Of a DNA stretch of 64,000 bases, positions 1 to 64,000 are shown one piece after another. This stretch comes from an uncultured Clostridium sp. (GTDB taxonomy: Bacteria; Bacillota; Clostridia; Lachnospirales; Lachnospiraceae). Below the pieces are notes generated by a model, which saw only the letters and a program-made list of their open reading frames with translations, was not told the origin of the DNA and made no database searches. Every line of letters starts with the position of its first letter. The first letter of the stretch is position 1. The stretch spans positions 62,001-126,000 of the forward strand of contig URFM01000002.1 in the NCBI GenBank assembly GCA_900547035.1, written 5' to 3'. Position numbers and translations under genes: made by a program.

Positions 1-140
1 GACGGTTAAAAGGGAAACAGGTGGAAAACCTGTGCGATCTCGTCACTGTAAGCAGGGAGCTCATGGCATTGATGTCACTGATGAATCATTGGGAAGGCAG
101 CCATGGACGGTGATCTGCGAGCCAGGAAACCTGCCGTCTG
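1..140 (+). promoter_or_regulatory. Cobalamin (B12) riboswitch aptamer
   Basis: The stretch carries the conserved landmarks of the AdoCbl aptamer in order: an AAAAGGGAA block at 8-16, a GGTGnAAAACC arm at 20-30, a CACTGTAAGC block near 44-53, a GGGAAGGC block near 90-97, and the B12 box GCCAGGAAACCTGCC at 120-134. The first bases GACGG can pair with CCGTC at 133-137 to close P1, so the aptamer is complete or nearly so at the window edge. It lies directly in front of a cobalt-chelatase and transporter operon and is followed by an intrinsic terminator, which suggests repression by transcription termination when cobalamin is plentiful. Confidence 0.93.
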
Positions 141-220
141 TTGGTACGGGGAGAATGAACGCTTCCAAATCACGAGGAATTGATTGTACTGTTGACCGCT
201 GAAAGTCTTTTCATCTGCAA

Positions 221-258
221 TCCTTTTACGCCTTCGTAAAGGGGTTTTTGTTTTTTCT
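221..258 (+). terminator. Riboswitch expression-platform terminator
   Basis: CCTTTTACG pairs with CGTAAAGG across a short CCTT loop and is followed by GGTTTTTGTTTTTT. It sits between the B12 aptamer and the first gene at 348, as expected for a transcriptional OFF switch. Confidence 0.8.
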
Positions 259-347
259 GTACCAGTCCGCAGAAATGCGGAAAAGCGGGCACCTAAAACG
301 TGGCCCTCAGAGGCCAAGGGTCAGAAAAACAGAAGGAGGATTAACAG

Positions 348-1409
348 ATGAAGAGAAGAAACGGGAGGAGAGTGCTGATGGCAGGCATTCTGTGCGCCGC
401 CTTTTTAGCAGGCTGTAATGGAGGGGAGCGGTCTCAGACAGAGGCAGCCCAGGAACAGGAAACGTCCTATGGACAGAAAACGACAGAGCAGCCCGGCACC
501 CAGGAGGCAGCCGTGGAGGAGGAGACGATGAATCAGGAAATGGTAAATGAGGAAGAGAATTACAATACCGGAGACGCCAGTCTGGACAATCCAAGAAACC
601 AGGATGGAATTGGTGAAACAGAGCTGTTGGTGGTCAGCTTCGGCACCAGCTATAATGACAACCGCAGATTGACTATCGGCGCCATTGAGGATAGTCTGGA
701 AAAAGTATTTCCGGAATACGGGGTACGCCGGGGCTTTACCAGTCAGATTATCATTGACCATATCAAAAACAGGGACGGAGAGGCGATCGACAATGTGGCC
801 CAGGCTCTGGAGCGGGCGGCGGATAATGGGGTGAAAACCCTGATTGTCCAGCCTACCCATCTAATGAACGGACTGGAATACCAGGATTTGGAAAATGAGG
901 TGGCTCAGTACAGTGACGCTTTCCAGCAGGTGGTGATTGGAGCGCCTCTTTTAACCAGCGAAGAGGACTATGAGAAAGTGATGGGGGCAGTGGTGGAAGC
1001 CACGGCGGAGTATGATGATGGGGAAACAGCTATTTGCCTCATGGGCCATGGAACGGAGGCGGAGTCCAACAGCGTTTATGAAAAGATGCAGGAGACCTTC
1101 CGGTCTGCTGGTTACGACAATTATTTTGTAGGAACCGTAGAGGCACACCCAGGTCTGGAGGATGTGCTGAAGGATGTTCAGGAAGGGGAGTACCGGAGAG
1201 TGGTGCTGCGCCCGCTGATGATTGTGGCCGGAGACCATGCCAACAACGATATGGCAGGGGATGAGGAGGGTTCTTGGAAGTTTGCCTTTGAGGCTGCCGG
1301 ATACCAGGTGGAGACAGTGGTAGAGGGCTTGGGACAGCTTCCGGCTATCCAGGAGCTGTTTGCCGACCATGTCCGGGCGGCAGCAGCGTCCCTTGAAAAT
1401 GAGCAGTAA
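348..1409 (+). CDS. cbiK: Exported CbiK-type sirohydrochlorin cobaltochelatase (lipoprotein)
   Basis: A 353-residue protein of the CbiK class II chelatase family, which inserts Co2+ (or Fe2+) into sirohydrochlorin. Residues 1-23 form a lipoprotein signal with lipobox FLAGC (Cys23). An acidic, Gln/Glu-rich linker follows to about residue 90, then the chelatase fold begins at LLVVSFGTS. Candidate metal ligands are visible as His171 (QPTH), His234 (MGHGT) and His267 (VEAHP). The usual CbiK of anaerobic B12 synthesis is cytoplasmic; this one appears anchored outside the membrane, as described for a periplasmic CbiK of Desulfovibrio. It is first in a B12-riboswitch operon and its stop overlaps the next start. 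Role in tetrapyrrole or metal handling during uptake is inference. Confidence 0.87.
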   Translation: MKRRNGRRVLMAGILCAAFLAGCNGGERSQTEAAQEQETSYGQKTTEQPGTQEAAVEEETMNQEMVNEEENYNTGDASLDNPRNQDGIGETELLVVSFGTSYNDNRRLTIGAIEDSLEKVFPEYGVRRGFTSQIIIDHIKNRDGEAIDNVAQALERAADNGVKTLIVQPTHLMNGLEYQDLENEVAQYSDAFQQVVIGAPLLTSEEDYEKVMGAVVEATAEYDDGETAICLMGHGTEAESNSVYEKMQETFRSAGYDNYFVGTVEAHPGLEDVLKDVQEGEYRRVVLRPLMIVAGDHANNDMAGDEEGSWKFAFEAAGYQVETVVEGLGQLPAIQELFADHVRAAAASLENEQ

Positions 1410-3345
1410 GGAAAACAGAAAGGCGGCAGATAAGATTGTGGTTTTAGCTGCCGCCTTTCTGCTTCTGACGATATTGCTGTGCGGGTGCGGAGGAAAAGAA
1501 ACGGAGAGGGACGGAAAGCTGCCTGGAGAGGAGACAACAGAGGCGGCCGGATCGGAATGTCATCTTCGGGATGGGGTTTATTCTATTCAGGCAGATTCCA
1601 GTTCCTCCATGTTCCGGGTGACACAGTGCAGCCTCCAGGTAGATGGGGGACAGATGAGGGCGGTGATGACTCTCGGAGGAACCGGCTATTTAAAGCTGTT
1701 TATGGGTACAGCTGAAGAGGCGGCGGCCGCCCCGGACGAGGAGTGCATCCCCTATCAAACGAACGATAAGGGGGAATATACTTATACAGTACCGGTGGAG
1801 GCCCTGGACGAGCCGGTTGCCTGCGCAGCCTACAGCCGCAGAAAGGAAACCTGGTATGACCGAACCCTGATATTCCGGTCCGACTCTCTGCCGCTGGAAG
1901 CCTTTGCGGAGGGAGCCATTGTCACAGCGAAAAGTTTGGAACTGACAGATGGGATTTACGAAGTGCAGGTAGAGTTAAAAGGCGGGTCCGGGCGGGCGTC
2001 CATTGATTCGCCTGCCAGGATGCGGATTCAGGATCAAAAGGCAGAGGCTGTAATCGCATGGGGAAGCGACAGCTACGATTATATGAAGGTGGACAGCGTT
2101 CGCTATGAAGCTCAGGTTGTGGAGGGACAGTCAGTCTTTACCATTCCGGTGGCCTGCTTTGACCGGGATTTGCCGGTGACAGCCAATACAATTGCTATGA
2201 GCGAGCCACATGAAATACAGTATAGCCTTAGATTTGATTCTGGTTCGATTCGCCCTGTGAAAGAGGAGGGGGAGGAAAACACAGGCGGAAACGGCCAGAG
2301 GATTTCCTGGTCCCAAATGCGGCCCAGCGTCTCCATGTCCCTGTCCTACGCCAGTCAATTTACGGTGGACCTGTATGAAGGCGGCTTTCGTCTACTTTCC
2401 ATTGGAGATGGCAGCCGCTATCTGGTTGTTCCACAAGGACAGGAAGTTCCGGAGGGACTGGATGAGGAGATTCAGGTGCTGCGTCAGCCCCTGGACCGAA
2501 TCTATCTGGTAGCGACCTCCGCCATGGATCTGTTTCGTTCTCTGGACAGCCTGGATCAGATTCGGCTGTCCGGAACCCGTACAGAGGGGTGGCATATCGT
2601 GGAGGCCCGTCAGGCCATGGAGGAGGGCAGGATTCTCTACGCAGGTAAGTACAATGCACCGGATTATGAGCTGATCTACGGAGAAGGCTGCGATTTGGCA
2701 GTGGAATCCACCATGATTTACCATTCTCCGGAAGTGAAGGAACGGCTGGAGGAGCTGGAGATTCCGGTATTGGTGGAGCGCTCCAGCTATGAAAGCCATC
2801 CTCTTGGCAGAATGGAATGGATGAAGCTTTACGGCGTTCTTCTGGGAAAAGAGGAGCTGGCCCAGGAGATTTTCGATAAAAATATGGAGCGGCTGGAAGA
2901 TGTGCTGAGCCAGCCGGCAACAGGAAAGACAGTGGCGTTTTTCTACATAAATTCCAACGGGTCGGTTAATGTGCGTAAAAGCGGGGACTATGTGGCGGAA
3001 ATGATTCGGATGGCAGGAGGAACTTATGTATTTCAGAACCTCGCGGAGGAAAACGCCCTGTCTACCATGAATATGCAGATGGAGGATTTCTATTTGGGCG
3101 CAAAGGATGCGGATGTTCTGATTTATAACAGTACCATTGACGGTCAGCTGGAGACAGTGGATGAGCTGTTGGCCAAGAGCGGTCTTCTGGCAGATTTTAA
3201 GGCAGTCCGGGAAGGAAATGTGTGGTGTACCAGGGAGAATTTGTTTCAGTCTGCCATGGGGTTAGGGGATATGATACTGGATATTCACGCAGTTCTCACA
3301 GACCATCAGCCGAGAAATCTGACCTATCTGTACCGGCTGAACTGA
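1399..3345 (+). CDS. Lipoprotein with two NEAT-like repeats and an ABC periplasmic-binding domain
   Basis: A 648-residue lipoprotein. I chose the ATG at 1399, which overlaps the cbiK stop by 11 bases and places a signal peptide with lipobox LCGC (Cys30) at the N-terminus; an in-frame ATG at 1360 would precede it unnaturally. Two repeats of about 115 residues follow, opening LRDGVYSIQ (about residue 54) and LTDGIYEVQ (about 183); their spacing and beta-rich pattern resemble NEAT haem-binding domains, the second with a SDSYDYMKVDSV segment. Residues from about 370 on form a class III (BtuF/FhuD-type) binding fold. The expected ligand is a tetrapyrrole or corrinoid, given the riboswitch and the permease and ATPase downstream; the exact ligand is unknown. 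Confidence 0.8.
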   Translation: MSSKENRKAADKIVVLAAAFLLLTILLCGCGGKETERDGKLPGEETTEAAGSECHLRDGVYSIQADSSSSMFRVTQCSLQVDGGQMRAVMTLGGTGYLKLFMGTAEEAAAAPDEECIPYQTNDKGEYTYTVPVEALDEPVACAAYSRRKETWYDRTLIFRSDSLPLEAFAEGAIVTAKSLELTDGIYEVQVELKGGSGRASIDSPARMRIQDQKAEAVIAWGSDSYDYMKVDSVRYEAQVVEGQSVFTIPVACFDRDLPVTANTIAMSEPHEIQYSLRFDSGSIRPVKEEGEENTGGNGQRISWSQMRPSVSMSLSYASQFTVDLYEGGFRLLSIGDGSRYLVVPQGQEVPEGLDEEIQVLRQPLDRIYLVATSAMDLFRSLDSLDQIRLSGTRTEGWHIVEARQAMEEGRILYAGKYNAPDYELIYGEGCDLAVESTMIYHSPEVKERLEELEIPVLVERSSYESHPLGRMEWMKLYGVLLGKEELAQEIFDKNMERLEDVLSQPATGKTVAFFYINSNGSVNVRKSGDYVAEMIRMAGGTYVFQNLAEENALSTMNMQMEDFYLGAKDADVLIYNSTIDGQLETVDELLAKSGLLADFKAVREGNVWCTRENLFQSAMGLGDMILDIHAVLTDHQPRNLTYLYRLN

Positions 3346-3379
3346 GAAATAATGCGATTTAATTTAGGAGGGAAAGGTT

Positions 3380-4396
3380 TTGAGATCACAGAAAATCCGG
3401 CGTATTGGCCTTTCGTTTTTGACACTTCTGATCCTGCTGATTTTGCTGGCAGCATGGAACCTGAATTCCGGAAGCCTGTCTCTCTCCTGGAGGGAGGTGG
3501 GATGGATTCTTCTGAATCCCGAATGGGAAAATGGAGCGATTATCTGGGAAATCCGTCTCCCCCGCCTGTTGGCCGCCGCCCTTTTGGGCGGCGCTCTTTC
3601 TGTTTCCGGTTTCCTTCTTCAGACTTTCTTTGATAATCCAATTGCCAGTCCCTTTGTACTGGGGGTTTCCTCAGGGGCCAGACTGGCGGTATCCGTACTG
3701 CTGGTGGGAGTTTTGGGCAAAGGAGGAATGATTACCTCATGGATGATGGTGGGATCAGCCTTTTTGGGCGCAATGGCGTCTATGGGGCTGGTGCTGCTGG
3801 TTTCCCGGCGGATTCGGCAAATGGCGGTGCTGGTGATCTGCGGCGTTATGATCGGGGATCTCTGCTCAGCTGCCACCAATATTGTCATCTCTTTTGCAGA
3901 CGATGCCAACATCGCCAATCTTCACAACTGGTCCCAGGGAAGCTTTTCCGGTATTTCCTGGGAGAATCTTCAGGTTATGGCACCTGTGGTGATGCTGGCG
4001 GCGGTCGGAGCCTTCTGCCTGGCAAAGCCTATGGGAGCCTACCAGCTGGGGGAGGTATATGCCCGGAACATGGGAGTTCATATTCGAAGTTTCCGATTTA
4101 TGCTGATTCTGCTCTCCGGCATCCTTTCTGCCGCTGTGGCGGCCTTCGCCGGACCAGTTTCTTTCGTAGGCATTGCGGTCCCTCATTTGATGAAAGGCCT
4201 CCTGGGTACTGCAAGACCATCGGTGATGATTCCGGCCTCCTTTCTGGGAGGAGGAGCCTTCTGCCTTTTCTGCGACCGCATTGCGAGAACTATTTTTGCC
4301 CCTGAGGAGCTGACCATCAGCACGGTGACGGCAGTATTCGGCGCGCCGGTAGTAATCTGGATGCTGCTAAAGCGGCGGCGGGGAGGAAAGGAGTGA
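3380..4396 (+). CDS. FecCD/BtuC-type ABC transporter permease
   Basis: A 338-residue polytopic membrane protein of the FecCD family, with about ten hydrophobic segments and the family signature ALLGGALSVSGFLLQTFFDNPIASPFVLG near residue 70-97. Translation should start at a TTG (3380), since GGAGGG lies seven bases upstream and no ATG or GTG in frame fits. The product pairs with the binding protein before it and the ATPase after it. FecCD permeases carry ferric siderophores, haem or cobalamin; the B12 riboswitch favours a corrinoid or cobalt-tetrapyrrole substrate here. The 3' end overlaps the ATPase start by four bases (GTGA), indicating translational coupling. Confidence 0.88.
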   Translation: MRSQKIRRIGLSFLTLLILLILLAAWNLNSGSLSLSWREVGWILLNPEWENGAIIWEIRLPRLLAAALLGGALSVSGFLLQTFFDNPIASPFVLGVSSGARLAVSVLLVGVLGKGGMITSWMMVGSAFLGAMASMGLVLLVSRRIRQMAVLVICGVMIGDLCSAATNIVISFADDANIANLHNWSQGSFSGISWENLQVMAPVVMLAAVGAFCLAKPMGAYQLGEVYARNMGVHIRSFRFMLILLSGILSAAVAAFAGPVSFVGIAVPHLMKGLLGTARPSVMIPASFLGGGAFCLFCDRIARTIFAPEELTISTVTAVFGAPVVIWMLLKRRRGGKE

Positions 4397-5496
4397 GGAG
4401 AAACATGAGGGAGTGGGCTCTTGCTGCAAAGGGAATGGAAGTAGGATATGATAAGAAGCCCTTCATTAAAAATATTGAAATTCGGGTAAGGCCGGGGGAA
4501 ATTCTTACCTTAATCGGTCCCAACGGTTCAGGAAAATCTACTATATTAAAAAGCCTTATTGGCCAGCTGGAGCTGCTGGGCGGTCGGGTTTATCTGGGGG
4601 AAAGGGATATGAAGGGAATGTCCCCAGGAGAGATCGCAAGAACCATGTCCATTCTTATGACTCAGCGGCCCAGCCCGGAGCTTATGACCTGCGGGGAAGT
4701 GGCGGAAACGGGACGGTATCCCTATACGGGCCGGCTGGGAATGCTGAGAGGTGAGGACCGGAGAAAGGTCTGCCAGGCCATGGAGATGGTTGGGGCAGAG
4801 AAGCTGTATGATTTTCCTTTTTTGCAGGCCAGCGATGGACAGAGGCAGAGGGTTTTGCTGGCCCGGGCAATCTGCCAGGATCCGGATGTAATTGTTATGG
4901 ACGAGCCAACGTCCTTTCTGGATATTAGGGGTAAGCTGGAATTTCTGGAACTTATTGTCAGTCTGGCCAGAGAGAAAAAAACGGCGGTGATTCTGTCCCT
5001 CCACGAACTGGATTTGGCTCAGAAGATTTCTGACCGGGTGCTGTGCATCCGGGACCGCCGTGTGGACCGGTACGGCACTCCGGAGGAGATTTTCCAAAAA
5101 GGTTATATGGAGCAGCTTTTCCGTCTCAAAAAAGGAAGCTACAATCCGGATTTCGGCAGCCTGGAGCTGGCGGGGATCCAGGGCCAGCCCTCTCTTTTTG
5201 TCATTGGGGGAAACGGAAGCGGGATTGAAACTTACCGCAGGCTTCGAAGACAGGCCATACCCTTTGCCGTGGGCATTCTGCAGGAAAATGATGTGGACTA
5301 TCCGGTGGCGTCGGCGCTGGCAGTTCGTGTGGTCAGTGATAAGGCTTACGAGCCTATGGGAGAGAAGGCTTATAAGGAGGCAAAGCGCCTGATGGAAAGC
5401 TGCGGACGGGTGGTTTGTTGTTTGAACGAATTTGGAACAGTAAATGAGATGAACCGCCGATTGGCGCAGCTGGCCAGAGAAAAAGGGTGGCTTTAG
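4393..5496 (+). CDS. FecE/BtuD-type ABC ATPase with extra C-terminal domain
   Basis: A 367-residue ATPase. Residues 1-240 are a normal ABC domain: Walker A GPNGSGKS (42-49), an altered signature ASDGQRQR instead of LSGGQRQR, Walker B VIVMDEPTS and the H-loop HELD. Family members usually end near residue 260. Here roughly 110 more residues follow, starting FVIGGNGSGIETYRRL, with a glycine-rich Rossmann-like look; I cannot assign its function. A GTG at 4393 overlaps the permease stop and has GGAGG six bases upstream; an ATG at 4405 is an alternative. Last gene of the B12-controlled operon. Confidence 0.86.
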   Translation: MRRNMREWALAAKGMEVGYDKKPFIKNIEIRVRPGEILTLIGPNGSGKSTILKSLIGQLELLGGRVYLGERDMKGMSPGEIARTMSILMTQRPSPELMTCGEVAETGRYPYTGRLGMLRGEDRRKVCQAMEMVGAEKLYDFPFLQASDGQRQRVLLARAICQDPDVIVMDEPTSFLDIRGKLEFLELIVSLAREKKTAVILSLHELDLAQKISDRVLCIRDRRVDRYGTPEEIFQKGYMEQLFRLKKGSYNPDFGSLELAGIQGQPSLFVIGGNGSGIETYRRLRRQAIPFAVGILQENDVDYPVASALAVRVVSDKAYEPMGEKAYKEAKRLMESCGRVVCCLNEFGTVNEMNRRLAQLAREKGWL

Positions 5497-5546
5497 CGGT
5501 TATGGCTCCCATGCAACAATTGTATAGTTTATTTCCGCATTTCCCA

Positions 5547-5575
5547 TTGATTTTACAAAATAATGCGCTTATAAT
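5547..5575 (+). promoter_or_regulatory. Sigma-A promoter of ilvE
   Basis: TTGATT (5547-5552) and TATAAT (5570-5575) are separated by 17 bases, 40 bases before the ilvE start. No T-box leader is present in this short region. Confidence 0.7.
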
Positions 5576-5614
5576 TGGGAGCAAAGTTATTCTTGGAGAA
5601 TGGAGGAAGAAACT

Positions 5615-6640
5615 ATGGAAAAGAAAAATTTGGACTGGGCCAACATAGGCTTTTCCTATATGGTAACGGACAAGCGGTATGTCGCGGACTATAAAGACGG
5701 CAAGTGGGGAGAGGGGCGCATGACAGAGGACGCCAATGTGGTGATCAACGAATGCGCCGGTATTCTTCAATATTGTCAGGAGGTTTTTGAAGGATTAAAG
5801 GCCTACACCACGGAGGACGGCAGCATTGTTACCTTCCGTCCGGATCTAAATGCGAAGCGGATGATGGATTCCGCCAGACGTCTGGAGATGCCGCCCTTCC
5901 CGGAGGAGCGTTTTCTGGAAGCGGTGGATGCAGTGGTTCGTGAGAACGCGGCATGGGTTCCGCCCTACGGCAGCGGCGCAACCTTTTACCTGAGACCCTA
6001 TATGTTTGCATCTGGCCCTGTAATCGGCGTTAAACCCTCTCAGGAATATCAGTTCCGTCTCTTCGGGACGCCGGTGGGCCCCTACTTTAAGGGCGGCGCA
6101 AAGCCGATCGCTATCTGTGTCAGTGATTTTGACCGGGCAGCCCCTCATGGCACAGGCCATGTAAAAGCAGGATTAAACTATGCAATGAGTCTCCACGCTT
6201 CCGTAACGGCTCACAGCGAGGGCTTTGACGAGAATATGTTCCTGGACCCCGCTACCAGAACCTATGTGGAGGAGACCGGCGGAGCAAATTTCCTCTTTGT
6301 AACTAAGGACGGCACTGTAGTTACCCCCAAGTCCAACTCCATTCTGCCTTCCATTACAAGGCGTTCTCTGGTTTACGTTGCGGAACATTACCTGGGACTG
6401 AAGGTGGAGGAACGTCCGGTGAAGCTGTCTGAGCTTGGAGACTTTGCAGAATGCGGGCTTTGCGGTACGGCGGCGGTGATTTCTCCGGTAGGCAAGGTGG
6501 TGGACCACGGAAAAGAAATCTGCTTCCCCAGCGGCATGGAGGAGATGGGACCGGTGACCAAGAAGCTGTATGACACCCTGACAGGAATTCAGATGGGAAC
6601 TGTTGAGGCTCCTGAGGGCTGGATCCGCAAAATCATGTAA
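5615..6640 (+). CDS. ilvE: Branched-chain amino acid aminotransferase
   Basis: A 341-residue fold-type IV PLP enzyme that interconverts leucine, isoleucine and valine with their 2-oxo acids. The PLP lysine lies in GHVKAGLNY (Lys184) and the phosphate-binding and substrate segments EVFEGLKAY, FYLRPY, EETGGANFLF and GTAAVISPVG are all present. The ATG at 5615 is preferred over one at 5600 because GGAGGAAG falls just upstream of it. It is a single-gene unit with its own promoter and a strong terminator. Full length and ordinary for the family. Confidence 0.95.
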   Translation: MEKKNLDWANIGFSYMVTDKRYVADYKDGKWGEGRMTEDANVVINECAGILQYCQEVFEGLKAYTTEDGSIVTFRPDLNAKRMMDSARRLEMPPFPEERFLEAVDAVVRENAAWVPPYGSGATFYLRPYMFASGPVIGVKPSQEYQFRLFGTPVGPYFKGGAKPIAICVSDFDRAAPHGTGHVKAGLNYAMSLHASVTAHSEGFDENMFLDPATRTYVEETGGANFLFVTKDGTVVTPKSNSILPSITRRSLVYVAEHYLGLKVEERPVKLSELGDFAECGLCGTAAVISPVGKVVDHGKEICFPSGMEEMGPVTKKLYDTLTGIQMGTVEAPEGWIRKIM

Positions 6641-6677
6641 GAGAAAAGGGCGCTGGGATGCCCAATGATAAAATTGA

Positions 6678-6728
6678 AAGGCTGTGTCCCTAAGACCGGA
6701 AAACCGGATTGAGGACACAGCCTTTTTG
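6678..6728 (+). terminator. Terminator after ilvE
   Basis: AAGGCTGTGTCC and GGACACAGCC pair around an inner GACCGGAAAACCGG hairpin-like segment, followed by TTTTT. It separates ilvE from the convergent glycosyltransferase gene and may stop transcripts from both sides. Confidence 0.85.
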
Positions 6729-6771
6729 AAGATTCGCGGCAGTTCGGACCGCCACGAACTGCTGTGATAGT

Positions 6772-8073
6772 TTAAACGGAAGTTGCCTTTTTTCCCGCTT
6801 GCTGACCGATAAAGCTTCCCTGGTCGGAACCGTGGTAGATCGGCTTCCATTCCACCCGCCGTACCAGAGCGCAGGCTGAAATGGGAATATAGGTAAACAT
6901 GAACAGCGGAAAAGTAAATGTATACAGCAGCTTCTTAGCAGTGCTCAGATGAATCTGCTTCCATTCGGAAACCATGGTAATGGCTCCATAAAGGAGAAGG
7001 CCAATATAAAAGGCGCCGATGGTTCGGAAAATGAATCCGGTGCTTTCCATCATTACCAGACGGGCAATGTAAGCCGGCTCTGTCATACAGGCAAACAGAA
7101 CTACCAGGTTTACCAGAATCGCTGATAAGGTAAACAGCATCCCGGGCGCTACGGTCATAAACATGTCGTAGCAGGAGAATCCTTTTCGGCTGGGGGAAAA
7201 GCAGCCTTTTATCAGAGACAGGCCATACTTGCAGTCCACCTGATAGAAGCCTTTGGACCAGCGCAGCCGCTGATCCCAGGACTGCTTAAAAGCGATGGGC
7301 TGTTCATCGTAGATAACTGCTTTGTCACAGTAGCCAATGGTCTGGCCTTTTAAGGCGCAGTTGACAGAAAACTCAATGTCCTCGGTCAGCAGGTGATAGG
7401 GCCATCCGCCATTTTCACGGATGGTCTTGGCGGATACCAGAAATCCGGTACCGGAGATGGCACAGCTTATGCCCAGCTTCATGCGGGGATAATTTAAGAA
7501 ACGAGCTTCCCGCAAAAACCACAGGCCGTAGCCGGCAGAAATCCAGTTGGCACCGAAATTTTTGGAATTTCGGTAGCTGGTGATAGCCGCGTATTTTCCG
7601 GTGTCAAATACCTTGTTCATTTCCCGGACAAAGTTGGGGTCAACGTAGTTGTCTGCGTCAAAGACGAAATATCCTTCGTAGTCGTCACGTCCTTCGCTGC
7701 TCAGTCTGGAAAAGAGATAATCCATTGCGTATCCTTTTCCTACCAGCGTCTTGTTGAAACGGCGGTAAACATAGGCGCCGGCCATTTCCGCTACCCGGGC
7801 GGTGTTATCGGTGCAGTTGTCCGCGATTACATAGATATCCAAAAGCTTACTTGGATAGTTCTGCTCTTTCAAGCTTTGGATCAGGCCGCCGATGACATTA
7901 GCCTCATTGCGGGCGGAAATAATCACGGCATAGCGGTGGAGCCTGTGCTCCGCTGACTGCTGTTTCCGATGCTTTTCTATCAGACCGATCATCAGGTAAC
8001 CGATCTGATAGAGGTAGAAAAGGGTCAGCAGTATGGCAATGGCAGTGTTAAAAGATTTTGTCAGTTCAATCAT
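6772..8073 (-). CDS. Membrane glycosyltransferase, family GT2
   Basis: A 433-residue processive-type glycosyltransferase of the cellulose/hyaluronan-synthase-like GT2 group. One N-terminal membrane segment (residues 8-30) is followed by the cytosolic GT-A domain with SARNEA, the DAD metal site in FVFDADNY, the ED catalytic pair in LLTEDIEF and the QRLRW motif, then three or four C-terminal membrane segments. These enzymes polymerise or transfer UDP-sugars to exopolysaccharide or membrane acceptors; the sugar cannot be read from sequence. It is transcribed alone with its own promoter at 8128-8157, and no accessory polysaccharide genes adjoin it. Confidence 0.87.
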   Translation of the reverse strand: MIELTKSFNTAIAILLTLFYLYQIGYLMIGLIEKHRKQQSAEHRLHRYAVIISARNEANVIGGLIQSLKEQNYPSKLLDIYVIADNCTDNTARVAEMAGAYVYRRFNKTLVGKGYAMDYLFSRLSSEGRDDYEGYFVFDADNYVDPNFVREMNKVFDTGKYAAITSYRNSKNFGANWISAGYGLWFLREARFLNYPRMKLGISCAISGTGFLVSAKTIRENGGWPYHLLTEDIEFSVNCALKGQTIGYCDKAVIYDEQPIAFKQSWDQRLRWSKGFYQVDCKYGLSLIKGCFSPSRKGFSCYDMFMTVAPGMLFTLSAILVNLVVLFACMTEPAYIARLVMMESTGFIFRTIGAFYIGLLLYGAITMVSEWKQIHLSTAKKLLYTFTFPLFMFTYIPISACALVRRVEWKPIYHGSDQGSFIGQQAGKKATSV

Positions 8074-8127
8074 ACTTCAGGTCCTCTCCCTAAAATCAGT
8101 GTTTCTTTTTTGAAAAATCAAAGTAAA

Positions 8128-8157
8128 ATTATATGCAAATGACACACTACCATACAA
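8128..8157 (-). promoter_or_regulatory. Promoter of the GT2 gene
   Basis: On the minus strand TTGTAT (8157-8152) and a perfect TATAAT (8133-8128) are 18 bases apart, about 55 bases before the gene start. The rest of the 8074-8395 gap is AT-rich, holds this promoter and the one at 8303, and shows nothing else I can name. Confidence 0.65.
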
Positions 8158-8302
8158 TAAAAATATTACAAGACCTTTTCCAAAAAATTAATAAAATATT
8201 AACAAATTCTACTGCTTTTTGAAGAGAATCCGGAGAGGGCGCCTGATGTTTGAGGTGTTATGCCTCCAAAAAATGGGAGTTACTTAAAAGAAAAAAATTC
8301 TC

Positions 8303-8331
8303 TTGAAAAAATCACCTAAACTGTATAAACT
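8303..8331 (+). promoter_or_regulatory. Promoter of the LRR-protein gene
   Basis: TTGAAA (8303-8308) and TAAACT (8326-8331) with a 17-base spacer, 65 bases before the start at 8396. Confidence 0.55.
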
Positions 8332-8395
8332 ATCTAATGTGTAAAACATTTATTTCGAAAATGGAATGCCGGCAGGATACAATGAGGATACAAGA

Positions 8396-9379
8396 ATGAA
8401 GATATTGTACAGTACAGCGCTGGATGGAATTTGCATCCGGCGTTGTTTTGGCTTGGACGGCGATGTTCTGCTGCCGGAGGAAATTGACGGGCGGCCGGTA
8501 ACGGAGCTGGGACCCTACGTATTTTCCGGGGGAATGGACCGAGCCGGGATATTGAAACAGGTGAAGGAGCCGCTGGAGCTTTGGACGGGGGAGGAGGATG
8601 ACTCCGGAACCGGGGAAGCCATCTGTGACGAGAGAGTGACCCGGCTTTGCCTGCCCTCCGGTTTGAGAACGGTGGGGGCTTATGCCTTTTATGGCTGCCG
8701 ATTCCTGGAAGAGCTGGAATTTCCCCGGTCTGTTTCGGACTGGGGAGCAGGTGTATTTACCGGCTGTACCGGCATGAAGCGTCTTCGTGTCAGGCCGGGA
8801 CAGGGAGGGCGGTCTTGTTTAAAGGAAGTGCTTTTTGAACTGCGCCAGACTCTGGAGGTAGAGTTCGCGGATTTGGGAGCCCGGGTGGTCATACCGGAAT
8901 TCTATGAAGAATCGGTGGAGAATACTCCGGCCAGAATCATCATGCGCCAGATGCATGGCTGCGGACATATGTACCGCTACTGTTTTGAGGAGGACAGATT
9001 CAGCTTCCGGGAATACGACCGGTTGTTTGCCTATCTGAAAGCGGAGGAAAATACTCTGCTGGCGGTGAAGGCAGCTTTTTTTCGTCTGTACTGTCCATGG
9101 AATCTGGAGGAAAAAGCCAAAGAGGAATATATTTCCTATTTAAAAGACAATCCGGAAGAAACGGCCCAGGCGGTACTGGACCAGGAGGAGCCGGGGATGC
9201 TGCGTTGGCTGCTTGCTCAGCCATTTTTTTGCCGCGAGCTGTGGGAAAAGCTTCTGTCCGGCGCAGAAAGACGAGGAAAAAGAGATACAACGGCCCTGCT
9301 GATGGAGGCCTTTCATTTGCGCTTTGCTTCAGAGCAGCCGAACCAATCCCTTTCCCGAAGCGGACGGTTTCGGCTTTAG
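8396..9379 (+). CDS. LRR_5-type leucine-rich-repeat protein with helical C-terminal domain
   Basis: A 327-residue protein with no signal peptide. The start at 8396 has GAGGA seven bases upstream; an ATG at 8366 is less well placed. Residues 1-150 contain BspA/LRR_5-like units, seen as LPEEIDGRPVTELGPYVFSG, LPSGLRTVGAYAFYGCRFLE and FPRSVSDWGAGVFTGCTGMK. The C-terminal half (about 190-310) is predicted helical and lacks a motif I know. Cytosolic LRR_5 proteins are frequent in gut Clostridia and their role is mostly unknown. The downstream aminopeptidase gene starts 67 bases later and could be co-transcribed. Confidence 0.75.
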   Translation: MKILYSTALDGICIRRCFGLDGDVLLPEEIDGRPVTELGPYVFSGGMDRAGILKQVKEPLELWTGEEDDSGTGEAICDERVTRLCLPSGLRTVGAYAFYGCRFLEELEFPRSVSDWGAGVFTGCTGMKRLRVRPGQGGRSCLKEVLFELRQTLEVEFADLGARVVIPEFYEESVENTPARIIMRQMHGCGHMYRYCFEEDRFSFREYDRLFAYLKAEENTLLAVKAAFFRLYCPWNLEEKAKEEYISYLKDNPEETAQAVLDQEEPGMLRWLLAQPFFCRELWEKLLSGAERRGKRDTTALLMEAFHLRFASEQPNQSLSRSGRFRL

Positions 9380-9446
9380 GAGGAGAAAAAATATACAGGC
9401 TTTTTCTTCAAAAAAGAGGAGGCCGGAGAATGCATAGGAGGAAGAT

Positions 9447-10841
9447 ATGTCAAAGAAATCAAAGGCACAGGAACTACAAGCTCAGCTTACATGGAAGTTT
9501 CCCCATATTGCGAAGGAAGCCCATGGACAGAGTGAAAAGGCGGAGAAATTCTGCCGTGGATACAAGGAATTTCTGGATGAGGGAAAGACGGAGCGGGAAT
9601 GCGTGTCAGCCGCTCTGAAGCTGTTAAAGGCGGCCGGTTATCAGGAGTTTGATCCTCAGACGGCGTATCAGCCAGGTGACAAAGTATATTATGTGAACAG
9701 GGGAAAATCCATTATTGCTTCAACCTTTGGCAAAAAGCCCCTTTCCGAGGGTCTGAGAATCAACGGAGCCCATATCGACTCCCCCAGACTGGATTTAAAG
9801 CCCAATCCTATGTACGAGAAGGAAGATTTGGCTTACTTTAAGACTCACTATTACGGCGGACTGCGCAAGTACCAGTGGGGAACCCTTCCCCTGGCCCTTC
9901 ACGGTGTTGTGGTGAAGAAGGATCAGACTGTGATGAATATTACCATTGGTGAGGATGAGGGCGATCCGGTATTCTGTATTACGGATCTTCTGCCTCACCT
10001 GGCAGCCAAACAGAATGAGCGTCCCTTAAAGGATGGCATCAAGGGGGAAGAGCTGAATATCGTAATCGGTTCCCTCCCTTATGATGACCCTGATGTAAAG
10101 GAACCGGTCAAGCTCCTGGCTCTGAGCCTTCTTTACGATAAGTATGGAATTACGGAAAAGGATTTTTACCGGGCTGAGATTGAGATGGTACCGGCTCAGA
10201 AGGCGAAGGATGTTGGACTGGACCGCAGCCTCATCGGCGCTTATGGACAAGATGACCGCGTCTGCGCCTACACGGCCCTGATGGCGGAAATCGGAGCAAA
10301 GAAACCGGCCAGAACTACCCTTACCATTCTTGCGGACAAGGAGGAAATTGGTTCTACGGGAAATACGGGCCTGGATTCTGATTTTGTTCTGCACTTTATT
10401 CAGGATCTGTGTCAGCTGGAGGGGCTGCGGGCCAGGGATGTGCTGAGAGCTTCTCTGTGCCTGTCTTCTGATGTAAACGCAGCCTATGACCCTACCTTCA
10501 GCAGCGTCTTTGAACCGGCTAATTCCTGCTACCTGAACAAGGGCTGTGTTTTGACCAAATATACGGGAGCCAGGGGCAAGTCTGGTTCTAATGATGCCAG
10601 CGCGGAAATCATGGCAAAGGTAATCTCTATTTTGGAAGACGAGGGAGTTTACTGGCAGGCCGGTGAGCTGGGAGCGGTAGACGCAGGCGGCGGCGGAACC
10701 ATCGCCAAGTTTGTGGCCGGAATGGATGTGGACACTGTGGATTTGGGAGTCCCGGTTCTTTCCATGCATTCGCCTTTTGAGATTACCGCAAAGCTGGATG
10801 TTTACAATACATACCTGGCATTTAAGGCATTTTACAAATAA
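9447..10841 (+). CDS. M18 family aminopeptidase
   Basis: A 464-residue cytosolic di-zinc aminopeptidase of the M18 (aminopeptidase I) family, which removes N-terminal residues, often acidic or hydrophobic ones. Metal and catalytic residues are visible in AHIDSPRLDLKP, the DKEEIGSTG segment, LSSDVNAAYDP and the terminal SMHSPFE motif. Length matches the family. An AGGAGGAAG ribosome binding site lies just before the ATG. A short hairpin at 10850-10866 (AGCCGT/ACGGCT) follows the stop but lacks a T-run. Confidence 0.92.
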   Translation: MSKKSKAQELQAQLTWKFPHIAKEAHGQSEKAEKFCRGYKEFLDEGKTERECVSAALKLLKAAGYQEFDPQTAYQPGDKVYYVNRGKSIIASTFGKKPLSEGLRINGAHIDSPRLDLKPNPMYEKEDLAYFKTHYYGGLRKYQWGTLPLALHGVVVKKDQTVMNITIGEDEGDPVFCITDLLPHLAAKQNERPLKDGIKGEELNIVIGSLPYDDPDVKEPVKLLALSLLYDKYGITEKDFYRAEIEMVPAQKAKDVGLDRSLIGAYGQDDRVCAYTALMAEIGAKKPARTTLTILADKEEIGSTGNTGLDSDFVLHFIQDLCQLEGLRARDVLRASLCLSSDVNAAYDPTFSSVFEPANSCYLNKGCVLTKYTGARGKSGSNDASAEIMAKVISILEDEGVYWQAGELGAVDAGGGGTIAKFVAGMDVDTVDLGVPVLSMHSPFEITAKLDVYNTYLAFKAFYK

Positions 10842-10977
10842 TTGAGCAGCCGTTTAGAACGGCTGGCGGGAAATTAGGAAATATCTGTGAAATTGCGGGA
10901 AAGGCTTTTTTTTAGAGTCCAGGTGTGATATAACTATGTACAACGCATGTAAAAATGAATAGAAAAGGGATTGTATT

Positions 10978-12054
10978 ATGAAGAAATGGATTGCATTATG
11001 TTTATGTGGATTAATGGCGGCTTCCCTGGCAGGCTGCGGAGACAGCAGCAACTTGGGAACAGCGCAGCTTGGGGAATATAAAGGCGTTTCCGTATTGGTT
11101 CAGTCTACCGAGGTGACGGATGAGGAAGTAGAGGAAGAAATCCAGAAGAATTTGGATGATAATCCCGACTTTGTGGAGGTAGACCGGCCGGCTGAGGAAG
11201 GCGATACGGTCAATATTGATTACAAGGGTACTCAGGATGGAGTAGAGTTTGCCGGAGGTACCGGCGAGGACACAGACCTGGTTTTAGGTTCCGGAGATTT
11301 TATTGATGGCTTTGAGGATGGTCTGATTGGAGCGGTGAAGGGTGAGACCAGAGAACTGGATTTGACTTTCCCTGAGGACTACCATGAGGAGGCCCTGGCT
11401 GGCCAGGCGGTGGTTTTTGAGGTAACAGTAAACGCCGTGAAGGAAGAGCAGGCCGCGGTCCTGGACGACGCGTTTGTTCAGAGAGTATCTGATTTTGATA
11501 CGGTAGAGGAATACCGGGAGGATATCCGGTCTGAACTCCAGTCGGATAAGGAGAAGACCGCGGAGAGCCAGAAGGAGCAGTCCGTATTCAACACGGTTCT
11601 TTCTGAAGCTCAGGTAAGTCTGAACAGTGCGGCTGTTTCTGCCCGCTACAATGAGGAGATTGCCAATTATGAATCCCAGGCAAAGATGCTGGGAGGAAGC
11701 CTTTCCAGTTTGGCTCAGCAGTATGGTACCGATGAAGGCGGCTTTAAGGAAATGGTGATGGCTTCCGTTCGGGCTCAGCTGGAGGAAGAAGTTGTTATTG
11801 ATACCATTGCCCAGCAGGAGGGATTGACACTGACCGATGAAGACCGTCAGGAGTATGCGGAGAACAATGGATCGGATGTAGATACGTTGGTAGGCATCTA
11901 TGGCCAGGAAACTTTTGATCAGATGGTGGAGCGCAGCAAGGTGCTCAAGCTCCTGGCGGACAATGCGGTAGAAGAGCAATTGCCGGAGGAGACCGAGGCT
12001 GCCGAAACTGAGACAGAGGAAACCGCAGCGGAAACAACTGAGGCGGCTCAGTAA
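10978..12054 (+). CDS. Trigger-factor-like peptidyl-prolyl isomerase lipoprotein
   Basis: A 358-residue exported protein. Residues 1-20 are a lipoprotein signal ending LAGC (Cys20). A short N-terminal segment is followed by an FKBP-type PPIase domain at about 70-155, recognised from EEGDTVNIDYKG, DLVLGSGDFIDGFEDGL and LDLTFPEDY, then a helical trigger-factor C-terminal chaperone region. It lacks the ribosome-binding domain of true trigger factor, so it probably folds secreted proteins at the outer membrane face. The tail (330-358) is a Glu/Thr/Ala-rich low-complexity stretch. It lies alone between the aminopeptidase and xpt. Confidence 0.88.
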   Translation: MKKWIALCLCGLMAASLAGCGDSSNLGTAQLGEYKGVSVLVQSTEVTDEEVEEEIQKNLDDNPDFVEVDRPAEEGDTVNIDYKGTQDGVEFAGGTGEDTDLVLGSGDFIDGFEDGLIGAVKGETRELDLTFPEDYHEEALAGQAVVFEVTVNAVKEEQAAVLDDAFVQRVSDFDTVEEYREDIRSELQSDKEKTAESQKEQSVFNTVLSEAQVSLNSAAVSARYNEEIANYESQAKMLGGSLSSLAQQYGTDEGGFKEMVMASVRAQLEEEVVIDTIAQQEGLTLTDEDRQEYAENNGSDVDTLVGIYGQETFDQMVERSKVLKLLADNAVEEQLPEETEAAETETEETAAETTEAAQ

Positions 12055-12084
12055 AAAGAAGTTCACATGTAACAAATCATATGC

Positions 12085-12163
12085 TCCCGGGGTATGACAA
12101 AAGTTTGCCGCCCCGGGAACATGCGATTAAGGAACCGCGCAAAGCGCATCTGCCCCAGAGGCA
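12085..12163 (+). promoter_or_regulatory. Structured leader upstream of xpt, class unknown
   Basis: Three helices lie in a row: TCCCGGGG/CCCCGGGA (12085-12092 with 12111-12118, loop of 18), ATGCG...CGCAT enclosing GCGCAAAGCGC (12121-12149), and TGCC/GGCA (12151-12163) followed by TTTT. The conserved core of the purine riboswitch expected before xpt is absent. It may be an unfamiliar regulatory RNA or the terminator of the preceding gene plus a short leader. Confidence 0.45.
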
Positions 12164-12194
12164 TTTTACACCCAGAGAAAAGGAGGATTCGTTC

Positions 12195-12779
12195 ATGCAG
12201 CTGCTGAAGGACAGAATCAGAAAAGATGGAAAGATCAAGGCCGGAAACGTATTGAAGGTGGACAGTTTTTTAAATCATCAGATGGACATTAAGCTGTTTG
12301 CGGAGATCGGAAAAGAGTTTAAGAGGAGATTTGCGGACAGCGAGGTCAATAAAATTCTTACCATTGAGGCTTCCGGAATCGGTATTGCCTGTATAGTGGC
12401 TCAGTATTTTGACGTGCCGGTGGTATTTGCAAAGAAAACCCAGACCAAGAATATTGCCGGCGAGGTGTATACGACCAAGGTTGAGTCCTATACCCACGGC
12501 CGGGTGTATGACATTATTGTAGCTAAGGAATTTCTGGGGCCTGGAGATAAGGTGCTTCTGATTGATGATTTCCTGGCGAATGGCAAGGCGCTGGAAGGAT
12601 TGGTCTCCATTGTCCGGGAGGCAGGAGCTGAGCTGGTGGGAGCCGGTATTGTGATTGAAAAGGGCTTTCAGGTAGGCGGCGACCTGCTGCGTTCCCAGGG
12701 AATCCGGGTGGAGTCTCTGGCCATTGTGGAGAGCATGGACGAGGAAAAAGGAACCATTGTGTTCCGGGATGACGAATAG
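12195..12779 (+). CDS. xpt: Xanthine phosphoribosyltransferase
   Basis: A 194-residue type I phosphoribosyltransferase that makes XMP from xanthine and PRPP for purine salvage. The PRPP loop KVLLIDDFLANGKALEGL is diagnostic for Xpt. The frame is open further upstream, but AGGAGG at 12180-12186 sets the start at 12195, giving the family's usual MQLLKDRI N-terminus. A HAD phosphatase gene follows after 12 bases. Regulation may involve the structured leader at 12085-12163. Confidence 0.94.
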   Translation: MQLLKDRIRKDGKIKAGNVLKVDSFLNHQMDIKLFAEIGKEFKRRFADSEVNKILTIEASGIGIACIVAQYFDVPVVFAKKTQTKNIAGEVYTTKVESYTHGRVYDIIVAKEFLGPGDKVLLIDDFLANGKALEGLVSIVREAGAELVGAGIVIEKGFQVGGDLLRSQGIRVESLAIVESMDEEKGTIVFRDDE

Positions 12780-12791
12780 GGAATACATATT

Positions 12792-13592
12792 ATGAGAAAA
12801 GCGCTGTTTTTTGACATTGATGGAACTCTTCTGACGGAGGATACCCATGAGCTGCCGGAAAGCGCCTGGAGAGCGCTGGAACGGGCCAGAGACCTGGGAC
12901 ATCTGGTATTTATCAATACGGGGCGTACCTATGGAAATCTGGGGAATTTAAAGGAACTTCTTCCGGCAGACGGCTGGCTTTGCGGCTGCGGAACCTACAT
13001 TCTTTCCGAGGGAAGGGAACTGTATCATTATTCTATTCCTCATGAGCAGGGGATCCGCTTGAAACGGGATATTGAAGAATGTGGGCTGGATGGGGTTCTG
13101 GAAGGCCTGGAAGGCTGCTACGGGAGAAAGAGTTCCTGGATGCCGGAGATCATTCTCCTGAAGAAGGGGCTGGATGCCGCCGGGACTCTGAGAAAGGAGA
13201 CCTGGGATGATGACAGCTACGAGTTTGATAAATGTTATTTGAAAGCAGATGCATTAAGCCGCCCACAGGAATTGTTTGACCGGATGAAGTTTATGGAGAT
13301 TATTGACCGGGGAAATGATTTTTATGAATGTGTTCCCAAGGGGCATTCCAAGGCGGCGGTCATTGAGCGGGTTCTGCGTATTTACTCGATTCCCCTGTCG
13401 GAAGCATATGTCTTTGGAGACAGCAGCAATGACCTGTCCATGTTTCAATACGCAAAAAACTGCGTGGCGATGGGGAAGCACAGCCCGGTGCTGGATCCAT
13501 ACGTTACCTTTGTAACAAAAACAGTAGAGGAAGATGGAATTGCCTATGCTCTGGAACAGTTAGGAATTATTGACAGCAGGGAGCGCTTGTAA
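12792..13592 (+). CDS. HAD superfamily (Cof-type) phosphatase
   Basis: A 266-residue haloacid-dehalogenase-fold hydrolase of the Cof/YbjI subfamily with a C2-type cap. Motif I is FFDIDGTLL (Asp nucleophile near residue 9), motif II INTGRTY, and motif IV GDSSNDLSMF. Members dephosphorylate sugar phosphates, FMN or similar small molecules; the substrate cannot be read here. It sits 12 bases after xpt and its stop overlaps the next start, so xpt, this gene and the metallophosphoesterase look like one operon. Confidence 0.9.
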   Translation: MRKALFFDIDGTLLTEDTHELPESAWRALERARDLGHLVFINTGRTYGNLGNLKELLPADGWLCGCGTYILSEGRELYHYSIPHEQGIRLKRDIEECGLDGVLEGLEGCYGRKSSWMPEIILLKKGLDAAGTLRKETWDDDSYEFDKCYLKADALSRPQELFDRMKFMEIIDRGNDFYECVPKGHSKAAVIERVLRIYSIPLSEAYVFGDSSNDLSMFQYAKNCVAMGKHSPVLDPYVTFVTKTVEEDGIAYALEQLGIIDSRERL

Positions 13593-15136
13593 TGAAATGG
13601 AAGACAAGAATTATTTCTGCCCTGATCCACGCCGCAGTTTTGCTGGCGTGCTTCGGGGTTTTGTTCGTTCTGGTCCGCCTGACGGAACCGGACAGAGAAC
13701 AAAGGAGCAGCGGGCCGGCACAGGAAACCTCGCAGGAAGCGGAAAGCAGGGAAACGGAAACTGAGACAGAGGCAGAAAGCGGGACGGAGAGTTTGGCAGA
13801 AGGAGAGGGGGAGGAAAGCCGGGAGGAATATTTTACTAAGGGCTATGGATATGATGCCTGGGAAACGGTTCTGGAGGATATGTGGACGCCTCCTAAGGAG
13901 GAGCCCTATGTGCCTCCTACGGTGATTCTGGCTACAGATCTTCATTATCAGAGCCATCAGGCCGATGACAGAGGTCAGGCTTTTCAGACTTTCGTAGAAA
14001 ATTGCGACGGCAAGGTGGTGGAGTATCTGCCGGAACTTTTAGAGGCATTTTTGGATGAGGTCATAGAGAAGGAACCGTCCGCCCTGGTTTTAAGCGGTGA
14101 CATTACCATGAACGGGGAATCCATTAACCATCAGGAGCTGGCAGAGCGCCTGAGGCGGGTTCAGGACGCGGGAATCCAGGTGTTGGTGATTCCGGGAAAT
14201 CACGATATCAATAACACCAATGCCGCAGTTTATTTTGGGGATGAAAAAAAGCAGACGCCGTCGGTGACAGGAGACGAGTTTTTGGAACTCTATTACGATT
14301 ACGGCTATGATCAGGCTTTCAGCAGAGATGAAACATCCCTCAGCTACGCTTATGCTCTGGATGAGAAAAACTGGCTTCTGATGCTGGACTCCGCTCAGTA
14401 CGATCCGGTCAACCGGGTGGAAGGGAGAATCCGGGACACCACTTTGGAGTGGATGGAAGGCGTTCTGCAGGAGGCGGAAGAGAAAGGCGTCTTTGTGCTT
14501 CCTATCGCCCATCACAATTTGTTGAGCCAGAGCAGAATGTACACAACACAGTGTACCATGGAAAATCACTTGCAGGTGATTGAGCTGCTGGAGAAGTACG
14601 GCTGTCCCCTTTTCCTAAGCGGTCATCTCCATGTTCAGCGAATCCATCAATATCGAAGTGAGCCAGGCGTTCCTCAGGAGGAGGCGGGAATCCGGGAGAT
14701 TGTAACGGATGCCCTGAGTATTCCGCCTTGCCAGTACGGCTTCCTGGAATGGAAGGAGGACGGCAGCCTGGAGTATTCTACTGTCGCCGTCAATGTATCG
14801 GCCTGGGCTGCTGAAACGGGGAATGAGAATCCCGATCTTCTGGATTTCGAGGATTGGTCCTACCGCTACATACGGGAGTTAATCAGCAGTCAGATCGCTT
14901 CCTCCATCCGCAACCTGGGGGAGGAGATTACCTGGTCCATGGCCGGAACCTACGCATCCGTCTACATGGATTACTACGCAGGGCGTGCCATCAACAAGGA
15001 GGACGTCCGCTCCACCAAGGGCTACCGATGGTGGCAGCGCAACCTTCCGGACAGCCCTATGTTGCAGGAGATGGAAGCTATGATGGCGGATTCGGACCGG
15101 GATAATAATTATCTGCTGATTCCGGAGGCACTGTAA
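13592..15136 (+). CDS. Membrane-anchored calcineurin-like metallophosphoesterase
   Basis: A 514-residue protein with a short cytosolic start, one membrane segment (residues 8-28), an acidic Glu/Thr-rich linker to about 75, then a metallophosphoesterase domain. The two-metal site is seen in LATDLHYQ, LSGDITMNGE, IPGNHDINN, IAHHN and LSGHLHVQR. A C-terminal region of about 150 residues is not recognised. The enzyme should act outside the cell, possibly on nucleotides, phospholipids or wall polymers. The start codon overlaps the stop of the HAD gene by one base. Confidence 0.87.
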   Translation: MKWKTRIISALIHAAVLLACFGVLFVLVRLTEPDREQRSSGPAQETSQEAESRETETETEAESGTESLAEGEGEESREEYFTKGYGYDAWETVLEDMWTPPKEEPYVPPTVILATDLHYQSHQADDRGQAFQTFVENCDGKVVEYLPELLEAFLDEVIEKEPSALVLSGDITMNGESINHQELAERLRRVQDAGIQVLVIPGNHDINNTNAAVYFGDEKKQTPSVTGDEFLELYYDYGYDQAFSRDETSLSYAYALDEKNWLLMLDSAQYDPVNRVEGRIRDTTLEWMEGVLQEAEEKGVFVLPIAHHNLLSQSRMYTTQCTMENHLQVIELLEKYGCPLFLSGHLHVQRIHQYRSEPGVPQEEAGIREIVTDALSIPPCQYGFLEWKEDGSLEYSTVAVNVSAWAAETGNENPDLLDFEDWSYRYIRELISSQIASSIRNLGEEITWSMAGTYASVYMDYYAGRAINKEDVRSTKGYRWWQRNLPDSPMLQEMEAMMADSDRDNNYLLIPEAL

Positions 15137-15173
15137 AATACTGCAAAATATGATGGAAAATATGTCGTGCACA

Positions 15174-15187
15174 TTGCCATTGACTAA
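15174..15187. promoter_or_regulatory. Variant of the TTAG-N6-CTAA operator before feoA1
   Basis: TTGCCATTGACTAA differs by two bases from the copy at 21143-21156 (TTAGCATTGACTAA). It lies about 140 bases before the first FeoA gene. Confidence 0.45.
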
Positions 15188-15325
15188 CTCGGGGAATATT
15201 CTGTAAAATTAAAGTGGAAATCAGATATTAACAGAAACTAACCGTTTAAAATCATCTAAACTGCGGAATCCTGATTTTAAAAAGCAGTGAAGACAGCAAA
15301 GGCTATGATACAGGGAGGTATGTCA

Positions 15326-15538
15326 ATGGATTCTTTGGCAAATGCGAAAGCGGGCGATGTGTGCACCATAAAATGGATGTTGGGGAATCTCCAGGCCCTG
15401 GAGCTGATTCGGGGATATGATATTAAAGAGGGAAGCCAGGTCCAGGTGATTCAGAAAACCCTTCATGATGTTGTGATCGGTACGGACCGGGTGCGGCTGG
15501 CCATCGGCAGCGATGTGGCGGAGCGGATTAAGATATGA
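15326..15538 (+). CDS. feoA: FeoA domain protein 1
   Basis: A 70-residue SH3-like FeoA protein, of the type thought to interact with the FeoB ferrous-iron permease. The family pattern is present: LANAKAGDVCTIKWMLG, then GYDIKEGSQVQVIQ and a final RLAIGSDVAERIKI. It lacks the typical RL..LG..PG core and is divergent. GGGAGG at 15313-15318 favours the ATG at 15326 over the one at 15320. First of three FeoA genes before feoB, separated from the second by a terminator-like palindrome and a new promoter. Confidence 0.78.
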   Translation: MDSLANAKAGDVCTIKWMLGNLQALELIRGYDIKEGSQVQVIQKTLHDVVIGTDRVRLAIGSDVAERIKI

Positions 15539-15542
15539 GTTA

Positions 15543-15575
15543 CGCATAAGCCGTCCTGAACGGTTGCGTTTTATT
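15543..15575 (+). terminator. Palindrome with T-run after feoA1 (repeat-family module)
   Basis: ACGC...CCGT pairs with ACGG...GCGT around CCTGA, followed by TTTTATT. Bases 15550-15565 are the exact reverse complement of 25430-25445, so this terminator is also a copy of a dispersed repeat module. Confidence 0.6.
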
Positions 15576-15597
15576 GAAAAAAATTTCCTGAAATGTC

Positions 15598-15626
15598 TTG
15601 ACATTTTAGTTAGCTGGTGCTAATCT
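15598..15626 (+). promoter_or_regulatory. Promoter and overlapping TTAG-N6-CTAA operator before feoA2
   Basis: TTGACA (15598-15603) and TAATCT (15621-15626) are 17 bases apart. The inverted motif TTAG-CTGGTG-CTAA (15610-15623) overlaps the spacer and -10, an ideal place for a metal-dependent repressor. The same motif recurs at 16209 and 21143. Confidence 0.65.
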
Positions 15627-15708
15627 TACCTTGCAGCGAAAGAGTTCCTTCCGCTGCATATAAAAACCATGGCAGTTAGATATGACTTACTGCCGAAGGA
15701 GGAGATTC

Positions 15709-15924
15709 ATGATGCCTCTGACTATGGCAAAAGAGGGTGAGGCTGCCGAAATCCAGCGGGTTGGCGGGAAAGAAGACGTCCGCCGTCATCTGGAAAATAT
15801 GGGCTTTGTCCCAGGTGCGAAGGTAACCGTAATCAGCATCAACAATGGCAACGTGATTGTCAATATAAAGGAGTCACGGGTGGCCATCAGCAGGGAAATG
15901 GCGAATAAGATTCATATACTATGA
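15709..15924 (+). CDS. feoA: FeoA domain protein 2
   Basis: A 71-residue canonical FeoA protein. It has the core VRRHLENMGFVPGAKVTVIS and the terminal VNIKESRVAISREMANKIHI. AAGGAGGAG lies eight bases before the ATG at 15709, so the longer open frame is not used. The stop at 15924 overlaps an open frame into the next gene, and feoA3 starts 38 bases later. Expected to act at the membrane with FeoB in Fe2+ uptake. Controlled by the promoter/operator at 15598-15626. Confidence 0.9.
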   Translation: MMPLTMAKEGEAAEIQRVGGKEDVRRHLENMGFVPGAKVTVISINNGNVIVNIKESRVAISREMANKIHIL

Positions 15925-15962
15925 ACGCCATTGGTATGGATATGGAAAGGAGAGACAGGCAA

Positions 15963-16184
15963 ATGCAGACACTGAAGGGAGTCAAATGCGGCCAGACCGT
16001 CCGTGTGGTAAAACTTCACGGCGAGGGGGCGGTCAAGCGCAGGATTATGGATATGGGAATCACCAAGGGGACGGACGTATATGTCCGCAAGGTTGCTCCT
16101 TTAGGAGACCCGGTTGAGGTAACAGTAAGAGGATACGAGCTCTCACTGAGAAAAGCGGATGCAGAAATGATTGAGGTGCAGTAG
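15963..16184 (+). CDS. feoA: FeoA domain protein 3
   Basis: A 73-residue FeoA protein with LKGVKCGQTVRVVKLHGEG, the core RRIMDMGITKGTDVYVRK and the common end APLGDPVEVTVRGYELSLRK. AAGGAGAG places the start at 15963 although the frame is open from 15921. It is the most typical FeoA of the three and is probably the direct FeoB partner, since feoB begins 125 bases downstream. A further operator copy lies in that gap. Confidence 0.92.
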   Translation: MQTLKGVKCGQTVRVVKLHGEGAVKRRIMDMGITKGTDVYVRKVAPLGDPVEVTVRGYELSLRKADAEMIEVQ

Positions 16185-16208
16185 ACGCCTTTTTTTAATC
16201 ATTGCAAG

Positions 16209-16222
16209 TTAGTCAAAACTAA
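16209..16222. promoter_or_regulatory. TTAG-N6-CTAA operator before feoB
   Basis: TTAGTCAAAACTAA, the same inverted motif as at 15610 and 21143, in the gap between feoA3 and feoB. Confidence 0.6.
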
Positions 16223-16309
16223 TTAATGAAAAAAATTCTCAATAAGGAGAAAATGGCATACCGGCTTTTTGAAAATCATCCGAAGCCGGATAGAGGAGGG
16301 AATGAAAAG

Positions 16310-18475
16310 ATGGCAATTAAAATCGCATTAGCCGGAAACCCCAACTCAGGCAAGACTACATTGTTTAACAGCCTGACGGGTTCCAATCAGTTTGTAGGAA
16401 ACTGGCCCGGCGTAACTGTTGAGAAGAAAGAGGGAAAGCTGAAAGGGCATAAAGATGTTGTGATTATGGACCTTCCGGGCATTTACTCCCTGTCCCCCTA
16501 TACGCTGGAGGAAGTGGTAGCACGTAACTACCTGATTGGCGAGCGCCCCGACGCAATTTTAAATATTGTAGACGGAACCAACCTGGAGCGCAACCTGTAT
16601 CTTTCCACACAGCTTTTGGAGCTGGGAATCCCCGTGGTAATGGCGATCAACATGATGGACATTGTAAATAAGAACGGGGATAAGATTGATATCGTAGCCT
16701 TGAGCAAGGACCTGGGCTGCCCGGTTGTGGAAATTTCCGCCCTGAAGGGAACCGGCGTTATGGAAGCCGCGAAAAAAGCGGTGGAGCTGGCCGGCAGAAA
16801 GAACCAGATTCCGGTACATAAATTTGGAAAAGATGTGGAAGCTGCCCTGGATGAGATTGAAAATTACCTGGGCGGAGAGATTCCGGAGGAGCAGAAGCGC
16901 TTCTACGCCATCAAGCTTTTCGAGCGGGACGATAAGATTTCCGCCCGCATGACAAGCGTTCCCAATGTGGAGTCCATTATCAAGCGTACGGAGGACGCCC
17001 TGGACGACGATGCGGAGAGCATCATCACCAACGAGCGCTACGACTATATTGCCTCCATCATTAAAGACAGTTATGTGAAAAAGGCGAAGGGTCAGCTCAC
17101 CACTTCCGATCAGATTGACCGTATCGTCACCAACCGTTTCGCGGCTCTGCCGATTTTCGCGGTAATCATGTACATTGTTTACTACGTATCGGTAACGACC
17201 GTGGGCACATGGGTAACGGACTGGACCAACGACGGTCTGTTCGGCGAGGCCTGGAGCTTCTTCGGAACCGAAGTTCCCGGTATTCCTACCCTGGTTGGAA
17301 ACTTCCTGGAATCCGTAAACTGCGCCCAGTGGCTGTCCGGCCTGATTCTGGACGGAATCGTAGCCGGCGTAGGCGCGGTTCTGGGCTTTGTTCCTCAGAT
17401 GCTGGTACTGTTTATTTTCCTGGCGTTCCTGGAGTCCTGCGGCTACATGGCCAGAGTGGCGTTCATCATGGACCGTATTTTCCGCAAGTTCGGATTGTCC
17501 GGTAAGTCCTTTATCCCCATGCTGATTGGAACTGGCTGCGGCGTTCCCGGCGTTATGGCTTCCCGTACCATTGAGAACGACAGAGACCGGAAAATGACCA
17601 TTATGACCACCACCTTTATCCCCTGCGGCGCGAAGCTTCCCATCATTGCCCTGATTGCAGGCGCTCTCTTTGGCGGAGCTTCCTGGGTTGCCCCCAGCGC
17701 TTACTTTGTGGGAATCGCAGCGATCATCTGCTCCGGTATTATTTTGAAGAAAACAAAGATGTTCGCCGGCGACCCAGCTCCCTTCGTTATGGAGCTGCCC
17801 GCCTACCATATGCCTACCGTGGGAAACGTGCTGAGAAGCATGTGGGAGAGAGGCTGGTCCTTCATTAAGAAGGCAGGAACCGTTATCCTGCTGTCCACCA
17901 TCGTCATCTGGTTCGCTTCTACCTACGGGTTTACCGATGCGGGCTTCGGCGCGGTGGAGGATATGTCTGACAGTATCCTGGCTGCTATCGGGAGAGGCGT
18001 TCAGTGGCTCTTCATTCCTCTTGGCTGGGGACACTGGCAGGCAGCGGTTGCCGCCATTACCGGCCTGGTAGCAAAGGAAAATGTAGTGGGCACCTTCGGT
18101 ATCCTCTACGGATTTGCTGAGGTTGCCGAGGACGGCGCGGAGATTTGGGACCATCTGGCTGCTGACTTTACCATGGTAAGCGCCTATTCCTTCCTGGTAT
18201 TCAATCTGCTGTGTGCTCCCTGCTTTGCCGCGATGGGCGCAATTAAGAGAGAGATGAACAATGCGAAGTGGTTCTGGTTTGCCATCGGTTATCAGTGCGG
18301 CCTGGCTTATGTGGTGGCCCTGTGCATTAACCAGATTGGAAACCTGGTTGTGTACGGACAGTTTGGAATCGGAACGATTGTGGCGGCTGCGTTGATTATC
18401 GGATTTATTTATCTGCTGGTAAGACCTTATAAAGAGAGTTCTTCCCTGAGGGTAGGCGTAAAGGTAAACGCGTAG
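16310..18475 (+). CDS. feoB: Ferrous iron transporter FeoB
   Basis: A 721-residue Fe2+ permease. The N-terminal G domain has G1 GNPNSGKTT (9-17), the G2 region NWPGVTVE, G3 DLPGIYSL (54-61) and G4 NMMD (114-117). A helical linker leads to the polytopic domain with the Gate motifs, including ESCGYMARVAFIMDR, GTGCGVPGVMASR and FIPCGAKLPI, whose cysteines are proposed iron ligands. The ATG at 16310 follows GAGGAGGG; an earlier ATG at 16226 would add 28 unrelated residues. Three FeoA genes precede it and a Fur-like regulator and an HMA protein follow closely, so this is a complete Feo system. Confidence 0.97.
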   Translation: MAIKIALAGNPNSGKTTLFNSLTGSNQFVGNWPGVTVEKKEGKLKGHKDVVIMDLPGIYSLSPYTLEEVVARNYLIGERPDAILNIVDGTNLERNLYLSTQLLELGIPVVMAINMMDIVNKNGDKIDIVALSKDLGCPVVEISALKGTGVMEAAKKAVELAGRKNQIPVHKFGKDVEAALDEIENYLGGEIPEEQKRFYAIKLFERDDKISARMTSVPNVESIIKRTEDALDDDAESIITNERYDYIASIIKDSYVKKAKGQLTTSDQIDRIVTNRFAALPIFAVIMYIVYYVSVTTVGTWVTDWTNDGLFGEAWSFFGTEVPGIPTLVGNFLESVNCAQWLSGLILDGIVAGVGAVLGFVPQMLVLFIFLAFLESCGYMARVAFIMDRIFRKFGLSGKSFIPMLIGTGCGVPGVMASRTIENDRDRKMTIMTTTFIPCGAKLPIIALIAGALFGGASWVAPSAYFVGIAAIICSGIILKKTKMFAGDPAPFVMELPAYHMPTVGNVLRSMWERGWSFIKKAGTVILLSTIVIWFASTYGFTDAGFGAVEDMSDSILAAIGRGVQWLFIPLGWGHWQAAVAAITGLVAKENVVGTFGILYGFAEVAEDGAEIWDHLAADFTMVSAYSFLVFNLLCAPCFAAMGAIKREMNNAKWFWFAIGYQCGLAYVVALCINQIGNLVVYGQFGIGTIVAAALIIGFIYLLVRPYKESSSLRVGVKVNA

Positions 18476-18526
18476 TGTTGATCCTTTAAAACGGCGCGGA
18501 ACGGTAAGTTGAAGGAGGATTCTGGT

Positions 18527-18811
18527 ATGTGGCAGAAGGAACAGATTATTGCGGAGCTTCAGAAAAGGGGGAAGCGGATTACGGAGCAGAGAAAAGTTCT
18601 GCTGGATGTGATCCTGGAAGGAAATTGGACCTGCTGCAAGGAGATTTATTATGAGGCGGTGAAGCGTGACCCTTCCATTGGAATGGCTACGGTGTACCGG
18701 ATGCTCAGCACTCTGGAGGAAATCGGGGTGCTGACCAGAACCTACCGCTACTCCTTCCCGCCGGAAGAGAAAGGGTGTGAATCAGGATGGCAACAGCGGT
18801 TATATGTATAA
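18527..18811 (+). CDS. Short Fur-family regulator lacking the metal-binding domain
   Basis: Only 94 residues: the winged-helix part of Fur (ITEQRKVLLDVIL, CCKEIYYEAVKRDPSIGMATVYRMLSTLEEIGVLTR) followed by about 20 unrelated residues. Full Fur proteins have some 140-150 residues, with a C-terminal dimerisation and Zn/Fe domain carrying His and CxxC motifs that is absent here. AAGGAGG lies eight bases before the ATG at 18527. It is 51 bases after feoB and overlaps the next gene by 25 bases, so the missing part is not simply frameshifted. Similar short Fur forms near feoB occur in other Clostridia from memory. It could be a DNA-binding modulator of the Feo operon. Confidence 0.8.
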   Translation: MWQKEQIIAELQKRGKRITEQRKVLLDVILEGNWTCCKEIYYEAVKRDPSIGMATVYRMLSTLEEIGVLTRTYRYSFPPEEKGCESGWQQRLYV

Positions 18812-19161
18812 TTCTGGTGATTGCGGTGGTAGCGGGTGTGAAGAGCTACATGAAAAAGCTTCGATCCGGCTGCTGTGGGGCTTCATCGGAGCCGGCAGTG
18901 AAAAAGGTGAAGGTGAAGGATAAAGACCCTTCCCATTATCCTTACCAGAAGGTGCTGAAAATCGACGGCATGACCTGCGGCAACTGCGCCAACTGCGTGG
19001 AAAACGCCCTCAATCATCTGGATGGAGTTTACGCCTCCGTAGATTTGATGAAAGAGGAGGCGGTGGTCCGCATGAAGGAAAAGGTGGAGGACCAAATCCT
19101 GAAAAAAACGGTAGCTGCCGCCGGATATACGGTTTATAAGGTGACTGAGCAGAACACCTGA
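18787..19161 (+). CDS. FeoB-associated membrane-anchored Cys/HMA protein
   Basis: A 124-residue protein with one N-terminal membrane segment (3-18), a short basic stretch, a cysteine pair in SGCCGASSE (as in FeoB-associated Cys-rich membrane proteins) and a C-terminal heavy-metal-associated domain (about 55-124) with the site GMTCGNCANC. It combines the small FeoB-associated anchor with a copper-chaperone-type fold. The start overlaps the 3' end of the Fur-like gene in another frame. Last gene of the feo operon; possibly delivers or senses metal at the membrane (inference). Confidence 0.82.
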   Translation: MATAVICIILVIAVVAGVKSYMKKLRSGCCGASSEPAVKKVKVKDKDPSHYPYQKVLKIDGMTCGNCANCVENALNHLDGVYASVDLMKEEAVVRMKEKVEDQILKKTVAAAGYTVYKVTEQNT

Positions 19162-19183
19162 TTACATTTCAAGGATCGCGCAT

Positions 19184-19206
19184 GAGCGCCTAAAGGACAG
19201 GCGCGA
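19184..19206. repeat. REP-like palindrome
   Basis: GCGCCT (19186-19191) pairs perfectly with AGGCGC (19199-19204). Read on the minus strand it gives GCGCCTGTCCTTTAGGC, almost identical to 23970-23985 (GCGCCTGTCCTTCAGGC), with an ATTACGAA-like flank. Confidence 0.5.
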
Positions 19207-19218
19207 AATATTCGTAAT

Positions 19219-19262
19219 CAAAAAACGGGACCGTCTGAAGGCTTTTATGCCTCCAGGCGGTC
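19219..19262 (-). terminator. Terminator of the DUF134-NifX gene
   Basis: On the minus strand GACCGCCTG and CAGACGGTC pair around an inner GGAGGCATAAAAGCC loop, followed by CCCGTTTTTT. It lies 38 bases beyond the stop of the minus-strand gene and may also stop the convergent feo operon. Confidence 0.75.
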
Positions 19263-19299
19263 TCGCCGCGCAACTCTGGGATTCTGAGGAGCCGGCTGC

Positions 19300-20094
19300 T
19301 TATGAATGGCAGTGATGGCCGCCATCGTGGCCTCCGCATCCATGCTCGCCGCAGGTCCCGCCTTCGTGATGATGTTCTCCGTGATGGTCGCAGTGGACAT
19401 CGGGGTCAAAGGCCAGGTTTCCGGCCAGATAGGATTCCACCGCCTCGTCCGCGCTGCCGGAAGCGCCGCCGTAGAGCTTGATTCCGGCTTCCGCCAGGGC
19501 TGCCTGGGCGCCGCCGCCGATGCCGCCGCAGATCAGGACATCCGCTTTTAAGGAAGTCAATACGCCGGCCAGAGCGCCGTGGCCGCTGCCGTTTGTGCTG
19601 ACAACCTGGGAAGATACTACCTTTCCCTCTTCCACGTCGTAAATCTTGAAGGCCTCTGTGCGGCCGAAATGCTGAAAAATTTCTCCATTTTCATAGGTAA
19701 CTGCAATTCTCATCTGATTCTCTCCCTTCGGTATATGATAGGTCGGATTGCCAGGGTGCCTGCAGCAGTCCTTAAAGGCGCAGAATTGTCCGCTGCCATC
19801 GCAGAGCCGGTAGTCTCCCCCCTGAATCCTTAAGGAACGTCCCTCCACCAGAACGTCCGCCAGCTTTTTTCTGGCGTCGGCGTAAATCTGCTGGACGGTG
19901 GTCCGGGCAATCCTCATCTGGCTGCCGCACTGCTCCTGAGAAAACCCCTCATGGTCAATGAGGCGGATGGTTTCGTACTCGTCCAGCGTCAGGATGACGT
20001 CTTTTCCAGAGAAATTTCCCTCTTCCCCTTCCGGATAAAAAGCCAGGGTCTGAGGAAAATGACATACCCGTCTGCATTTCCGGGGTCTGGACAT
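19300..20094 (-). CDS. DUF134 - NifX/NifB-C fusion with His-rich tail
   Basis: A 264-residue two-domain protein. Residues 1-100 are a DUF134 helix-turn-helix domain (start MSRPRKCRRV, then LDEYETIRLIDHEGFSQEQC and the recognition region TTVQQIYADARKKLADVL). Residues about 127-235 are a NifX/NifB C-terminal-like domain that binds iron-molybdenum or other metal clusters (FQHFGRTEAFKIYDVE, ADVLICGGIGGGA). The tail is rich in His, Cys and Gly and should bind metal. It is probably a metal- or cluster-sensing repressor; the palindromes overlapping its own promoter suggest autoregulation (inference). Ferredoxin and NapH-like genes lie just upstream on the same strand. Confidence 0.87.
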   Translation of the reverse strand: MSRPRKCRRVCHFPQTLAFYPEGEEGNFSGKDVILTLDEYETIRLIDHEGFSQEQCGSQMRIARTTVQQIYADARKKLADVLVEGRSLRIQGGDYRLCDGSGQFCAFKDCCRHPGNPTYHIPKGENQMRIAVTYENGEIFQHFGRTEAFKIYDVEEGKVVSSQVVSTNGSGHGALAGVLTSLKADVLICGGIGGGAQAALAEAGIKLYGGASGSADEAVESYLAGNLAFDPDVHCDHHGEHHHEGGTCGEHGCGGHDGGHHCHS

Positions 20095-20121
20095 GGAACA
20101 TTCCCCCTTTCATTTGCGTAT

Positions 20122-20170
20122 ATTATAGGACTGTTTCTGACATATGTCAATAATTATTTTTGACATATGC
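20122..20170 (-). promoter_or_regulatory. Promoter with double palindromic operator for the DUF134 gene
   Basis: On the minus strand TTGACA (20150-20145) and TATAAT (20127-20122) are 17 bases apart, a near-consensus promoter. The palindrome TGACATATGTCA (20138-20149) overlaps the -35 element, and CATATGTCAA (20141-20150) is repeated inverted as TTGACATATG (20160-20169), nine bases away. Confidence 0.75.
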
Positions 20171-20183
20171 TATTAATTTTTGC

Positions 20184-20765
20184 CTAATCCTTTCCACGGG
20201 CCTTTCCTTTACAGATTAACTGAGTCATGGTCCCCATGGGACAGTAGACGCACCAGGAACGGGGTTTAAACAGAATCATGGTCGCCAGCCCCAGGATGGT
20301 GGAGGTGAGCATGATGCTGTAGAATCCGAAGGCGAACTGAGCGGTTCCGGGACTCAGGAGTGTGCCGTGATAGGCCCAGTGCCAGGGTAGTTTGAAGGTC
20401 CAAAGCAAAGTGACTGTCTGGCGCAGCGTCCGCTCTCCCGCAAATACCAGCCAGGTGTTTAAAAGCATCTGGAGGAACATCACCAGAAAGAACAGGAGAA
20501 ATCCATAGCGGAATACTTTGCTCTTCATCCAGGCCGGGATATCCTTCTTTCCGGATAATCCGAAGCGGCCGCCCAGAAGGGAGAAGAGCTGGCCCCTGCC
20601 GCAGTAGCGGTTGCAGTAGCCCTTGGTGCCGTTAACAAGGGCGATGATAAGGGGAATGAAAAAGCAGAGAAGCCCCAGCCAGGCAAAGAGGATATTGAAA
20701 AATCCCAGAATCAGATAGGCAGCGGATATAATCCACAGATAGTCGTACCAATGTTTCTGTTTCAC
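20184..20765 (-). CDS. NapH-like 4Fe-4S membrane protein
   Basis: A 193-residue polytopic protein with four or five membrane segments and two cysteine sets, CNRYCGRGQ in the first half and WCVYCPMGTMTQ near the C-terminus, the pattern of NapH/NosR/RnfB-type membrane ferredoxin partners. A GTG start at 20765 is set by GGAGGT six bases before it and overlaps the ferredoxin stop by four bases. It probably passes electrons between the ferredoxin and a membrane partner; its role beside iron genes could be reduction of metal or of a cluster (inference). Confidence 0.82.
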   Translation of the reverse strand: MKQKHWYDYLWIISAAYLILGFFNILFAWLGLLCFFIPLIIALVNGTKGYCNRYCGRGQLFSLLGGRFGLSGKKDIPAWMKSKVFRYGFLLFFLVMFLQMLLNTWLVFAGERTLRQTVTLLWTFKLPWHWAYHGTLLSPGTAQFAFGFYSIMLTSTILGLATMILFKPRSWCVYCPMGTMTQLICKGKARGKD

Positions 20766-20989
20766 GGGGACACCTCCTTCAGAGCGATGACGCTGGCGGG
20801 ACATTCCCGGACGCATTTGCCGCATCCTACGCAGCGGCTTTCGTCTACTTTGGCAAATATGCCTCTGAAAATCCGGATGGCGTTCATGGGACAGACCTTG
20901 AGGCAGCAGCCGCAGGCCACGCAGTCCCGCTGATTGACAACCGCTTTGGGACGGGGTTTTCGGTTTGGGACGCCGGATTGATTGGTCAT
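20762..20989 (-). CDS. 2[4Fe-4S] ferredoxin-type protein
   Basis: A 75-residue protein with two full cluster motifs, CVACGCCLKVCP and CVGCGKCVRECP. The open frame extends far upstream, but the start at 20989 follows a purine-rich AGGGGAGG, and the short N-terminus MTNQSGVPNRKPRPKAV is basic and typical. Translationally coupled to the NapH-like gene. The upstream region carries a TTAG-N6-CTAA operator shared with the divergent microprotein operon. Confidence 0.88.
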   Translation of the reverse strand: MTNQSGVPNRKPRPKAVVNQRDCVACGCCLKVCPMNAIRIFRGIFAKVDESRCVGCGKCVRECPASVIALKEVSP

Positions 20990-21142
20990 AGTGTTTCCTC
21001 CCCTGTAAATGATTGTTATGGTGATATTATAAAAAATATGAGGGGCGGATTCCGTGATTTTGTCACGGACAGGTATGGGAAATACGGAAGGCAAAAGGTC
21101 CATACATACCAACTAATTGATAATATTTTTCAACAAGTGTCA

Positions 21143-21156
21143 TTAGCATTGACTAA
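21143..21156. promoter_or_regulatory. TTAG-N6-CTAA operator in a divergent promoter region
   Basis: TTAGCATTGACTAA lies between the ferredoxin gene (minus) and the microprotein-DUF6110 genes (plus). Its right half overlaps a possible -35 TTGACT (21149-21154), followed 18 bases later by TAAGAT. Confidence 0.6.
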
Positions 21157-21248
21157 GGCTCTTAAAGACTGTTAAGATTCAAATTGTAAAGAAAAAATTC
21201 CCAGGATTGGGACAAACAGTAATCAGCAGTAAAGGAAGTGACGGACAG

Positions 21249-21329
21249 ATGAAACAGCACAGATTCTGGGCCTGGGCCATGCTCTTTTGCCTGGCCATGA
21301 CCTTATATACCGGTTACAAGCACAAGTAG
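21249..21329 (+). CDS. 26-residue membrane microprotein
   Basis: A very short open frame, MKQHRFWAWAMLFCLAMTLY followed by TGYKHK, forming one hydrophobic helix with basic ends. A GGAAGTGACGGACAG stretch upstream gives a weak ribosome binding site. It stops 18 bases before the DUF6110 gene, and I recall comparable microproteins before such genes in related bacteria. It could be a small subunit of the downstream P-type ATPase system. Function unproven. Confidence 0.6.
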   Translation: MKQHRFWAWAMLFCLAMTLYTGYKHK

Positions 21330-21347
21330 AAAGAGGAGGAATGTACC

Positions 21348-21650
21348 ATGTTTAAGTGTTTAAATTGTATTGACTGGAAAAAGACCGCAATCTTCGCGGG
21401 AGGCGTGCTGTTCGGCACAGCGGGTGTGAAGGTTCTTGGAAGCTCAGACGCGAAGAAATTCTATGTAAACTGTCTGGCGGCAGGACTGAGGGCGAAGGAG
21501 TGCGTGATGACCACCGCCACCAACATCCAGGAGAATGCGGAGGATATCCTGGCAGAGGCGGAGGAGATTAACCGCCAGAGAAAGGGCGAGGAGGAGTTCG
21601 CCGACGAGAGTCAGGAGAGCGCGGAGGAAGAGGCCGCCGCTGAGGCATAG
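21348..21650 (+). CDS. DUF6110-type small membrane protein next to a P-type ATPase
   Basis: A 100-residue protein that matches my recollection of DUF6110. An N-terminal stretch with a glycine-rich membrane helix (AIFAGGVLFGTAGVKVLGS, 13-31) is followed by a conserved amphipathic helix (AKKFYVNCLAAGLRAKECVM) and a strongly acidic tail (residues 76-100). AGAGGAGGAATG precedes the ATG. The plan matches mycobacterial PacL proteins (DUF1490), small scaffolds of metal-efflux P-type ATPases, though not by obvious sequence. It lies between the microprotein and the P-ATPase; a terminator-like hairpin at 21679-21713 could make it more abundant than the pump. Confidence 0.75.
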   Translation: MFKCLNCIDWKKTAIFAGGVLFGTAGVKVLGSSDAKKFYVNCLAAGLRAKECVMTTATNIQENAEDILAEAEEINRQRKGEEEFADESQESAEEEAAAEA

Positions 21651-21678
21651 AAGGGAAGGAGTTCAGCTTGGGTGAACA

Positions 21679-21713
21679 ACCGCTCTGGGAAAAATCCAGG
21701 GCGGTATTTTTTC
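21679..21713 (+). terminator. Internal terminator between DUF6110 gene and P-type ATPase
   Basis: ACCGCTCTGG (21679-21688) pairs with CCAGGGCGGT (21696-21705, one G-U) and is followed by ATTTTTTC. It would give partial termination before the ATPase gene. Confidence 0.7.
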
Positions 21714-21743
21714 AAGGCCCATTTGGACAGGAGGAATATTTGC

Positions 21744-23819
21744 ATGAAATTTGTTATTAAGCATGAAATGAAAGGGCGGATTCGCCTGCATATGGCCCAG
21801 AGGCAGATGTCCATCCGCCAGGCGGACCTTCTGCAGTATTATCTGACTACCCTTCCCCAGGTAAAGGCGGCGAAGGTTTATGAGAGAACCTGTGACGCCG
21901 TGGTCCGGTATGAGGGCGACCGGAAAAGCCTGCTGGAGGGGATTCAGAAATTTTCTTATGCAGATGAGAAGCTGATGGAGCTGGCCCCAAAACACACAGG
22001 ACGGGCACTGAACCGGGAGTACAAGGAGAAGCTGATTCGCAAGGTACTGGTAAAGGCATTGACCAAGACGTTTTTTCCCAGTCCCCTGAATGCCCTGTAC
22101 ACAGCAGTCCAGGCGGTTCCGTATCTTTGGAAGGGGATTCGGTGTCTGGCGAACGGCAGACTGGAGGTAGAGGTCCTGGACGCCACCGCCATCACCGTAT
22201 CCATGGCCCGCAGCGATGTGAACACGGCCGGCTCCATCATGTTCCTTTTGGGAATCGGCGGACTTCTGGAGGAATGGACCAGGAAGAAGTCAGTGGACGA
22301 CCTGGCCAGGAGCATGTCCCTGAACATTGGCAAGGTTTGGCAGAAGGTGGACGGAGCCGAGGTTTTGGTTCCCCTGTCCCGAATTCGGGAAGGGGATTTG
22401 GTGACGGTCCATGTGGGAAGCATGGTTCCCTTAGACGGCATTGTGGCGGAAGGAGAAGCCATGATTAATCAGGCTTCCATGACCGGGGAGTCCGTTCCCG
22501 TCCATAAAGAAGCGGGAGGCTATGTATATGCGGGAACCGCGGTGGAAGAGGGAGAGATTACCATCTGCGTGAAAAAGGCCGCCGGTTGCACCCGTTTTGA
22601 GCGGATTGTCCATATGATTGAGGAGTCGGAAAAGCTGAAGTCCTCGGTGGAGGGCAAGGCGGCCACTCTGGCGGACGCCCTGGTACCCTGGAGCCTGGGA
22701 GGAACGGTCCTTACCTGGCTTCTGACCCGCAACGTTACCAAGGCCCTGTCTATCCTGATGGTGGATTTCTCCTGTGCGCTGAAGCTGGCTATGCCACTGG
22801 CGGTGCTGTCCGCCATGCGTGAGGCCAGCGGACACCATATCACCGTAAAGGGCGGAAAGTACATGGAGGCTGTGGCGGAGGCGGATACCATCGTCTTTGA
22901 CAAGACGGGGACCCTGACCAAGGCGCAGCCGGTGGTGGCGGATATCGTGACCTTTGAGGGCCGGGACCAGAACGAGATGCTGCGGGTGGCGGCCTGCCTG
23001 GAGGAGCATTTCCCCCACTCCATGGCAAACGCTGTGGTCAGCGAGTCGGTGCGCCGTCATCTGGTTCATGAGGAGATGCATTCCAAGGTGGATTACATCG
23101 TGGCCCACGGCATCGCCAGCTATATCGGACAGGAGCGGGTGGTCATCGGAAGCTACCATTTTGTATTTGAGGATGAAAAATGCGTCATTCCTCAGGGAGA
23201 GGAAGAGAAATTTGAGGAACTGCCTGAGGAATACTCCCATTTGTATATGGCCATCGGCGGCGTACTGGCCGCGGTAATCTGCATTCAGGACCCCCTGAGG
23301 GAGGAGGCTCCTGAGGCGATTCGGCGTTTGAAGGAACTGGGCATCTCCAAGGTAGTGATGATGACCGGAGACAGCGAGCGGACGGCCCGGGCCATCGCCA
23401 GACGGGTGGGAGTGGACGAGTATTACTCAGAAGTCCTGCCGGAGGACAAGGCGGGATTTGTGGAGAAGGAAAAGCAGGCCGGACGCAAGGTCATTATGAT
23501 TGGGGACGGCATCAACGACTCCCCGGCGCTGTCCGCTGCCGATGTGGGCATTGCCATCAGCGAAGGGGCGGAGATTGCCAGGGAGATTGCGGATATTACC
23601 ATTTCCCAGGACGACCTTCTGCAGCTGGCAACCTTAAAAGCTTTGAGCAACGGGCTGATGAAGCGGATTAACGGCAATTACCGGTTCGTCATCAGCTTCA
23701 ACCTGGGGCTGATGATCCTGGGCGTAGCCGGCGTGCTGGCCCCCTCCACCTCGGCGCTGCTGCACAACACCTCCACCCTGGGCGTCAGCTTGAAGAGTAT
23801 GACGGATTTGCTGGCATAA
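21744..23819 (+). CDS. P1B-like heavy-metal P-type ATPase with degenerate HMA domain
   Basis: A 691-residue transporter. The N-terminal 75 residues look like an HMA fold without a CxxC site (KGRIRLHM, ADLLQYYLTTLPQV). Pump motifs follow: TGES (MTGESVPV), DKTGTLT, the HP locus (EEHFPHSMA), MTGD and GDGINDSPALSAAD. The membrane metal site that is CPC or SPC in Cu, Zn and Cd pumps reads DFSCALKLAMP, which suggests a different metal preference, as in CtpC/CtpD-like pumps. The start at 21744 follows AGGAGG; the frame is open from 21672. The C-terminus has one or two membrane helices. Probably a metal efflux pump acting with the DUF6110 protein. Confidence 0.88.
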   Translation: MKFVIKHEMKGRIRLHMAQRQMSIRQADLLQYYLTTLPQVKAAKVYERTCDAVVRYEGDRKSLLEGIQKFSYADEKLMELAPKHTGRALNREYKEKLIRKVLVKALTKTFFPSPLNALYTAVQAVPYLWKGIRCLANGRLEVEVLDATAITVSMARSDVNTAGSIMFLLGIGGLLEEWTRKKSVDDLARSMSLNIGKVWQKVDGAEVLVPLSRIREGDLVTVHVGSMVPLDGIVAEGEAMINQASMTGESVPVHKEAGGYVYAGTAVEEGEITICVKKAAGCTRFERIVHMIEESEKLKSSVEGKAATLADALVPWSLGGTVLTWLLTRNVTKALSILMVDFSCALKLAMPLAVLSAMREASGHHITVKGGKYMEAVAEADTIVFDKTGTLTKAQPVVADIVTFEGRDQNEMLRVAACLEEHFPHSMANAVVSESVRRHLVHEEMHSKVDYIVAHGIASYIGQERVVIGSYHFVFEDEKCVIPQGEEEKFEELPEEYSHLYMAIGGVLAAVICIQDPLREEAPEAIRRLKELGISKVVMMTGDSERTARAIARRVGVDEYYSEVLPEDKAGFVEKEKQAGRKVIMIGDGINDSPALSAADVGIAISEGAEIAREIADITISQDDLLQLATLKALSNGLMKRINGNYRFVISFNLGLMILGVAGVLAPSTSALLHNTSTLGVSLKSMTDLLA

Positions 23820-23913
23820 TCCATTTAAGATTTGACACATGTTTAAGAGAATGTTATAATGAAGCTCCAAAACTTTCACAGATGTGGACTTTTCTGGAAC
23901 TTTCCATTTTTCG

Positions 23914-23956
23914 CCACACAATTACCGGTCCCCGGCAGTTGTGTGGTATTTTTTTG
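23914..23956 (+). terminator. Terminator after the P-type ATPase gene
   Basis: CCACACAA (23914-23921) and TTGTGTGG (23939-23946) form the stem, followed by TATTTTTTTG. Confidence 0.88.
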
Positions 23957-23990
23957 TTACGAGCACTTAGCGCCTGTCCTTCAGGCCCCA
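23956..23990. repeat. REP-like palindrome
   Basis: GTTACGAGCACTTAGCG (23956-23972) is the exact reverse complement of 39243-39259, and the adjoining GCCTGTCCTTCAGGC is a hairpin matching 19184-19206. It lies in the leader of the MATE gene. Confidence 0.55.
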
Positions 23991-24014
23991 TATTTTGAGA
24001 GGAGAGATGACAAA

Positions 24015-25361
24015 ATGAACCAGACTTATATGAAAGAAAAGCCGGTCCTCCCCCTGCTTTTGAGCATGTCCCTTCCCATGGTGATTTCCATGCTGGTCAA
24101 TTCCCTGTACAATATCGTGGACAGCTATTTTGTAGCCAGAATCAGCGAGGAGGCCATGACGGCCCTTTCCCTGGTCTATCCGGTGCAGAACCTGGTCAGC
24201 GCCGTTACCATCGGATACGGAGTGGGAATTAACGCGGTGATAGCCTTTTACCTGGGAGCCCAGGACCAGGAGAAAACGGACCGGGCGGCGGCTCAGGGTA
24301 TTTTGGTCAGCGCCGTACACGGGGTAATCCTGACGGTTGGCTGTATCGCCGCCATGCCCTGGTTTCTGCGGATGTTTACCTCCGATGAGGTACTCATTGA
24401 CCTGAGCATGCGCTATTCAAGGATTGTATTCGGCTTTTCCGTCATAGTGGCTCTGGGGCTGGCCTATGAGAAGATTTTCCAGGCGGTGGGGAGGATGGGC
24501 TCTACCATGTTCTGCCTGATGGCGGGCTGCATTGCCAATATTATCCTGGACCCAATTATGATTTTCGGCCTGGGCCCTGTGCCGGCTATGGGAATTGAAG
24601 GGGCGGCGCTGGCCACAGGGTTGGGACAGGTCCTGACATTGGTGCTGTATCTGGTCATCTGCCGGGTTCAGCCTATTCCGGTGCGCATTCATCTGAAAGA
24701 CTTTGTGCCGGACTCCTATATGATTCGCCGTTTGTACGCGGTGGGGATTCCGGCTGCTTTGAGCATGGCCCTGCCCTCTATCCTGATTTCCGCCCTGAAC
24801 GCGGTATTGGCCGCATTTTCGGAGAGCTATGTGCTGGTGCTGGGGATTTATTATAAGCTGCAGACCTTTTTGTACCTGCCGGCCAGCGGAATCGTCCAGG
24901 GGATGCGGCCAATCGTGGGCTACAACTATGGAGCCGGGGAAACAAGGCGGGTGAAGGAAATCTGCAAAACGGCTCTCTGGATGACGGCGCTTATCATGGT
25001 TGTGGGAACGCTGCTGTGCCAGACTGTCCCGGACCGGCTTATGGGACTTTTTACTTCCAATCGTCAGACCGTGGTTATGGGAGCGGCGGCTTTGAGGATA
25101 ATTAGTGCGGGATTTATCCTGTCCTCCGTATCTGTTACCTTTTCCGGCGCTTTGGAAGGTCTTGGAAAGGGAGGCCCTTCCTTTATGATTTCGCTGCTCC
25201 GGTATATGGTCATCATTATTCCGGCGGCTTTCCTGCTGAGCCGTGTGGCGGGAGCGGCTGGCGTATGGCATGCCTTCTGGATTACGGAGGGGGCTGCCGC
25301 AGCAGCTTCGTTCCTGATTCTCAGAGGAGAATTGAAAAAAATGGAGAACCGTCAGAAATAG
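24015..25361 (+). CDS. MATE family efflux transporter
   Basis: A 448-residue exporter of the multidrug and toxin extrusion family with twelve predicted membrane helices. Family features include PLLLSMSLPMVISMLVNSLYNIVDSYFVARI at the N-terminus and the half-repeat near residue 235 (AVGIPAALSMALPSILIS). The start at 24015 follows GAGAGGAGAG; the frame is open from 23859 across a terminator, so the longer form is not credible. It exchanges Na+ or H+ for organic cations or metabolites; the substrate is not readable. Transcribed alone. Confidence 0.92.
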   Translation: MNQTYMKEKPVLPLLLSMSLPMVISMLVNSLYNIVDSYFVARISEEAMTALSLVYPVQNLVSAVTIGYGVGINAVIAFYLGAQDQEKTDRAAAQGILVSAVHGVILTVGCIAAMPWFLRMFTSDEVLIDLSMRYSRIVFGFSVIVALGLAYEKIFQAVGRMGSTMFCLMAGCIANIILDPIMIFGLGPVPAMGIEGAALATGLGQVLTLVLYLVICRVQPIPVRIHLKDFVPDSYMIRRLYAVGIPAALSMALPSILISALNAVLAAFSESYVLVLGIYYKLQTFLYLPASGIVQGMRPIVGYNYGAGETRRVKEICKTALWMTALIMVVGTLLCQTVPDRLMGLFTSNRQTVVMGAAALRIISAGFILSSVSVTFSGALEGLGKGGPSFMISLLRYMVIIIPAAFLLSRVAGAAGVWHAFWITEGAAAAASFLILRGELKKMENRQK

Positions 25362-25394
25362 CAGGACAAAACTGCCACAGGGTCTCGCGCCTTC

Positions 25395-25423
25395 TTGTAG
25401 CCCCTCCCAATCTATGCTAGAAT
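25395..25423 (+). promoter_or_regulatory. Promoter of the structured leader and M3-type peptidase gene
   Basis: TTGTAG (25395-25400) and TAGAAT (25418-25423), spacer 17. Transcription would begin near 25430, exactly where the palindromic element starts. Confidence 0.6.
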
Positions 25424-25429
25424 ATATGT

Positions 25430-25640
25430 AACCGTTCAGGACGGCGGGAAAATGGGAGCAAAAACAAGCGTTAAGCTTGCTTATAAGCGTGCTTTTGCTC
25501 CTGTTTTCACATCGGATGGACATCCGATGCTTCTTGTCCGGCCTTTGGCTGGACAAGAAGGTGAGCCGTCCTGAATAGTTACGAATACATCCAGCCGTTC
25601 AGGACGGCGGGAAAACAGAGGCAAAAGACGTTTGCTCCAC
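25430..25640 (+). repeat. Composite palindromic element forming a structured leader
   Basis: A closing pair of inverted arms, 25430-25445 and 25565-25580 (14 of 16 complementary), encloses three hairpins: GGAGCAAAA/TTTTGCTCC (about 25455-25493), CATCGGATG/CATCCGATG (25510-25529) and CTTGTCC/GGACAAG (25533-25557). A second copy of the left end, identical over 21 bases (25432-25452 and 25595-25615), is followed by a shorter GAGGCAAA/TTTGCTCC hairpin. Pieces of it recur elsewhere in the window. No coding potential seen. It occupies nearly all of the 316-base gap between the MATE and peptidase genes. Confidence 0.7.
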
Positions 25641-25677
25641 ATCGATGGCATAAGCGGCAGAGAGGCATGGTGCGGTG

Positions 25678-27738
25678 ATGAGATACAGGAAAATAATAGG
25701 CCGGGCGGCGGCGTTTCTGTCCGTAGCGGCATTGATTGGCGCAGGCCCGGAGACTGCGGCCTTTGCCGGGCAGAGGAAAGAGGCGGCAGTAGGGGAGAAC
25801 TGGCAGGAGTCCGGAGAGAGTCAGGCGGTTCCCTACGCGGGGAGAAACTATGAGGGGATTGACCTTGCACGGCTGGAGCAGCTTTTGGCTCAGCTGGAGC
25901 AGGCCTGCCAGGGTCAGGAGGCTATGGCGGCGGACTGGAGACAGGCAGCCGTGGAGACGGCCCAGGGGCAGGAAATTTCCGGCGACCCTCTATCCATTTA
26001 CCAGCAGGTGTTAAGAGAGCTGGACTGGGACGCTACTCAGATGGCACTGGCGGATATTTTATACAGCAGGAACATGGAGGACGCGGCGCTGTCGGCCCAG
26101 TATGAGGAGGCTGCCGGAAAGACACAGGAGGCCATGGAGATGGTTTTGGTGCGCTTTCAGAGGATTCTGGGGATGCCGGGCGGAGCTGCGCTGGAGGCGG
26201 AAATGGGGCCGGAGCTCGCCAGGGCGGTGAAAGATTATGAGCCTGCCTCAGAGCGGCTGACCCAGCTGTGGGACCAGGAACTGGAGCTGATGCTGCGCTA
26301 TAATCAGGTATACGCAGAAGACTTTACCGTCGATGTGGATGGCCGGCAGTGGGACTACGCTTCTCTGGATGAGGCCGGACTGGACTATGAGGATTATTAC
26401 CGGATTTACATGGAGCTGGAAAAGGAGAATAACCGCAGACTGGGAGAGGTTTATCTGGAACTGGCTCAGGTCCGCAGTCAGATTGCCAGAGAAAGCGGGT
26501 ACGATACTTACAGCGATTACGCTTATGAAGCGGTTTACGGGCGGGATTTTATGCCCCAGGATACGGAAAAGCTTTATGGACCGATTAAAGACAGTGCCCT
26601 GCTTTTGCTGGAGGACTGCTGGTACGCCCAGTATGAGGATGTGTCGGAGGCCGTTTCCCAGGACACGGAGGAATTGCTGGACCAGGTGCAGAACTGCGTG
26701 GAGGATATGGACCGGGAACTGGGAGAGACATTTTCCTATATGCGCCGCATGGGCCTTTACGATGTGGACTGGTCCGGGGAAAATGGAAGCCGCAGCGGGA
26801 GCTTTACCATTGATATGCCTTATTATGGAGACGCATTCGTATTTGTCACCAAGGACAGCGGATTTCAGGACTTCTTTTCCCTGACCCATGAATTTGGCCA
26901 TTTCGCGGCGTCCTGCAAAGAGGATACGCCCTGGCTCTATCAGGCCGGTTATACGGATGTGTGTGAAATCCAATCCCAGGGACTGGAACTTTTAATGCTC
27001 CACTACAAGGACAGCCTGTTTGGAGAGCTGGCGGCTGACGCCCAGCTGCAGAATGTGGGAAATGCGGTGGATTCCATTGTGGTGGGCGCCCTGCTGGATG
27101 AATTTGAAACGTGGGTTTATGACCAGCCTGCTCTGAGTCTGGAAGAAGCGAACCGGAAATTCGGCCAGATTAATGAAGAATATGACCAGTGGTATTTTAC
27201 CAATGACCAGGACGGGCTCTGCTACAGCTGGGTCAACATCGGGCATCTGTTCCAGAACCCGCTGTACTACATCAGCTACGCCACATCCGCCTATCCGGCG
27301 CTGGAGCTGTGGCTGGATTCCCAGAGCGACTGGCAGGGGGCGGTGGACCGGTACATGGAATTATCCGCCCTGGGGGTATCCCAGCCCTACCAGATGGCGG
27401 TGGATACCTGCGGCCTGGGAAGCATTTTCCAGGAAAATGCCATCGGACAGATGACGGAGCAGGTAGGGAAAGCTCTGGATCTGGACAGTTATGGAGGAGA
27501 AGAGACTCCCTGGGATGGGGAAATTCCGTGGGAGGAAGAAATCCCATGGGAAGAGGAAATTCCATGGGAGGAAGGGCTGCCGCCCCAGGAGGAAACAGGC
27601 GGGGCCGCAGGAAATCAGGGGATCCGGTCGCTGGCACATATCGTGATTATGGGTGCGGCGGCGGTGATGGAGCTGCAGCTGGCCTGCTTTGCTGTGGGAG
27701 CTGTGATTTTGTGGGAGATTCGCAAACGGAAAAAATAG
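25678..27738 (+). CDS. Surface-anchored M3-like (oligoendopeptidase F type) metallopeptidase
   Basis: A 686-residue protein with an N-terminal signal peptide (KIIGRAAAFLSVAALIGAG), a large helical body and the zinc motif LTHEFGHFA (HExxH, about residue 403) typical of gluzincin M3 peptidases, with the third ligand expected in EIQSQGLELL. After the peptidase domain comes a Pro/Glu region with four near-repeats of PWEEEI (18 bases each) and then a C-terminal membrane helix with a basic RKRKK end. Cytosolic PepF enzymes have neither signal nor anchor, so this one probably cleaves peptides at the cell surface. An in-frame GTG three bases upstream is an alternative start. The gene ends five bases from the convergent DUF3810 gene. 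Confidence 0.85.
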   Translation: MRYRKIIGRAAAFLSVAALIGAGPETAAFAGQRKEAAVGENWQESGESQAVPYAGRNYEGIDLARLEQLLAQLEQACQGQEAMAADWRQAAVETAQGQEISGDPLSIYQQVLRELDWDATQMALADILYSRNMEDAALSAQYEEAAGKTQEAMEMVLVRFQRILGMPGGAALEAEMGPELARAVKDYEPASERLTQLWDQELELMLRYNQVYAEDFTVDVDGRQWDYASLDEAGLDYEDYYRIYMELEKENNRRLGEVYLELAQVRSQIARESGYDTYSDYAYEAVYGRDFMPQDTEKLYGPIKDSALLLLEDCWYAQYEDVSEAVSQDTEELLDQVQNCVEDMDRELGETFSYMRRMGLYDVDWSGENGSRSGSFTIDMPYYGDAFVFVTKDSGFQDFFSLTHEFGHFAASCKEDTPWLYQAGYTDVCEIQSQGLELLMLHYKDSLFGELAADAQLQNVGNAVDSIVVGALLDEFETWVYDQPALSLEEANRKFGQINEEYDQWYFTNDQDGLCYSWVNIGHLFQNPLYYISYATSAYPALELWLDSQSDWQGAVDRYMELSALGVSQPYQMAVDTCGLGSIFQENAIGQMTEQVGKALDLDSYGGEETPWDGEIPWEEEIPWEEEIPWEEGLPPQEETGGAAGNQGIRSLAHIVIMGAAAVMELQLACFAVGAVILWEIRKRKK

Positions 27739-27742
27739 CCCG

Positions 27743-28876
27743 CTACTGCCGGCGATGGTAAGCCAGCATCAGGTCTACCACGCGGCCATAGCTTTGAATG
27801 CCGTCCTGCTGGTTCTGAAGCTTCAGATAGGTGTCGTTGACTCTTGTGGAAACTTCCGCCACCTTTCCCTGGAAGGCGTCCCAGTAAGCGTTGTTGTAGG
27901 AAAGGTCTGTCAGGGCCGCCTGAGGGAGAGCGGAGCGCAGGGCGGCAAAGCCTTCCGGGTCTGCCTGGGCCAGGGCGTTGCCTGCGTAGACCCAGCCCAT
28001 CAGGTATCCGCTGTACCGGAAATAAAGGTCCTCCGAGTGGATGCAGGCGGCATAGCCGATGAAATTAGCCTCATCCTCCCGCATAAAGCCCTTCAGGTGG
28101 GATAGCTCATGGCAGATGGTGTGAGGAATGTTGTATAAAGGCATCTCCCGGTTGTAGTTGGCCTCCACCGTAAAAGGAGAGTAGACTCCGCACAGCTGCT
28201 GGACGGAGAGGATGCGGGACAGGAGGAGGGGCTTGGGAGCGGGATAAAATCCAGCAAGAACGGGAAATTCCTCTCCAAGCCGCTCCATAGCCAGCTGCCC
28301 CTGGCGGCCATATTCCAGAAGCTCCCCATAGGAGGGAAGAGGCTCCCGGGAGGTCTGGCCGGAAAATCCATTTTCCTCGGAAGCCTGGTCCTCCAGCTGC
28401 CGGACAGAATCCTGAATCTGCTCCACCAGCCAGCTGCACAAATCGTAAAGCTCCTGGGAGGAGGAAGGCTGGATGGTCAGCCCGCTGAGGGCGGAAAAAG
28501 GCTGGCGATAATAGTTGATTCCACAGTTGACGGTAAAAAGGAAAAATAGAAGGGAGGCTCCAAATAAAAGCCTCCCTAAAATTTTGAGAGGCCTGCGCCA
28601 GCTGCGGACCAGAGAGACAACAAAAAGGACGATGAGAAGATACAGTCCCAGTTCGGTCACGGAAAATGGGAAAATCCCCATGAAGCGGCCAGGGCTTCCG
28701 GTAATCAGCGGGTAAATGGTGACGGCATACCACTGGCCGAAGCCCGGTACCTTCCGGGCTGCCAACTGCAAAAGAAGGGCTGCCCCCAGGAAAACCAGGG
28801 TCAAAAGGACGGCGAGGGGAAATGGTCTGCCTTTTACGGTGGATTTGAATGGTCTGTTTGTGGATAATCTGTTCAT
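27743..28876 (-). CDS. DUF3810-type membrane zinc peptidase
   Basis: A 377-residue membrane protein matching DUF3810. Three N-terminal membrane segments (about 18-110) are followed by an extracytoplasmic domain with the zinc site TICHELSHLKGF (HExxH) and a downstream DEANFIGYAAC, which supplies the likely third ligand. The substrate of this family is not known. The start at 28876 has AGGAAG before it; an ATG eight codons upstream is possible. It is the second gene of a two-gene minus-strand set after the degenerate FeoB gene, 95 bases away. Confidence 0.83.
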   Translation of the reverse strand: MNRLSTNRPFKSTVKGRPFPLAVLLTLVFLGAALLLQLAARKVPGFGQWYAVTIYPLITGSPGRFMGIFPFSVTELGLYLLIVLFVVSLVRSWRRPLKILGRLLFGASLLFFLFTVNCGINYYRQPFSALSGLTIQPSSSQELYDLCSWLVEQIQDSVRQLEDQASEENGFSGQTSREPLPSYGELLEYGRQGQLAMERLGEEFPVLAGFYPAPKPLLLSRILSVQQLCGVYSPFTVEANYNREMPLYNIPHTICHELSHLKGFMREDEANFIGYAACIHSEDLYFRYSGYLMGWVYAGNALAQADPEGFAALRSALPQAALTDLSYNNAYWDAFQGKVAEVSTRVNDTYLKLQNQQDGIQSYGRVVDLMLAYHRRQ

Positions 28877-28970
28877 TTTTCTTCCTGTCTGTGGATGCAA
28901 GTGTAGTTAGCTATATCATAGTATAGATTTTTCAGGATGTCCAGAGGACGGGGGGCCTCTCAAAGTAATC

Positions 28971-30788
28971 TCAAAACAATCCTCCCAGCACAAGGCAGAT
29001 TCCCACTCCCACAGCCAGAGGGATGAGAAGGGCCCAAAAACAGCACAGGAGAGAGCCGGTGTCCCGGTAAATCAGGGACAGGCTTTTGGCCTGGGGCCAG
29101 TGAAACAGGACTAAAATCATGGTGCAAAGAAGCCGGAGGCTGCTCCAGCCGGTTCCTGGATTCATGGACAAAAGGCCCGCCGCTGTTTCCGGAGCTGTGA
29201 GAAAGCAGATGGCCAGAAGCGAGGGGAGGAATACCTCATTTCCCAGGGAAGACAGCAGAAGAGCGAGCAGGGCGGCGCCATTTAATCCGATTATCCTGGC
29301 GGCAGGTTCAAGGAAAGCCAGAATCCGTTCCAGAAGGCTGAAAGGTCCCGGAATCTGGTCCAATCCCCACAGCAGGCCGGCGATGGGGAAAAAGCGGGCC
29401 GCCATGTTCCCCAGAAAGACAGCCGGGGGAGACAAGAGCCGTTCCGGCAGCCGGCGCAGGAAGCGTGGCCGGCGAAGGGGCGGCAGCTCCAGGGGATAGA
29501 AGGAGGGGCGCCCGGGAAAAATCAGCCGGTTCAGGATTAGGGAAAAGCCCAGGCAGACTGTCATACACAGGACCAGGCCGATGGTCAGCAGGAGGGCAGG
29601 TGCCCAGCCGGAAGCGGGAACGGTGAGCGCCAGGGCCAGAAAAAGCAGTGACGGAAACTTTCCCCAGCAGGGAATCAGGCAGTTGGTGAGATAGCCGTGG
29701 AGGCGTTTCACAGGACCGGGGATAGCGCGGCAGCAGGCCAGGCCCCAGGTCTCATCCCAGAGACCGGCCAGGATGGCAAAGCCCTGTCTGCTGCACATGC
29801 CGCAGCGGGCGAGAGTCCGGTCCATGGCCATTACCAGCCGGGGAACGAGGCCGATTTCCTCCAAAAGGGCAAACAGCGGGAGCAGGAGCAGCACAGGCGG
29901 CAGGACGATGGCCAGGGTCCGGCCAAGAGGGAGCAGGAGTCCCTGCAAGAAGAAATGGGCAAGCCGTTCCCAGAAAAGCCCCTGAGGCCAAAATGAGGAA
30001 ATGATTTTCTCCAGCCAGTCCACAGTATCCGAAAGAGAACGGCTGAAGGGTGAGGAAAGAGCCAGGCTTCCCCAGAGGACAAAAAACAACAGGAAAAACA
30101 TGATAAAAACGGCGGCAGACCGGGTAGGGAACATTCTCCAGGAGGCAGACAGAAAAGGGCCGGGAACTTTTGAGGCAGAAGTCCCTTCCCCGGAGGAAGA
30201 CAGGGCTGCCCGGGCCAGTGCCTTCGGGGAGAAATCCAGGCAGCGATAGGCCCAGGGTCCCGGAGGATGTCCCCGGGCTTCTGCACAGGCCTGGGCGATT
30301 AAGGCCAGCTGCTTTTGATTTCCCGGAATGAAGGGGAGAACCGGAATCTGAAGGACGTCGGACAGAAGAGGCGCGTCAACCATCAGACCGCAGGCGGCGG
30401 CCTCCTCCCAGAAGCTCAAGCAAAGGATGACCGGAAGGCCGTGGTCCCGCACCGGCTCCAGGGCAATCAGCTCCTTTAGGTAACTCAGTCCCCGCTCCAG
30501 GGAAAGACAGCTGCACACCGCCAGAACGCCGCTTGCCAGGCTGCTGGAGAGAAAATCGCCGGTGATGGTTTCCCAGGTGCCTCCGGTCTTCAGAGTATTG
30601 GAAGAGGGAACATCCAGCAGGAGAAAGGCCTCCTGTTCCTCTGCTTTACAGAGGCCTGTCTGGGGAGCCGTGGTGGAGCCGGCCCAGTAACAGCAGGTGT
30701 CCGCCTGCTTGGTCAGGCCGCAGAAGAGAGCGGTCTTTCCTGAATTAGGGCAGCCGGTTATGAGGAAAAGGGGGAGAGGAAGCTTCAT
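28971..30788 (-). CDS. Degenerate FeoB-like protein
   Basis: A 605-residue FeoB paralogue. The G1 P-loop GCPNSGKT (12-19) is intact, but G3 reads LLDVPSSNTL instead of DxPGxYSL, G4 reads LCLSFWEEA instead of NxxD, and the G2 region lacks the NWPGVTVE block. The membrane part keeps the two Gate-like halves (CGMCSRQGFAILAGLWDETWG and NCLIPCWGKFPSLLFL), with cysteines where canonical FeoB has GCGVPG and FIPCGAKLP. It is about 115 residues shorter than FeoB at 16310. GGAG precedes the ATG. It may be a non-GTPase transporter or a permease for another metal; no FeoA adjoins it. Confidence 0.8.
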   Translation of the reverse strand: MKLPLPLFLITGCPNSGKTALFCGLTKQADTCCYWAGSTTAPQTGLCKAEEQEAFLLLDVPSSNTLKTGGTWETITGDFLSSSLASGVLAVCSCLSLERGLSYLKELIALEPVRDHGLPVILCLSFWEEAAACGLMVDAPLLSDVLQIPVLPFIPGNQKQLALIAQACAEARGHPPGPWAYRCLDFSPKALARAALSSSGEGTSASKVPGPFLSASWRMFPTRSAAVFIMFFLLFFVLWGSLALSSPFSRSLSDTVDWLEKIISSFWPQGLFWERLAHFFLQGLLLPLGRTLAIVLPPVLLLLPLFALLEEIGLVPRLVMAMDRTLARCGMCSRQGFAILAGLWDETWGLACCRAIPGPVKRLHGYLTNCLIPCWGKFPSLLFLALALTVPASGWAPALLLTIGLVLCMTVCLGFSLILNRLIFPGRPSFYPLELPPLRRPRFLRRLPERLLSPPAVFLGNMAARFFPIAGLLWGLDQIPGPFSLLERILAFLEPAARIIGLNGAALLALLLSSLGNEVFLPSLLAICFLTAPETAAGLLSMNPGTGWSSLRLLCTMILVLFHWPQAKSLSLIYRDTGSLLCCFWALLIPLAVGVGICLVLGGLF

Positions 30789-30896
30789 AAGAATCGCTCC
30801 GGATTGCGGACCGCACCCGCCTGGAAAAGGGGCGGGGCGGAGGTCTTATTCTTAGGATATGGGGTGGAAGAGTTCAGGGTGAGCGGATTTGATGAA

Positions 30897-30925
30897 TCGA
30901 CAGGTGTTTTGTTCTGTGTTATGAT
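30897..30925 (+). promoter_or_regulatory. Promoter of the Tet(M)-like GTPase gene
   Basis: TCGACA (30897-30902) and TATGAT (30920-30925), spacer 17, 38 bases before the start. The 175-base gap is shared with the divergent FeoB-like gene. Confidence 0.55.
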
Positions 30926-30962
30926 AGAAGAACGAAAGCGAATATAGGAAAGGAATATTTTC

Positions 30963-32996
30963 ATGGAAAATACGTCCGAAAACAAAGACCTTAACAAAAC
31001 AGAAAAATCCCAGCGCTGCATTACGGTGGGCATCCTGGCTCAGGTGGACGCGGGAAAGACCACCTTCTCGGAGCAGCTGCTGTTTCACGGAGGGGCCATC
31101 CGCAGCCCCGGCAGGGTGGACCGGCAGGATACGGTGATGGATGGAAATGAGATTGAAAAACAGAGGGGCATCACCATTTTTACGGACCAGGCCTACTTTA
31201 CTTACGGGGGCGTTCGGTACTATCTGCTGGATACGCCGGGGCATGTGGATTTCGGGCCCGAGGCGGAGCGGGCCCTGGGGGCCATGGACTGCGGGGTGCT
31301 GCTCCTGGACGCCTCCTCGGCCGTATCGGCCAGAGCGGTCACCCTTTTCAAGCTTCTGCGGCGTTGGAAAAAGCCGGTATTTTTCTTCCTGAACAAGATG
31401 GATATGGAAGGGGCAAGTGTTGTGGGCGCTATGGAATCCATACGGAACCGTCTGACAGAGAATGTGATTTTTCTGGACAGCCAGAATCCCTTCTCTTTTG
31501 AAGGGGAAGCGGGGGAATGTCTGGCGGAGCGGGACGAAGGGCTGCTGGAGCAGTATCTGGAGGGTGGCATCGACCCCCAGGAAGGAAAAAGAGTGCTGGC
31601 CAGGCTGCTGAAAGAGGGGGAACTGACGGTCGCCATGGCCGGCTCCGCTTTGAGGGACCATGGGATTCAGGAATTTCTCCAGCTTCTGGGACAGCTGGTC
31701 CAAAGGGATTACAACCCGGAAGCCCCATTCGGCGCCTTTGCCTACAAGGTCAGGAGGACCAGGGAACAGCGGCTGGTATACTTAAAGATTCTGAGCGGAC
31801 GGCTGAAGCCCCGGGATACGGTGACTGTTTCGCGGGAAGGGCAGGAACCGGTCCAGGAAAAAATCCATCAGATTTACCAGGTAATGGGAAGCCGCTATAT
31901 TCCCTGTGCCCAGGCTCAGGCCGGGGAGCTGGTGGCGGTGTCCGGCCTCCAGGAGACCGGGTGCGGGACGGTATTGGGCCGGGCAGAGGGGACATTCCCA
32001 GACAGCCAGATGGTGCCGTCCCTGGAAACACAGGTTTTGGCAACGGATGGCACGGATGATCACCGGCTTCTTGAAATCTTAAAAAGCCTGGAAGATGAGG
32101 AGCCGCAGCTGCAGGCGGAAAGCCGGAAGATGGCGGATGGGAGCATCCAGGTCTGCGTGCAGGTGATGGGAACCATCCAGCTGGAGGTTTTAAAAGAGCT
32201 GATGAGCAGCCGCTTCGGCGTATTGGTGGAGTTTGCTCCGCCCAGAGTCCTTTACCGGGAGACAATTGCAAAGCCGGTTATGGGATACGGACACTACGAG
32301 CCCCTTCGACATTACGCGGAGGCCTGCCTTTTGCTGGAGCCCGGGGAACGGGGGAGCGGCATCACCTTCGAAAGCCGCTGCCATGTGGACGTACTGGCGG
32401 CTAACTATCAGAGCCTAATCCGCACCCATGTATTTGAGCGGGTCCACCGGGGAATCCTCACCGGCTCGCCTCTGACGGATGTGAAGGTGGTCCTGATGGA
32501 CGGCAGGTCCCATTTAAAACACACCGAAGGCGGGGATTTCCGTCAGGCGGTGTACCGCGCTATCCGTCAAGGGCTGGAGAAGGCGGACAACGTGCTCCTG
32601 GAGCCCTGGTACGAGGTGGAAATCTCCGCTCCTGCCGAGGCGGCCGGACGCATCATGGCGGAACTCTCCAAGCGCTTTGCCCAGCTGTCGCCGATGGAGC
32701 AGTATGGGAATCAGGCGGTCATCCGGGGCAGAGGCCCGGTGGCCTGTCTGATGGATTTTTCCAGGGAGCTGGCCTCCATGACCAGAGGGGAGGGAACCCT
32801 TTCCATGGGAAACGCCGGCTATTTTCCCTGCCATAATCAGGAGGAGGTAATCCGGGAAATCGGCTATGACAAGGAAGGAGACCCGGAGCATACCTCCGCC
32901 TCCGTATTCTGCTCCCACGGGGCGGGCTTTGCCGTACCCTGGAATGAGGTGGAGCAGTACATTCACAGCAGCCTGCGTATTGACCCGGAAGAATGA
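30963..32996 (+). CDS. Tet(M)/EF-G-like translational GTPase
   Basis: A 677-residue GTPase of the EF-G superfamily, close in plan to ribosomal protection proteins. The G domain has G1 ILAQVDAGKTT, the switch region EKQRGITIF, G3 DTPGHVDF and G4 NKMD. Domains II to V follow, including an elongation-factor C-terminal domain near 590-660. Such chromosomal Tet(M)-like factors are widespread in Clostridia and are often annotated as tetracycline resistance without proof. It has no mobile-element context, no Tet-type attenuation leader, and codon use like its neighbours, so a housekeeping ribosome-rescue or stress role is just as likely. An AGGAAAGG ribosome binding site precedes it. Confidence 0.85.
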   Translation: MENTSENKDLNKTEKSQRCITVGILAQVDAGKTTFSEQLLFHGGAIRSPGRVDRQDTVMDGNEIEKQRGITIFTDQAYFTYGGVRYYLLDTPGHVDFGPEAERALGAMDCGVLLLDASSAVSARAVTLFKLLRRWKKPVFFFLNKMDMEGASVVGAMESIRNRLTENVIFLDSQNPFSFEGEAGECLAERDEGLLEQYLEGGIDPQEGKRVLARLLKEGELTVAMAGSALRDHGIQEFLQLLGQLVQRDYNPEAPFGAFAYKVRRTREQRLVYLKILSGRLKPRDTVTVSREGQEPVQEKIHQIYQVMGSRYIPCAQAQAGELVAVSGLQETGCGTVLGRAEGTFPDSQMVPSLETQVLATDGTDDHRLLEILKSLEDEEPQLQAESRKMADGSIQVCVQVMGTIQLEVLKELMSSRFGVLVEFAPPRVLYRETIAKPVMGYGHYEPLRHYAEACLLLEPGERGSGITFESRCHVDVLAANYQSLIRTHVFERVHRGILTGSPLTDVKVVLMDGRSHLKHTEGGDFRQAVYRAIRQGLEKADNVLLEPWYEVEISAPAEAAGRIMAELSKRFAQLSPMEQYGNQAVIRGRGPVACLMDFSRELASMTRGEGTLSMGNAGYFPCHNQEEVIREIGYDKEGDPEHTSASVFCSHGAGFAVPWNEVEQYIHSSLRIDPEE

Positions 32997-33077
32997 ATCA
33001 TTTATACTGGACTCAGGTGCGCTGCGAGCGGGCCGAACCGGTTTCAGCGCTGCGAATCATCGAAGGAGAATGAAATT

Positions 33078-33473
33078 ATGGCAGTTCAGGACGATTATAT
33101 ATTAAGAACCATCAGAAATCTGGCGACGGCCATCGGACGGCTGGCTTTGGGAAGGGACGAGGTGGACTACATCCTTCCGGCAGATGAAAGCCAGGATGAT
33201 TTGGTGGCGGCAAAGTACCGGAGAATCCGTTCCATGGCGGAGGCCGGACAGATTAACGAGGCGGAAAACCTCCTCTTTGACGAGGTGATGGATACGGAGC
33301 CTTCCTACCTGGAGATGGGACTTTCCTTCTATCTCTATCTGAATGAGTTTGACGACGATTTTCTGTATTCCAGCGGCTACTCCAGGGAGGAGATTGTAGA
33401 TGGCATCAACGCCATTGCCCGGGAATTCGGAATCAGCGGATTTGAAAATTTTGTGGATACCACCATGGTGTAG
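33078..33473 (+). CDS. DUF6483-type small protein
   Basis: A 131-residue soluble, helical protein that matches my recollection of DUF6483. Features are an N-terminal DDYILRTIRNLATAIGRL segment, a central tetratricopeptide-like piece (AEAGQINEAENLLFDE) and a conserved ending around SGYSREEIVDGI. No catalytic motif is visible. GAAGGAGAATG precedes the start. It ends eight bases before the SUV3-like helicase gene, so the two are very likely co-expressed. Function unknown. Confidence 0.75.
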   Translation: MAVQDDYILRTIRNLATAIGRLALGRDEVDYILPADESQDDLVAAKYRRIRSMAEAGQINEAENLLFDEVMDTEPSYLEMGLSFYLYLNEFDDDFLYSSGYSREEIVDGINAIAREFGISGFENFVDTTMV

Positions 33474-33481
33474 GGGATAAG

Positions 33482-35491
33482 ATGAGGGATGAGAGGCAAA
33501 TGACGGACAGCTGCGCCTATCTGGCAGGCTGCTATGAGGATTTATTTTTTGGAAATGTGAACAAGCGCTACCGGTCCATGACCGCCGCCCAGCTGAAAAG
33601 CCGGATGGAGCGGCTGAACGCCCGGACCCTGGAGGAGGTGGCAAAGCCCAATGAGCTGAGCGATATCCACGCCATGACGGCCAAGGCCTGTTCCTATGTG
33701 ATGGGGCGCCGGCAGCGGGCCAGGACCGAAGAGCAGCAGAGGGAGTGGGATGAGCTGCGGGAGCGGCTGGTGGATTTCTGCCATCAGCTGGCGGCTAAGG
33801 ACCTGGAATTTCTCCCGCCCCTGACCAGGGACGAGCTGGAACAGGTATTGAAAATGCAGGGAATTCGCCGCTATCTTCTGAGCAATTCCCTGGAGCGGGC
33901 CTACCAGCTCTTTTATGTGCCCAAAACCATCAAGAAGGGTATCCGGGAATCTATTCAGAAGAAGCCGGAACTGGAATACCCGGGGGCCAGGGAGATGCAG
34001 CGAAAATTTATCCTCCACATCGGTCCTACCAACAGCGGGAAAACCCATGACGCCCTGGAACGGCTGAAAACGGCTCTCCACGGGGCGTACTTCGGCCCTC
34101 TGCGGCTTCTGGCCTTGGAGGTGTACGACCGGATGAATACGGACCAGGTGCCCTGCTCCATGATTACCGGGGAGGAGACGCTGGAAATCCCGGGGGCGGT
34201 CTGCCAGGCCTGCACGGTGGAGATGCTCAACGACCACGAATATTTCGATGTGGCGGTCATCGATGAGTGCCAGCTGGTAGCGGACCCCTACCGGGGGCAC
34301 AACTGGACCAGGGCCATCCTGGGAATCCGGGCGGAGGAAATCCACCTGTGCATGGCCCCTGAGGCGGAGGATATCATTGTCCAGATGATTCGCCGCTGCG
34401 GGGACCAGTACCGGATTGTCCGTCACAAGCGGAATACCCGGTTGACCCTGGAGGAAAAACCCTATGTTCTGGGAAAGGATTTGAAAAAGGGCGACGCGCT
34501 GATTGTATTTTCCAAGAAATCGGTGCTGGCCCTGGCCGCCCACCTGGAGACCATGGGAATCAAGAGCAGCGTCATCTACGGAAGCCTTCCCCCGGCCACC
34601 AGAAGGGAGCAGGTCCGCCGCTTTCTGGCAAAGGAGACGGATGTGGTGGTCAGCACGGACGCCATCGGTATGGGTCTGAACCTTCCTATCCGCCGGATTG
34701 TGTTTGTGGAGACCAGAAAATTTGACGGGGTGAACCGGAGAGATTTAAACCCGGAGGAAATCAAGCAGATTGCAGGGCGTGCCGGGCGGTTCGGCCTCTA
34801 CAATGAGGGCTTTGTGGCGGCCATTGACAATGTGGAACTGATTAAGGACGGCCTCTCCCGGCGGCCGGTGCCTATCCTGAAAGCGTATGTGGGATTCCCG
34901 GAGCAGGTGCTGAACCTGCCGGCTCCCATTGACACCCTGGTGAAGATATGGGCGGGGATGGAGGCTCCGGCTATCTACGAGAAAATGGAGGTGGACGAGC
35001 TTCTGGCTTTGTACCAGATTTTCGAGGACGTCCATTTTCAGGATATGGAACAGTACACCAAGCAGGAGATTTACAAGCTGATTACCTGCGCGGTGGACAT
35101 TGACAACCGGCTGGTGATGGATTTGTGGAGGGATTACTGCCGGGAGTACCGGGAGGTGGACGAACTGGAATTCCCCTACAGTCCCGGGGACGACCTGTAC
35201 GACCTGGAGAGCTATTACAAAATGCTGGACCTCTACTTCCAGTTTTCCCGAAAGGTGGGACTGCCGGTCCAGAAGGAAAACCTGGCGGCGGAGCGCAGGG
35301 AGACGGAGGGAAAAATCAGCCAGATTTTAAAGGACGAGTGTGCCAGCTATTCCAGAAAATGTTCCTTCTGCGGAAAGGAGCTGGCTTGGGATTATCCCTT
35401 TTCCATCTGCGAGCGCTGTTTTGAACGGGGGCGTTCCAAAGGCGGTCATCGGGGAAAAGGAACGGCACATCGTCAGAGCAAACGAGCATAA
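33482..35491 (+). CDS. SUV3-like superfamily 2 RNA helicase
   Basis: A 669-residue helicase related to mitochondrial SUV3. An N-terminal helical region of about 170 residues precedes the motor domain with motif I HIGPTNSGKTHDAL, Ia GPLRLLALEV, the DEAD-equivalent VIDECQ, and in the second RecA domain VVVSTDAIGMGLNL and QIAGRAGRFG. The C-terminus has a SUV3-type helical bundle and ends with a zinc-finger-like CSFCGKE...CERC pair. In mitochondria SUV3 works with a 3'-5' exonuclease in RNA decay; the bacterial partner here is unknown. Start at 33482 or 33500; the latter has GAGAGG upstream. Confidence 0.88.
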   Translation: MRDERQMTDSCAYLAGCYEDLFFGNVNKRYRSMTAAQLKSRMERLNARTLEEVAKPNELSDIHAMTAKACSYVMGRRQRARTEEQQREWDELRERLVDFCHQLAAKDLEFLPPLTRDELEQVLKMQGIRRYLLSNSLERAYQLFYVPKTIKKGIRESIQKKPELEYPGAREMQRKFILHIGPTNSGKTHDALERLKTALHGAYFGPLRLLALEVYDRMNTDQVPCSMITGEETLEIPGAVCQACTVEMLNDHEYFDVAVIDECQLVADPYRGHNWTRAILGIRAEEIHLCMAPEAEDIIVQMIRRCGDQYRIVRHKRNTRLTLEEKPYVLGKDLKKGDALIVFSKKSVLALAAHLETMGIKSSVIYGSLPPATRREQVRRFLAKETDVVVSTDAIGMGLNLPIRRIVFVETRKFDGVNRRDLNPEEIKQIAGRAGRFGLYNEGFVAAIDNVELIKDGLSRRPVPILKAYVGFPEQVLNLPAPIDTLVKIWAGMEAPAIYEKMEVDELLALYQIFEDVHFQDMEQYTKQEIYKLITCAVDIDNRLVMDLWRDYCREYREVDELEFPYSPGDDLYDLESYYKMLDLYFQFSRKVGLPVQKENLAAERRETEGKISQILKDECASYSRKCSFCGKELAWDYPFSICERCFERGRSKGGHRGKGTAHRQSKRA

Positions 35492-35511
35492 GAAATACAA
35501 AGGAGGACGAA

Positions 35512-36768
35512 ATGGAGAATCATCGCATCATTCAAGTAGAAGACAAGGTACCGTTGAAGCTTTTAATTCCCCTGAGCATTCAGCACATGTTCGCTATGTT
35601 CGGCGCTTCGGTCCTGGTTCCGTTTCTTTTTGGAATCAACCCGGCGGTGGTGCTGTTTATGAACGGTGTGGGAACCCTTCTGTTTATTGCCGTCACCAAG
35701 GGGAAAGCCCCGGCTTACCTGGGCTCCAGCTTCGCCTTCCTGGCCCCGGCGGGCATTGTCATCGAGACCATGGGCTATGAATATGCCCTGGGAGGATTTG
35801 TGGTGGTGGGTTTCTGCGGCTGCATCCTGGCGTTCATTGTATACAAATTCGGTACCCGCTGGATTGATGTGGTGCTGCCCCCTGCCGCCATGGGGCCGGT
35901 GGTGGCCTTAATCGGCCTGGAGCTTTCGGGAAACGCGGCGGAGAATGCAGGACTGCTGGCTGAGACCATTGACCCCGGAAATCTGATCGTATTTCTGGTG
36001 ACTCTGGGGGTAGCGGTCTTTGGCTCCATTCTCTTTCGGGGATTTCTTTCCGTCATTCCCATTCTGATTGCGGTCATCTGCGGTTACGGGGCGGCCCTGG
36101 CCTGCGGCATGGTGGATTTCGCGGATGTAGCCGCAGCTCCCATTTTTTCCATTCCCAATTTCAGCACGCCAAAGTTTGACCTCAACGCCATCATGATTAT
36201 CCTTCCGGTGATCCTGGTGATTACCTCGGAACACATCGGCCATCAGGTGGTGACCAGCAAGATTGTAGGCCGCGACCTTCTGACGGACCCGGGACTTCAT
36301 AGGACCCTCTTCGGCGACAACTTTTCCACCATGCTTTCCGGTCTCATCGGCTCTGTGCCTACCACCACCTACGGGGAGAATATCGGCGTTATGGCGGTGA
36401 CTCGGGTTTACAGTGTGCGGGTAATGGGCGGAGCGGCGGTACTCTCCATTCTATGTTCTTTTATCGGAAAGCTGTCCACCCTGATTTCCACCATTCCGGG
36501 GCCGGTCATCGGCGGAATCTCCTTCCTGCTTTATGGGATGATTGGCACCTCCGGCCTCAGGGTGCTGGTGGACGCCCAGGTGGATTACGGCAACTCCCGG
36601 AATCTGGCGCTGACCAGCGTAATCTTTGTCACAGGACTTTCGGGAATTGCGGTCAATATCGGAAATATCCAGCTGACGGGAATGGTGCTGGCCTGCGTGA
36701 CGGCTATGGTGTTGAGTCTGGTGTTTTATGTGCTGGACCGGCTGCATTTGACGAATGATGGGGAGTGA
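35512..36768 (+). CDS. uraA: Uracil/xanthine permease (NCS2 family)
   Basis: A 418-residue NCS2 transporter that imports uracil with protons. Family features are LIPLSIQHMFAMFGASVLVP at the N-terminus, AYLGSSFAFLAP in helix 3, the substrate-site glutamate in ITSEHIGH (helix 8) and TTTYGENIGVMAVTRVYS in helix 10. GGAGGACGAA precedes the start. The gene follows the helicase gene by 20 bases and may be co-transcribed; no PyrR-type attenuator is visible in the short gap. It converges on the fourth FeoA gene, with one base between the stops. Confidence 0.9.
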   Translation: MENHRIIQVEDKVPLKLLIPLSIQHMFAMFGASVLVPFLFGINPAVVLFMNGVGTLLFIAVTKGKAPAYLGSSFAFLAPAGIVIETMGYEYALGGFVVVGFCGCILAFIVYKFGTRWIDVVLPPAAMGPVVALIGLELSGNAAENAGLLAETIDPGNLIVFLVTLGVAVFGSILFRGFLSVIPILIAVICGYGAALACGMVDFADVAAAPIFSIPNFSTPKFDLNAIMIILPVILVITSEHIGHQVVTSKIVGRDLLTDPGLHRTLFGDNFSTMLSGLIGSVPTTTYGENIGVMAVTRVYSVRVMGGAAVLSILCSFIGKLSTLISTIPGPVIGGISFLLYGMIGTSGLRVLVDAQVDYGNSRNLALTSVIFVTGLSGIAVNIGNIQLTGMVLACVTAMVLSLVFYVLDRLHLTNDGE

Positions 36769-36769
36769 T

Positions 36770-37006
36770 TTATACCTTCACCAACACAACCTGGGCGTCC
36801 CTCTCCCGCAGTCCAAAGACAGAGCCACCTGCCAGATAAGCGGACATGGAGCCTTTGGGTCCTTTCATCAGGCACAGGACAGAACTGCCGGGGGTGAAGC
36901 CGATTTCCGCCAGGCGGCGCTCATGGTCCGGCTCAGCAGCAATCCAGACGACGGAGCCCTCCTGACCGGGAGTCAGACAGCTTAAAGGGACAACCATTGA
37001 AATCAC
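36770..37006 (-). CDS. FeoA domain protein 4 (orphan)
   Basis: A 78-residue FeoA-fold protein with the core ERRLAEIGFTPGSSVLCLM and the end SMSAYLAGGSVFGLRERDAQVVLV. It stands alone, far from both feoB-like genes. The start is uncertain: GTG at 37006 or ATG at 36997, both without a strong ribosome binding site. It could serve the FeoB-like protein at 28971-30788 or regulate the main Feo system; neither is shown by sequence. Confidence 0.8.
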   Translation of the reverse strand: MISMVVPLSCLTPGQEGSVVWIAAEPDHERRLAEIGFTPGSSVLCLMKGPKGSMSAYLAGGSVFGLRERDAQVVLVKV

Positions 37007-37036
37007 ACTTTTTATGCTTTCATAATAGGATATGAG

Positions 37037-37066
37037 AAAAGGCAGTCCGGTGTGTGGCTGCCTTTT
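37037..37066 (-). terminator. Terminator after sfsA
   Basis: AAAAGGCAG (37037-37045) and CTGCCTTTT (37058-37066) form a stem with T-rich ends on both strands. It lies 44 bases beyond the sfsA stop and upstream of the orphan FeoA gene. Confidence 0.7.
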
Positions 37067-37109
37067 ACTGGTATGGATAAATGAAGGAAGTTTGTCCGTC
37101 AGACGGCGT

Positions 37110-37814
37110 TTAAAGGCGGACCGGCACCGGCTGGTCTATGACCATGGAATCAGGCGTGACCTGGCAGTCCATGGCCAGGATACGGACTCCCCTGGCGGCG
37201 GCTTCCCGCAGAGCCTCTCCGAACGCGGGGTGAGTCTGGTCATTTGGAGAGAAACAGCGCATCCCCTTCATTTGAATAACAAACAGCACATAGGCCTCAT
37301 ATCCTTCTTCCAGGGCTTTGACCAGGCCGTGAAGATGCTTCACGCCCCGCTCCGTAGGGGCGTCGGGAAAACGGGCAACGCCATTTTCCTCCAGGGTTAC
37401 GCCCTTGACCTCCATGAAAGCTTCTGTTCGGGAGCCGTCCGGACCTTCCGGAGAAAATGCCAGGTCAAAGCGGGAATCCCCGTGGGTGACCTCCCGCCTT
37501 AAATCGACGAGAGAAAATGGGGCCTCCCGGCCGCTCATCCACTCCCAGGCGGCCCGGTTAGGAGCCTGGGAATCCATGTTGATTAACAGCTTATCTTTGT
37601 AGACGGCTATCAGGTCGTAAGCGGTTTTCCTCCCGGATTTCTCCCAATCCGGGTGATATTCCAGAATGACCGTAACGCCGGGGAGAAGGAGCTCCCGGCA
37701 GCGTCCGGTATTTTTAACGTGACAAATGACAATCTCTGAGCCCAAGTCCACATGGGCAATAAAACGGTTGGGCCGTTTTAGAAAACGACCGGTGACAATA
37801 TGTTCGTACTTCAT
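37110..37814 (-). CDS. sfsA: SfsA, sugar fermentation stimulation protein homologue
   Basis: A 234-residue SfsA family protein with an OB-like N-terminal domain and a PD-(D/E)XK-like C-terminal domain. Conserved pieces are FLKRPNRFIAHVD, CHVKNTGRCRELL, SGRKTAYDLIAV, DSQAPNRA, SRFDLAF and the EVKGVTLEE nuclease-like motif. AGGAG before the ATG at 37814 sets the start; the frame is open 74 codons further upstream. The family is thought to bind or cut nucleic acid, but its true role is unclear. Confidence 0.93.
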   Translation of the reverse strand: MKYEHIVTGRFLKRPNRFIAHVDLGSEIVICHVKNTGRCRELLLPGVTVILEYHPDWEKSGRKTAYDLIAVYKDKLLINMDSQAPNRAAWEWMSGREAPFSLVDLRREVTHGDSRFDLAFSPEGPDGSRTEAFMEVKGVTLEENGVARFPDAPTERGVKHLHGLVKALEEGYEAYVLFVIQMKGMRCFSPNDQTHPAFGEALREAAARGVRILAMDCQVTPDSMVIDQPVPVRL

Positions 37815-37928
37815 AGGGAGCTCCTGTTGCGTCAGATTGGTCCGCAGGCGGTCTTGTATCTGCAGGACGATAGAATTGTAGCAGATTGAACTGAATTTTT
37901 CTACTAAAACTTTTATTTTCCAGAGTTC

Positions 37929-37958
37929 TTGAAAACACCCCCTCCGATATGCTATACT
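37929..37958 (+). promoter_or_regulatory. Promoter of the Rpn-type gene
   Basis: TTGAAA (37929-37934) and TATACT (37953-37958), spacer 18, about 120 bases before the start at 38081, leaving an untranslated leader with no clear structure. Confidence 0.55.
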
Positions 37959-38080
37959 GACTTTGTCTGAAATATCTTTATACATTTCTACATCATTCTT
38001 TTCAGTCCGGCGTTTCGCCGTTTTTGATTCACTCAACTTGTCTGTAACAGACAGAAAAACATATGCAGGAGGGTATGTTT

Positions 38081-39124
38081 ATGAACGGTGGTATGCAGCT
38101 AAGAGAGGAAATTTTTGGCTCTGAACGAACGGAACAGGAAGCATTGCAGATGATTCGCGAGACACCGGGAATGTATGCAAATTACATGAGGCTGTCCGAA
38201 CGTCTGAAACAGGAAGTGCTGGATTTTTGCATGGGAAAATGTGGATTAAATTTGACCTATGACCCTATGTTTAAAGCCATTTTTAATCCTCAGCAGTTTC
38301 CGTCCAGGCTGGAGGATTTCCTTAGCCTGTGTCTGGGAGAAGAAATTAAGATTCTGAACGCACTCCCCACTGAATCCAGCCGCCTGACAGAGGAAGGCTC
38401 TCTGCTGGTGATGGATTTGCTGGTACGTTTGCAATCCGGTGCATTAGCGAACGTTGAAATTCAGAGGATCGGGTATTTATTTCCGGGCCAGCGCTGTGCC
38501 TGCTATTCCAGCGACCTGGTGATGCGCCAGTATTCACAGGTACGGGACCAGTGTCGGAGAGAAAACAAAACATTTTCTTACCGGCAGATTCAGAAGGTCT
38601 ATACCATTGTCCTGTTTCAGGACAGTCCGGAGGAGTTTCACCAGTTTCCGGGACAGTATCTCCACTATGCGAAACAGCAGTTTAATACGGGCCTTGAGTT
38701 GGATATGATTCAGGAATATCTTTTGATTCCTCTTGACATCTTTCTGGAAAGCCAGCACAATATAAGTAACAGATTGGATGCTTGGCTGACTGTGATTGCC
38801 TCCAGCGACCCGGAGCGGATTCTGGATGTGGTTCGGGTTTACCCGGAGTTTGGAGAGCTTTACCGCCAGGTATTTCGGTTTCGCGATGATATAAAGGAGT
38901 TGATGAGCATGTTTTCCGAAGCCTTAAAGATTCTGGATACCAATACAACGAAATATATGATTGAGGAACAAAAAGAGAAATTGCGGAAACAGGAAGAGGA
39001 AATACGAAAACAGCGAGAAGAGATTAAAAGCCAGCAAGAAGAACTACTCTCTGCAAAGGCTGCTTTGGCCGAAAAAGATTCCGAAAATCAGCGTCTGAAA
39101 GCACTTTTGGCGGCAAAGGAGTAA
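38081..39124 (+). CDS. Rpn-type PD-(D/E)XK nuclease with coiled-coil tail
   Basis: A 347-residue protein of the Rpn/PD-(D/E)XK nuclease 'transposase' family. The nuclease core has YDPMFKAIF at about residue 62, LLVMDLLVRLQ (catalytic Asp) and ANVEIQR (ExQ). The last 70 residues form a charged coiled coil with KQEEEIRKQREEIKSQQEE. The ATG at 38081 lies seven bases after GGAGGG. These proteins promote RecA-independent recombination in Escherichia coli and are often scattered in Clostridia. Two REP-like palindromes and a terminator follow the stop immediately. The gene alone is not evidence of an active transposon. Confidence 0.87.
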   Translation: MNGGMQLREEIFGSERTEQEALQMIRETPGMYANYMRLSERLKQEVLDFCMGKCGLNLTYDPMFKAIFNPQQFPSRLEDFLSLCLGEEIKILNALPTESSRLTEEGSLLVMDLLVRLQSGALANVEIQRIGYLFPGQRCACYSSDLVMRQYSQVRDQCRRENKTFSYRQIQKVYTIVLFQDSPEEFHQFPGQYLHYAKQQFNTGLELDMIQEYLLIPLDIFLESQHNISNRLDAWLTVIASSDPERILDVVRVYPEFGELYRQVFRFRDDIKELMSMFSEALKILDTNTTKYMIEEQKEKLRKQEEEIRKQREEIKSQQEELLSAKAALAEKDSENQRLKALLAAKE

Positions 39125-39125
39125 C

Positions 39126-39255
39126 CGCACGTAAGCGCCCAAACTACGAGCGCTAAGTGCTCATAACAATACAAAGTACTAGGCTCGAAAAGACCTCGCC
39201 AAGTACTTTGCATGTATCGCACGTAAGCGTCCAAAATACGGACGCTAAGTGCTCG
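39126..39255. repeat. Pair of REP-like palindromes around a central hairpin
   Basis: Two similar imperfect palindromes, at 39126-39163 and 39218-39255, both begin CGCACGTAAGCG and end CGCTAAGTGCTC. Between them CAAAGTACT (39172-39180) and AGTACTTTG (39202-39210) form a perfect stem, extended by GGC/GCC. Bases 39243-39259 match 23956-23972 inverted over 17 bases. Confidence 0.75.
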
Positions 39256-39258
39256 TAA

Positions 39259-39300
39259 CAACAGCCAGGCCTTTCGTTAGGTCCTGGCTGTTGCTTTCTT
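39259..39300 (+). terminator. Terminator after the Rpn gene
   Basis: CAACAGCCAGG (39259-39269) and CCTGGCTGTTG (39283-39293) form an 11-base perfect stem followed by CTTTCTT. It overlaps the 3' end of the convergent permease gene. Confidence 0.85.
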
Positions 39301-39942
39301 CTGATAGTACCTGACGCCGCAGGATAAAGAGAAGCAGATGATAAAATAACAAAGGGCAATAAAGCCGTAAAGGGTAATAATCTGCGGAGCCGTCTGGAGG
39401 CTTCCCATTACCACGCTGCTGTTTCGCATAAATTCCGCGATATCTACCACCCGAAGGAAGGAAGTATCCTTGATGACCGTAATCATCTGAGACAGCAGTG
39501 CCGGAATCAGGCTTTTGAACGTCTGGGGCAGCACGATGTAGAACAGGGTCTGGAAGAAGGAGAAGCCCTGGGAAGCAGCGCTCTCAAACTGACCCTTGGG
39601 AATACCGTTTAATCCGCCCCGGATAATCTCCGCCATTACCGCCGTGGTAAACAGGGTGCAGGCTAAAATCGCCAGCACAATGGGATTTCCCTTGATGGTA
39701 AAGCGAATCCACAAAATCCACAGGATGTTGGGCGTACACCGGAAAAATTCAATGTAAACGCCGGTCAGCCAGGAGATTGGGCTTAGCTTTCCATGGCAGA
39801 AGTGGCGCAGCAACGCCAGAATCGTTCCAAAGAACATACTTAAAGCGATGGTGACAATGGAAATCATAATGGTATTTCCAAGGCCTACCATCATGAAGCG
39901 CAGGTTTGCCGGCGTAAAAATTGTGGAAAAGATGGAACTCAT
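39277..39942 (-). CDS. Amino-acid ABC transporter permease 2
   Basis: A 221-residue permease of the polar amino-acid (HisMQ/GlnP) type with five membrane segments and the EAA-like loop ESAASQGFSFFQTLFYIVLPQTFKSLIP. It forms a heterodimer with the preceding permease, whose 3' end it overlaps by four bases. Conserved N-terminal features are NTIMISIVTIALSMFFGTIL and VYIEFFRCTPNIL. Last gene of the minus-strand operon ATPase, binding protein, permease, permease. Confidence 0.92.
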   Translation of the reverse strand: MSSIFSTIFTPANLRFMMVGLGNTIMISIVTIALSMFFGTILALLRHFCHGKLSPISWLTGVYIEFFRCTPNILWILWIRFTIKGNPIVLAILACTLFTTAVMAEIIRGGLNGIPKGQFESAASQGFSFFQTLFYIVLPQTFKSLIPALLSQMITVIKDTSFLRVVDIAEFMRNSSVVMGSLQTAPQIITLYGFIALCYFIICFSLSCGVRYYQKKATART

Positions 39943-40649
39943 GCCGCCACCTCCTTACGCTTTTTCGGCACAGGCGTTTGCTTTGCTCGGATTTCCAGGT
40001 AACGCGCCAGCCTTGCCAGAGGGAAGCAGATGATAAAATACAGCAGAGCGCAGCTGAAATAAGCCTGAACGAAATATCCCCGGTCCGCGCCCCAGCGGTC
40101 TGCGTAGTACATCAGGTCCAGTCCGGCCACCATGGCCAGAACGGAGGTGTTCTTTACCAGGTTTAAGGCCTGGTTGGCCAGGGAAGGCATAATGATCTTT
40201 AAGGTCTGAGGCAGGATGATATAGCGCATGGTCTGAAGATAGGAAAATCCCTGGGAGTAGGCTGCATCAAACTGCCCCCGGGGAACCGCCTCGATACCGG
40301 TCCGGATTACCTCGGAGACATATGCGCCGTGATAGATTCCCACGCCGATGACGCCCAGAAGGAATTTCGGCACCCGCCCTCCGATCACATACGGAAGGCA
40401 ACTGTAGTAGAAGAATACTTGAACTACCAGAGGCGTATTCTGGAAAAATTCCACATAGATTCTGGAAATGACTTTGAATATTTTAACTTTTGTGGTGGAC
40501 AGCATGCCGAAGATAATACCTAAAACCAGCGCTAACAGGAGTCCTGTTAGCGCTACTTCCAAAGTCATGATAAATCCCGGCAGATAATCCTCGGGGAGGA
40601 CTTTAAACAATGCCTCCCAGCGTTTGAGATTAAATAGACCTTTCAGCAT
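39939..40649 (-). CDS. Amino-acid ABC transporter permease 1
   Basis: A 236-residue HisMQ-type permease with RIYVEFFQNTPLVVQVFFYYSCLP and the EAA loop RGQFDAAYSQGFSYLQTMRYIILPQTLKIIMP, which contacts the ATPase. It begins three bases after the binding-protein stop and overlaps permease 2 by four bases. The pattern of two different permeases, with one binding protein, is that of the glutamate/glutamine/aspartate class. Confidence 0.92.
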   Translation of the reverse strand: MLKGLFNLKRWEALFKVLPEDYLPGFIMTLEVALTGLLLALVLGIIFGMLSTTKVKIFKVISRIYVEFFQNTPLVVQVFFYYSCLPYVIGGRVPKFLLGVIGVGIYHGAYVSEVIRTGIEAVPRGQFDAAYSQGFSYLQTMRYIILPQTLKIIMPSLANQALNLVKNTSVLAMVAGLDLMYYADRWGADRGYFVQAYFSCALLYFIICFPLARLARYLEIRAKQTPVPKKRKEVAA

Positions 40650-40652
40650 AAA

Positions 40653-41576
40653 TTAGTTGATTCCCCATTCTGTCTGCATTTCGTCAAGCTGGCCGCTTTC
40701 AATCAGTCCGGTTACCACTTCCTCGGCCAGAGCGGTAAGTCCCTCATCCTCCAGGCTGGTAACAGCGCCATACTCCTGCTCCGCATAACGGTCATCCAGG
40801 ATTTTGTTGGTGTCGTCCTTGTATCCGGAAAGGATGGCCCGGTCAACAGAGAATACGTCGATATTGCCGGAGGCCAGAGCGGTTGCCAGAGCGGGATAGC
40901 CCTCAAAGGTCTCAAATACGGGTTCTACGTCGATGCCCGCCTCGGCCACGTAAGTTTTAAAGGATTCCTCACTGTTGGAGCCCTGAGCCACGCCGATTAC
41001 CTTGCCGTCCAGGTCGTTGATGGAATTGATTCCGGAATCGTTGAGGACCATCAGGCCTACGGCGTCTACGTAGTAGGGAGTGGTGAAGTTGTAAAGCTCC
41101 TTGCGCTCCTCATTGATGGTAAAGGTAGCGATGACCATATCCAGCTCGCCGTTCTCAATCAGAGGACCTCTGGTCTTGGCGGTAACGCCGGTAAATTCTA
41201 CCAGATCCTGTTCCCTGGCCTCGTCAGCGGTGCAGCCGAAGATTGCTCCCGCCATCTCGTAAGCTAAATCTACTTCATATCCTTCATACTCGTTGGTGGC
41301 AGTATTTAATAAACTGAAATTGGGAACGTCTGTCTTGACGCCTACCTTCAGCACTCCCGCATCGATGACGGCCTGAACATCCGCTGCCACATCACCGGAA
41401 GTACCGGAGTCCGCCGCGCTTGTGCTGTCTGCGGAATCGCCGCTGTCGGAAGCCGTGCTGCCGGAATCCGCCGCCGCTGTGGTGGAGCCGGAAGAACTGC
41501 CGGAGCATCCGGTCACGGCGCCCAGTACCAGGGTCGCTGCCAGAAGAGCTGTGCCGATTTTAAGATTCTTTTTCAT
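40653..41576 (-). CDS. Amino-acid ABC transporter binding lipoprotein
   Basis: A 307-residue family 3 solute-binding lipoprotein. The signal ends with VTGCSG (Cys at about residue 23), followed by a Ser/Thr/Asp-rich linker of about 45 residues and the binding domain (AGVLKVGVKTDVPNF, GYEVDLAYEMA, TINEERKELYNFTTPYYVDAVGLMV). The domain pattern suits an acidic or polar amino acid such as glutamate; this is not certain. The start at 41576 follows AGGAGGAAAC. An in-frame extension to 41693 lacks a ribosome binding site and is rejected. 129 bases separate it from the ATPase gene. Confidence 0.92.
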   Translation of the reverse strand: MKKNLKIGTALLAATLVLGAVTGCSGSSSGSTTAAADSGSTASDSGDSADSTSAADSGTSGDVAADVQAVIDAGVLKVGVKTDVPNFSLLNTATNEYEGYEVDLAYEMAGAIFGCTADEAREQDLVEFTGVTAKTRGPLIENGELDMVIATFTINEERKELYNFTTPYYVDAVGLMVLNDSGINSINDLDGKVIGVAQGSNSEESFKTYVAEAGIDVEPVFETFEGYPALATALASGNIDVFSVDRAILSGYKDDTNKILDDRYAEQEYGAVTSLEDEGLTALAEEVVTGLIESGQLDEMQTEWGIN

Positions 41577-41705
41577 AATTGTTTCCTCCTCATTTTTAAT
41601 CTCAGGCATAATGCCCGGAAACGCGCCGCCGGAAACTGCTGAAAGCGCCGCGGTTTTAATGTCTTTGGGATGGATCTTTTTGAGAAAATCCACCTGAGTT
41701 GAGAA

Positions 41706-42428
41706 TTAGTTGAGAATCTTGCTGAGGAACGCGCGGGTCCGCTCGTTTTCCGGATTCTCGAAGAAGTGCTCCGGAGTTCCCTCCTCTACGATGGTGCCGT
41801 CGTCCATGAAGATGACCCGGTCCGCCACCTGCTTGGCAAAGCCCATCTCGTGGGTAACGCAGACCATGGTAATGTTTTCCTTGGACAGATTCACCATAAC
41901 GTCCAGAACTTCCTGTACCATCTCCGGGTCAAGGGCGGAGGTGGGCTCGTCAAAGAGAATCAGCTTCTGTTTGGTACAGAGGGCGCGGGCGATGGCCACA
42001 CGCTGCTGCTGTCCGCCGGAGAGATTCTGAGGATAACTGTCGGCCTTGTCGGCTAAGCCTACACGCTCCAGATACTTCATGGCTTCCGCTTCCGCCTGCG
42101 CCTTGGGAACCTTTTGGAGCTTAATAGGAGCCAGGGTCAGGTTCTGGAGTACGGTCATGTGGGGATACAGGTTAAATTGCTGGAATACCATGGAAGAATA
42201 TTTCCTGGCCATCTCGCCCCGGTTTTTGTGAGTCAGGCGCTGGTTGTTGATATAAACCTCGCCGGCGGTGGGTTCTTCCAGGTAATTCATGCAGCGGATT
42301 AAGGTGCTTTTGCCGCTGCCGGAGGGGCCGATGATCACTAGTTTTTCGCCCTCCTTTACCGTCAGGTTGATATCCTTTAAGACCTCCAGGTCGCCGAAAT
42401 TTTTCTTTAGATGACTTACCTTAATCAT
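41706..42428 (-). CDS. Amino-acid ABC transporter ATPase
   Basis: A 240-residue ATPase of the polar amino-acid (GlnQ) type. Walker A is [10 protein letters not shown], the Q-loop [12 protein letters not shown], the signature NLSGGQQQR, Walker [12 protein letters not shown] and the switch [17 protein letters not shown] lies eight bases before the ATG at 42428; a GTG at 42440 is possible. First gene of the operon, unlike many homologues where the ATPase is last. Confidence 0.95.
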
Positions 42429-42779
42429 ACATGATTCCACCTTTCATCAAAAAATATAGACCAAATTACTGGAAAGTAACCGCTTTTTTTGTAAAAAAAT
42501 ACACTCAAAAAATTCCATAGTTCCTATGGGAAATTCTGAGCGCCTTTGCTCTAAATTACGTAAACTAGAAAATCGGTTGTTAATTAATACCGCAGTTGGA
42601 AGAAATAGCTTTAAAACGTTGGTTTCTTCCTTTGCGTTAACTGCATTATAGTCTTATTTTTTTTAAAAGTCAATAGTTTTCAAGTAAAAATACAATAAAT
42701 CTATTGTAAAAGCCACAATTTTTAAGTTGTGGATATTTTTGCATATAACAAGATTCAGCAGGCATGAACAAGGTTCCGG

Positions 42780-42808
42780 TTGCGCGGGGAAATGAAATGT
42801 GTTAAGAT
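42780..42808 (+). promoter_or_regulatory. Promoter of thrC
   Basis: TTGCGC (42780-42785) and TAAGAT (42803-42808), spacer 17, 37 bases before the start. The remaining 42429-42779 gap is AT-rich. On the minus strand a TATATT lies about 40 bases before the ATPase start, but without a good -35. I see no riboswitch or T-box there. Confidence 0.5.
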
Positions 42809-42844
42809 CGAAAGTACAGATATTGTTAAAGAGAGGAATGTAAA

Positions 42845-44338
42845 ATGGCATTATCCTATGAGAGCACCAGAGGAGGAGAAAAGGGAGTGACCTCCTCACA
42901 GGCGATTTTAAAAGGGCTGGCAAAGGATGGCGGGCTGTTTATGCCTACCGAGATTCCGGCTCTGGATCTCCCCGTCCGGGAACTGGCAGGACTATCCTAT
43001 CAGGAGACGGCCTACCGGATTATGCGGCTTTTTCTTACTGACTTTACGGAAGAGGAGCTGAGAAGCTGTATTGCGAAAGCCTACGATGAGAAGTTTGATA
43101 CTGAGGAAATCGCGCCGTTAACTAAGGCGGAGGGAGAGTACTTTCTGGAGCTGTATCATGGGAATACCATTGCGTTTAAGGATATGGCGCTGTCCATTCT
43201 GCCTCATTTGATGACTACGGCGGCGAAGAAAAATCATGTAGATCATGAGATCGTGATTCTTACGGCCACTTCCGGAGATACGGGAAAGGCAGCGCTGGCC
43301 GGATTTGCCGATGTGCCGGGGACGAAGATTATCGTCTTTTATCCCAAGGGCGGAGTCAGCCGGGTTCAGGAGCTTCAAATGCGTACCCAGAAGGGGGAAA
43401 ATACCAGCGTTGTGGCCATTCACGGAAATTTTGATGATGCCCAGACCGGAGTAAAGAAATTGTTTGCGGACAAGGAACTGGAGAGGGAGATGGAAGAGGC
43501 CGGCTATCAGTTTTCATCCGCCAACTCCATTAATATAGGAAGGCTGGTTCCTCAGATTGTATATTATGTATATGCTTATGCCAAGCTCCTTGAGAACGGG
43601 GAAATTGCAGATGGGGAGCAAATCAACGTAACGGTTCCTACAGGCAACTTCGGTAATATTTTAGCGGCCTATTTTGCAAAATGTATGGGACTTCCGATTA
43701 AGACCCTGGTTTGCGCTTCCAATGAAAACAAGGTCCTGTACGACTTTTTTGCTACAGGTACCTATGACCGGAACCGGGAATTTGTGCTGACCAATTCTCC
43801 TTCTATGGATATTCTGATTTCCAGCAACCTGGAGCGGCTTATTTACTTAAGCACCGGATGTGACGCGGAGGCTACGGGGCAGCTGATGAGAGAACTGTCC
43901 GGCCAGGGCTCCTATCATGTGACGGATCAGATGAAGGCCTTCATGTCCGATTTTGTGGGCGGCTTTGCCACAGAGGAGGAGGATGAGGCGGAAATCCGCC
44001 GAATCTTTGAGGATACGGGTTATCTGGTAGATACCCATACCGGAGTAGCGGCAGCTGTTTACCGTCAGTATCGGGAAAAAACCGGAGATTCCACAAAAAC
44101 AGTTATCGCCTCCACAGCCAGTCCCTTTAAGTTTTCTCACAGCGTGATGGAGGCTATTAAAGGAAAGGAAGCGGTAGAAGGCAAAGATGAGTTTGAGATT
44201 GTGGACGCATTAAGCAGTCTGGCGGCGGTTCCGGTGCCCAAAGCGGTGGAAGAGATCCGTACAGCTCCCATTCGTCACAACTTGGAGTGCGATGTGGATG
44301 GCATGAAAGACATGGTAAAGGGAATTTTGAATATTTGA
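42845..44338 (+). CDS. thrC: Threonine synthase
   Basis: A 497-residue PLP enzyme converting O-phosphohomoserine to threonine. It is the longer, class-II-like form with the N-terminal signature SYESTRGG and the PLP lysine in GNTIAFKDMALS (about residue 111). Other motifs are LTATSGDTGKAALAG, VTVPTGNFGNILAAY and the end STASPFKFSHSVM. AGAGAGGAATG precedes the start. Stands alone, with fba 100 bases downstream under its own promoter. Confidence 0.96.
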   Translation: MALSYESTRGGEKGVTSSQAILKGLAKDGGLFMPTEIPALDLPVRELAGLSYQETAYRIMRLFLTDFTEEELRSCIAKAYDEKFDTEEIAPLTKAEGEYFLELYHGNTIAFKDMALSILPHLMTTAAKKNHVDHEIVILTATSGDTGKAALAGFADVPGTKIIVFYPKGGVSRVQELQMRTQKGENTSVVAIHGNFDDAQTGVKKLFADKELEREMEEAGYQFSSANSINIGRLVPQIVYYVYAYAKLLENGEIADGEQINVTVPTGNFGNILAAYFAKCMGLPIKTLVCASNENKVLYDFFATGTYDRNREFVLTNSPSMDILISSNLERLIYLSTGCDAEATGQLMRELSGQGSYHVTDQMKAFMSDFVGGFATEEEDEAEIRRIFEDTGYLVDTHTGVAAAVYRQYREKTGDSTKTVIASTASPFKFSHSVMEAIKGKEAVEGKDEFEIVDALSSLAAVPVPKAVEEIRTAPIRHNLECDVDGMKDMVKGILNI

Positions 44339-44348
44339 TGGTTTTTGC

Positions 44349-44377
44349 TTCACTTTTGGGAATAATTGTGGTATCTT
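44349..44377 (+). promoter_or_regulatory. Promoter of fba
   Basis: TTCACT (44349-44354) and TATCTT (44372-44377), spacer 17. The TTTTGGG and TATCTTAAGA parts resemble the glnN promoter at 45361-45389. Confidence 0.5.
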
Positions 44378-44438
44378 AAGAGGGGACGAAATAGTTAAAT
44401 AAATAACAATCATATACATCGATAAGGAGGTAAATGGA

Positions 44439-45302
44439 ATGTTAGTTTCAGCAAAAGAGATGCTTAACAAAGCGCGGGAGGGGAAATACGCAGTAGGACA
44501 GTTCAACATCAACAACCTGGAGTGGACCAAATCCATTCTGCTTACGTCTCAGGAACTTCAGTCCCCGGTTATTCTGGGAGTTTCTGAAGGAGCAGGAAAG
44601 TATATGACCGGTTTTAAGACTGTGGCTGCCATGGTAAAGGCGATGATGGAGGAGCTGAATATCACGGTTCCCGTTGCCCTGCACCTGGATCACGGTACTT
44701 ACGAGGGATGCTACAAGTGCATTAAAGCAGGTTTCTCCTCCATTATGTTTGACGGTTCCCATTACCCCATCGAGGAAAATATTGAAAAGACCAAAGAACT
44801 GGTAAAGATTGCCCATGCTATGGGACTTTCCCTGGAGGCTGAGGTAGGCTCCATCGGCGGAGAAGAAGACGGAGTGGTAGGCTTAGGAGAGTGCGCCGAC
44901 CCGGCAGAGTGCAAGGCTATCGCGGATCTGGGGGTAGACTTTTTGGCAGCGGGAATCGGAAATATCCACGGCAAATATCCGGCCAACTGGCCCGGACTGC
45001 GTTTTGACGTACTGGAGGCGGTAAAGGCTCAGGTGGGAGACATGCCTTTAGTTCTTCACGGAGGCACCGGAATTCCGGAGGATATGATTAAGAAGGCCAT
45101 CAGCCTGGGCGTTGCGAAGATTAACGTGAATACGGAGTGCCAGCTGACCTTTGCCGAGGCAACCCGCAAGTATATTGAGGCAGGCAAGGACCAGCAGGGT
45201 AAAGGCTACGATCCCAGAAAGCTTTTGGCTCCCGGCGCGGAGGCCATCAAGGGTACTGTGAAGGAGAAAATGGAGCTGTTTGGTTCTGTAGGAAAAGCCT
45301 GA
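44439..45302 (+). CDS. fba: Class II fructose-bisphosphate aldolase
   Basis: A 287-residue zinc aldolase that cleaves fructose 1,6-bisphosphate into dihydroxyacetone phosphate and glyceraldehyde 3-phosphate. Zinc and catalytic residues are seen in ALHLDHGTYE, the GGEEDG loop, GIGNIHGKYP, LHGGTGIPED and the phosphate site VAKINVNTEC. AAGGAGGTAAATGG gives a strong ribosome binding site. Single-gene unit; no clear terminator before the glnN promoter. Confidence 0.96.
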   Translation: MLVSAKEMLNKAREGKYAVGQFNINNLEWTKSILLTSQELQSPVILGVSEGAGKYMTGFKTVAAMVKAMMEELNITVPVALHLDHGTYEGCYKCIKAGFSSIMFDGSHYPIEENIEKTKELVKIAHAMGLSLEAEVGSIGGEEDGVVGLGECADPAECKAIADLGVDFLAAGIGNIHGKYPANWPGLRFDVLEAVKAQVGDMPLVLHGGTGIPEDMIKKAISLGVAKINVNTECQLTFAEATRKYIEAGKDQQGKGYDPRKLLAPGAEAIKGTVKEKMELFGSVGKA

Positions 45303-45360
45303 AAAGAGGGCTGCAAAAACTGCAGGCAAGAAAAAACCTCAAGTGTATAAAAAAAAGTAC

Positions 45361-45389
45361 TTGCTTTTTTGGGGGAAATGATTTATCTT
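45361..45389 (+). promoter_or_regulatory. Promoter of glnN
   Basis: TTGCTT (45361-45366) and TATCTT (45384-45389), spacer 17. Transcription would start near 45396, only a few bases before the hairpin at 45401. Confidence 0.5.
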
Positions 45390-45400
45390 AAGAAAGAACA

Positions 45401-45440
45401 AAGGCGTTCTCTCATTGGAGAGAGCGCCTTCTTTTTTATT
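45401..45440 (+). terminator. Terminator-type hairpin at the start of the glnN leader
   Basis: AAGGCGTTCTCTC and GAGAGAGCGCCTT pair nearly perfectly around ATTG and are followed by CTTTTTTATTT. It may end fba transcripts, or attenuate or protect the glnN transcript. A weaker CCCTTTCC-like GCCCC/GGGC hairpin lies further down the leader near 45493-45509. Confidence 0.75.
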
Positions 45441-45555
45441 TATATATGCTGCTGATCAGCCGGGCCCGGCGCTGCAGATGAGGAGTCAGGATGCCCCTTC
45501 CGAAAGGGCGGAGACTGCGCAAGGCAGACCGAAAAAAAGAGAGGATGGAAAATCT

Positions 45556-47670
45556 ATGAGCGAAGTGATGAATGTTACGGAGATTTTTGGAGAGAACGCT
45601 TTTAACGATGTTGTGATGCGGGAGCGCCTCCCAAAGAGCGTCTACAAAAAATTAAAAGAAACCATTAAAAATGGAGCAGAACTGGATCCCAGCATTGCGG
45701 ATGTGGTAGCTCATGCTATGAAAGAGTGGGCCATAGAGCATGGCGCCACCCATTACACCCATTGGTTCCAGCCCCTGACCGGCATGACAGCGGAGAAGCA
45801 CGATTCCTTTATCTCCGCCCCCAAGAATGGCCGCGTGATTATGGAGTTTTCCGGAAAAGAGCTGATTAAAGGCGAGCCTGATGCCTCATCCTTCCCCTCC
45901 GGCGGCCTGAGAGCTACCTTTGAGGCAAGAGGTTATACGGCCTGGGACTGCACCTCTCCAGCCTTTTTAAGAGAGTCCGCTATTGGTGTTACCCTGTGTA
46001 TTCCTACTGCCTTCTGCTCCTACTCAGGGGAAGCTCTGGATAAGAAAACCCCGCTGCTGCGTTCCATGCAGGCGGTAAATGAGCAGGCACTGAGAATTTT
46101 GAGATTATTCGGCAATACTACTGCAAAGCGCGTGGCTCCTTCCGTAGGACCAGAGCAGGAGTATTTCCTGGTTGATAAGAAAAAGTACCTCCAGAGAAAG
46201 GATTTGATTTATACCGGACGCACCCTGTTCGGCGCGATGCCTCCCAAGGGACAGGAGATGGACGATCACTATTTCGGCGTAATCCGGGAGAGAATCGGAG
46301 CCTTCATGAAGGATGTAAACCAGGAACTGTGGAAGCTGGGGGTTCCGGCAAAGACCCAGCACAATGAGGTGGCTCCCGGACAGCATGAGCTGGCTCCCAT
46401 TTACGAGGAGGCCAATGTGGCTACAGACCACAACCAGATTGTGATGGAGACATTAAAAAGGGTGGCCGGAAATCACGGTATGGCCTGCCTTCTTCACGAA
46501 AAGCCTTTTGCTGGAGTGAACGGTTCCGGAAAGCATAATAACTGGTCCTTGACTGCCGATGACGGCACTAATATGCTGAATCCCGGAGATACGCCTCACG
46601 AAAATGTGCAGTTCCTTTTGGTTCTGGCCTGCATTATCAAGGCTGTGGATCTTCACGCAGACCTGCTTCGGGAGTCTGCCGCGGATGTAGGAAATGATCA
46701 CCGCCTGGGCGCGAATGAGGCCCCGCCAGCTATTATTTCTATCTTTCTGGGCGAACAGCTGGAGGATGTGATTGAGCAGCTGTGCGACACCGGAGAGGCC
46801 ACCCATTCCAAAAAAGGCGGCACATTAAAGACCGGTGTAAACATTCTGCCGGATTTAGATAAGGACGCTACGGACCGCAACCGGACCTCACCTTTTGCTT
46901 TTACGGGAAATAAGTTCGAATTCCGTATGGTCGGTTCCTCCGATTCCATCGCCTCTCCCAACACGGTGCTAAACACCATTGTGGCAGAAGCATTTAAGGA
47001 AGCGGCGGATATTCTGGAGAACGCGGAAGACTTTGATTTGGCGGTTCATGACCTGATTAAGAAGATGCTGTCCGACCACCGCCGCATTATCTTTAATGGA
47101 AATGGCTACGCCCAGGAGTGGGTAGAGGAGGCGGAGCGCAGAGGCCTGCCTAACATCCGTTCCATGGTAGATGCCATTCCTGCGCTGAAGACAGAAAAGG
47201 CGGTTAAGCTTTTTGAGGAGTTTAAGGTATTTACCAGAGCGGAACTGGAGTCCAGAGTGGAGGTAGAGTTTGAAAACTACTCCAAGGCCATCAACATCGA
47301 GGCCAGAACCATGATTGATATGGCCAGCAAGCAGTTTATGCCCTGTGTTATCCATTACACCACCCGCCTTGCCAACTCGATTCGTTCCGTGAAGGAAGCC
47401 TGCCCGGAGGCGGATGTAAGCGTTCAGACGGAGCTTCTGATGGAGACCTCCGACCTGCTGTCTGAAATGAGAGTAGCGCTGGCGGCTCTGACTGATGCCA
47501 CTGACCGCTGCGCGGCCATTGGAGAAGGCGAGGAGCAGGCGCTGGCTTACCACAGCCAGGTTGTTCCCGCTATGGCCGCTTTAAGAGCTCCGGTGGACCG
47601 TCTGGAGATGATTGTGGATAAGGACCTTTGGCCCATGCCCAGCTATGGCGATTTGATTTTCGAAGTATAA
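45556..47670 (+). CDS. glnN: Type III glutamine synthetase
   Basis: A 704-residue GSIII, the large dodecameric glutamine synthetase of Bacteroidota, cyanobacteria and many Clostridia, making glutamine from glutamate, ammonia and ATP. Family landmarks are [84 protein letters not shown] and [23 protein letters not shown]. The start at 45556 follows AGAGGATGG; the frame is open from 45415 but would add 47 residues absent from the family. Its leader carries a terminator-type hairpin, hinting at attenuation. A bidirectional terminator follows. Confidence 0.97.
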
Positions 47671-47683
47671 TCGAGACATATGG

Positions 47684-47724
47684 AAAAGCCCCGGGATGGC
47701 ATATAATGCTTCCTGGGGCTTTTT
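47684..47724. terminator. Bidirectional terminator between glnN and yitT-like gene
   Basis: AAAAGCCCCGGGA (47684-47696) and TCCTGGGGCTTTT (47711-47723) form a 13-base stem with one G-U pair; T-runs are present on both strands. Confidence 0.9.
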
Positions 47725-47731
47725 AGGTGAA

Positions 47732-48574
47732 TCAGCTGTATTCTAAAAATCCTTCTCCAAATACCTCTCTTGCATCGCTGACAATTACAAAGGCCTTTCG
47801 GTCAATCTGCTTTACAATGTCCCGTACCAGAACAATTTCCTTTTTGGATACCACGCAGAACAACATTTGTTTTCCACTTTTCGAGTACATACCCACAGCA
47901 TCTATGGAAGTGACGCCCCGCTCCAGCCGTTTCATAATAAGATCCGCGATTTCCTGGCTCCGGTCAGAAATGATAACTGCCTGCGTGGCGAATTTGAGGC
48001 CGTCCAACAGGTTGTCCGAAAGTTTGCATACGCAGTAAATGGCGATAATGGCATACAGGGCGTGATGAATTCCAAAAATAGAGGCGCCTGCCAATACTAC
48101 CATTCCGTCCAAAAACTGCATGATCCAGGCGATGCTGTACTGGCGCATTTTCAGTTGGATTAGAGCAGCCAGCATATCCGTGCCTCCGGTAGTGGCCTGG
48201 TACATAAAGACTAAGCCGGTTCCGATACCGGATACAATTCCGCCGAAAAGGGCAGATAACAGCAGATCATCCGGCCTCAGGGGAATTTCTGGAATGATAT
48301 AGAGGGAGATTGAGAGGGATACGGTAGCGGCTAGTGTACGGCGGATAAAGGTCCACCCTTTCAGCCGCCAGGCGGCTAAGAAGAGTGGAATATTCAGCAT
48401 GGTGTTGGTAAGCCAGAGGGGAGCTCCCAAAAGGTTCTTGACGATGATGGCAATGCCGGAAACGCCTCCTGTGACCAGATTTGCTGGATCATAGATGTTT
48501 TTAATGGCAAATCCCATGATAAAAGCGCCGAGGACGATGGCCGCATATTCGCGCAACTCTTTTTTCTGTATCAT
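47732..48574 (-). CDS. YitT family membrane protein
   Basis: A 280-residue protein with five membrane segments (YitT/DUF161) and a cytosolic C-terminal DUF2179 domain (about 200-278, with QAVIISDRSQEIADLIMKRL, RGVTSIDAVGMYS, EVFGEGF). The family is common in Firmicutes and its function is not established. It is the last gene of the minus-strand set starting at the YtcJ-type gene, 12 bases after the AbgT-type gene. Confidence 0.9.
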   Translation of the reverse strand: MIQKKELREYAAIVLGAFIMGFAIKNIYDPANLVTGGVSGIAIIVKNLLGAPLWLTNTMLNIPLFLAAWRLKGWTFIRRTLAATVSLSISLYIIPEIPLRPDDLLLSALFGGIVSGIGTGLVFMYQATTGGTDMLAALIQLKMRQYSIAWIMQFLDGMVVLAGASIFGIHHALYAIIAIYCVCKLSDNLLDGLKFATQAVIISDRSQEIADLIMKRLERGVTSIDAVGMYSKSGKQMLFCVVSKKEIVLVRDIVKQIDRKAFVIVSDAREVFGEGFLEYS

Positions 48575-48586
48575 AATTCAATGCCC

Positions 48587-50155
48587 CTATATAAACATTT
48601 CTACGCCGGGGCCCAGGGGCAGTTTTAACGCCCACCATACGGCCAGGATGATTAACTGTGTGATCAGAGTAGCGATGGAGTAGGGCATGCAGCCGGCGAA
48701 TACATTTCCCATGCCTGGAGTCTTGCTCTTGTCGGTGTTGTACTTTCCTAAAAGGCCTACAATGAGGGCGATATCTGAGGAAATAGGAGCAATGCAGTTG
48801 GCGGAAGCATCTCCGATTCGGTAAGCAAGGGTGGTAAGGGCGGGGCTGAATCCGATGGAGTAAAACATGGGAATCAGGATTGGTGCCAGGATCATCCATT
48901 TGGAGGAACCGGAGGTCATAAATAGATCCAGGAAAATGGTGAACAGGATCACTAACACCAGCAGGCCGAATCCATTGATCCCGGTACCCTTAATCCATTC
49001 TGCCCCCGCTGCACCCAGAACGGTGGGAATGTTGGAGGCGTTGAACAGATAGATAAACAGGGAAGCCGGCAGGGCGATGACCATGAAATTAACCATGGAG
49101 TCGATGCTTTTTGCCAGCATTTTAGGCAAATCATTCCAGGTGGCAATCTTCTTGGTAGTACGTCCGTAAGCAATAGCGGTGACCAAAAAGAAGAGAAATA
49201 AAATGGTCAGGATGCTCTTTAAAAGAGGTGAATTAGGAAGCAGCGAGCCATCCTCCGCCCGGAAGAAGGAGTTGGAGGGGATGCAGGCGGCCACCACCAG
49301 GGCAATAAAGACGATAGCAGCGATGCCGGCATTGCGCAGGGCACGATGCTCGACGGGGGTTAAACCATTGGAAGCATCCGCATCCTGTACCAGGCTTAAA
49401 TCCTTGGGTTCGCCGATGAAGCCCCTGACAAATTTGGTGGTTACGAAAGTGTAGACTACGGTCAAGATCAGGGCGCTGACCAGCATGAAATACCAGTTCT
49501 GGAGTACATGGACGGTGGAAGTGTCAATACCCAGGGAGGAACAGACGGACTCATCAATCCCGCTTACTAGAACGTCCAGATTTCCTACAAAGAGATTTGC
49601 GGCGAATCCGGCGTTGCCGGCTGCGTATGACAGGATGATGCCCAGCCAGGGGTTGTAGCCCATGGAAGCGAATACGGCTGCGGATACAGCAGTACATCCG
49701 AGGACACCGGCGTTGGAGGCGGTATGGGCATTGATGGCGACAAAGGAAACCACGGCAAAGACAAATGCTGGACGGACACCCATAATAGTCCGCTTGATTA
49801 CAGCGCCGAACAGGCCGACCTGCTCCGCCAAGCCGATGGACAGCATCAGAAGGCCCATCATCATCATAGGAGAGAAGTTGTAGTAGATGCTGTACATGTT
49901 TTGGGTCACATTAGTGATCGTGTCCCGGTTGATCAGATTGATCACAGTGGTTGTAACGATCTCACTTGAGGTACCGTTTGAGCCTGCCTGTTCATAGGTG
50001 ACAGATACTCCGGCGAAGATGACGGATAAAATAACGGATACGAAAATTAAAATGGTGAACAGGTAAAAGGGATGGGGGAATTTATTTCCTACAACCTCTA
50101 CCCCGTGTATAAATCGCCAAAACAGACTTTTCTTTTCTTGTGTTGCAGTTTCCAT
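48587..50155 (-). CDS. AbgT family transporter
   Basis: A 522-residue membrane protein of the AbgT family, whose members import p-aminobenzoyl-glutamate or export sulfonamides. Family traits include FPHPFYLFTILIF, INAHTASNAGVLG, WLGIILSYAAGNAGFAANLFVG, LFMTSGSSKWMILAPILIPM and the C-terminal helix with LGKYNTDKSKTPGMGNVF. The start at 50155 follows GGGAGG by eight bases. The upstream amidohydrolase gene is 27 bases away, which suggests uptake and hydrolysis of the same amide compound (inference). Confidence 0.9.
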   Translation of the reverse strand: METATQEKKSLFWRFIHGVEVVGNKFPHPFYLFTILIFVSVILSVIFAGVSVTYEQAGSNGTSSEIVTTTVINLINRDTITNVTQNMYSIYYNFSPMMMMGLLMLSIGLAEQVGLFGAVIKRTIMGVRPAFVFAVVSFVAINAHTASNAGVLGCTAVSAAVFASMGYNPWLGIILSYAAGNAGFAANLFVGNLDVLVSGIDESVCSSLGIDTSTVHVLQNWYFMLVSALILTVVYTFVTTKFVRGFIGEPKDLSLVQDADASNGLTPVEHRALRNAGIAAIVFIALVVAACIPSNSFFRAEDGSLLPNSPLLKSILTILFLFFLVTAIAYGRTTKKIATWNDLPKMLAKSIDSMVNFMVIALPASLFIYLFNASNIPTVLGAAGAEWIKGTGINGFGLLVLVILFTIFLDLFMTSGSSKWMILAPILIPMFYSIGFSPALTTLAYRIGDASANCIAPISSDIALIVGLLGKYNTDKSKTPGMGNVFAGCMPYSIATLITQLIILAVWWALKLPLGPGVEMFI

Positions 50156-50182
50156 TAATATACCTCCCATTCATGCTGCTTT

Positions 50183-51808
50183 TTATGCTTGCTGATAGAC
50201 GGTTTCGCCGCCGACAACGGTTTCCAGAGCCCGGATGTCCTTGATTTCTTCCGCCGGACAGTTCATAAGGTCCCGGTCAATGATTACGAAGTCTGCCAGC
50301 TTTCCGGCTTCGATGCTTCCCTTTAAGTTTTCTTCAAACCCGGCATAGGCTCCCCAGGTGGTGTAGGAGCGAAGCGCTTCTTCACGGGTCATGGCCTGTT
50401 CGGGATGCCATCCATTTTCGGGAATACCCTTTTCGTCTTTGCGGGTGATGGCACAGTACATGCTGACAAAGGGATTACAGTTTTCAACCGGTGAGTCGGT
50501 TCCGTTGGGAAGAGGATTTCCCTGATCGATAAGGGTTCTCCAGGCATAGGCACCCTTGATCCGTTCCGCGCCAAGGCGTTGATCCGCTACTCTCTTGTCA
50601 GTCCTGAGAAATACGGTTTGGTGAGTGGGGATAATGCCTAACTGGTGAAATCTGGGAATATCTTCCGGAGCCAGGATCTGGGCGTGCTCAATCCGAAGCC
50701 TTGCATCTGGATCAGGAAGTTCTTTTAAAAGTCGTTCGTAGACATCCAAACACTGGCGGTTAGCGCTATCTCCGATGGCGTGGCACATGGTCTGGAATCC
50801 TGCCTTCCGGGCTTCATAGAGAATGGTGTAGAGCTGTTCGTTGGTCCATTTTCCGTTCCCCTTATGGCCGGGCTGGTCAGAATAATCCTCCAGCAGCCAG
50901 GCGCTGCGGGCACCCAGGGAACCATCGCAGGAAATTTTGTAGGCTCTGGCGGTGAGACGGTTGTCATACATGCCGATGCGCAGCCCCTTCTGGAAATATT
51001 TCATGGAGCCGGAGTAGAGTTCATCGTAGTTGGGGCGGCCAATGACCCTCATGCTGGCATAGATCCGAAGCTTGAGGATGTGCTTTTGGTAGAGCTCTTC
51101 CCAGGCTTCAATCCACTTTTCATCGGTGCCCGCATCGTGGACCGTGGTAAGACCGTGGGAGAAGAATTCATCCTGGGCCAGGAGGACGATTTTTTGAAGC
51201 TGCTCTTTTCCGTAGGGAGGAATGGCCTTGTTAAAAGGTTCCTGGGCCTGGTCGGTTACAACGCCAAGCAGGGAGCCGTCCGGTTTGCGCAGGTACTCTC
51301 CGCCTACAGGATCAGGAGTATCATTTGTGACACCGGCAGTTTCAAAGGCTTTGCTGTTGACCCAGGCCCCATGGCCGCAGGCACGTTTCAGATAGACGGG
51401 AAAATCAGGACACACTGCATCCAGTTCTTCTTTGGTGGGAAAGGAAGCATCAGGCCATTCATCATTGAGCCATCCCCGCCCTACGATCCATTCTCCCGGA
51501 TGAGCGTTCTGGCGGGCTTTTGCTACCATGTTCACTATTTCCTGCTTCTGTTTACCTACGATGTCCAGTTCAAGCTTCATAGCGCCCGTATTATTGATGT
51601 GCAGGTGGGAATCGATGAGTCCTGGGAGTACGGTCCTGCCGTTTAAATCTATGATCTTTGTCTGTGGGGAACATAAGGCGCGTATTTCTTCATCGCTTCC
51701 AGCTGCGATAAAGCGGTCTCCTGACAGAGCGAAGGCGGAGCAAATGGAAAACTCCTTGTCTGCCGTATATACCCGGCCATTTATATAAGCGGTATCTGCT
51801 GTTCTCAT
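50183..51808 (-). CDS. YtcJ-type amidohydrolase
   Basis: A 541-residue metal-dependent amidohydrolase of the Amidohydro_3/YtcJ group. The zinc site is seen in LPGLIDSHLHINN, the central HDAG and CHAIGDSANRQ, IEHAQIL and the PNGTDSPVEN motif. AAAAGGAGGTCACAAC precedes the start. The substrate could be an amide, a formamide or a cyclic ureide; a dipeptide-like imported compound fits the AbgT-type transporter next to it. A LysR gene is divergent, with about 200 bases between the two starts. Confidence 0.9.
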   Translation of the reverse strand: MRTADTAYINGRVYTADKEFSICSAFALSGDRFIAAGSDEEIRALCSPQTKIIDLNGRTVLPGLIDSHLHINNTGAMKLELDIVGKQKQEIVNMVAKARQNAHPGEWIVGRGWLNDEWPDASFPTKEELDAVCPDFPVYLKRACGHGAWVNSKAFETAGVTNDTPDPVGGEYLRKPDGSLLGVVTDQAQEPFNKAIPPYGKEQLQKIVLLAQDEFFSHGLTTVHDAGTDEKWIEAWEELYQKHILKLRIYASMRVIGRPNYDELYSGSMKYFQKGLRIGMYDNRLTARAYKISCDGSLGARSAWLLEDYSDQPGHKGNGKWTNEQLYTILYEARKAGFQTMCHAIGDSANRQCLDVYERLLKELPDPDARLRIEHAQILAPEDIPRFHQLGIIPTHQTVFLRTDKRVADQRLGAERIKGAYAWRTLIDQGNPLPNGTDSPVENCNPFVSMYCAITRKDEKGIPENGWHPEQAMTREEALRSYTTWGAYAGFEENLKGSIEAGKLADFVIIDRDLMNCPAEEIKDIRALETVVGGETVYQQA

Positions 51809-51850
51809 ATCTGTTGTGACCTCCTTTTGGTTTTGAATGTTACGTTTGGG

Positions 51851-51879
51851 TTGACAGCTGTCTGTATAGTTTCTATAAT
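51851..51879 (+). promoter_or_regulatory. Promoter of the divergent LysR gene with TATAG operator motifs
   Basis: TTGACA (51851-51856) and TATAAT (51874-51879), spacer 17: a perfect sigma-A promoter. TATAG-TTT-CTATA (51865-51877) is an inverted repeat within it, and further TATAG motifs at 51894 and 51906 suggest LysR sites controlling both directions. Confidence 0.75.
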
Positions 51880-52007
51880 GTTACAGTAAAAAATATAGTT
51901 CTTTATAGTAAAAAACTCCAATACCACTTTTGCATAAGATTATAATAAAAGTGATTATCACATATATTTGGTGGTATTGCATTGGAGAATTTGAAGGGGG
52001 CAATGGG

Positions 52008-52994
52008 ATGGACCTAAATAAAATTGACTATGTGATAGCGGTGGCCGACTTGAAAAACATCTCAAAGGCAGCCACGGCCTGCTTCGTATCCCAACCGGCC
52101 CTGACGCGATATATTCAGGGATTAGAGTGGGAACTGGGGCTGAAGCTTTTTGACCGGTCCACAGTACCGGTACAAATGACGGAGGCTGGAGCCCGGTACG
52201 TGGAAAAAATTCGTGAGATTCAAAGAATGCGGGATGAGCTGGATCAGGAAATGAAAGATTTTTACCGCAGAAGCAGACAGCAGATTGTACTTGGGATGTC
52301 CCCTACAAGAAGCTATACCTGGCTGCCCAGAATTCTTCCCGCTTTTCGCGAATTATGTCCTTCTGTGGAGGTCCGGGTGGTGGAAGATAATCTTCAGGAA
52401 CTCCTGCAGATGCTGGAGCGGGAGCAGATCGATATTCTTTTCATGTCAACTATTCCCGATGTGGGAGAGCTTTTGCAGTTCGTAGAGTTGTGCAGGGAGG
52501 AAATGTGCCTGGTAGTCAGCCGTTTCAATCCGCTTTTGGAGCCTCTTTCCCTTCCGGAAAATCAGGCTCGGATTCTCCAGTATATTCCGCCGCAGGTTTT
52601 GACCCAGCTTCCGCTGATTTCCACCAATAAAAGCAATGGAACATACTATCTGGCAAAAAGATTGTTTGACAAATATCATATTTCTCCTACAGCCGTGCTG
52701 GAATTGAAAAATGCCAGTTCCTGCTATCGGATGGCTCCGGAGAGCAATGGCTTTGCTTTTGCACCGGTGTCGGTGATTCTGGAAGAAAAGTTTGGAAGTC
52801 TGCCGTTATTCTGCTCCATGGAGGAAGAAGTAAGTACGCGGCCGCTAGGCTTGGTCTATAAAAAAATGAGAAAGCTTCCGGCGCCTGCAATGGAGTTTAT
52901 AGAGCTGGCACGGAAATTGATCCCCGGATATGTGAGGGAGCATATTCCTCATTTTGAGGTGGCGCAGGATATCGACTATTCGCCGATTCTCTGA
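52008..52994 (+). CDS. LysR-type regulator, probable activator of the YtcJ-AbgT operon
   Basis: A 328-residue LysR regulator. Residues 1-60 form the winged helix (LNKIDYVIAVADLKNISKAATACFVSQPALTRYIQGLEWELG) and the rest is a periplasmic-binding-like effector domain. The start at 52008 follows GAAGGGGG; the frame is open from 51930. Divergent to the amidohydrolase-transporter set, the classic LysR arrangement. The effector is unknown, perhaps the transported amide. Confidence 0.92.
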   Translation: MDLNKIDYVIAVADLKNISKAATACFVSQPALTRYIQGLEWELGLKLFDRSTVPVQMTEAGARYVEKIREIQRMRDELDQEMKDFYRRSRQQIVLGMSPTRSYTWLPRILPAFRELCPSVEVRVVEDNLQELLQMLEREQIDILFMSTIPDVGELLQFVELCREEMCLVVSRFNPLLEPLSLPENQARILQYIPPQVLTQLPLISTNKSNGTYYLAKRLFDKYHISPTAVLELKNASSCYRMAPESNGFAFAPVSVILEEKFGSLPLFCSMEEEVSTRPLGLVYKKMRKLPAPAMEFIELARKLIPGYVREHIPHFEVAQDIDYSPIL

Positions 52995-53011
52995 TCGTCC
53001 GGATTTTATGT

Positions 53012-53040
53012 TTTACAATTTGAATGTTCCGTGCTATAAT
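53012..53040 (+). promoter_or_regulatory. Promoter of the LicC-LicA fusion gene
   Basis: TTTACA (53012-53017) and TATAAT (53035-53040), spacer 17, 56 bases before the start. Confidence 0.7.
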
Positions 53041-53096
53041 GTTCATATCTTATTGAAAAGTATATTTTTTGAACATAAGGAGCGGATTACATCATC

Positions 53097-54983
53097 ATGG
53101 ACCGATATGGACTGATATGCAGGACAATTTTAGAGAATCCGGCTGTGACCCAAAGAGAAATGGCACGGATCCTGGACCTTTCCCTGGGCTCGATCAACAG
53201 CCTGATTAAAGAGTGTACGGCCAGAGGATTGATCGAGGAAGGAAATTCCGGAAAAGAGCGGTGGAAGCTTCTGGATGCAGGGCGCCGTCTGCTTGCGCCT
53301 TACAAGGTGGATGGGGCGGTCATCATAGCGGCAGGATTTGGCTCCCGCTTTGTGCCCCTTACCTTTGAAACGCCCAAGGGTCTTTTGGAGGTATTTGGCG
53401 AGCGGATGATCGAACGTCAGATCCGCCAGCTTCATGAGGCGGGGATCACGGATATTACGATTGTGGTGGGATATCTGAAGGAAAAGTTTGAGTATCTCAT
53501 TGACCGTTTTGGGGTGAAGCTCCTCTACAATCCGGAGTATTCCACTAAAAATACCCTGGCAACGGTCTACCGGGCCAGAAAATTATTTGAAGGCAGAAAT
53601 GTCTACCTGCTGTCCTCGGATAACTGGCTTAGGGAGAATATGTACCATTCCTATGAGTGCGGGGCCTGGTATTCCGCTTCCTTCCAGAAGGGGGAGACCA
53701 GGGAATGGTGCCTGGAATTCAACAAAAAGGGACGGATTACGGATGTGAAGGTGGGGGGAAAAGACAGCTGGGTGATGTATGGCCCGGTGTATTTTTCCAG
53801 GGAATTTTCAGCACGGTTCTTTCCGGTCCTGGAAGCCTGCTATGAGATTCCGGGAACGGAACAGTTCTACTGGGAGCAGGTTTATGTGGATATGCTTTCC
53901 GGCGAGGCCAGACGGAGGCTGGAGCGGGAGAACCCTGCTCTTCTGGAGCGGGCAGAGCGGGAGAGCGGAGTGCCTGCCAGAGAATGGACGCAGATTGAGA
54001 TGGATGTGAACCGCCAGCCGGAAAATCAGGTTTATGAATTTGAGAATCTGGAGGAGCTCAGGGCATTTGACCCCAGGTACCGGAACCATTCGGACAATGA
54101 GGCGATGGCCCTGGTGGCACGGGTATTCCGGGTGCCGGAATCCAGAATCCAGGGTATCCGCTGCCTGAAAGCCGGCATGACCAATCAGTCCTTCTTGTTC
54201 CAGGTGGAGGAGAAACAGTACATCTGCCGGATTCCCGGGCCGGGGACGGAGCTTCTGGTCAACCGTGTCCAGGAGGCGCAGGCCTATGAGGCGGTCCGTC
54301 AGCTGGGAATCACAGAGAACCTAATTTATCTGAATCCGGAAAACGGATATAAGATTGCGGAATATTTCCCGGATTCCCGGAATGTATCCGCAGAAAGCTG
54401 GACGGATATGGAGCGCTTTATGGGGCTAATCCGTACCCTGCATCAGGGTGGCGTCCGGGTTTCCCACCGTTTTGATATGAGGGAGCGGATTGATTTCTAT
54501 GAAACGCTGTGCAAAACCCATGGCGGGGTGCTGTTTGAGGACTACGGACAGGTGAGGGAGCAGATGAACTGGCTGATGGACCGTCTGGATGAGATGGAGC
54601 GGCCTCTTTGTCTTTGCCACATTGATGCCAATGTGGACAACGGCCTGATTCTGCCGGATGGTCGGCTGCGGCTTTTGGACTGGGAGTATGCGGGCATGTG
54701 CGACCCCCTGATTGACGTGGCCATGTGCGCTATTTACTCCTATTACGATGATGAGCAGCTGGACCATCTGCTGGAGCTCTACCTGGGCCGCCGGCCGGAT
54801 GAGAAGGAACGTTTTGTCACCTACGCCTACGCCGCCCTGGGGGGATTCCTCTGGAGTCAGTGGGCGGTTTATAAAAAGGCCCTGGGGCAGGAGTTTGGGG
54901 AGTATACCATCATTATGTATCGGTATGCGAAGCATTATTATAAAAAACTGAGGGCTTCCGTTCAGGATGTACCGGAGAATTAA
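53097..54983 (+). CDS. HTH - LicC cytidylyltransferase - LicA choline kinase fusion
   Basis: A 628-residue three-domain protein. Residues 1-65 form a winged helix (VTQREMARILDLSLGSINSLIKEC). Residues about 72-300 are a sugar-nucleotidyltransferase-like domain with VIIAAGFGSRFVPLTFETPKGLLEV, like LicC, which makes CDP-choline. Residues about 335-615 are a choline-kinase/APH fold with the Brenner motif CHIDANVDN (His508) and LLDWEYAGMCDPLID, like LicA. Together they convert choline to CDP-choline for decoration of surface polymers with phosphocholine. In pneumococcus licA and licC are separate genes. Choline-binding-repeat proteins lie 3-6 kb downstream. The HTH may allow self-regulation or be structural; unknown. 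Confidence 0.87.
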   Translation: MDRYGLICRTILENPAVTQREMARILDLSLGSINSLIKECTARGLIEEGNSGKERWKLLDAGRRLLAPYKVDGAVIIAAGFGSRFVPLTFETPKGLLEVFGERMIERQIRQLHEAGITDITIVVGYLKEKFEYLIDRFGVKLLYNPEYSTKNTLATVYRARKLFEGRNVYLLSSDNWLRENMYHSYECGAWYSASFQKGETREWCLEFNKKGRITDVKVGGKDSWVMYGPVYFSREFSARFFPVLEACYEIPGTEQFYWEQVYVDMLSGEARRRLERENPALLERAERESGVPAREWTQIEMDVNRQPENQVYEFENLEELRAFDPRYRNHSDNEAMALVARVFRVPESRIQGIRCLKAGMTNQSFLFQVEEKQYICRIPGPGTELLVNRVQEAQAYEAVRQLGITENLIYLNPENGYKIAEYFPDSRNVSAESWTDMERFMGLIRTLHQGGVRVSHRFDMRERIDFYETLCKTHGGVLFEDYGQVREQMNWLMDRLDEMERPLCLCHIDANVDNGLILPDGRLRLLDWEYAGMCDPLIDVAMCAIYSYYDDEQLDHLLELYLGRRPDEKERFVTYAYAALGGFLWSQWAVYKKALGQEFGEYTIIMYRYAKHYYKKLRASVQDVPEN

Positions 54984-55156
54984 TTATAGGGTTGCAAAGG
55001 GATGGGAGGCCGATTCCCAGAGGAGGAAAAACGGTAAGCTATTGACAAAAAGTTATGTGGGTTCAAACTTTGTTTCATTATACAAATGTAAAAAGATTCT
55101 CTAATATAACAATTGACAGTTGAAAATTATGCAATATGCATAAAGGAGAATGGAAA

Positions 55157-56521
55157 ATGAAACAATTGAAAGAGCTTGCCGAATTTATTGAAAAATTCTG
55201 TTTGGAGGATGCCGGGGAGGAGGTCCTGAAAGCTGCGAAATACTGTATTCTGGATACGGTAGGCCAGGCTCTGGGAGCAAGGGACAACTCTATGCTTAAG
55301 GAAATTGAAGAAGTTTATTCTGCTTATGATGGAGAGTGCAGTGGAAGACAAGTGTCCCTTTGGGGGAGCGGAAAACAGGCCCCATTGAGAAGGGCTGTGT
55401 TTTTAAATGGTATGATGGGGCATATTCTGGAATTGGATGATGTCCATACAAATTCCAAGACTCATATTGGTACGGTGGTAATTCCGGCAGCCTGGGGGAT
55501 GGCTGAATATTTGGGAAAAAGCGGAAAGGAGCTTTTGGAAGCAGTAATTTGCGGATATGAAGTGATGGCAAGAATTGGAATGGGCTTTGGGGTTTCCAGC
55601 CACCGGAATAAGGGATGGCACGCAACAGGAACAGCGGGAAGCTTTGGAGCTGCAGCCGCTTGTGGGAAACTTTTAGGCTTTTCCGCAGATCAGATTATGG
55701 GCGCCTTTGGACTGGCCGGAACTCAGGCTGGGTCTACATGGGCTTTCTTAAGCGATGGAGCTACCAATAAAATTCTCCATCCGGGCAGAGCGACGGTGAA
55801 TGGTCTGGAGTCCTGTCTGCTGGTCCTTGGAGGGATGAGAGGATCATTCCATATTTTGGATGCAGAGGACGGAGGGATATTTCCGATGATGTCAGATGAA
55901 TATGATTATTCCCTTGTAAGTGCCGGACTTGGACAGATATATGAAATACAGAAAATGGACAAAAAGCCGTATCCTTGCTGCAGAAGTACCCACTGCGCCA
56001 TTGACGCTGGCATTAAGCTGCGGGAAAAAGAGCAGATTCACTGGGAAGATATTGAAAAGGTGGAGGTAAAAACATACCTGGTAGGGCTGAAGCAGTGCGG
56101 CCTTTCCGAGAGCAGCCTGGAGCCAAAGCTTCCCACAGAGGCAAAATTCTCTACCCCCTATACCTCGGCCTGTGCCTTGATGTATGGAGCAGTGGGACTG
56201 AAAGATTTTGAGCCGGAATCGATTGCAAGAGGCGAGGTCAGAACGCTGATGAGAAAAATCAAGGTAGTGGAGGATGCGCGTTTTACCGAACAGTATCCAT
56301 CCCATTGGGGCTGCCGTATGGATGTCTTTTTGAAGGATGGAACAGTCGTCGGTGAAGAAATCGGAGATGCCTCAGGCAGTGTGGATTCTCCGCTTACAGA
56401 CCGGCAAATTTTAGCAAAGATTCGTTCCTGCTGCAGCGGGTATGACGCAGGTTGGCTTGAAGATGTGTTTACGCAGATTTTAAATCTGGAAAATGTATAT
56501 AAACTTCCCGTTCTGGCATAA
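55157..56521 (+). CDS. MmgE/PrpD family protein
   Basis: A 454-residue protein of the MmgE/PrpD family, which includes 2-methylcitrate dehydratase and cis-aconitate decarboxylase. Recognisable parts are the N-terminal AKYCILDTVGQALGARD, NGMMGHILELDDVH, GYEVMARIGMGF, HATGTAGSFGAAAACGKLLG and KPYPCCRSTHCAIDA. AAAGGAGAATGG sets the start at 55157. No prpC or prpB genes are nearby, so the substrate is open; a LysR regulator follows 37 bases downstream and may control it. Confidence 0.92.
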   Translation: MKQLKELAEFIEKFCLEDAGEEVLKAAKYCILDTVGQALGARDNSMLKEIEEVYSAYDGECSGRQVSLWGSGKQAPLRRAVFLNGMMGHILELDDVHTNSKTHIGTVVIPAAWGMAEYLGKSGKELLEAVICGYEVMARIGMGFGVSSHRNKGWHATGTAGSFGAAAACGKLLGFSADQIMGAFGLAGTQAGSTWAFLSDGATNKILHPGRATVNGLESCLLVLGGMRGSFHILDAEDGGIFPMMSDEYDYSLVSAGLGQIYEIQKMDKKPYPCCRSTHCAIDAGIKLREKEQIHWEDIEKVEVKTYLVGLKQCGLSESSLEPKLPTEAKFSTPYTSACALMYGAVGLKDFEPESIARGEVRTLMRKIKVVEDARFTEQYPSHWGCRMDVFLKDGTVVGEEIGDASGSVDSPLTDRQILAKIRSCCSGYDAGWLEDVFTQILNLENVYKLPVLA

Positions 56522-56558
56522 AGGATTTGAATAGAGGGAGTTTTGAGGAGTCAATAGA

Positions 56559-57497
56559 ATGAATAAAAGTGACCTGGAGAAGATTATAGCGATTGCGGAA
56601 GAGGGAAGCATGGCCCGGGCAGCCCAGAAACTTTATATTACTCAGCCGGCCCTCAGCAAATGCCTGACAAAGGTGGAGGATTCCCTGGGAGAGGCATTGT
56701 TTGTCAGAAGGCCCAACGGAATGATCCCTACGTACGCCGGGGAGTGCCTTGTAAGGAAGGCGTACCAGATTATGAAGCTATATGACGATGTGGAAATGGA
56801 GTTTTGCGAGCTGAATCAGATGCACAGAGGCGTTCTCCGCCTCGGAACAGCAGAACGTCTGGGCGCTTTAGTGCTTCCTGAACTGCTTTTGAACTTTAAA
56901 AGGCAGTACCCGAATATAAAAATTGAAATTGTGGAAGAAAACAGCATGGATCTGGAAGAAAAACTTCTGATTGGAGCTTTGGAAATCGCGATTCTTTGTC
57001 TGCCGCTGAAAAATGCAAATGTAAGCTATCAGGTGTTTTACGAAGACCCGATTTATGTGGCGCTTCCCAGCGGCCATCCTTTGAATGACCGTGCTTATCA
57101 AAAGGAGGGCAGCGGGGAAAAGTACCTGGATTTGGAAAAATTAAGAGGGGAAGAATTCATTCTGACCAGACATGTAAAGAAAACCAGAATGGCGGCGGAC
57201 CGGATTCTTGCGAATTTGGGCAATGATTATGAAGTAATGATGGAATCGGCCAATATTGAAACGGTAATCCGTCTGGTGGCCAGCGGATTGGGAATTTCAT
57301 TGATTCCCAGCATATTCGCCAGAACCTATAAAACAGGTGATAAAATCAAGTATTATCGGATTGAAGAGCGTTATCATCCTGTATGGCAGTGGGCGGTCAT
57401 CTATGCGGACAGCATCGAGAATTTGACGCGTCCGTCAAAGGAATTATACCGGATTCTCTGTGAAAAGGGCTGTCAGCTGCCTAATTATATAGAATAA
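56559..57497 (+). CDS. LysR-type regulator
   Basis: A 312-residue LysR protein with the winged helix MNKSDLEKIIAIAEEGSMAR and TQPALSKCLTKVEDSLGEALF, followed by an effector domain (about 90-300) with LRLGTAERLGALVLPELLL. It follows the MmgE/PrpD gene in the same direction rather than divergently, and could be co-transcribed with it. The target is unknown. Weak ribosome binding site (GAGGAGTC). Confidence 0.92.
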   Translation: MNKSDLEKIIAIAEEGSMARAAQKLYITQPALSKCLTKVEDSLGEALFVRRPNGMIPTYAGECLVRKAYQIMKLYDDVEMEFCELNQMHRGVLRLGTAERLGALVLPELLLNFKRQYPNIKIEIVEENSMDLEEKLLIGALEIAILCLPLKNANVSYQVFYEDPIYVALPSGHPLNDRAYQKEGSGEKYLDLEKLRGEEFILTRHVKKTRMAADRILANLGNDYEVMMESANIETVIRLVASGLGISLIPSIFARTYKTGDKIKYYRIEERYHPVWQWAVIYADSIENLTRPSKELYRILCEKGCQLPNYIE

Positions 57498-57608
57498 TTT
57501 GGGGAACAATTCAGAATGGCTCACACCCCGAGGGCACCTGGTCTTTTTGACAGGCCTGAATTGTTACGAAAATTGTAATAAAAATGTTACGCATTCGTTC
57601 ATGCGCTG

Positions 57609-57617
57609 TGATATAAT
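57609..57617 (+). promoter_or_regulatory. Extended -10 promoter before the choline-binding protein gene
   Basis: TG-A-TATAAT with TATAAT at 57612-57617. Transcription would start near 57624, giving a leader of about 195 bases that contains the two large palindromes at 57643-57751. A repeat-module remnant, CCTGAATTGTTACGAA, lies upstream at 57555-57570. Confidence 0.55.
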
Positions 57618-57642
57618 GTTCGTGTTGGCAATGAGCAGTGCG

Positions 57643-57751
57643 GGCATAAAGACAGGGGAGCCGGCGTTGTGCCCGCACAAAAGCCGGCTCCCCTGTCTTT
57701 ATGCCTATAGGGCGAAGCCCGCGAGCCCGGGGCCGGAGCCGGCCCCGGGCT
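57643..57751. repeat. Two strong perfect palindromes in a leader region
   Basis: Arms at 57643-57665 and 57683-57705 are perfectly complementary over 23 bases, with a 17-base loop that itself has TTGTGC/CACAA pairing. GTGCGGGC and GCCCGCAC (57639-57646 and 57671-57678) could form a competing stem. A second palindrome, 57724-57736 with 57739-57751, is perfect over 13 bases around AG and is almost pure GC. No T-run follows either. The whole 57498-57818 gap holds only these, the promoter and the repeat remnant. Confidence 0.8.
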
Positions 57752-57818
57752 GCCCTGCGGAACCATTTCGTGGGCCCCTACGTGTCTTAAAGTACAAAAT
57801 GGAGGAGGGATTGTTGGG

Positions 57819-58847
57819 ATGTTACGCGGAAAATATCGGAGATATCTGGCTGCGGCAGCTCTGATCGGCGCATTGTCGCTGGGAACTGCGTTTACGGCAT
57901 ATGCAGATGGATGGGACAAGTCAAACGGACAGTGGGTTTATATGGAAAACGGGGCGGCCAAGAAGGGATGGATCCAGACCAGTGACGGCTATTATTATAT
58001 GGATCTGTCCACCGGTTATATGTGTACTGGTTTTCAGCAGATTAATGGGACCTGGTACTTTTTTAAGCCAAGCGGCCTTATGGCCACTGGCTGGGTGAAT
58101 ACGGACAACAAGTGGTATTACATGATGAACGATGGAGCCATGGTAACCGGTTGGCTGAAGATTGATAAGGGCAATGGAGATGTTTCCTACTACTATATGA
58201 GGGGCGGCGGCGATATGGCTACCGGCTGGCGGGAGATGGATGGCGCCTGGTATTATTTCCAGAGCAATGGGAAATGCGTGGTCAACGCCTGGGCTCAGAT
58301 TAAAGACCAGTGGTTTCTGTTCGGGGAAGACGGTAAAATGAAAACCGGATGGAATAAGATTAACGACGACTACTATTATCTGGATACCGACGGTCACATG
58401 CTGACCGGCTGGCTTACAGACAGCAATGGAAGCAAATATTATATGGACGCTGCCGGCAAGATGTCGGTGGGATGGGAGCAGATTGATAACAGCTGGTACT
58501 ATTTTAATGATAACGGCCATATGCTGACCGGCTGGATTCTGGTTTCCGGAAAGTATTATTATCTGGATCCTTCTACGGGCAAGATGGCGGCAGGTACTAC
58601 TCTGACCATCGATGGCTCCTCCTACACCTTTGATTCCAGCGGCGTTTGCCAGAATGCCGGGGGAGTGACAGCTCAGAGTCCGGGAACAAGTTCTACAAAC
58701 AACAATAACACCAGCAATTATGGACCGGGAGTATCCGGTTCCGGTTCATCTTCCAGCCAGTCGCCTTCCAGTTCTACAAGCGGCAGCACCAGCAAGGAGA
58801 CAGCCTCCCAGGGTCTGCAGCCAGGGCTGACCGATGGACCGGGCTGA
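57819..58847 (+). CDS. Secreted choline-binding-repeat (cell-wall binding) protein
   Basis: A 342-residue exported protein: signal peptide (residues 1-29, cleavage after TAYA), then about eleven CW_binding_1 repeats of the form GWxxxxGxWYYxxxxGxMxTG from residue 30 to about 275, and a Ser/Thr/Gly-rich tail with a GPGV motif and ending DGPG. It has no enzymatic domain, so the repeats are the protein. They are expected to bind phosphocholine on wall or membrane polymers. ATG preceded by GGAGGAGGG. The next gene's 5' end overlaps the 3' end in another frame region, with 16 bases between stop and start. Confidence 0.9.
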   Translation: MLRGKYRRYLAAAALIGALSLGTAFTAYADGWDKSNGQWVYMENGAAKKGWIQTSDGYYYMDLSTGYMCTGFQQINGTWYFFKPSGLMATGWVNTDNKWYYMMNDGAMVTGWLKIDKGNGDVSYYYMRGGGDMATGWREMDGAWYYFQSNGKCVVNAWAQIKDQWFLFGEDGKMKTGWNKINDDYYYLDTDGHMLTGWLTDSNGSKYYMDAAGKMSVGWEQIDNSWYYFNDNGHMLTGWILVSGKYYYLDPSTGKMAAGTTLTIDGSSYTFDSSGVCQNAGGVTAQSPGTSSTNNNNTSNYGPGVSGSGSSSSQSPSSSTSGSTSKETASQGLQPGLTDGPG

Positions 58848-58863
58848 GAAAAGAGAGGATTAT

Positions 58864-60705
58864 ATGAGACATAAGATACGTTGCAGAACGGTCTTCTGCG
58901 GAGGGGCGTTGGTCCGCCGCAGAGCTGCGGCAGCCGGTTTGGCGGCAGTGCTGTCCGCTATGGCGCCGGTTACGGCCTGGGCGGCAGGGCCTGGGGAAAC
59001 GGGAGCAGCAAGCACATCCGGGGGGCCGGGGGTGGTAAACGTTGGAGGAAGCACATCACAGTCCGGCAGCTCTGCAAGCGGCAGCCAGACGGGAAGCAGT
59101 ACCTCGGATACCTCTTGGGAATACTCGGGAGGGGCCTACCGCATGCCGGACGGATCCGCCATTACCAATGTTATAGCCAGGGGAATCGATGTATCCCGGT
59201 GGCAGGGAGACATTGACTGGAGCCAGGTGGCGGCGGATGATGTTTCCTTTGTGATGCTTGGAACCAGGTCCAGAGGCGCGGTGGATCCTTATTTTCATCA
59301 AAACATCCAGGCGGCCCACGCCGCAGGGGTGAAGGTGGGCGTCTACATCTATTCCCTTGCCACTACTACGGATATGGCGGTCCAGGAGGCGGATTTTGTA
59401 CTGGACCTGATCAAAGACTATCCGGTATCCTACCCGGTGGCCTTTGATATGGAGGACGACGCCCAGGGTGTGCTGTCCAAGGATGAGCTGGCGGCCATCG
59501 CCAACGCCTTCTGCCAGAGAATTTCCGATGCGGGTTATTATCCTATCATTTATGCCAATGAGAACTGGCTTAACAATAAGCTGGACATGTCTAAGATGGA
59601 TTATCCCGTATGGGTAGCCCGGTATTCTGCGAGACCTTCCTACTCCAATCCGGTGATGTGGCAGGCGACCAATACCGGCTCCATCAATGGAATCAGCGGG
59701 AACGTGGACATCGATTTCCAGTTCAGCGACTTCACCTCCGTGATTCCGGCCAATACCTGGAGAACAATCGGAGGGAATACATACTATTATCAGAATTATG
59801 CCATGCAGAAGGACGCCTGGATCAACGATGGGGAGGGCTGGTATTACATGGGGTCCGACGGTCTGGCGGAAACCGGCTGGCTGACGGAGAGCGGAGAGCT
59901 TTATTATTTGGATGAATCCACCGGTCAAATGCAGTACGGCTGGAAGGACCGGGACGGCTCCTGGTATTATCTGGGAAGCTCCGGAGCGGCGGACAAAGGC
60001 TGGGTCCAGGATGGACAACTCTGGTATTATACGAACCCCAGCACCGGGGTAATGCAGACTGGCTGGATTGAGGACAATGGAAACCGGTATTTCCTGGAAT
60101 CCAATGGAAGAATGGCAGTGGGTTGGACCAGCCAGGATGGAAAATGGTACTATTTAAGCGCCAGCGGAGCGCTTGCCAAGGGCTGGATTGACGATGGCGG
60201 GGTTTGGTACTACTCCGACAGCCAAGGCGTGATGCAGACTGGCTGGATTACCGTGGGAGGAAGCCGCTATTTCCTGAGAGGAAACGGTTCCATGGCTACG
60301 GGCTGGAGAGAGATGGACGGAGGCTGGTATTACTTCAATGGCCAGGGCCAGATGGTGACGGACTGGGAGCAGGTTAACGGACAGTGGTACTACTTTAACA
60401 GCTCAGGCGTGATGCAGACCGGTCTGATCAATGTCAATGGGGTGAATTATTATTTAGACCCTGCGGACGGCTTTATGTACGCCAATACAACGGTCACTGT
60501 GGACGGAGTGTCATACAATGCGGATGGAAGCGGCGCCCTGAGCCAGGTTCAGCAGCCGGACGCACAGCAGACAGAGGGCTCTCAGAACGGCAGTCAGACG
60601 GCTGAAACGCAGCAGACACAGAGCCAGCAGACCCAGGAGAGCGGCTCTGCTCCGGGACCGGTAATTATAGAAGGCGTCAACGGCGGACCGGGAGTTACAG
60701 GATAG
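58864..60705 (+). CDS. GH25 lysozyme with choline-binding repeats
   Basis: A 613-residue secreted enzyme. A signal peptide with a basic start (MRHKIRCRTVF) runs to about residue 41, then a Ser/Gly-rich linker with a GPGV motif. The GH25 muramidase domain spans about 103-295, with catalytic residues in GIDVSRWQG (Asp109) and FDMEDD (Asp195, Glu197). About twelve CW_binding_1 repeats follow to residue 540, then a Gln/Ser-rich tail ending in a second GPGV. GAGAGGATT precedes the ATG at 58864; an earlier start at 58834 lies inside the previous gene. It should cleave peptidoglycan of the cell itself or of others while docked on phosphocholine. Confidence 0.94.
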   Translation: MRHKIRCRTVFCGGALVRRRAAAAGLAAVLSAMAPVTAWAAGPGETGAASTSGGPGVVNVGGSTSQSGSSASGSQTGSSTSDTSWEYSGGAYRMPDGSAITNVIARGIDVSRWQGDIDWSQVAADDVSFVMLGTRSRGAVDPYFHQNIQAAHAAGVKVGVYIYSLATTTDMAVQEADFVLDLIKDYPVSYPVAFDMEDDAQGVLSKDELAAIANAFCQRISDAGYYPIIYANENWLNNKLDMSKMDYPVWVARYSARPSYSNPVMWQATNTGSINGISGNVDIDFQFSDFTSVIPANTWRTIGGNTYYYQNYAMQKDAWINDGEGWYYMGSDGLAETGWLTESGELYYLDESTGQMQYGWKDRDGSWYYLGSSGAADKGWVQDGQLWYYTNPSTGVMQTGWIEDNGNRYFLESNGRMAVGWTSQDGKWYYLSASGALAKGWIDDGGVWYYSDSQGVMQTGWITVGGSRYFLRGNGSMATGWREMDGGWYYFNGQGQMVTDWEQVNGQWYYFNSSGVMQTGLINVNGVNYYLDPADGFMYANTTVTVDGVSYNADGSGALSQVQQPDAQQTEGSQNGSQTAETQQTQSQQTQESGSAPGPVIIEGVNGGPGVTG

Positions 60706-60767
60706 CGGTTCATGTTTCTTCAAAATCCCTCATATAATGAAGAGAGAGGGAAACAGGAGAAGCGGAT

Positions 60768-61463
60768 ATGAATATGAAAGTAAAGGTCAGGATTCTGGAA
60801 CTGATAGCAGTTCTGGACCTGGCCTTTCTCCTGTTTTTGGGACAGATGTATGCGGCTGGGGGCCCGGCTGCTCCTGTCTCCTCCGGGGATGAGGAAGCAG
60901 TCATTCACCGGGGATACGTGGCCCTGACCTTTGACGACGGGCCGGACCGGGAATGTACGGAGGATTTGCTGGACGGTTTGAAAAACAGGGGAGTGAAGGC
61001 CTCCTTTTTCCTCATGGGCCAGAATATTGAGGGGAACGAGGACCTGGTCCTGCGGATGAAGGAGGAGGGGCATCTGGTGGGAAACCACAGCTACAGCCAT
61101 CTGCTGCTGACCAAAGCGGACAGCCGGGCAGTGTGTCAGGCGGTGGACAGAACCAGCCGTCTGATTCAGGAAATTACCGGAGAAGAGCCTCAGTACATCC
61201 GCCCTCCCTACGGAGAGTGGAACGAGGAGCTGGACTGTACCCTGGCCTTGACTCCGGTTTTTTGGACCGTGGATTCCCTGGACTGGAAGCTGAAAGACCG
61301 GGCTCAGATTGTGGACCGGGTCTTGAAAGATGTGGAGGATGGGGATATCATATTGATGCACGACATCTATCCCCAGTCGGTGGAGGCGGCCCTGGAGATT
61401 GTTGACAGGCTGAGTGCCGGAGGATATACTTTTGTTACGGCAGATGAATTGCTGATCGACTGA
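60768..61463 (+). CDS. NodB-type polysaccharide deacetylase
   Basis: A 231-residue exported deacetylase with an N-terminal membrane anchor (10-30) and NodB motifs TFDDGPD, HSYSH, RPPYGEWN, and LMHDIY. These enzymes remove acetyl groups from N-acetylglucosamine or N-acetylmuramic acid in peptidoglycan or other glycans. Its place after the GH25 lysozyme suggests control of wall susceptibility. AGGAGA lies eight bases before the ATG. A TATAAT at 60733-60738 lacks a good -35. Confidence 0.92.
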   Translation: MNMKVKVRILELIAVLDLAFLLFLGQMYAAGGPAAPVSSGDEEAVIHRGYVALTFDDGPDRECTEDLLDGLKNRGVKASFFLMGQNIEGNEDLVLRMKEEGHLVGNHSYSHLLLTKADSRAVCQAVDRTSRLIQEITGEEPQYIRPPYGEWNEELDCTLALTPVFWTVDSLDWKLKDRAQIVDRVLKDVEDGDIILMHDIYPQSVEAALEIVDRLSAGGYTFVTADELLID

Positions 61464-61465
61464 TG

Positions 61466-61485
61466 TTCACATCGGATGTCCTGAA
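61466..61485. repeat. Remnant of the dispersed repeat
   Basis: TTCACATCGGATG is identical to 25506-25518 and is joined directly to TCCTGAA, a piece of the other module of the element at 25430-25640. Confidence 0.4.
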
Positions 61486-61522
61486 AAAGTACCACTGAAA
61501 AAGAAAGGCGGTGTATGCTGCT

Positions 61523-62860
61523 TTGGATTTATTTGACTATATGAGAGAAAAACAGATGAAGTCGGAGGCGCCTCTGGCCTCCAGGCTTCGCCCCAGGACC
61601 CTGGATGAGGTGGTGGGACAGGGCCACATTATTGGAAAGGACAAGCTGCTGTACCGGGCCATCCAGGCTGACAAGCTGGGGTCCGTGATTTTTTACGGCC
61701 CACCCGGCACAGGAAAAACCACCTTGGCCAGGGTGATTGCCAACACTACCAGTTCTGATTTCCGGCAGATTAACGCCACGGTGGCAGGGAAAAAGGATAT
61801 GGAGGACGTGGTAAAGGCCGCCAAGGACAATATGGGGATGTACGGCAGAAAGACCATCCTTTTTGTGGATGAGATTCATCGCTTCAACAAGGGACAGCAG
61901 GACTACCTGCTTCCGTTTGTGGAGGACGGGACCTTGATTCTCATCGGGGCTACCACGGAAAATCCCTATTTTGAGGTAAACGGCGCTCTTTTGTCCCGGT
62001 CCAGGATTTTCGAGCTGAAGCCCCTGGAGAAAGAGGACATCAAGGAGCTGATCCGCCGGGCCCTGACCGACGAGGAGAGAGGAATGGGAGCCTACGGGGC
62101 GGTGATGGACCCGGAGGCCATGGACTTTCTGGCGGATACGGCCAACGGGGATGCCAGGGCCGCTTTAAACGCGGTGGAATTGGGAGTTTTGACGACGGAG
62201 CGCAGCAGGGAAGACGGGAAAATTCACATCGGCCTGGATACGGCCCAGGAGTGCATTCAGAAGCGGGCGGTGTATTATGATAAGGGCGGAGATAACCACT
62301 ATGATACGATTTCCGCATTTATCAAAAGCATGCGGGGCTCGGATCCGGATGCAGCGGTTTACTATTTGGCCCGGATGCTTTATGCCGGGGAGGACATTAA
62401 GTTCATTTCCCGCCGGATTATGATTTGCGCTTCCGAGGACGTGGGAAACGCGGACCCGCAGGCACTGACGGTGGCCGTCAGCGCAGCTCAGGCGGTGGAG
62501 CGGGTAGGCATGCCGGAGGCGGCCATTATCCTGTCCCAGGCAGTGACCTATGTGGCAACGGCGCCCAAGAGCAACGCGGCCTGCATGGCCATCAGCCAGG
62601 CTCAGCAGACCGTGGAGGAAACCAGAACCATGCCGGTTCCGGTCCATCTGCAGGATAAGCACTACAAGGGGGCAGAGAAGCTGGGACATGGAGCTGGCTA
62701 CCGCTATGCCCACGATTATCCCAAGCACTATGTAAAGCAGCAGTATCTGCCTGACGGTCTGACGGGGATGGTCTTTTATCAACCATCGGACAACGGCTAT
62801 GAGCGGCAGATTAAACGTCATATGGAATGGCTGAAATCGAAAGAGGATGAATTGGAATGA
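61523..62860 (+). CDS. rarA: Replication-associated recombination protein RarA (MgsA)
   Basis: A 445-residue AAA+ ATPase acting at stalled replication forks. Walker A is FYGPPGTGKTTLA, Walker B ILFVDEIHRFNKGQQD, sensor 1 LIGATTENPYFE, and the C-terminal tetramerisation region contains RGSDPDAAVYYLARML. A TTG at 61523 gives the family's conserved start (M)DLFDYMREK and has AAAGGCGG 11 bases upstream; a GTG at 61511 would sit on that site. The stop overlaps the next start (ATGA). Confidence 0.95.
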   Translation: MDLFDYMREKQMKSEAPLASRLRPRTLDEVVGQGHIIGKDKLLYRAIQADKLGSVIFYGPPGTGKTTLARVIANTTSSDFRQINATVAGKKDMEDVVKAAKDNMGMYGRKTILFVDEIHRFNKGQQDYLLPFVEDGTLILIGATTENPYFEVNGALLSRSRIFELKPLEKEDIKELIRRALTDEERGMGAYGAVMDPEAMDFLADTANGDARAALNAVELGVLTTERSREDGKIHIGLDTAQECIQKRAVYYDKGGDNHYDTISAFIKSMRGSDPDAAVYYLARMLYAGEDIKFISRRIMICASEDVGNADPQALTVAVSAAQAVERVGMPEAAIILSQAVTYVATAPKSNAACMAISQAQQTVEETRTMPVPVHLQDKHYKGAEKLGHGAGYRYAHDYPKHYVKQQYLPDGLTGMVFYQPSDNGYERQIKRHMEWLKSKEDELE

Positions 62861-64000
62861 ATAAACAGGAGAAAAACCGGCTGATTGTATTGTCGCTGGA
62901 TGCGGTGGGAACCATTGACCTGCCCTATATGAATACCCTGCCTCATTTTCGGGCATTCTTCAAACGTGCCGCGGGATGCGCAAGGGTCTTAAGCGTTTAT
63001 CCAAGCCTGACCTATCCGGCTCACACCAGTATTGTGACCGGACTGTATCCGGCGCGTCACGGCATTGTCAACAACCACAAGGTTCAGCCGGAAAAACGGA
63101 AGCCGGATTGGCTGTGGCAGAGGCGCTACATCCGGGGAACGACCTTGTACGATGAGGCCAGAAAGCAGGGGATGCGGGTGGCCGCCCTTTTGTGGCCGGT
63201 GACGGGTAGGGCGAAAATCCGCTATAACCTTCCGGAGGTCTGGGCCAACCAGCCTTGGGAGAATCAGATTTCCGTCAGTATGAGAAATGGAACTCCTCTT
63301 TACCAGATTGACCTTTACCGCCGGTATGGCTATATGATTCAGGGGGCCAGCCAGCCCAGACTGGATAATTTTGTCCAGGCCTCCCTGTTGTACACGATGA
63401 AGCGTTTTCGACCGGATGTGACCTTGGCCCATTTTACGGATGTGGATTCCAACCGCCACATATTCGGTGTTTCCGTTCCTGGCATCCAGGACGCCCTCCA
63501 GCGCCATGACCGGCGCCTGGGAGAACTGATGAGCCTTTTGGATAGCCAGGGGCTGGAGCAGAAGACCAATGTGGTGATTCTGGGGGACCATTGCCAGAAG
63601 GATGTGTCTATGGCCATTTATCCCAATTACTGGTTTCGGAAAATGGGCTGGCTGACAGTGAAAAAAGGGGTAATTTCCAACTGGCGGGTGCTGGCCAGAG
63701 AATGCGACGGGGCCTGCTATATTTATCTGAAAAACCGCAGGGACCGTCATCTGGCGGCTCAAGTGAGGAATTTTTTGGAGCAGTGGAAGGAGAACCCTTC
63801 TTCCGGGCTGGAGCAGATCTTTGAGCAGCCGGAAATTCAGCGCATGGGGGCTAATCGGGACTGCACCTTTATGCTGGAGGCCAGGGACGGCTTTTTTTAT
63901 CAAAACGAGGCGGAGGAGCCTTTCCGCCAGGCGGGCTACGGCAGCGGACTCCATGCGGGAACCCACGGCTATCTGCCCACCAAGGCAGGATACCAGACCA
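62857..64000 (+). CDS. Alkaline phosphatase superfamily enzyme (partial, runs off the window)
   Basis: An open frame of 381 codons begins at 62857 with ATGA overlapping rarA and has no stop before the window end. The product is a type I phosphodiesterase/nucleotide-pyrophosphatase-like protein. Metal and nucleophile residues are in VLSLDAVG, SLTYPAHTSIVTGLYPARHG (Thr nucleophile expected), FTDVDSNRHIFG, ILGDHCQKD and the HAGTHGYLP end. No signal peptide is seen. Expected to hydrolyse phosphodiesters or monoesters; exact substrate unknown. Confidence 0.88.
   Translation, partial: MNKQEKNRLIVLSLDAVGTIDLPYMNTLPHFRAFFKRAAGCARVLSVYPSLTYPAHTSIVTGLYPARHGIVNNHKVQPEKRKPDWLWQRRYIRGTTLYDEARKQGMRVAALLWPVTGRAKIRYNLPEVWANQPWENQISVSMRNGTPLYQIDLYRRYGYMIQGASQPRLDNFVQASLLYTMKRFRPDVTLAHFTDVDSNRHIFGVSVPGIQDALQRHDRRLGELMSLLDSQGLEQKTNVVILGDHCQKDVSMAIYPNYWFRKMGWLTVKKGVISNWRVLARECDGACYIYLKNRRDRHLAAQVRNFLEQWKENPSSGLEQIFEQPEIQRMGANRDCTFMLEARDGFFYQNEAEEPFRQAGYGSGLHAGTHGYLPTKAGYQT

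What the first reader, a model, noticed from the sequence alone, without database searches (positions are those of the whole stretch)
21249..23819. Microprotein, DUF6110 protein and P-type ATPase as a PacL-like metal-efflux platform
Seen: a 26-residue single-helix protein, a 100-residue protein with a glycine-rich membrane helix, amphipathic helix and acidic tail, then a P-ATPase with a degenerate HMA domain. An internal terminator at 21679-21713 would make the small proteins more abundant than the pump. Known: mycobacterial PacL1 (DUF1490) has a similar plan and scaffolds the CtpC Zn-exporting P-ATPase. Inference: this is a Clostridial counterpart, with an extra microprotein subunit.
Basis: partly seen in the sequence, partly recalled or inferred. 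Interest (0 to 1): 0.72.

Follow-up and report, generated by a model that had tools for sequence, protein, structure and literature searches.

The report
Iron-type pump operon with conserved microprotein
A gut bacterium carries a three-gene operon (a 26-residue membrane microprotein, a small scaffold-like membrane protein and a metal pump) that recurs in related bacteria and looks more like an iron-storage or iron-export device than the zinc exporter first proposed.

Summary
The microprotein is a real protein: 87 of 140 loci, always exactly 26 residues, dN/dS about 0.12; it is a relative of Pfam DUF6219. The PacL link is supported but already in print: PMC9374683 says DUF6110 is related to DUF1490/PacL and typically encoded with P1B6-ATPases. 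The zinc-exporter analogy is not supported. The pump has P1B6 signatures (SCALK in TM4, HN in TM6, no CPC), its neighbours are iron genes, and a Fur-box-like palindrome lies upstream. The closest described Firmicutes operon by gene plan is C. difficile fezXAB (ferrosomes); sequence orthology to it was not shown. New here: the microprotein as a recurrent operon member, a composite promoter seen only at this operon in 7 of 10 genomes searched, and a nearby DNA-binding-domain-only "mini-Fur". I read it as a Fez-like Fe(II) P1B6 system with a PacL-like scaffold; storage versus export is unresolved.

The parts
18509..18811 (+). mini-Fur: Fur-family DNA-binding domain without the C-terminal metal-binding/dimerisation half (100 aa from TTG, 94 aa from ATG 18527); candidate regulator, 2.4 kb upstream
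   Evidence: FUR Pfam match covers profile positions 1-62 of 121; in many relatives a Fur-like ORF lies within 1 kb upstream of DUF6110
21118..21132 (+). Fur-box-like palindrome TGATAATATTTTTCA
   Evidence: 12 of 14 matches to TGATAATNATTATCA; P=0.006 against 500 dinucleotide shuffles of the 250 nt upstream; starts 31 nt before the -35
21149..21178 (+). predicted promoter: -35 TTGACT (21149-21154), -10 TAAGAT (21173-21178)
   Evidence: 9 of 12 matches; conserved composite promoter in relatives
21249..21329 (+). 26-aa single-helix microprotein, relative of DUF6219 (PF19727)
   Evidence: PF19727 22.7 bits, below the 27-bit cut-off; 26-aa relatives carry PF19727 and the name DUF6219; purifying selection
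21348..21650 (+). DUF6110 protein: Gly-rich TM helix, long helix, acidic tail; PacL-like scaffold candidate
   Evidence: PF19605 108.4 bits; homology to DUF1490; low-confidence model
21679..21713 (+). intrinsic-terminator-like hairpin with T-tract between DUF6110 and ATPase genes
   Evidence: 11-pair stem, 5-nt loop at 21679-21705, tail ATTTTTTCAA; similar hairpins in 36 of 59 loci with room
21744..23819 (+). P1B6-type P-ATPase (691 aa), degenerate HMA_2 N-terminus, TM4 DFSCALK, TM6 HNTST
   Evidence: TIGR01525 479.6 bits, over cut-off; motifs; tree

Best explanation
The operon encodes a Fe(II)-handling P1B6-ATPase system of the ferrosome (Fez) kind. Shown here: a recurrent gene unit; the microprotein is under selection as a protein; DUF6110 is homologous to PacL/DUF1490; the pump has P1B6 motifs; a Fur-box-like promoter block is conserved in many loci. 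Inferred: DUF6110 oligomerises through its Gly-rich membrane helix, as described for PacL, and its long helix holds the pump in membrane patches or vesicles; the acidic tail may bind iron weakly; the microprotein is a membrane subunit or regulator of pump or scaffold; the terminator keeps the small proteins in excess of the pump. The pump moves Fe(II) out of the cytosol, most likely into a membrane-bounded store, otherwise out of the cell. Expression is set by a Fur-type signal, perhaps through the nearby mini-Fur.
For: DUF6110 followed by ATPase in 137/138 loci. SC in TM4 and HN in TM6 in all 86 full-length DUF6110-linked pumps examined (HNxST pattern in 85, L061 reads HNALT); they and three pumps of proteobacterial small-protein clusters form one clade with CtpC-like pumps outside (100/100, 31 rows). 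P1B-6 substrate listed as Fe(II) (PMC7558416 Table 4, passage). Window neighbours: FeoB, Fur-type protein, FeoB-associated/HMA protein, ferredoxins. Fur-box-like sites (12 of 14 or better) upstream of 21/143 operons against 0.43 expected; PerR 2, Zur 0, four other controls 0. feoB one ORF upstream of DUF6110 in L175 and a DtxR-like ORF before it in L171 (read by eye). C. difficile CD630_05910 (ATPase) and CD630_05920 (hypothetical, Fur box) are up at low iron and in the fur mutant (PMC6311696 Table 1, passage) and are named fezAB in PMC11651100 (passage).
Against: No DUF4405 (FezC-type) match among the 10 window proteins scanned. Strong Fur-box matches are in only 21 of 143 loci; at 11 of 14 the contrast is weaker (Fur 46, PerR 24, an AT-rich palindrome 13). 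The palindrome lies upstream of the -35 at fixed spacing, which fits an activator as well as a repressor. feoB is nearby in only 21 of 52 large loci. No expression, localisation or transport data.
Confidence: 0.57

Rival explanations
1. PacL-like efflux platform: the same proteins form plasma-membrane patches that export toxic Fe(II) or another divalent metal from the cell; no storage organelle.
For: Homology of DUF6110 to DUF1490; PacL proteins cluster P-ATPases in the membrane and their conserved TM glycines are needed (PMC13043812, passages); GxxxG and GxxG both occur in the first 60 codons of 133/146 DUF6110 open frames.
Against: Pump is P1B6, not CtpC-type; no His-rich metal-binding tail. 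A Fur-repressed exporter made in iron starvation would be odd, while ferrosomes formed under iron limitation are described for C. difficile (PMC12269695, passage); but the direction of regulation here is unknown.
Confidence: 0.3
2. The 26-codon ORF is a regulatory leader peptide whose translation tunes the operon, not a working protein.
For: It is the first ORF after the predicted promoter and a terminator-like hairpin follows DUF6110.
Against: Residue-level conservation along the chain with near-saturated synonymous sites and invariant length; 84 loci leave no room for the downstream hairpin.
Confidence: 0.06
3. Mn or Zn rather than iron is the substrate, with a Fur-family sensor of another metal.
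For: Fur-family boxes resemble one another (at 11 of 14, PerR consensus 24 loci against Fur 46); the regulator is unproven; DUF1490 partners include CtpC-, CopA- and CadA-like pumps by TM4 motif and annotation.
Against: At 12 of 14 the Fur consensus (21) beats PerR (2), Zur (0) and an MntR-like consensus (0); iron genes next door; P1B-6 listed as Fe(II).
Confidence: 0.15

Closest known systems
C. difficile ferrosome operon fezXAB
   Same: Adjacent genes for a small membrane protein and an ATPase; Fur-controlled. That FezB is a P1B6-ATPase is recalled.
   Different: Sequence relation of FezA to DUF6110 and of FezX to the microprotein not shown here; organelle formation untested
DUF6110-P1B6 modules ('PacL-like proteins') of PMC9374683 and PMC13043812
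   Same: Same family and same partner; this is a member
   Different: Neither main text holds 'microprotein' or 'ferrosome'; DUF6219 is in no paper of the library
Mycobacterial PacL1-CtpC (DUF1490)
   Same: Homologous TM plus helical protein encoded before a P-ATPase with HN in TM6
   Different: CPC in TM4, Zn2+ resistance, metal-binding tail in PacL1; no microprotein described in the passages read
DUF6219 (PF19727)
   Same: Microprotein related to 26-aa entries carrying that family
   Different: Window copy scores 22.7 bits, below the curated 27

Membership tests
DUF6110 (PF19605) | Score over the family's curated cut-off | tested here: met
   108.4 against 26 bits
DUF1490/PacL (PF07371) | Score over the family's curated cut-off | tested here: not met
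   13.3 against 28.4 bits, E=0.092
DUF1490/PacL (PF07371) | Homology at profile level | tested here: met
   hhalign 90.8 against controls; P0255 matches both families, DUF1490 at 25.7 bits, below its cut-off
DUF1490/PacL (PF07371) | C-terminal metal-binding motif (DLHDHDH in PacL1) | tested here: not met
   Window tail is acidic without His or Cys (sequence); only 3 of 146 DUF6110 open frames have 3 or more Cys/His in the last 25 residues
P1B6-ATPase | HN motif in TM6 and no CPC in TM4 | tested here: met
   DFSCALK and HNTST; HN as a P1B6 feature and CPC as P1B1/P1B2 feature from PMC9374683
P1B6-ATPase | Fe(II) transport | not testable with these tools
   Listed in PMC7558416 Table 4; no assay
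Ferrosome (Fez) system | P1B6 pump (FezB; type recalled) encoded next to a small membrane protein | tested here: met
   Gene plan and motifs
Ferrosome (Fez) system | Small protein orthologous to FezA | tested here: inconclusive
   No row named C. difficile among the 120 of 173 hits listed
Ferrosome (Fez) system | Control by Fur and iron | tested here: inconclusive
   Fur-box-like palindrome; no expression data
Ferrosome (Fez) system | Membrane-bounded iron-rich granules | not testable with these tools
   Needs electron microscopy
DUF6219 (PF19727) | Score over the family's curated cut-off | tested here: not met
   22.7 against 27 bits; relatives of the same length carry the family

The most novel reading that the evidence does not exclude
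PacL effluxosomes and ferrosomes are branches of one ancient machine: a small Gly-zipper scaffold plus a P1B6-type pump. In Lachnospiraceae it has gained a 26-residue pump-associated subunit and its own one-operon regulatory circuit, a metal-blind mini-Fur acting at a composite promoter, making ferrosome-like iron storage a common trait of gut commensals.
Probability: 0.27. Interest if true: 0.8.

Novelty: new variant of a known kind. Interest (0 to 1): 0.57.

Why it matters
Two published lines of work, PacL effluxosomes and ferrosome organelles, may describe relatives. In the library searched, two papers hold DUF6110 and neither main text holds 'ferrosome'. DUF6110 is in 60 of 150 sampled genomes of the family of Hungatella hathewayi (G003), so iron storage or export of this kind could be common in gut commensals. 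The microprotein gives a defined, testable candidate for a P-ATPase-associated single-helix subunit; its 81-nt gene is shorter than the 90-nt default minimum of a common gene finder (recalled), which may be why it is rarely annotated.

Tried and rejected
Zn-exporter analogy with CtpC: rejected on TM4 motif, tree and promoter. Leader-peptide reading of the 26-aa ORF: unlikely. PerR, Zur and MntR-like control: few or no sites at 12 of 14. A whole-genome check of the window was impossible: no genome is held. Linking C. difficile FezA by name: the relatives listed and plasmid and phage searches gave no row named C. difficile. Plasmid search for DUF6110 gave only two Deinococcus plasmids, both with the P-ATPase next to it. 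Mini-Fur length count is too high because it began at the first Met; I use the stop-to-stop lengths (26 of 45 Fur-like ORFs at most 122 codons). The short-pattern search for the microprotein gave 40 hits in 36 of 150 genomes: 19 lie within about 600 nt of a DUF6110 match, 21 lie elsewhere and were not followed; the reversed control gave 4. The DUF6219 profile search of 398 genomes found only 3 weak places in 2 genomes, none over the cut-off, so that profile is a poor probe for the 26-aa form. The terminator count has no shuffle control. The promoter profile was seeded and trained on the same loci; the reversed control and the genome search (ten genomes chosen because they carry the microprotein) are the checks. 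The DUF1490 alignment and the tree use few, hand-picked rows, some on long branches. AlphaFold of DUF6110 was of low confidence, so no fold search was made.

Full report
What is there. At 21249-23819 lie a 26-codon ORF, a DUF6110 gene and a P-ATPase gene on one strand. The nearest genome found is Candidatus Enterocloster faecavium: L001, DUF6110 97% and ATPase 95% identical. The ATPase most likely starts at ATG 21744, because most relatives align from that residue; the terminator-like hairpin is therefore intergenic. A perfect promoter-like site for the next gene, a MATE transporter, lies at 23832-23860, so the unit probably ends with the ATPase.

Conservation. I fetched 80 loci by DUF6110 similarity (the best 80 of 399) and sampled whole genomes with the Pfam model: 8 of 398 genomes of the phylum (6 over the cut-off), 60 of 150 of one family (59 over), 7 of 73 and 25 of 196 of two orders (one search repeats 45). 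Where the locus left more than 900 nt downstream, the ATPase followed in 77/77, 27/27, 7/8, 4/4 and 23/23 cases, 137 of 138 without the one duplicate locus. For the family sample only 29 of the 61 matches, the best-scoring ones, were examined as loci. The exception, L087, is a second copy in one genome (G073) that keeps microprotein and DUF6110; no ATPase ORF is seen in the 10 kb around it (L172). One phylum-sample match, L091, was dropped because my own DUF6110 profile did not hit it.

Microprotein. Of loci with more than 500 nt upstream, 65/78, 10/29, 4/8, 0/5 and 9/21 carry an ORF of the type MKxH[RK]FWAWA...YTGYKHK, each exactly 26 aa, 69 distinct sequences in the pooled sets; 87 of 140 without the duplicate. 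It is frequent near the window's lineage and absent from the distant DUF6110 loci examined, so it is an accessory, not a core part. Selection analysis on 87 sequences gives dN/dS near 0.12, with a Shine-Dalgarno-like stretch before 76 of 87. A database search with an alignment of variants gave 223 proteins at E up to 1 (120 listed), among them 26-aa entries named DUF6219 (P0205, P0233). DUF6219 appears in no paper of the library.

DUF6110 and PacL. A DUF6110 profile built without DUF1490 picked out the DUF1490 proteins beside CtpC-like pumps in two Rhodococcus plasmids (E=0.00018 and 0.0088 in that small set). Profile comparison gave probability 90.8 and score 38.7, against at most 14.0 in 40 block-shuffled and 14.4 in reversed controls. 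P0255, named as a Peptococcaceae DUF6110 protein, matches PF19605 (1.2e-7) and PF07371 (1.2e-5, under its cut-off) over the same residues. The same comparison links DUF6110 to the small protein directly before the pump in Arcobacter, Cereibacter and Vibrio plasmid clusters (probability 91.5, three sequences, no shuffled control for this pair). The relation of DUF6110 to DUF1490 and to P1B6 pumps is prior art: PMC9374683 (passages read) and PMC13043812 (passages read; term check).

The pump. TM4 reads DFSCALK and TM6 HNTST. All 86 full-length DUF6110-linked pumps examined have SC in TM4 and HN in TM6 (85 fit HNxST, L061 reads HNALT); CtpC-like pumps have CPC with HN. A 31-row tree puts the DUF6110-linked pumps and the three proteobacterial ones in one clade (100/100), with CtpC-like pumps outside (some rows are on long branches). 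The Cereibacter cluster sits beside FeoA and TonB siderophore-receptor genes; the Arcobacter cluster has a protein with a weak DUF4405 hit (E=0.0079, below cut-off), the family to which FezC is related (PMC11334425, passages). Rhodopseudomonas makes ferrosomes from six fez genes (PMC12016538, passage); I did not compare sequences with it.

Regulation. The 15-nt palindrome TGATAATNATTATCA (12 of 14 or better) occurs upstream of 21 of 143 operons against 0.43 expected; at that level PerR has 2, Zur 0 and four other controls 0, while at 11 of 14 the numbers are Fur 46, PerR 24 and an AT-rich palindrome 13. In 15 of the 21, by my reading, the palindrome starts 31 nt before a -35-like hexamer; 6 do not show this. 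A profile of the whole block finds it in 59/87 loci with the microprotein and 5/55 without; reversed sequences 0/142. With up to two mismatches the composite occurs once in each of 7 of 10 genomes and nowhere else in them, and not at all in 3; all seven places lie beside the DUF6110 gene. In 71 loci with 2.5 kb upstream, a Fur-like gene lies within 6 kb in 41 of 53 with the composite and 4 of 18 without (Fisher p=5e-5, not corrected for kinship); 26 of these 45 Fur-like ORFs are at most 122 codons long, about the DNA-binding half. Whether the site represses or activates is open: a site upstream of the -35 at fixed spacing often suggests activation (general knowledge).

Mechanism. C. difficile CD630_05910 (ATPase) and CD630_05920 (hypothetical, Fur box) rise at low iron and in the fur mutant (PMC6311696 Table 1, passage); PMC11651100 names the pair fezAB (passage), and that the ATPase is FezB and the Fur-box gene FezA is my reading. 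Reviews describe FezA as a membrane protein, FezB as a transporter, both Fur-repressed (PMC12574912, passages), and a system fezXAB (PMC11533511, passages). The primary papers were not held. That FezB is a P1B6-ATPase is my recall. The shared plan, pump type and Fur link make a Fez-like iron system the best reading, but FezA-DUF6110 identity is not shown: no row named C. difficile was among the 120 of 173 relatives listed. Export from the cell remains the main rival. That FezX could correspond to the microprotein is a guess.

Verdict. A real, recurrent operon of a published kind (DUF6110 with P1B6), with three additions: a selected 26-aa member, a conserved promoter block, and a nearby mini-Fur.

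Noticed in passing
18509-18811: Fur-family gene holding only the DNA-binding half; similar short Fur genes lie close upstream of the operon in many relatives. Longer versions (e.g. Mediterraneibacter loci) mostly lack usual Fur metal-ligand motifs: a simple pattern check flagged only L043 and L044.
   Followed up: partly
18787-19158: FeoB-associated Cys-rich membrane segment (weak, below cut-off) fused to an HMA metal-binding domain, next to the mini-Fur and feoB.
   Followed up: no
19300-20094 (minus strand): DUF134 fused to a dinitrogenase iron-molybdenum cofactor domain with a His-rich tail, next to two iron-sulphur proteins, transcribed divergently from the operon.
   Followed up: no
L165:2414-2710: DUF1490 gene on a Mycobacterium avium plasmid with an ABC ATP-binding gene before it and fetB (iron export permease) after it, not a P-ATPase: PacL-type proteins may serve ABC exporters too.
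   Followed up: no
L172:5150-5422: Second DUF6110 copy (with microprotein) in genome G073 lacking an adjacent ATPase.
   Followed up: partly
H52-H54 (records MT836292, MT838294, MT835525): Three unannotated faecal 'Bacteriophage sp.' records encode DUF6110-like stretches (E 6e-6 to 5e-5); real phage cargo or host contamination not checked.
   Followed up: no
L037, L085, L107; P0267, P0275: Three of 146 DUF6110 open frames end in Cys-rich tails, as do the Clostridium proteins P0267 and P0275: possible metal-binding variants.
   Followed up: no
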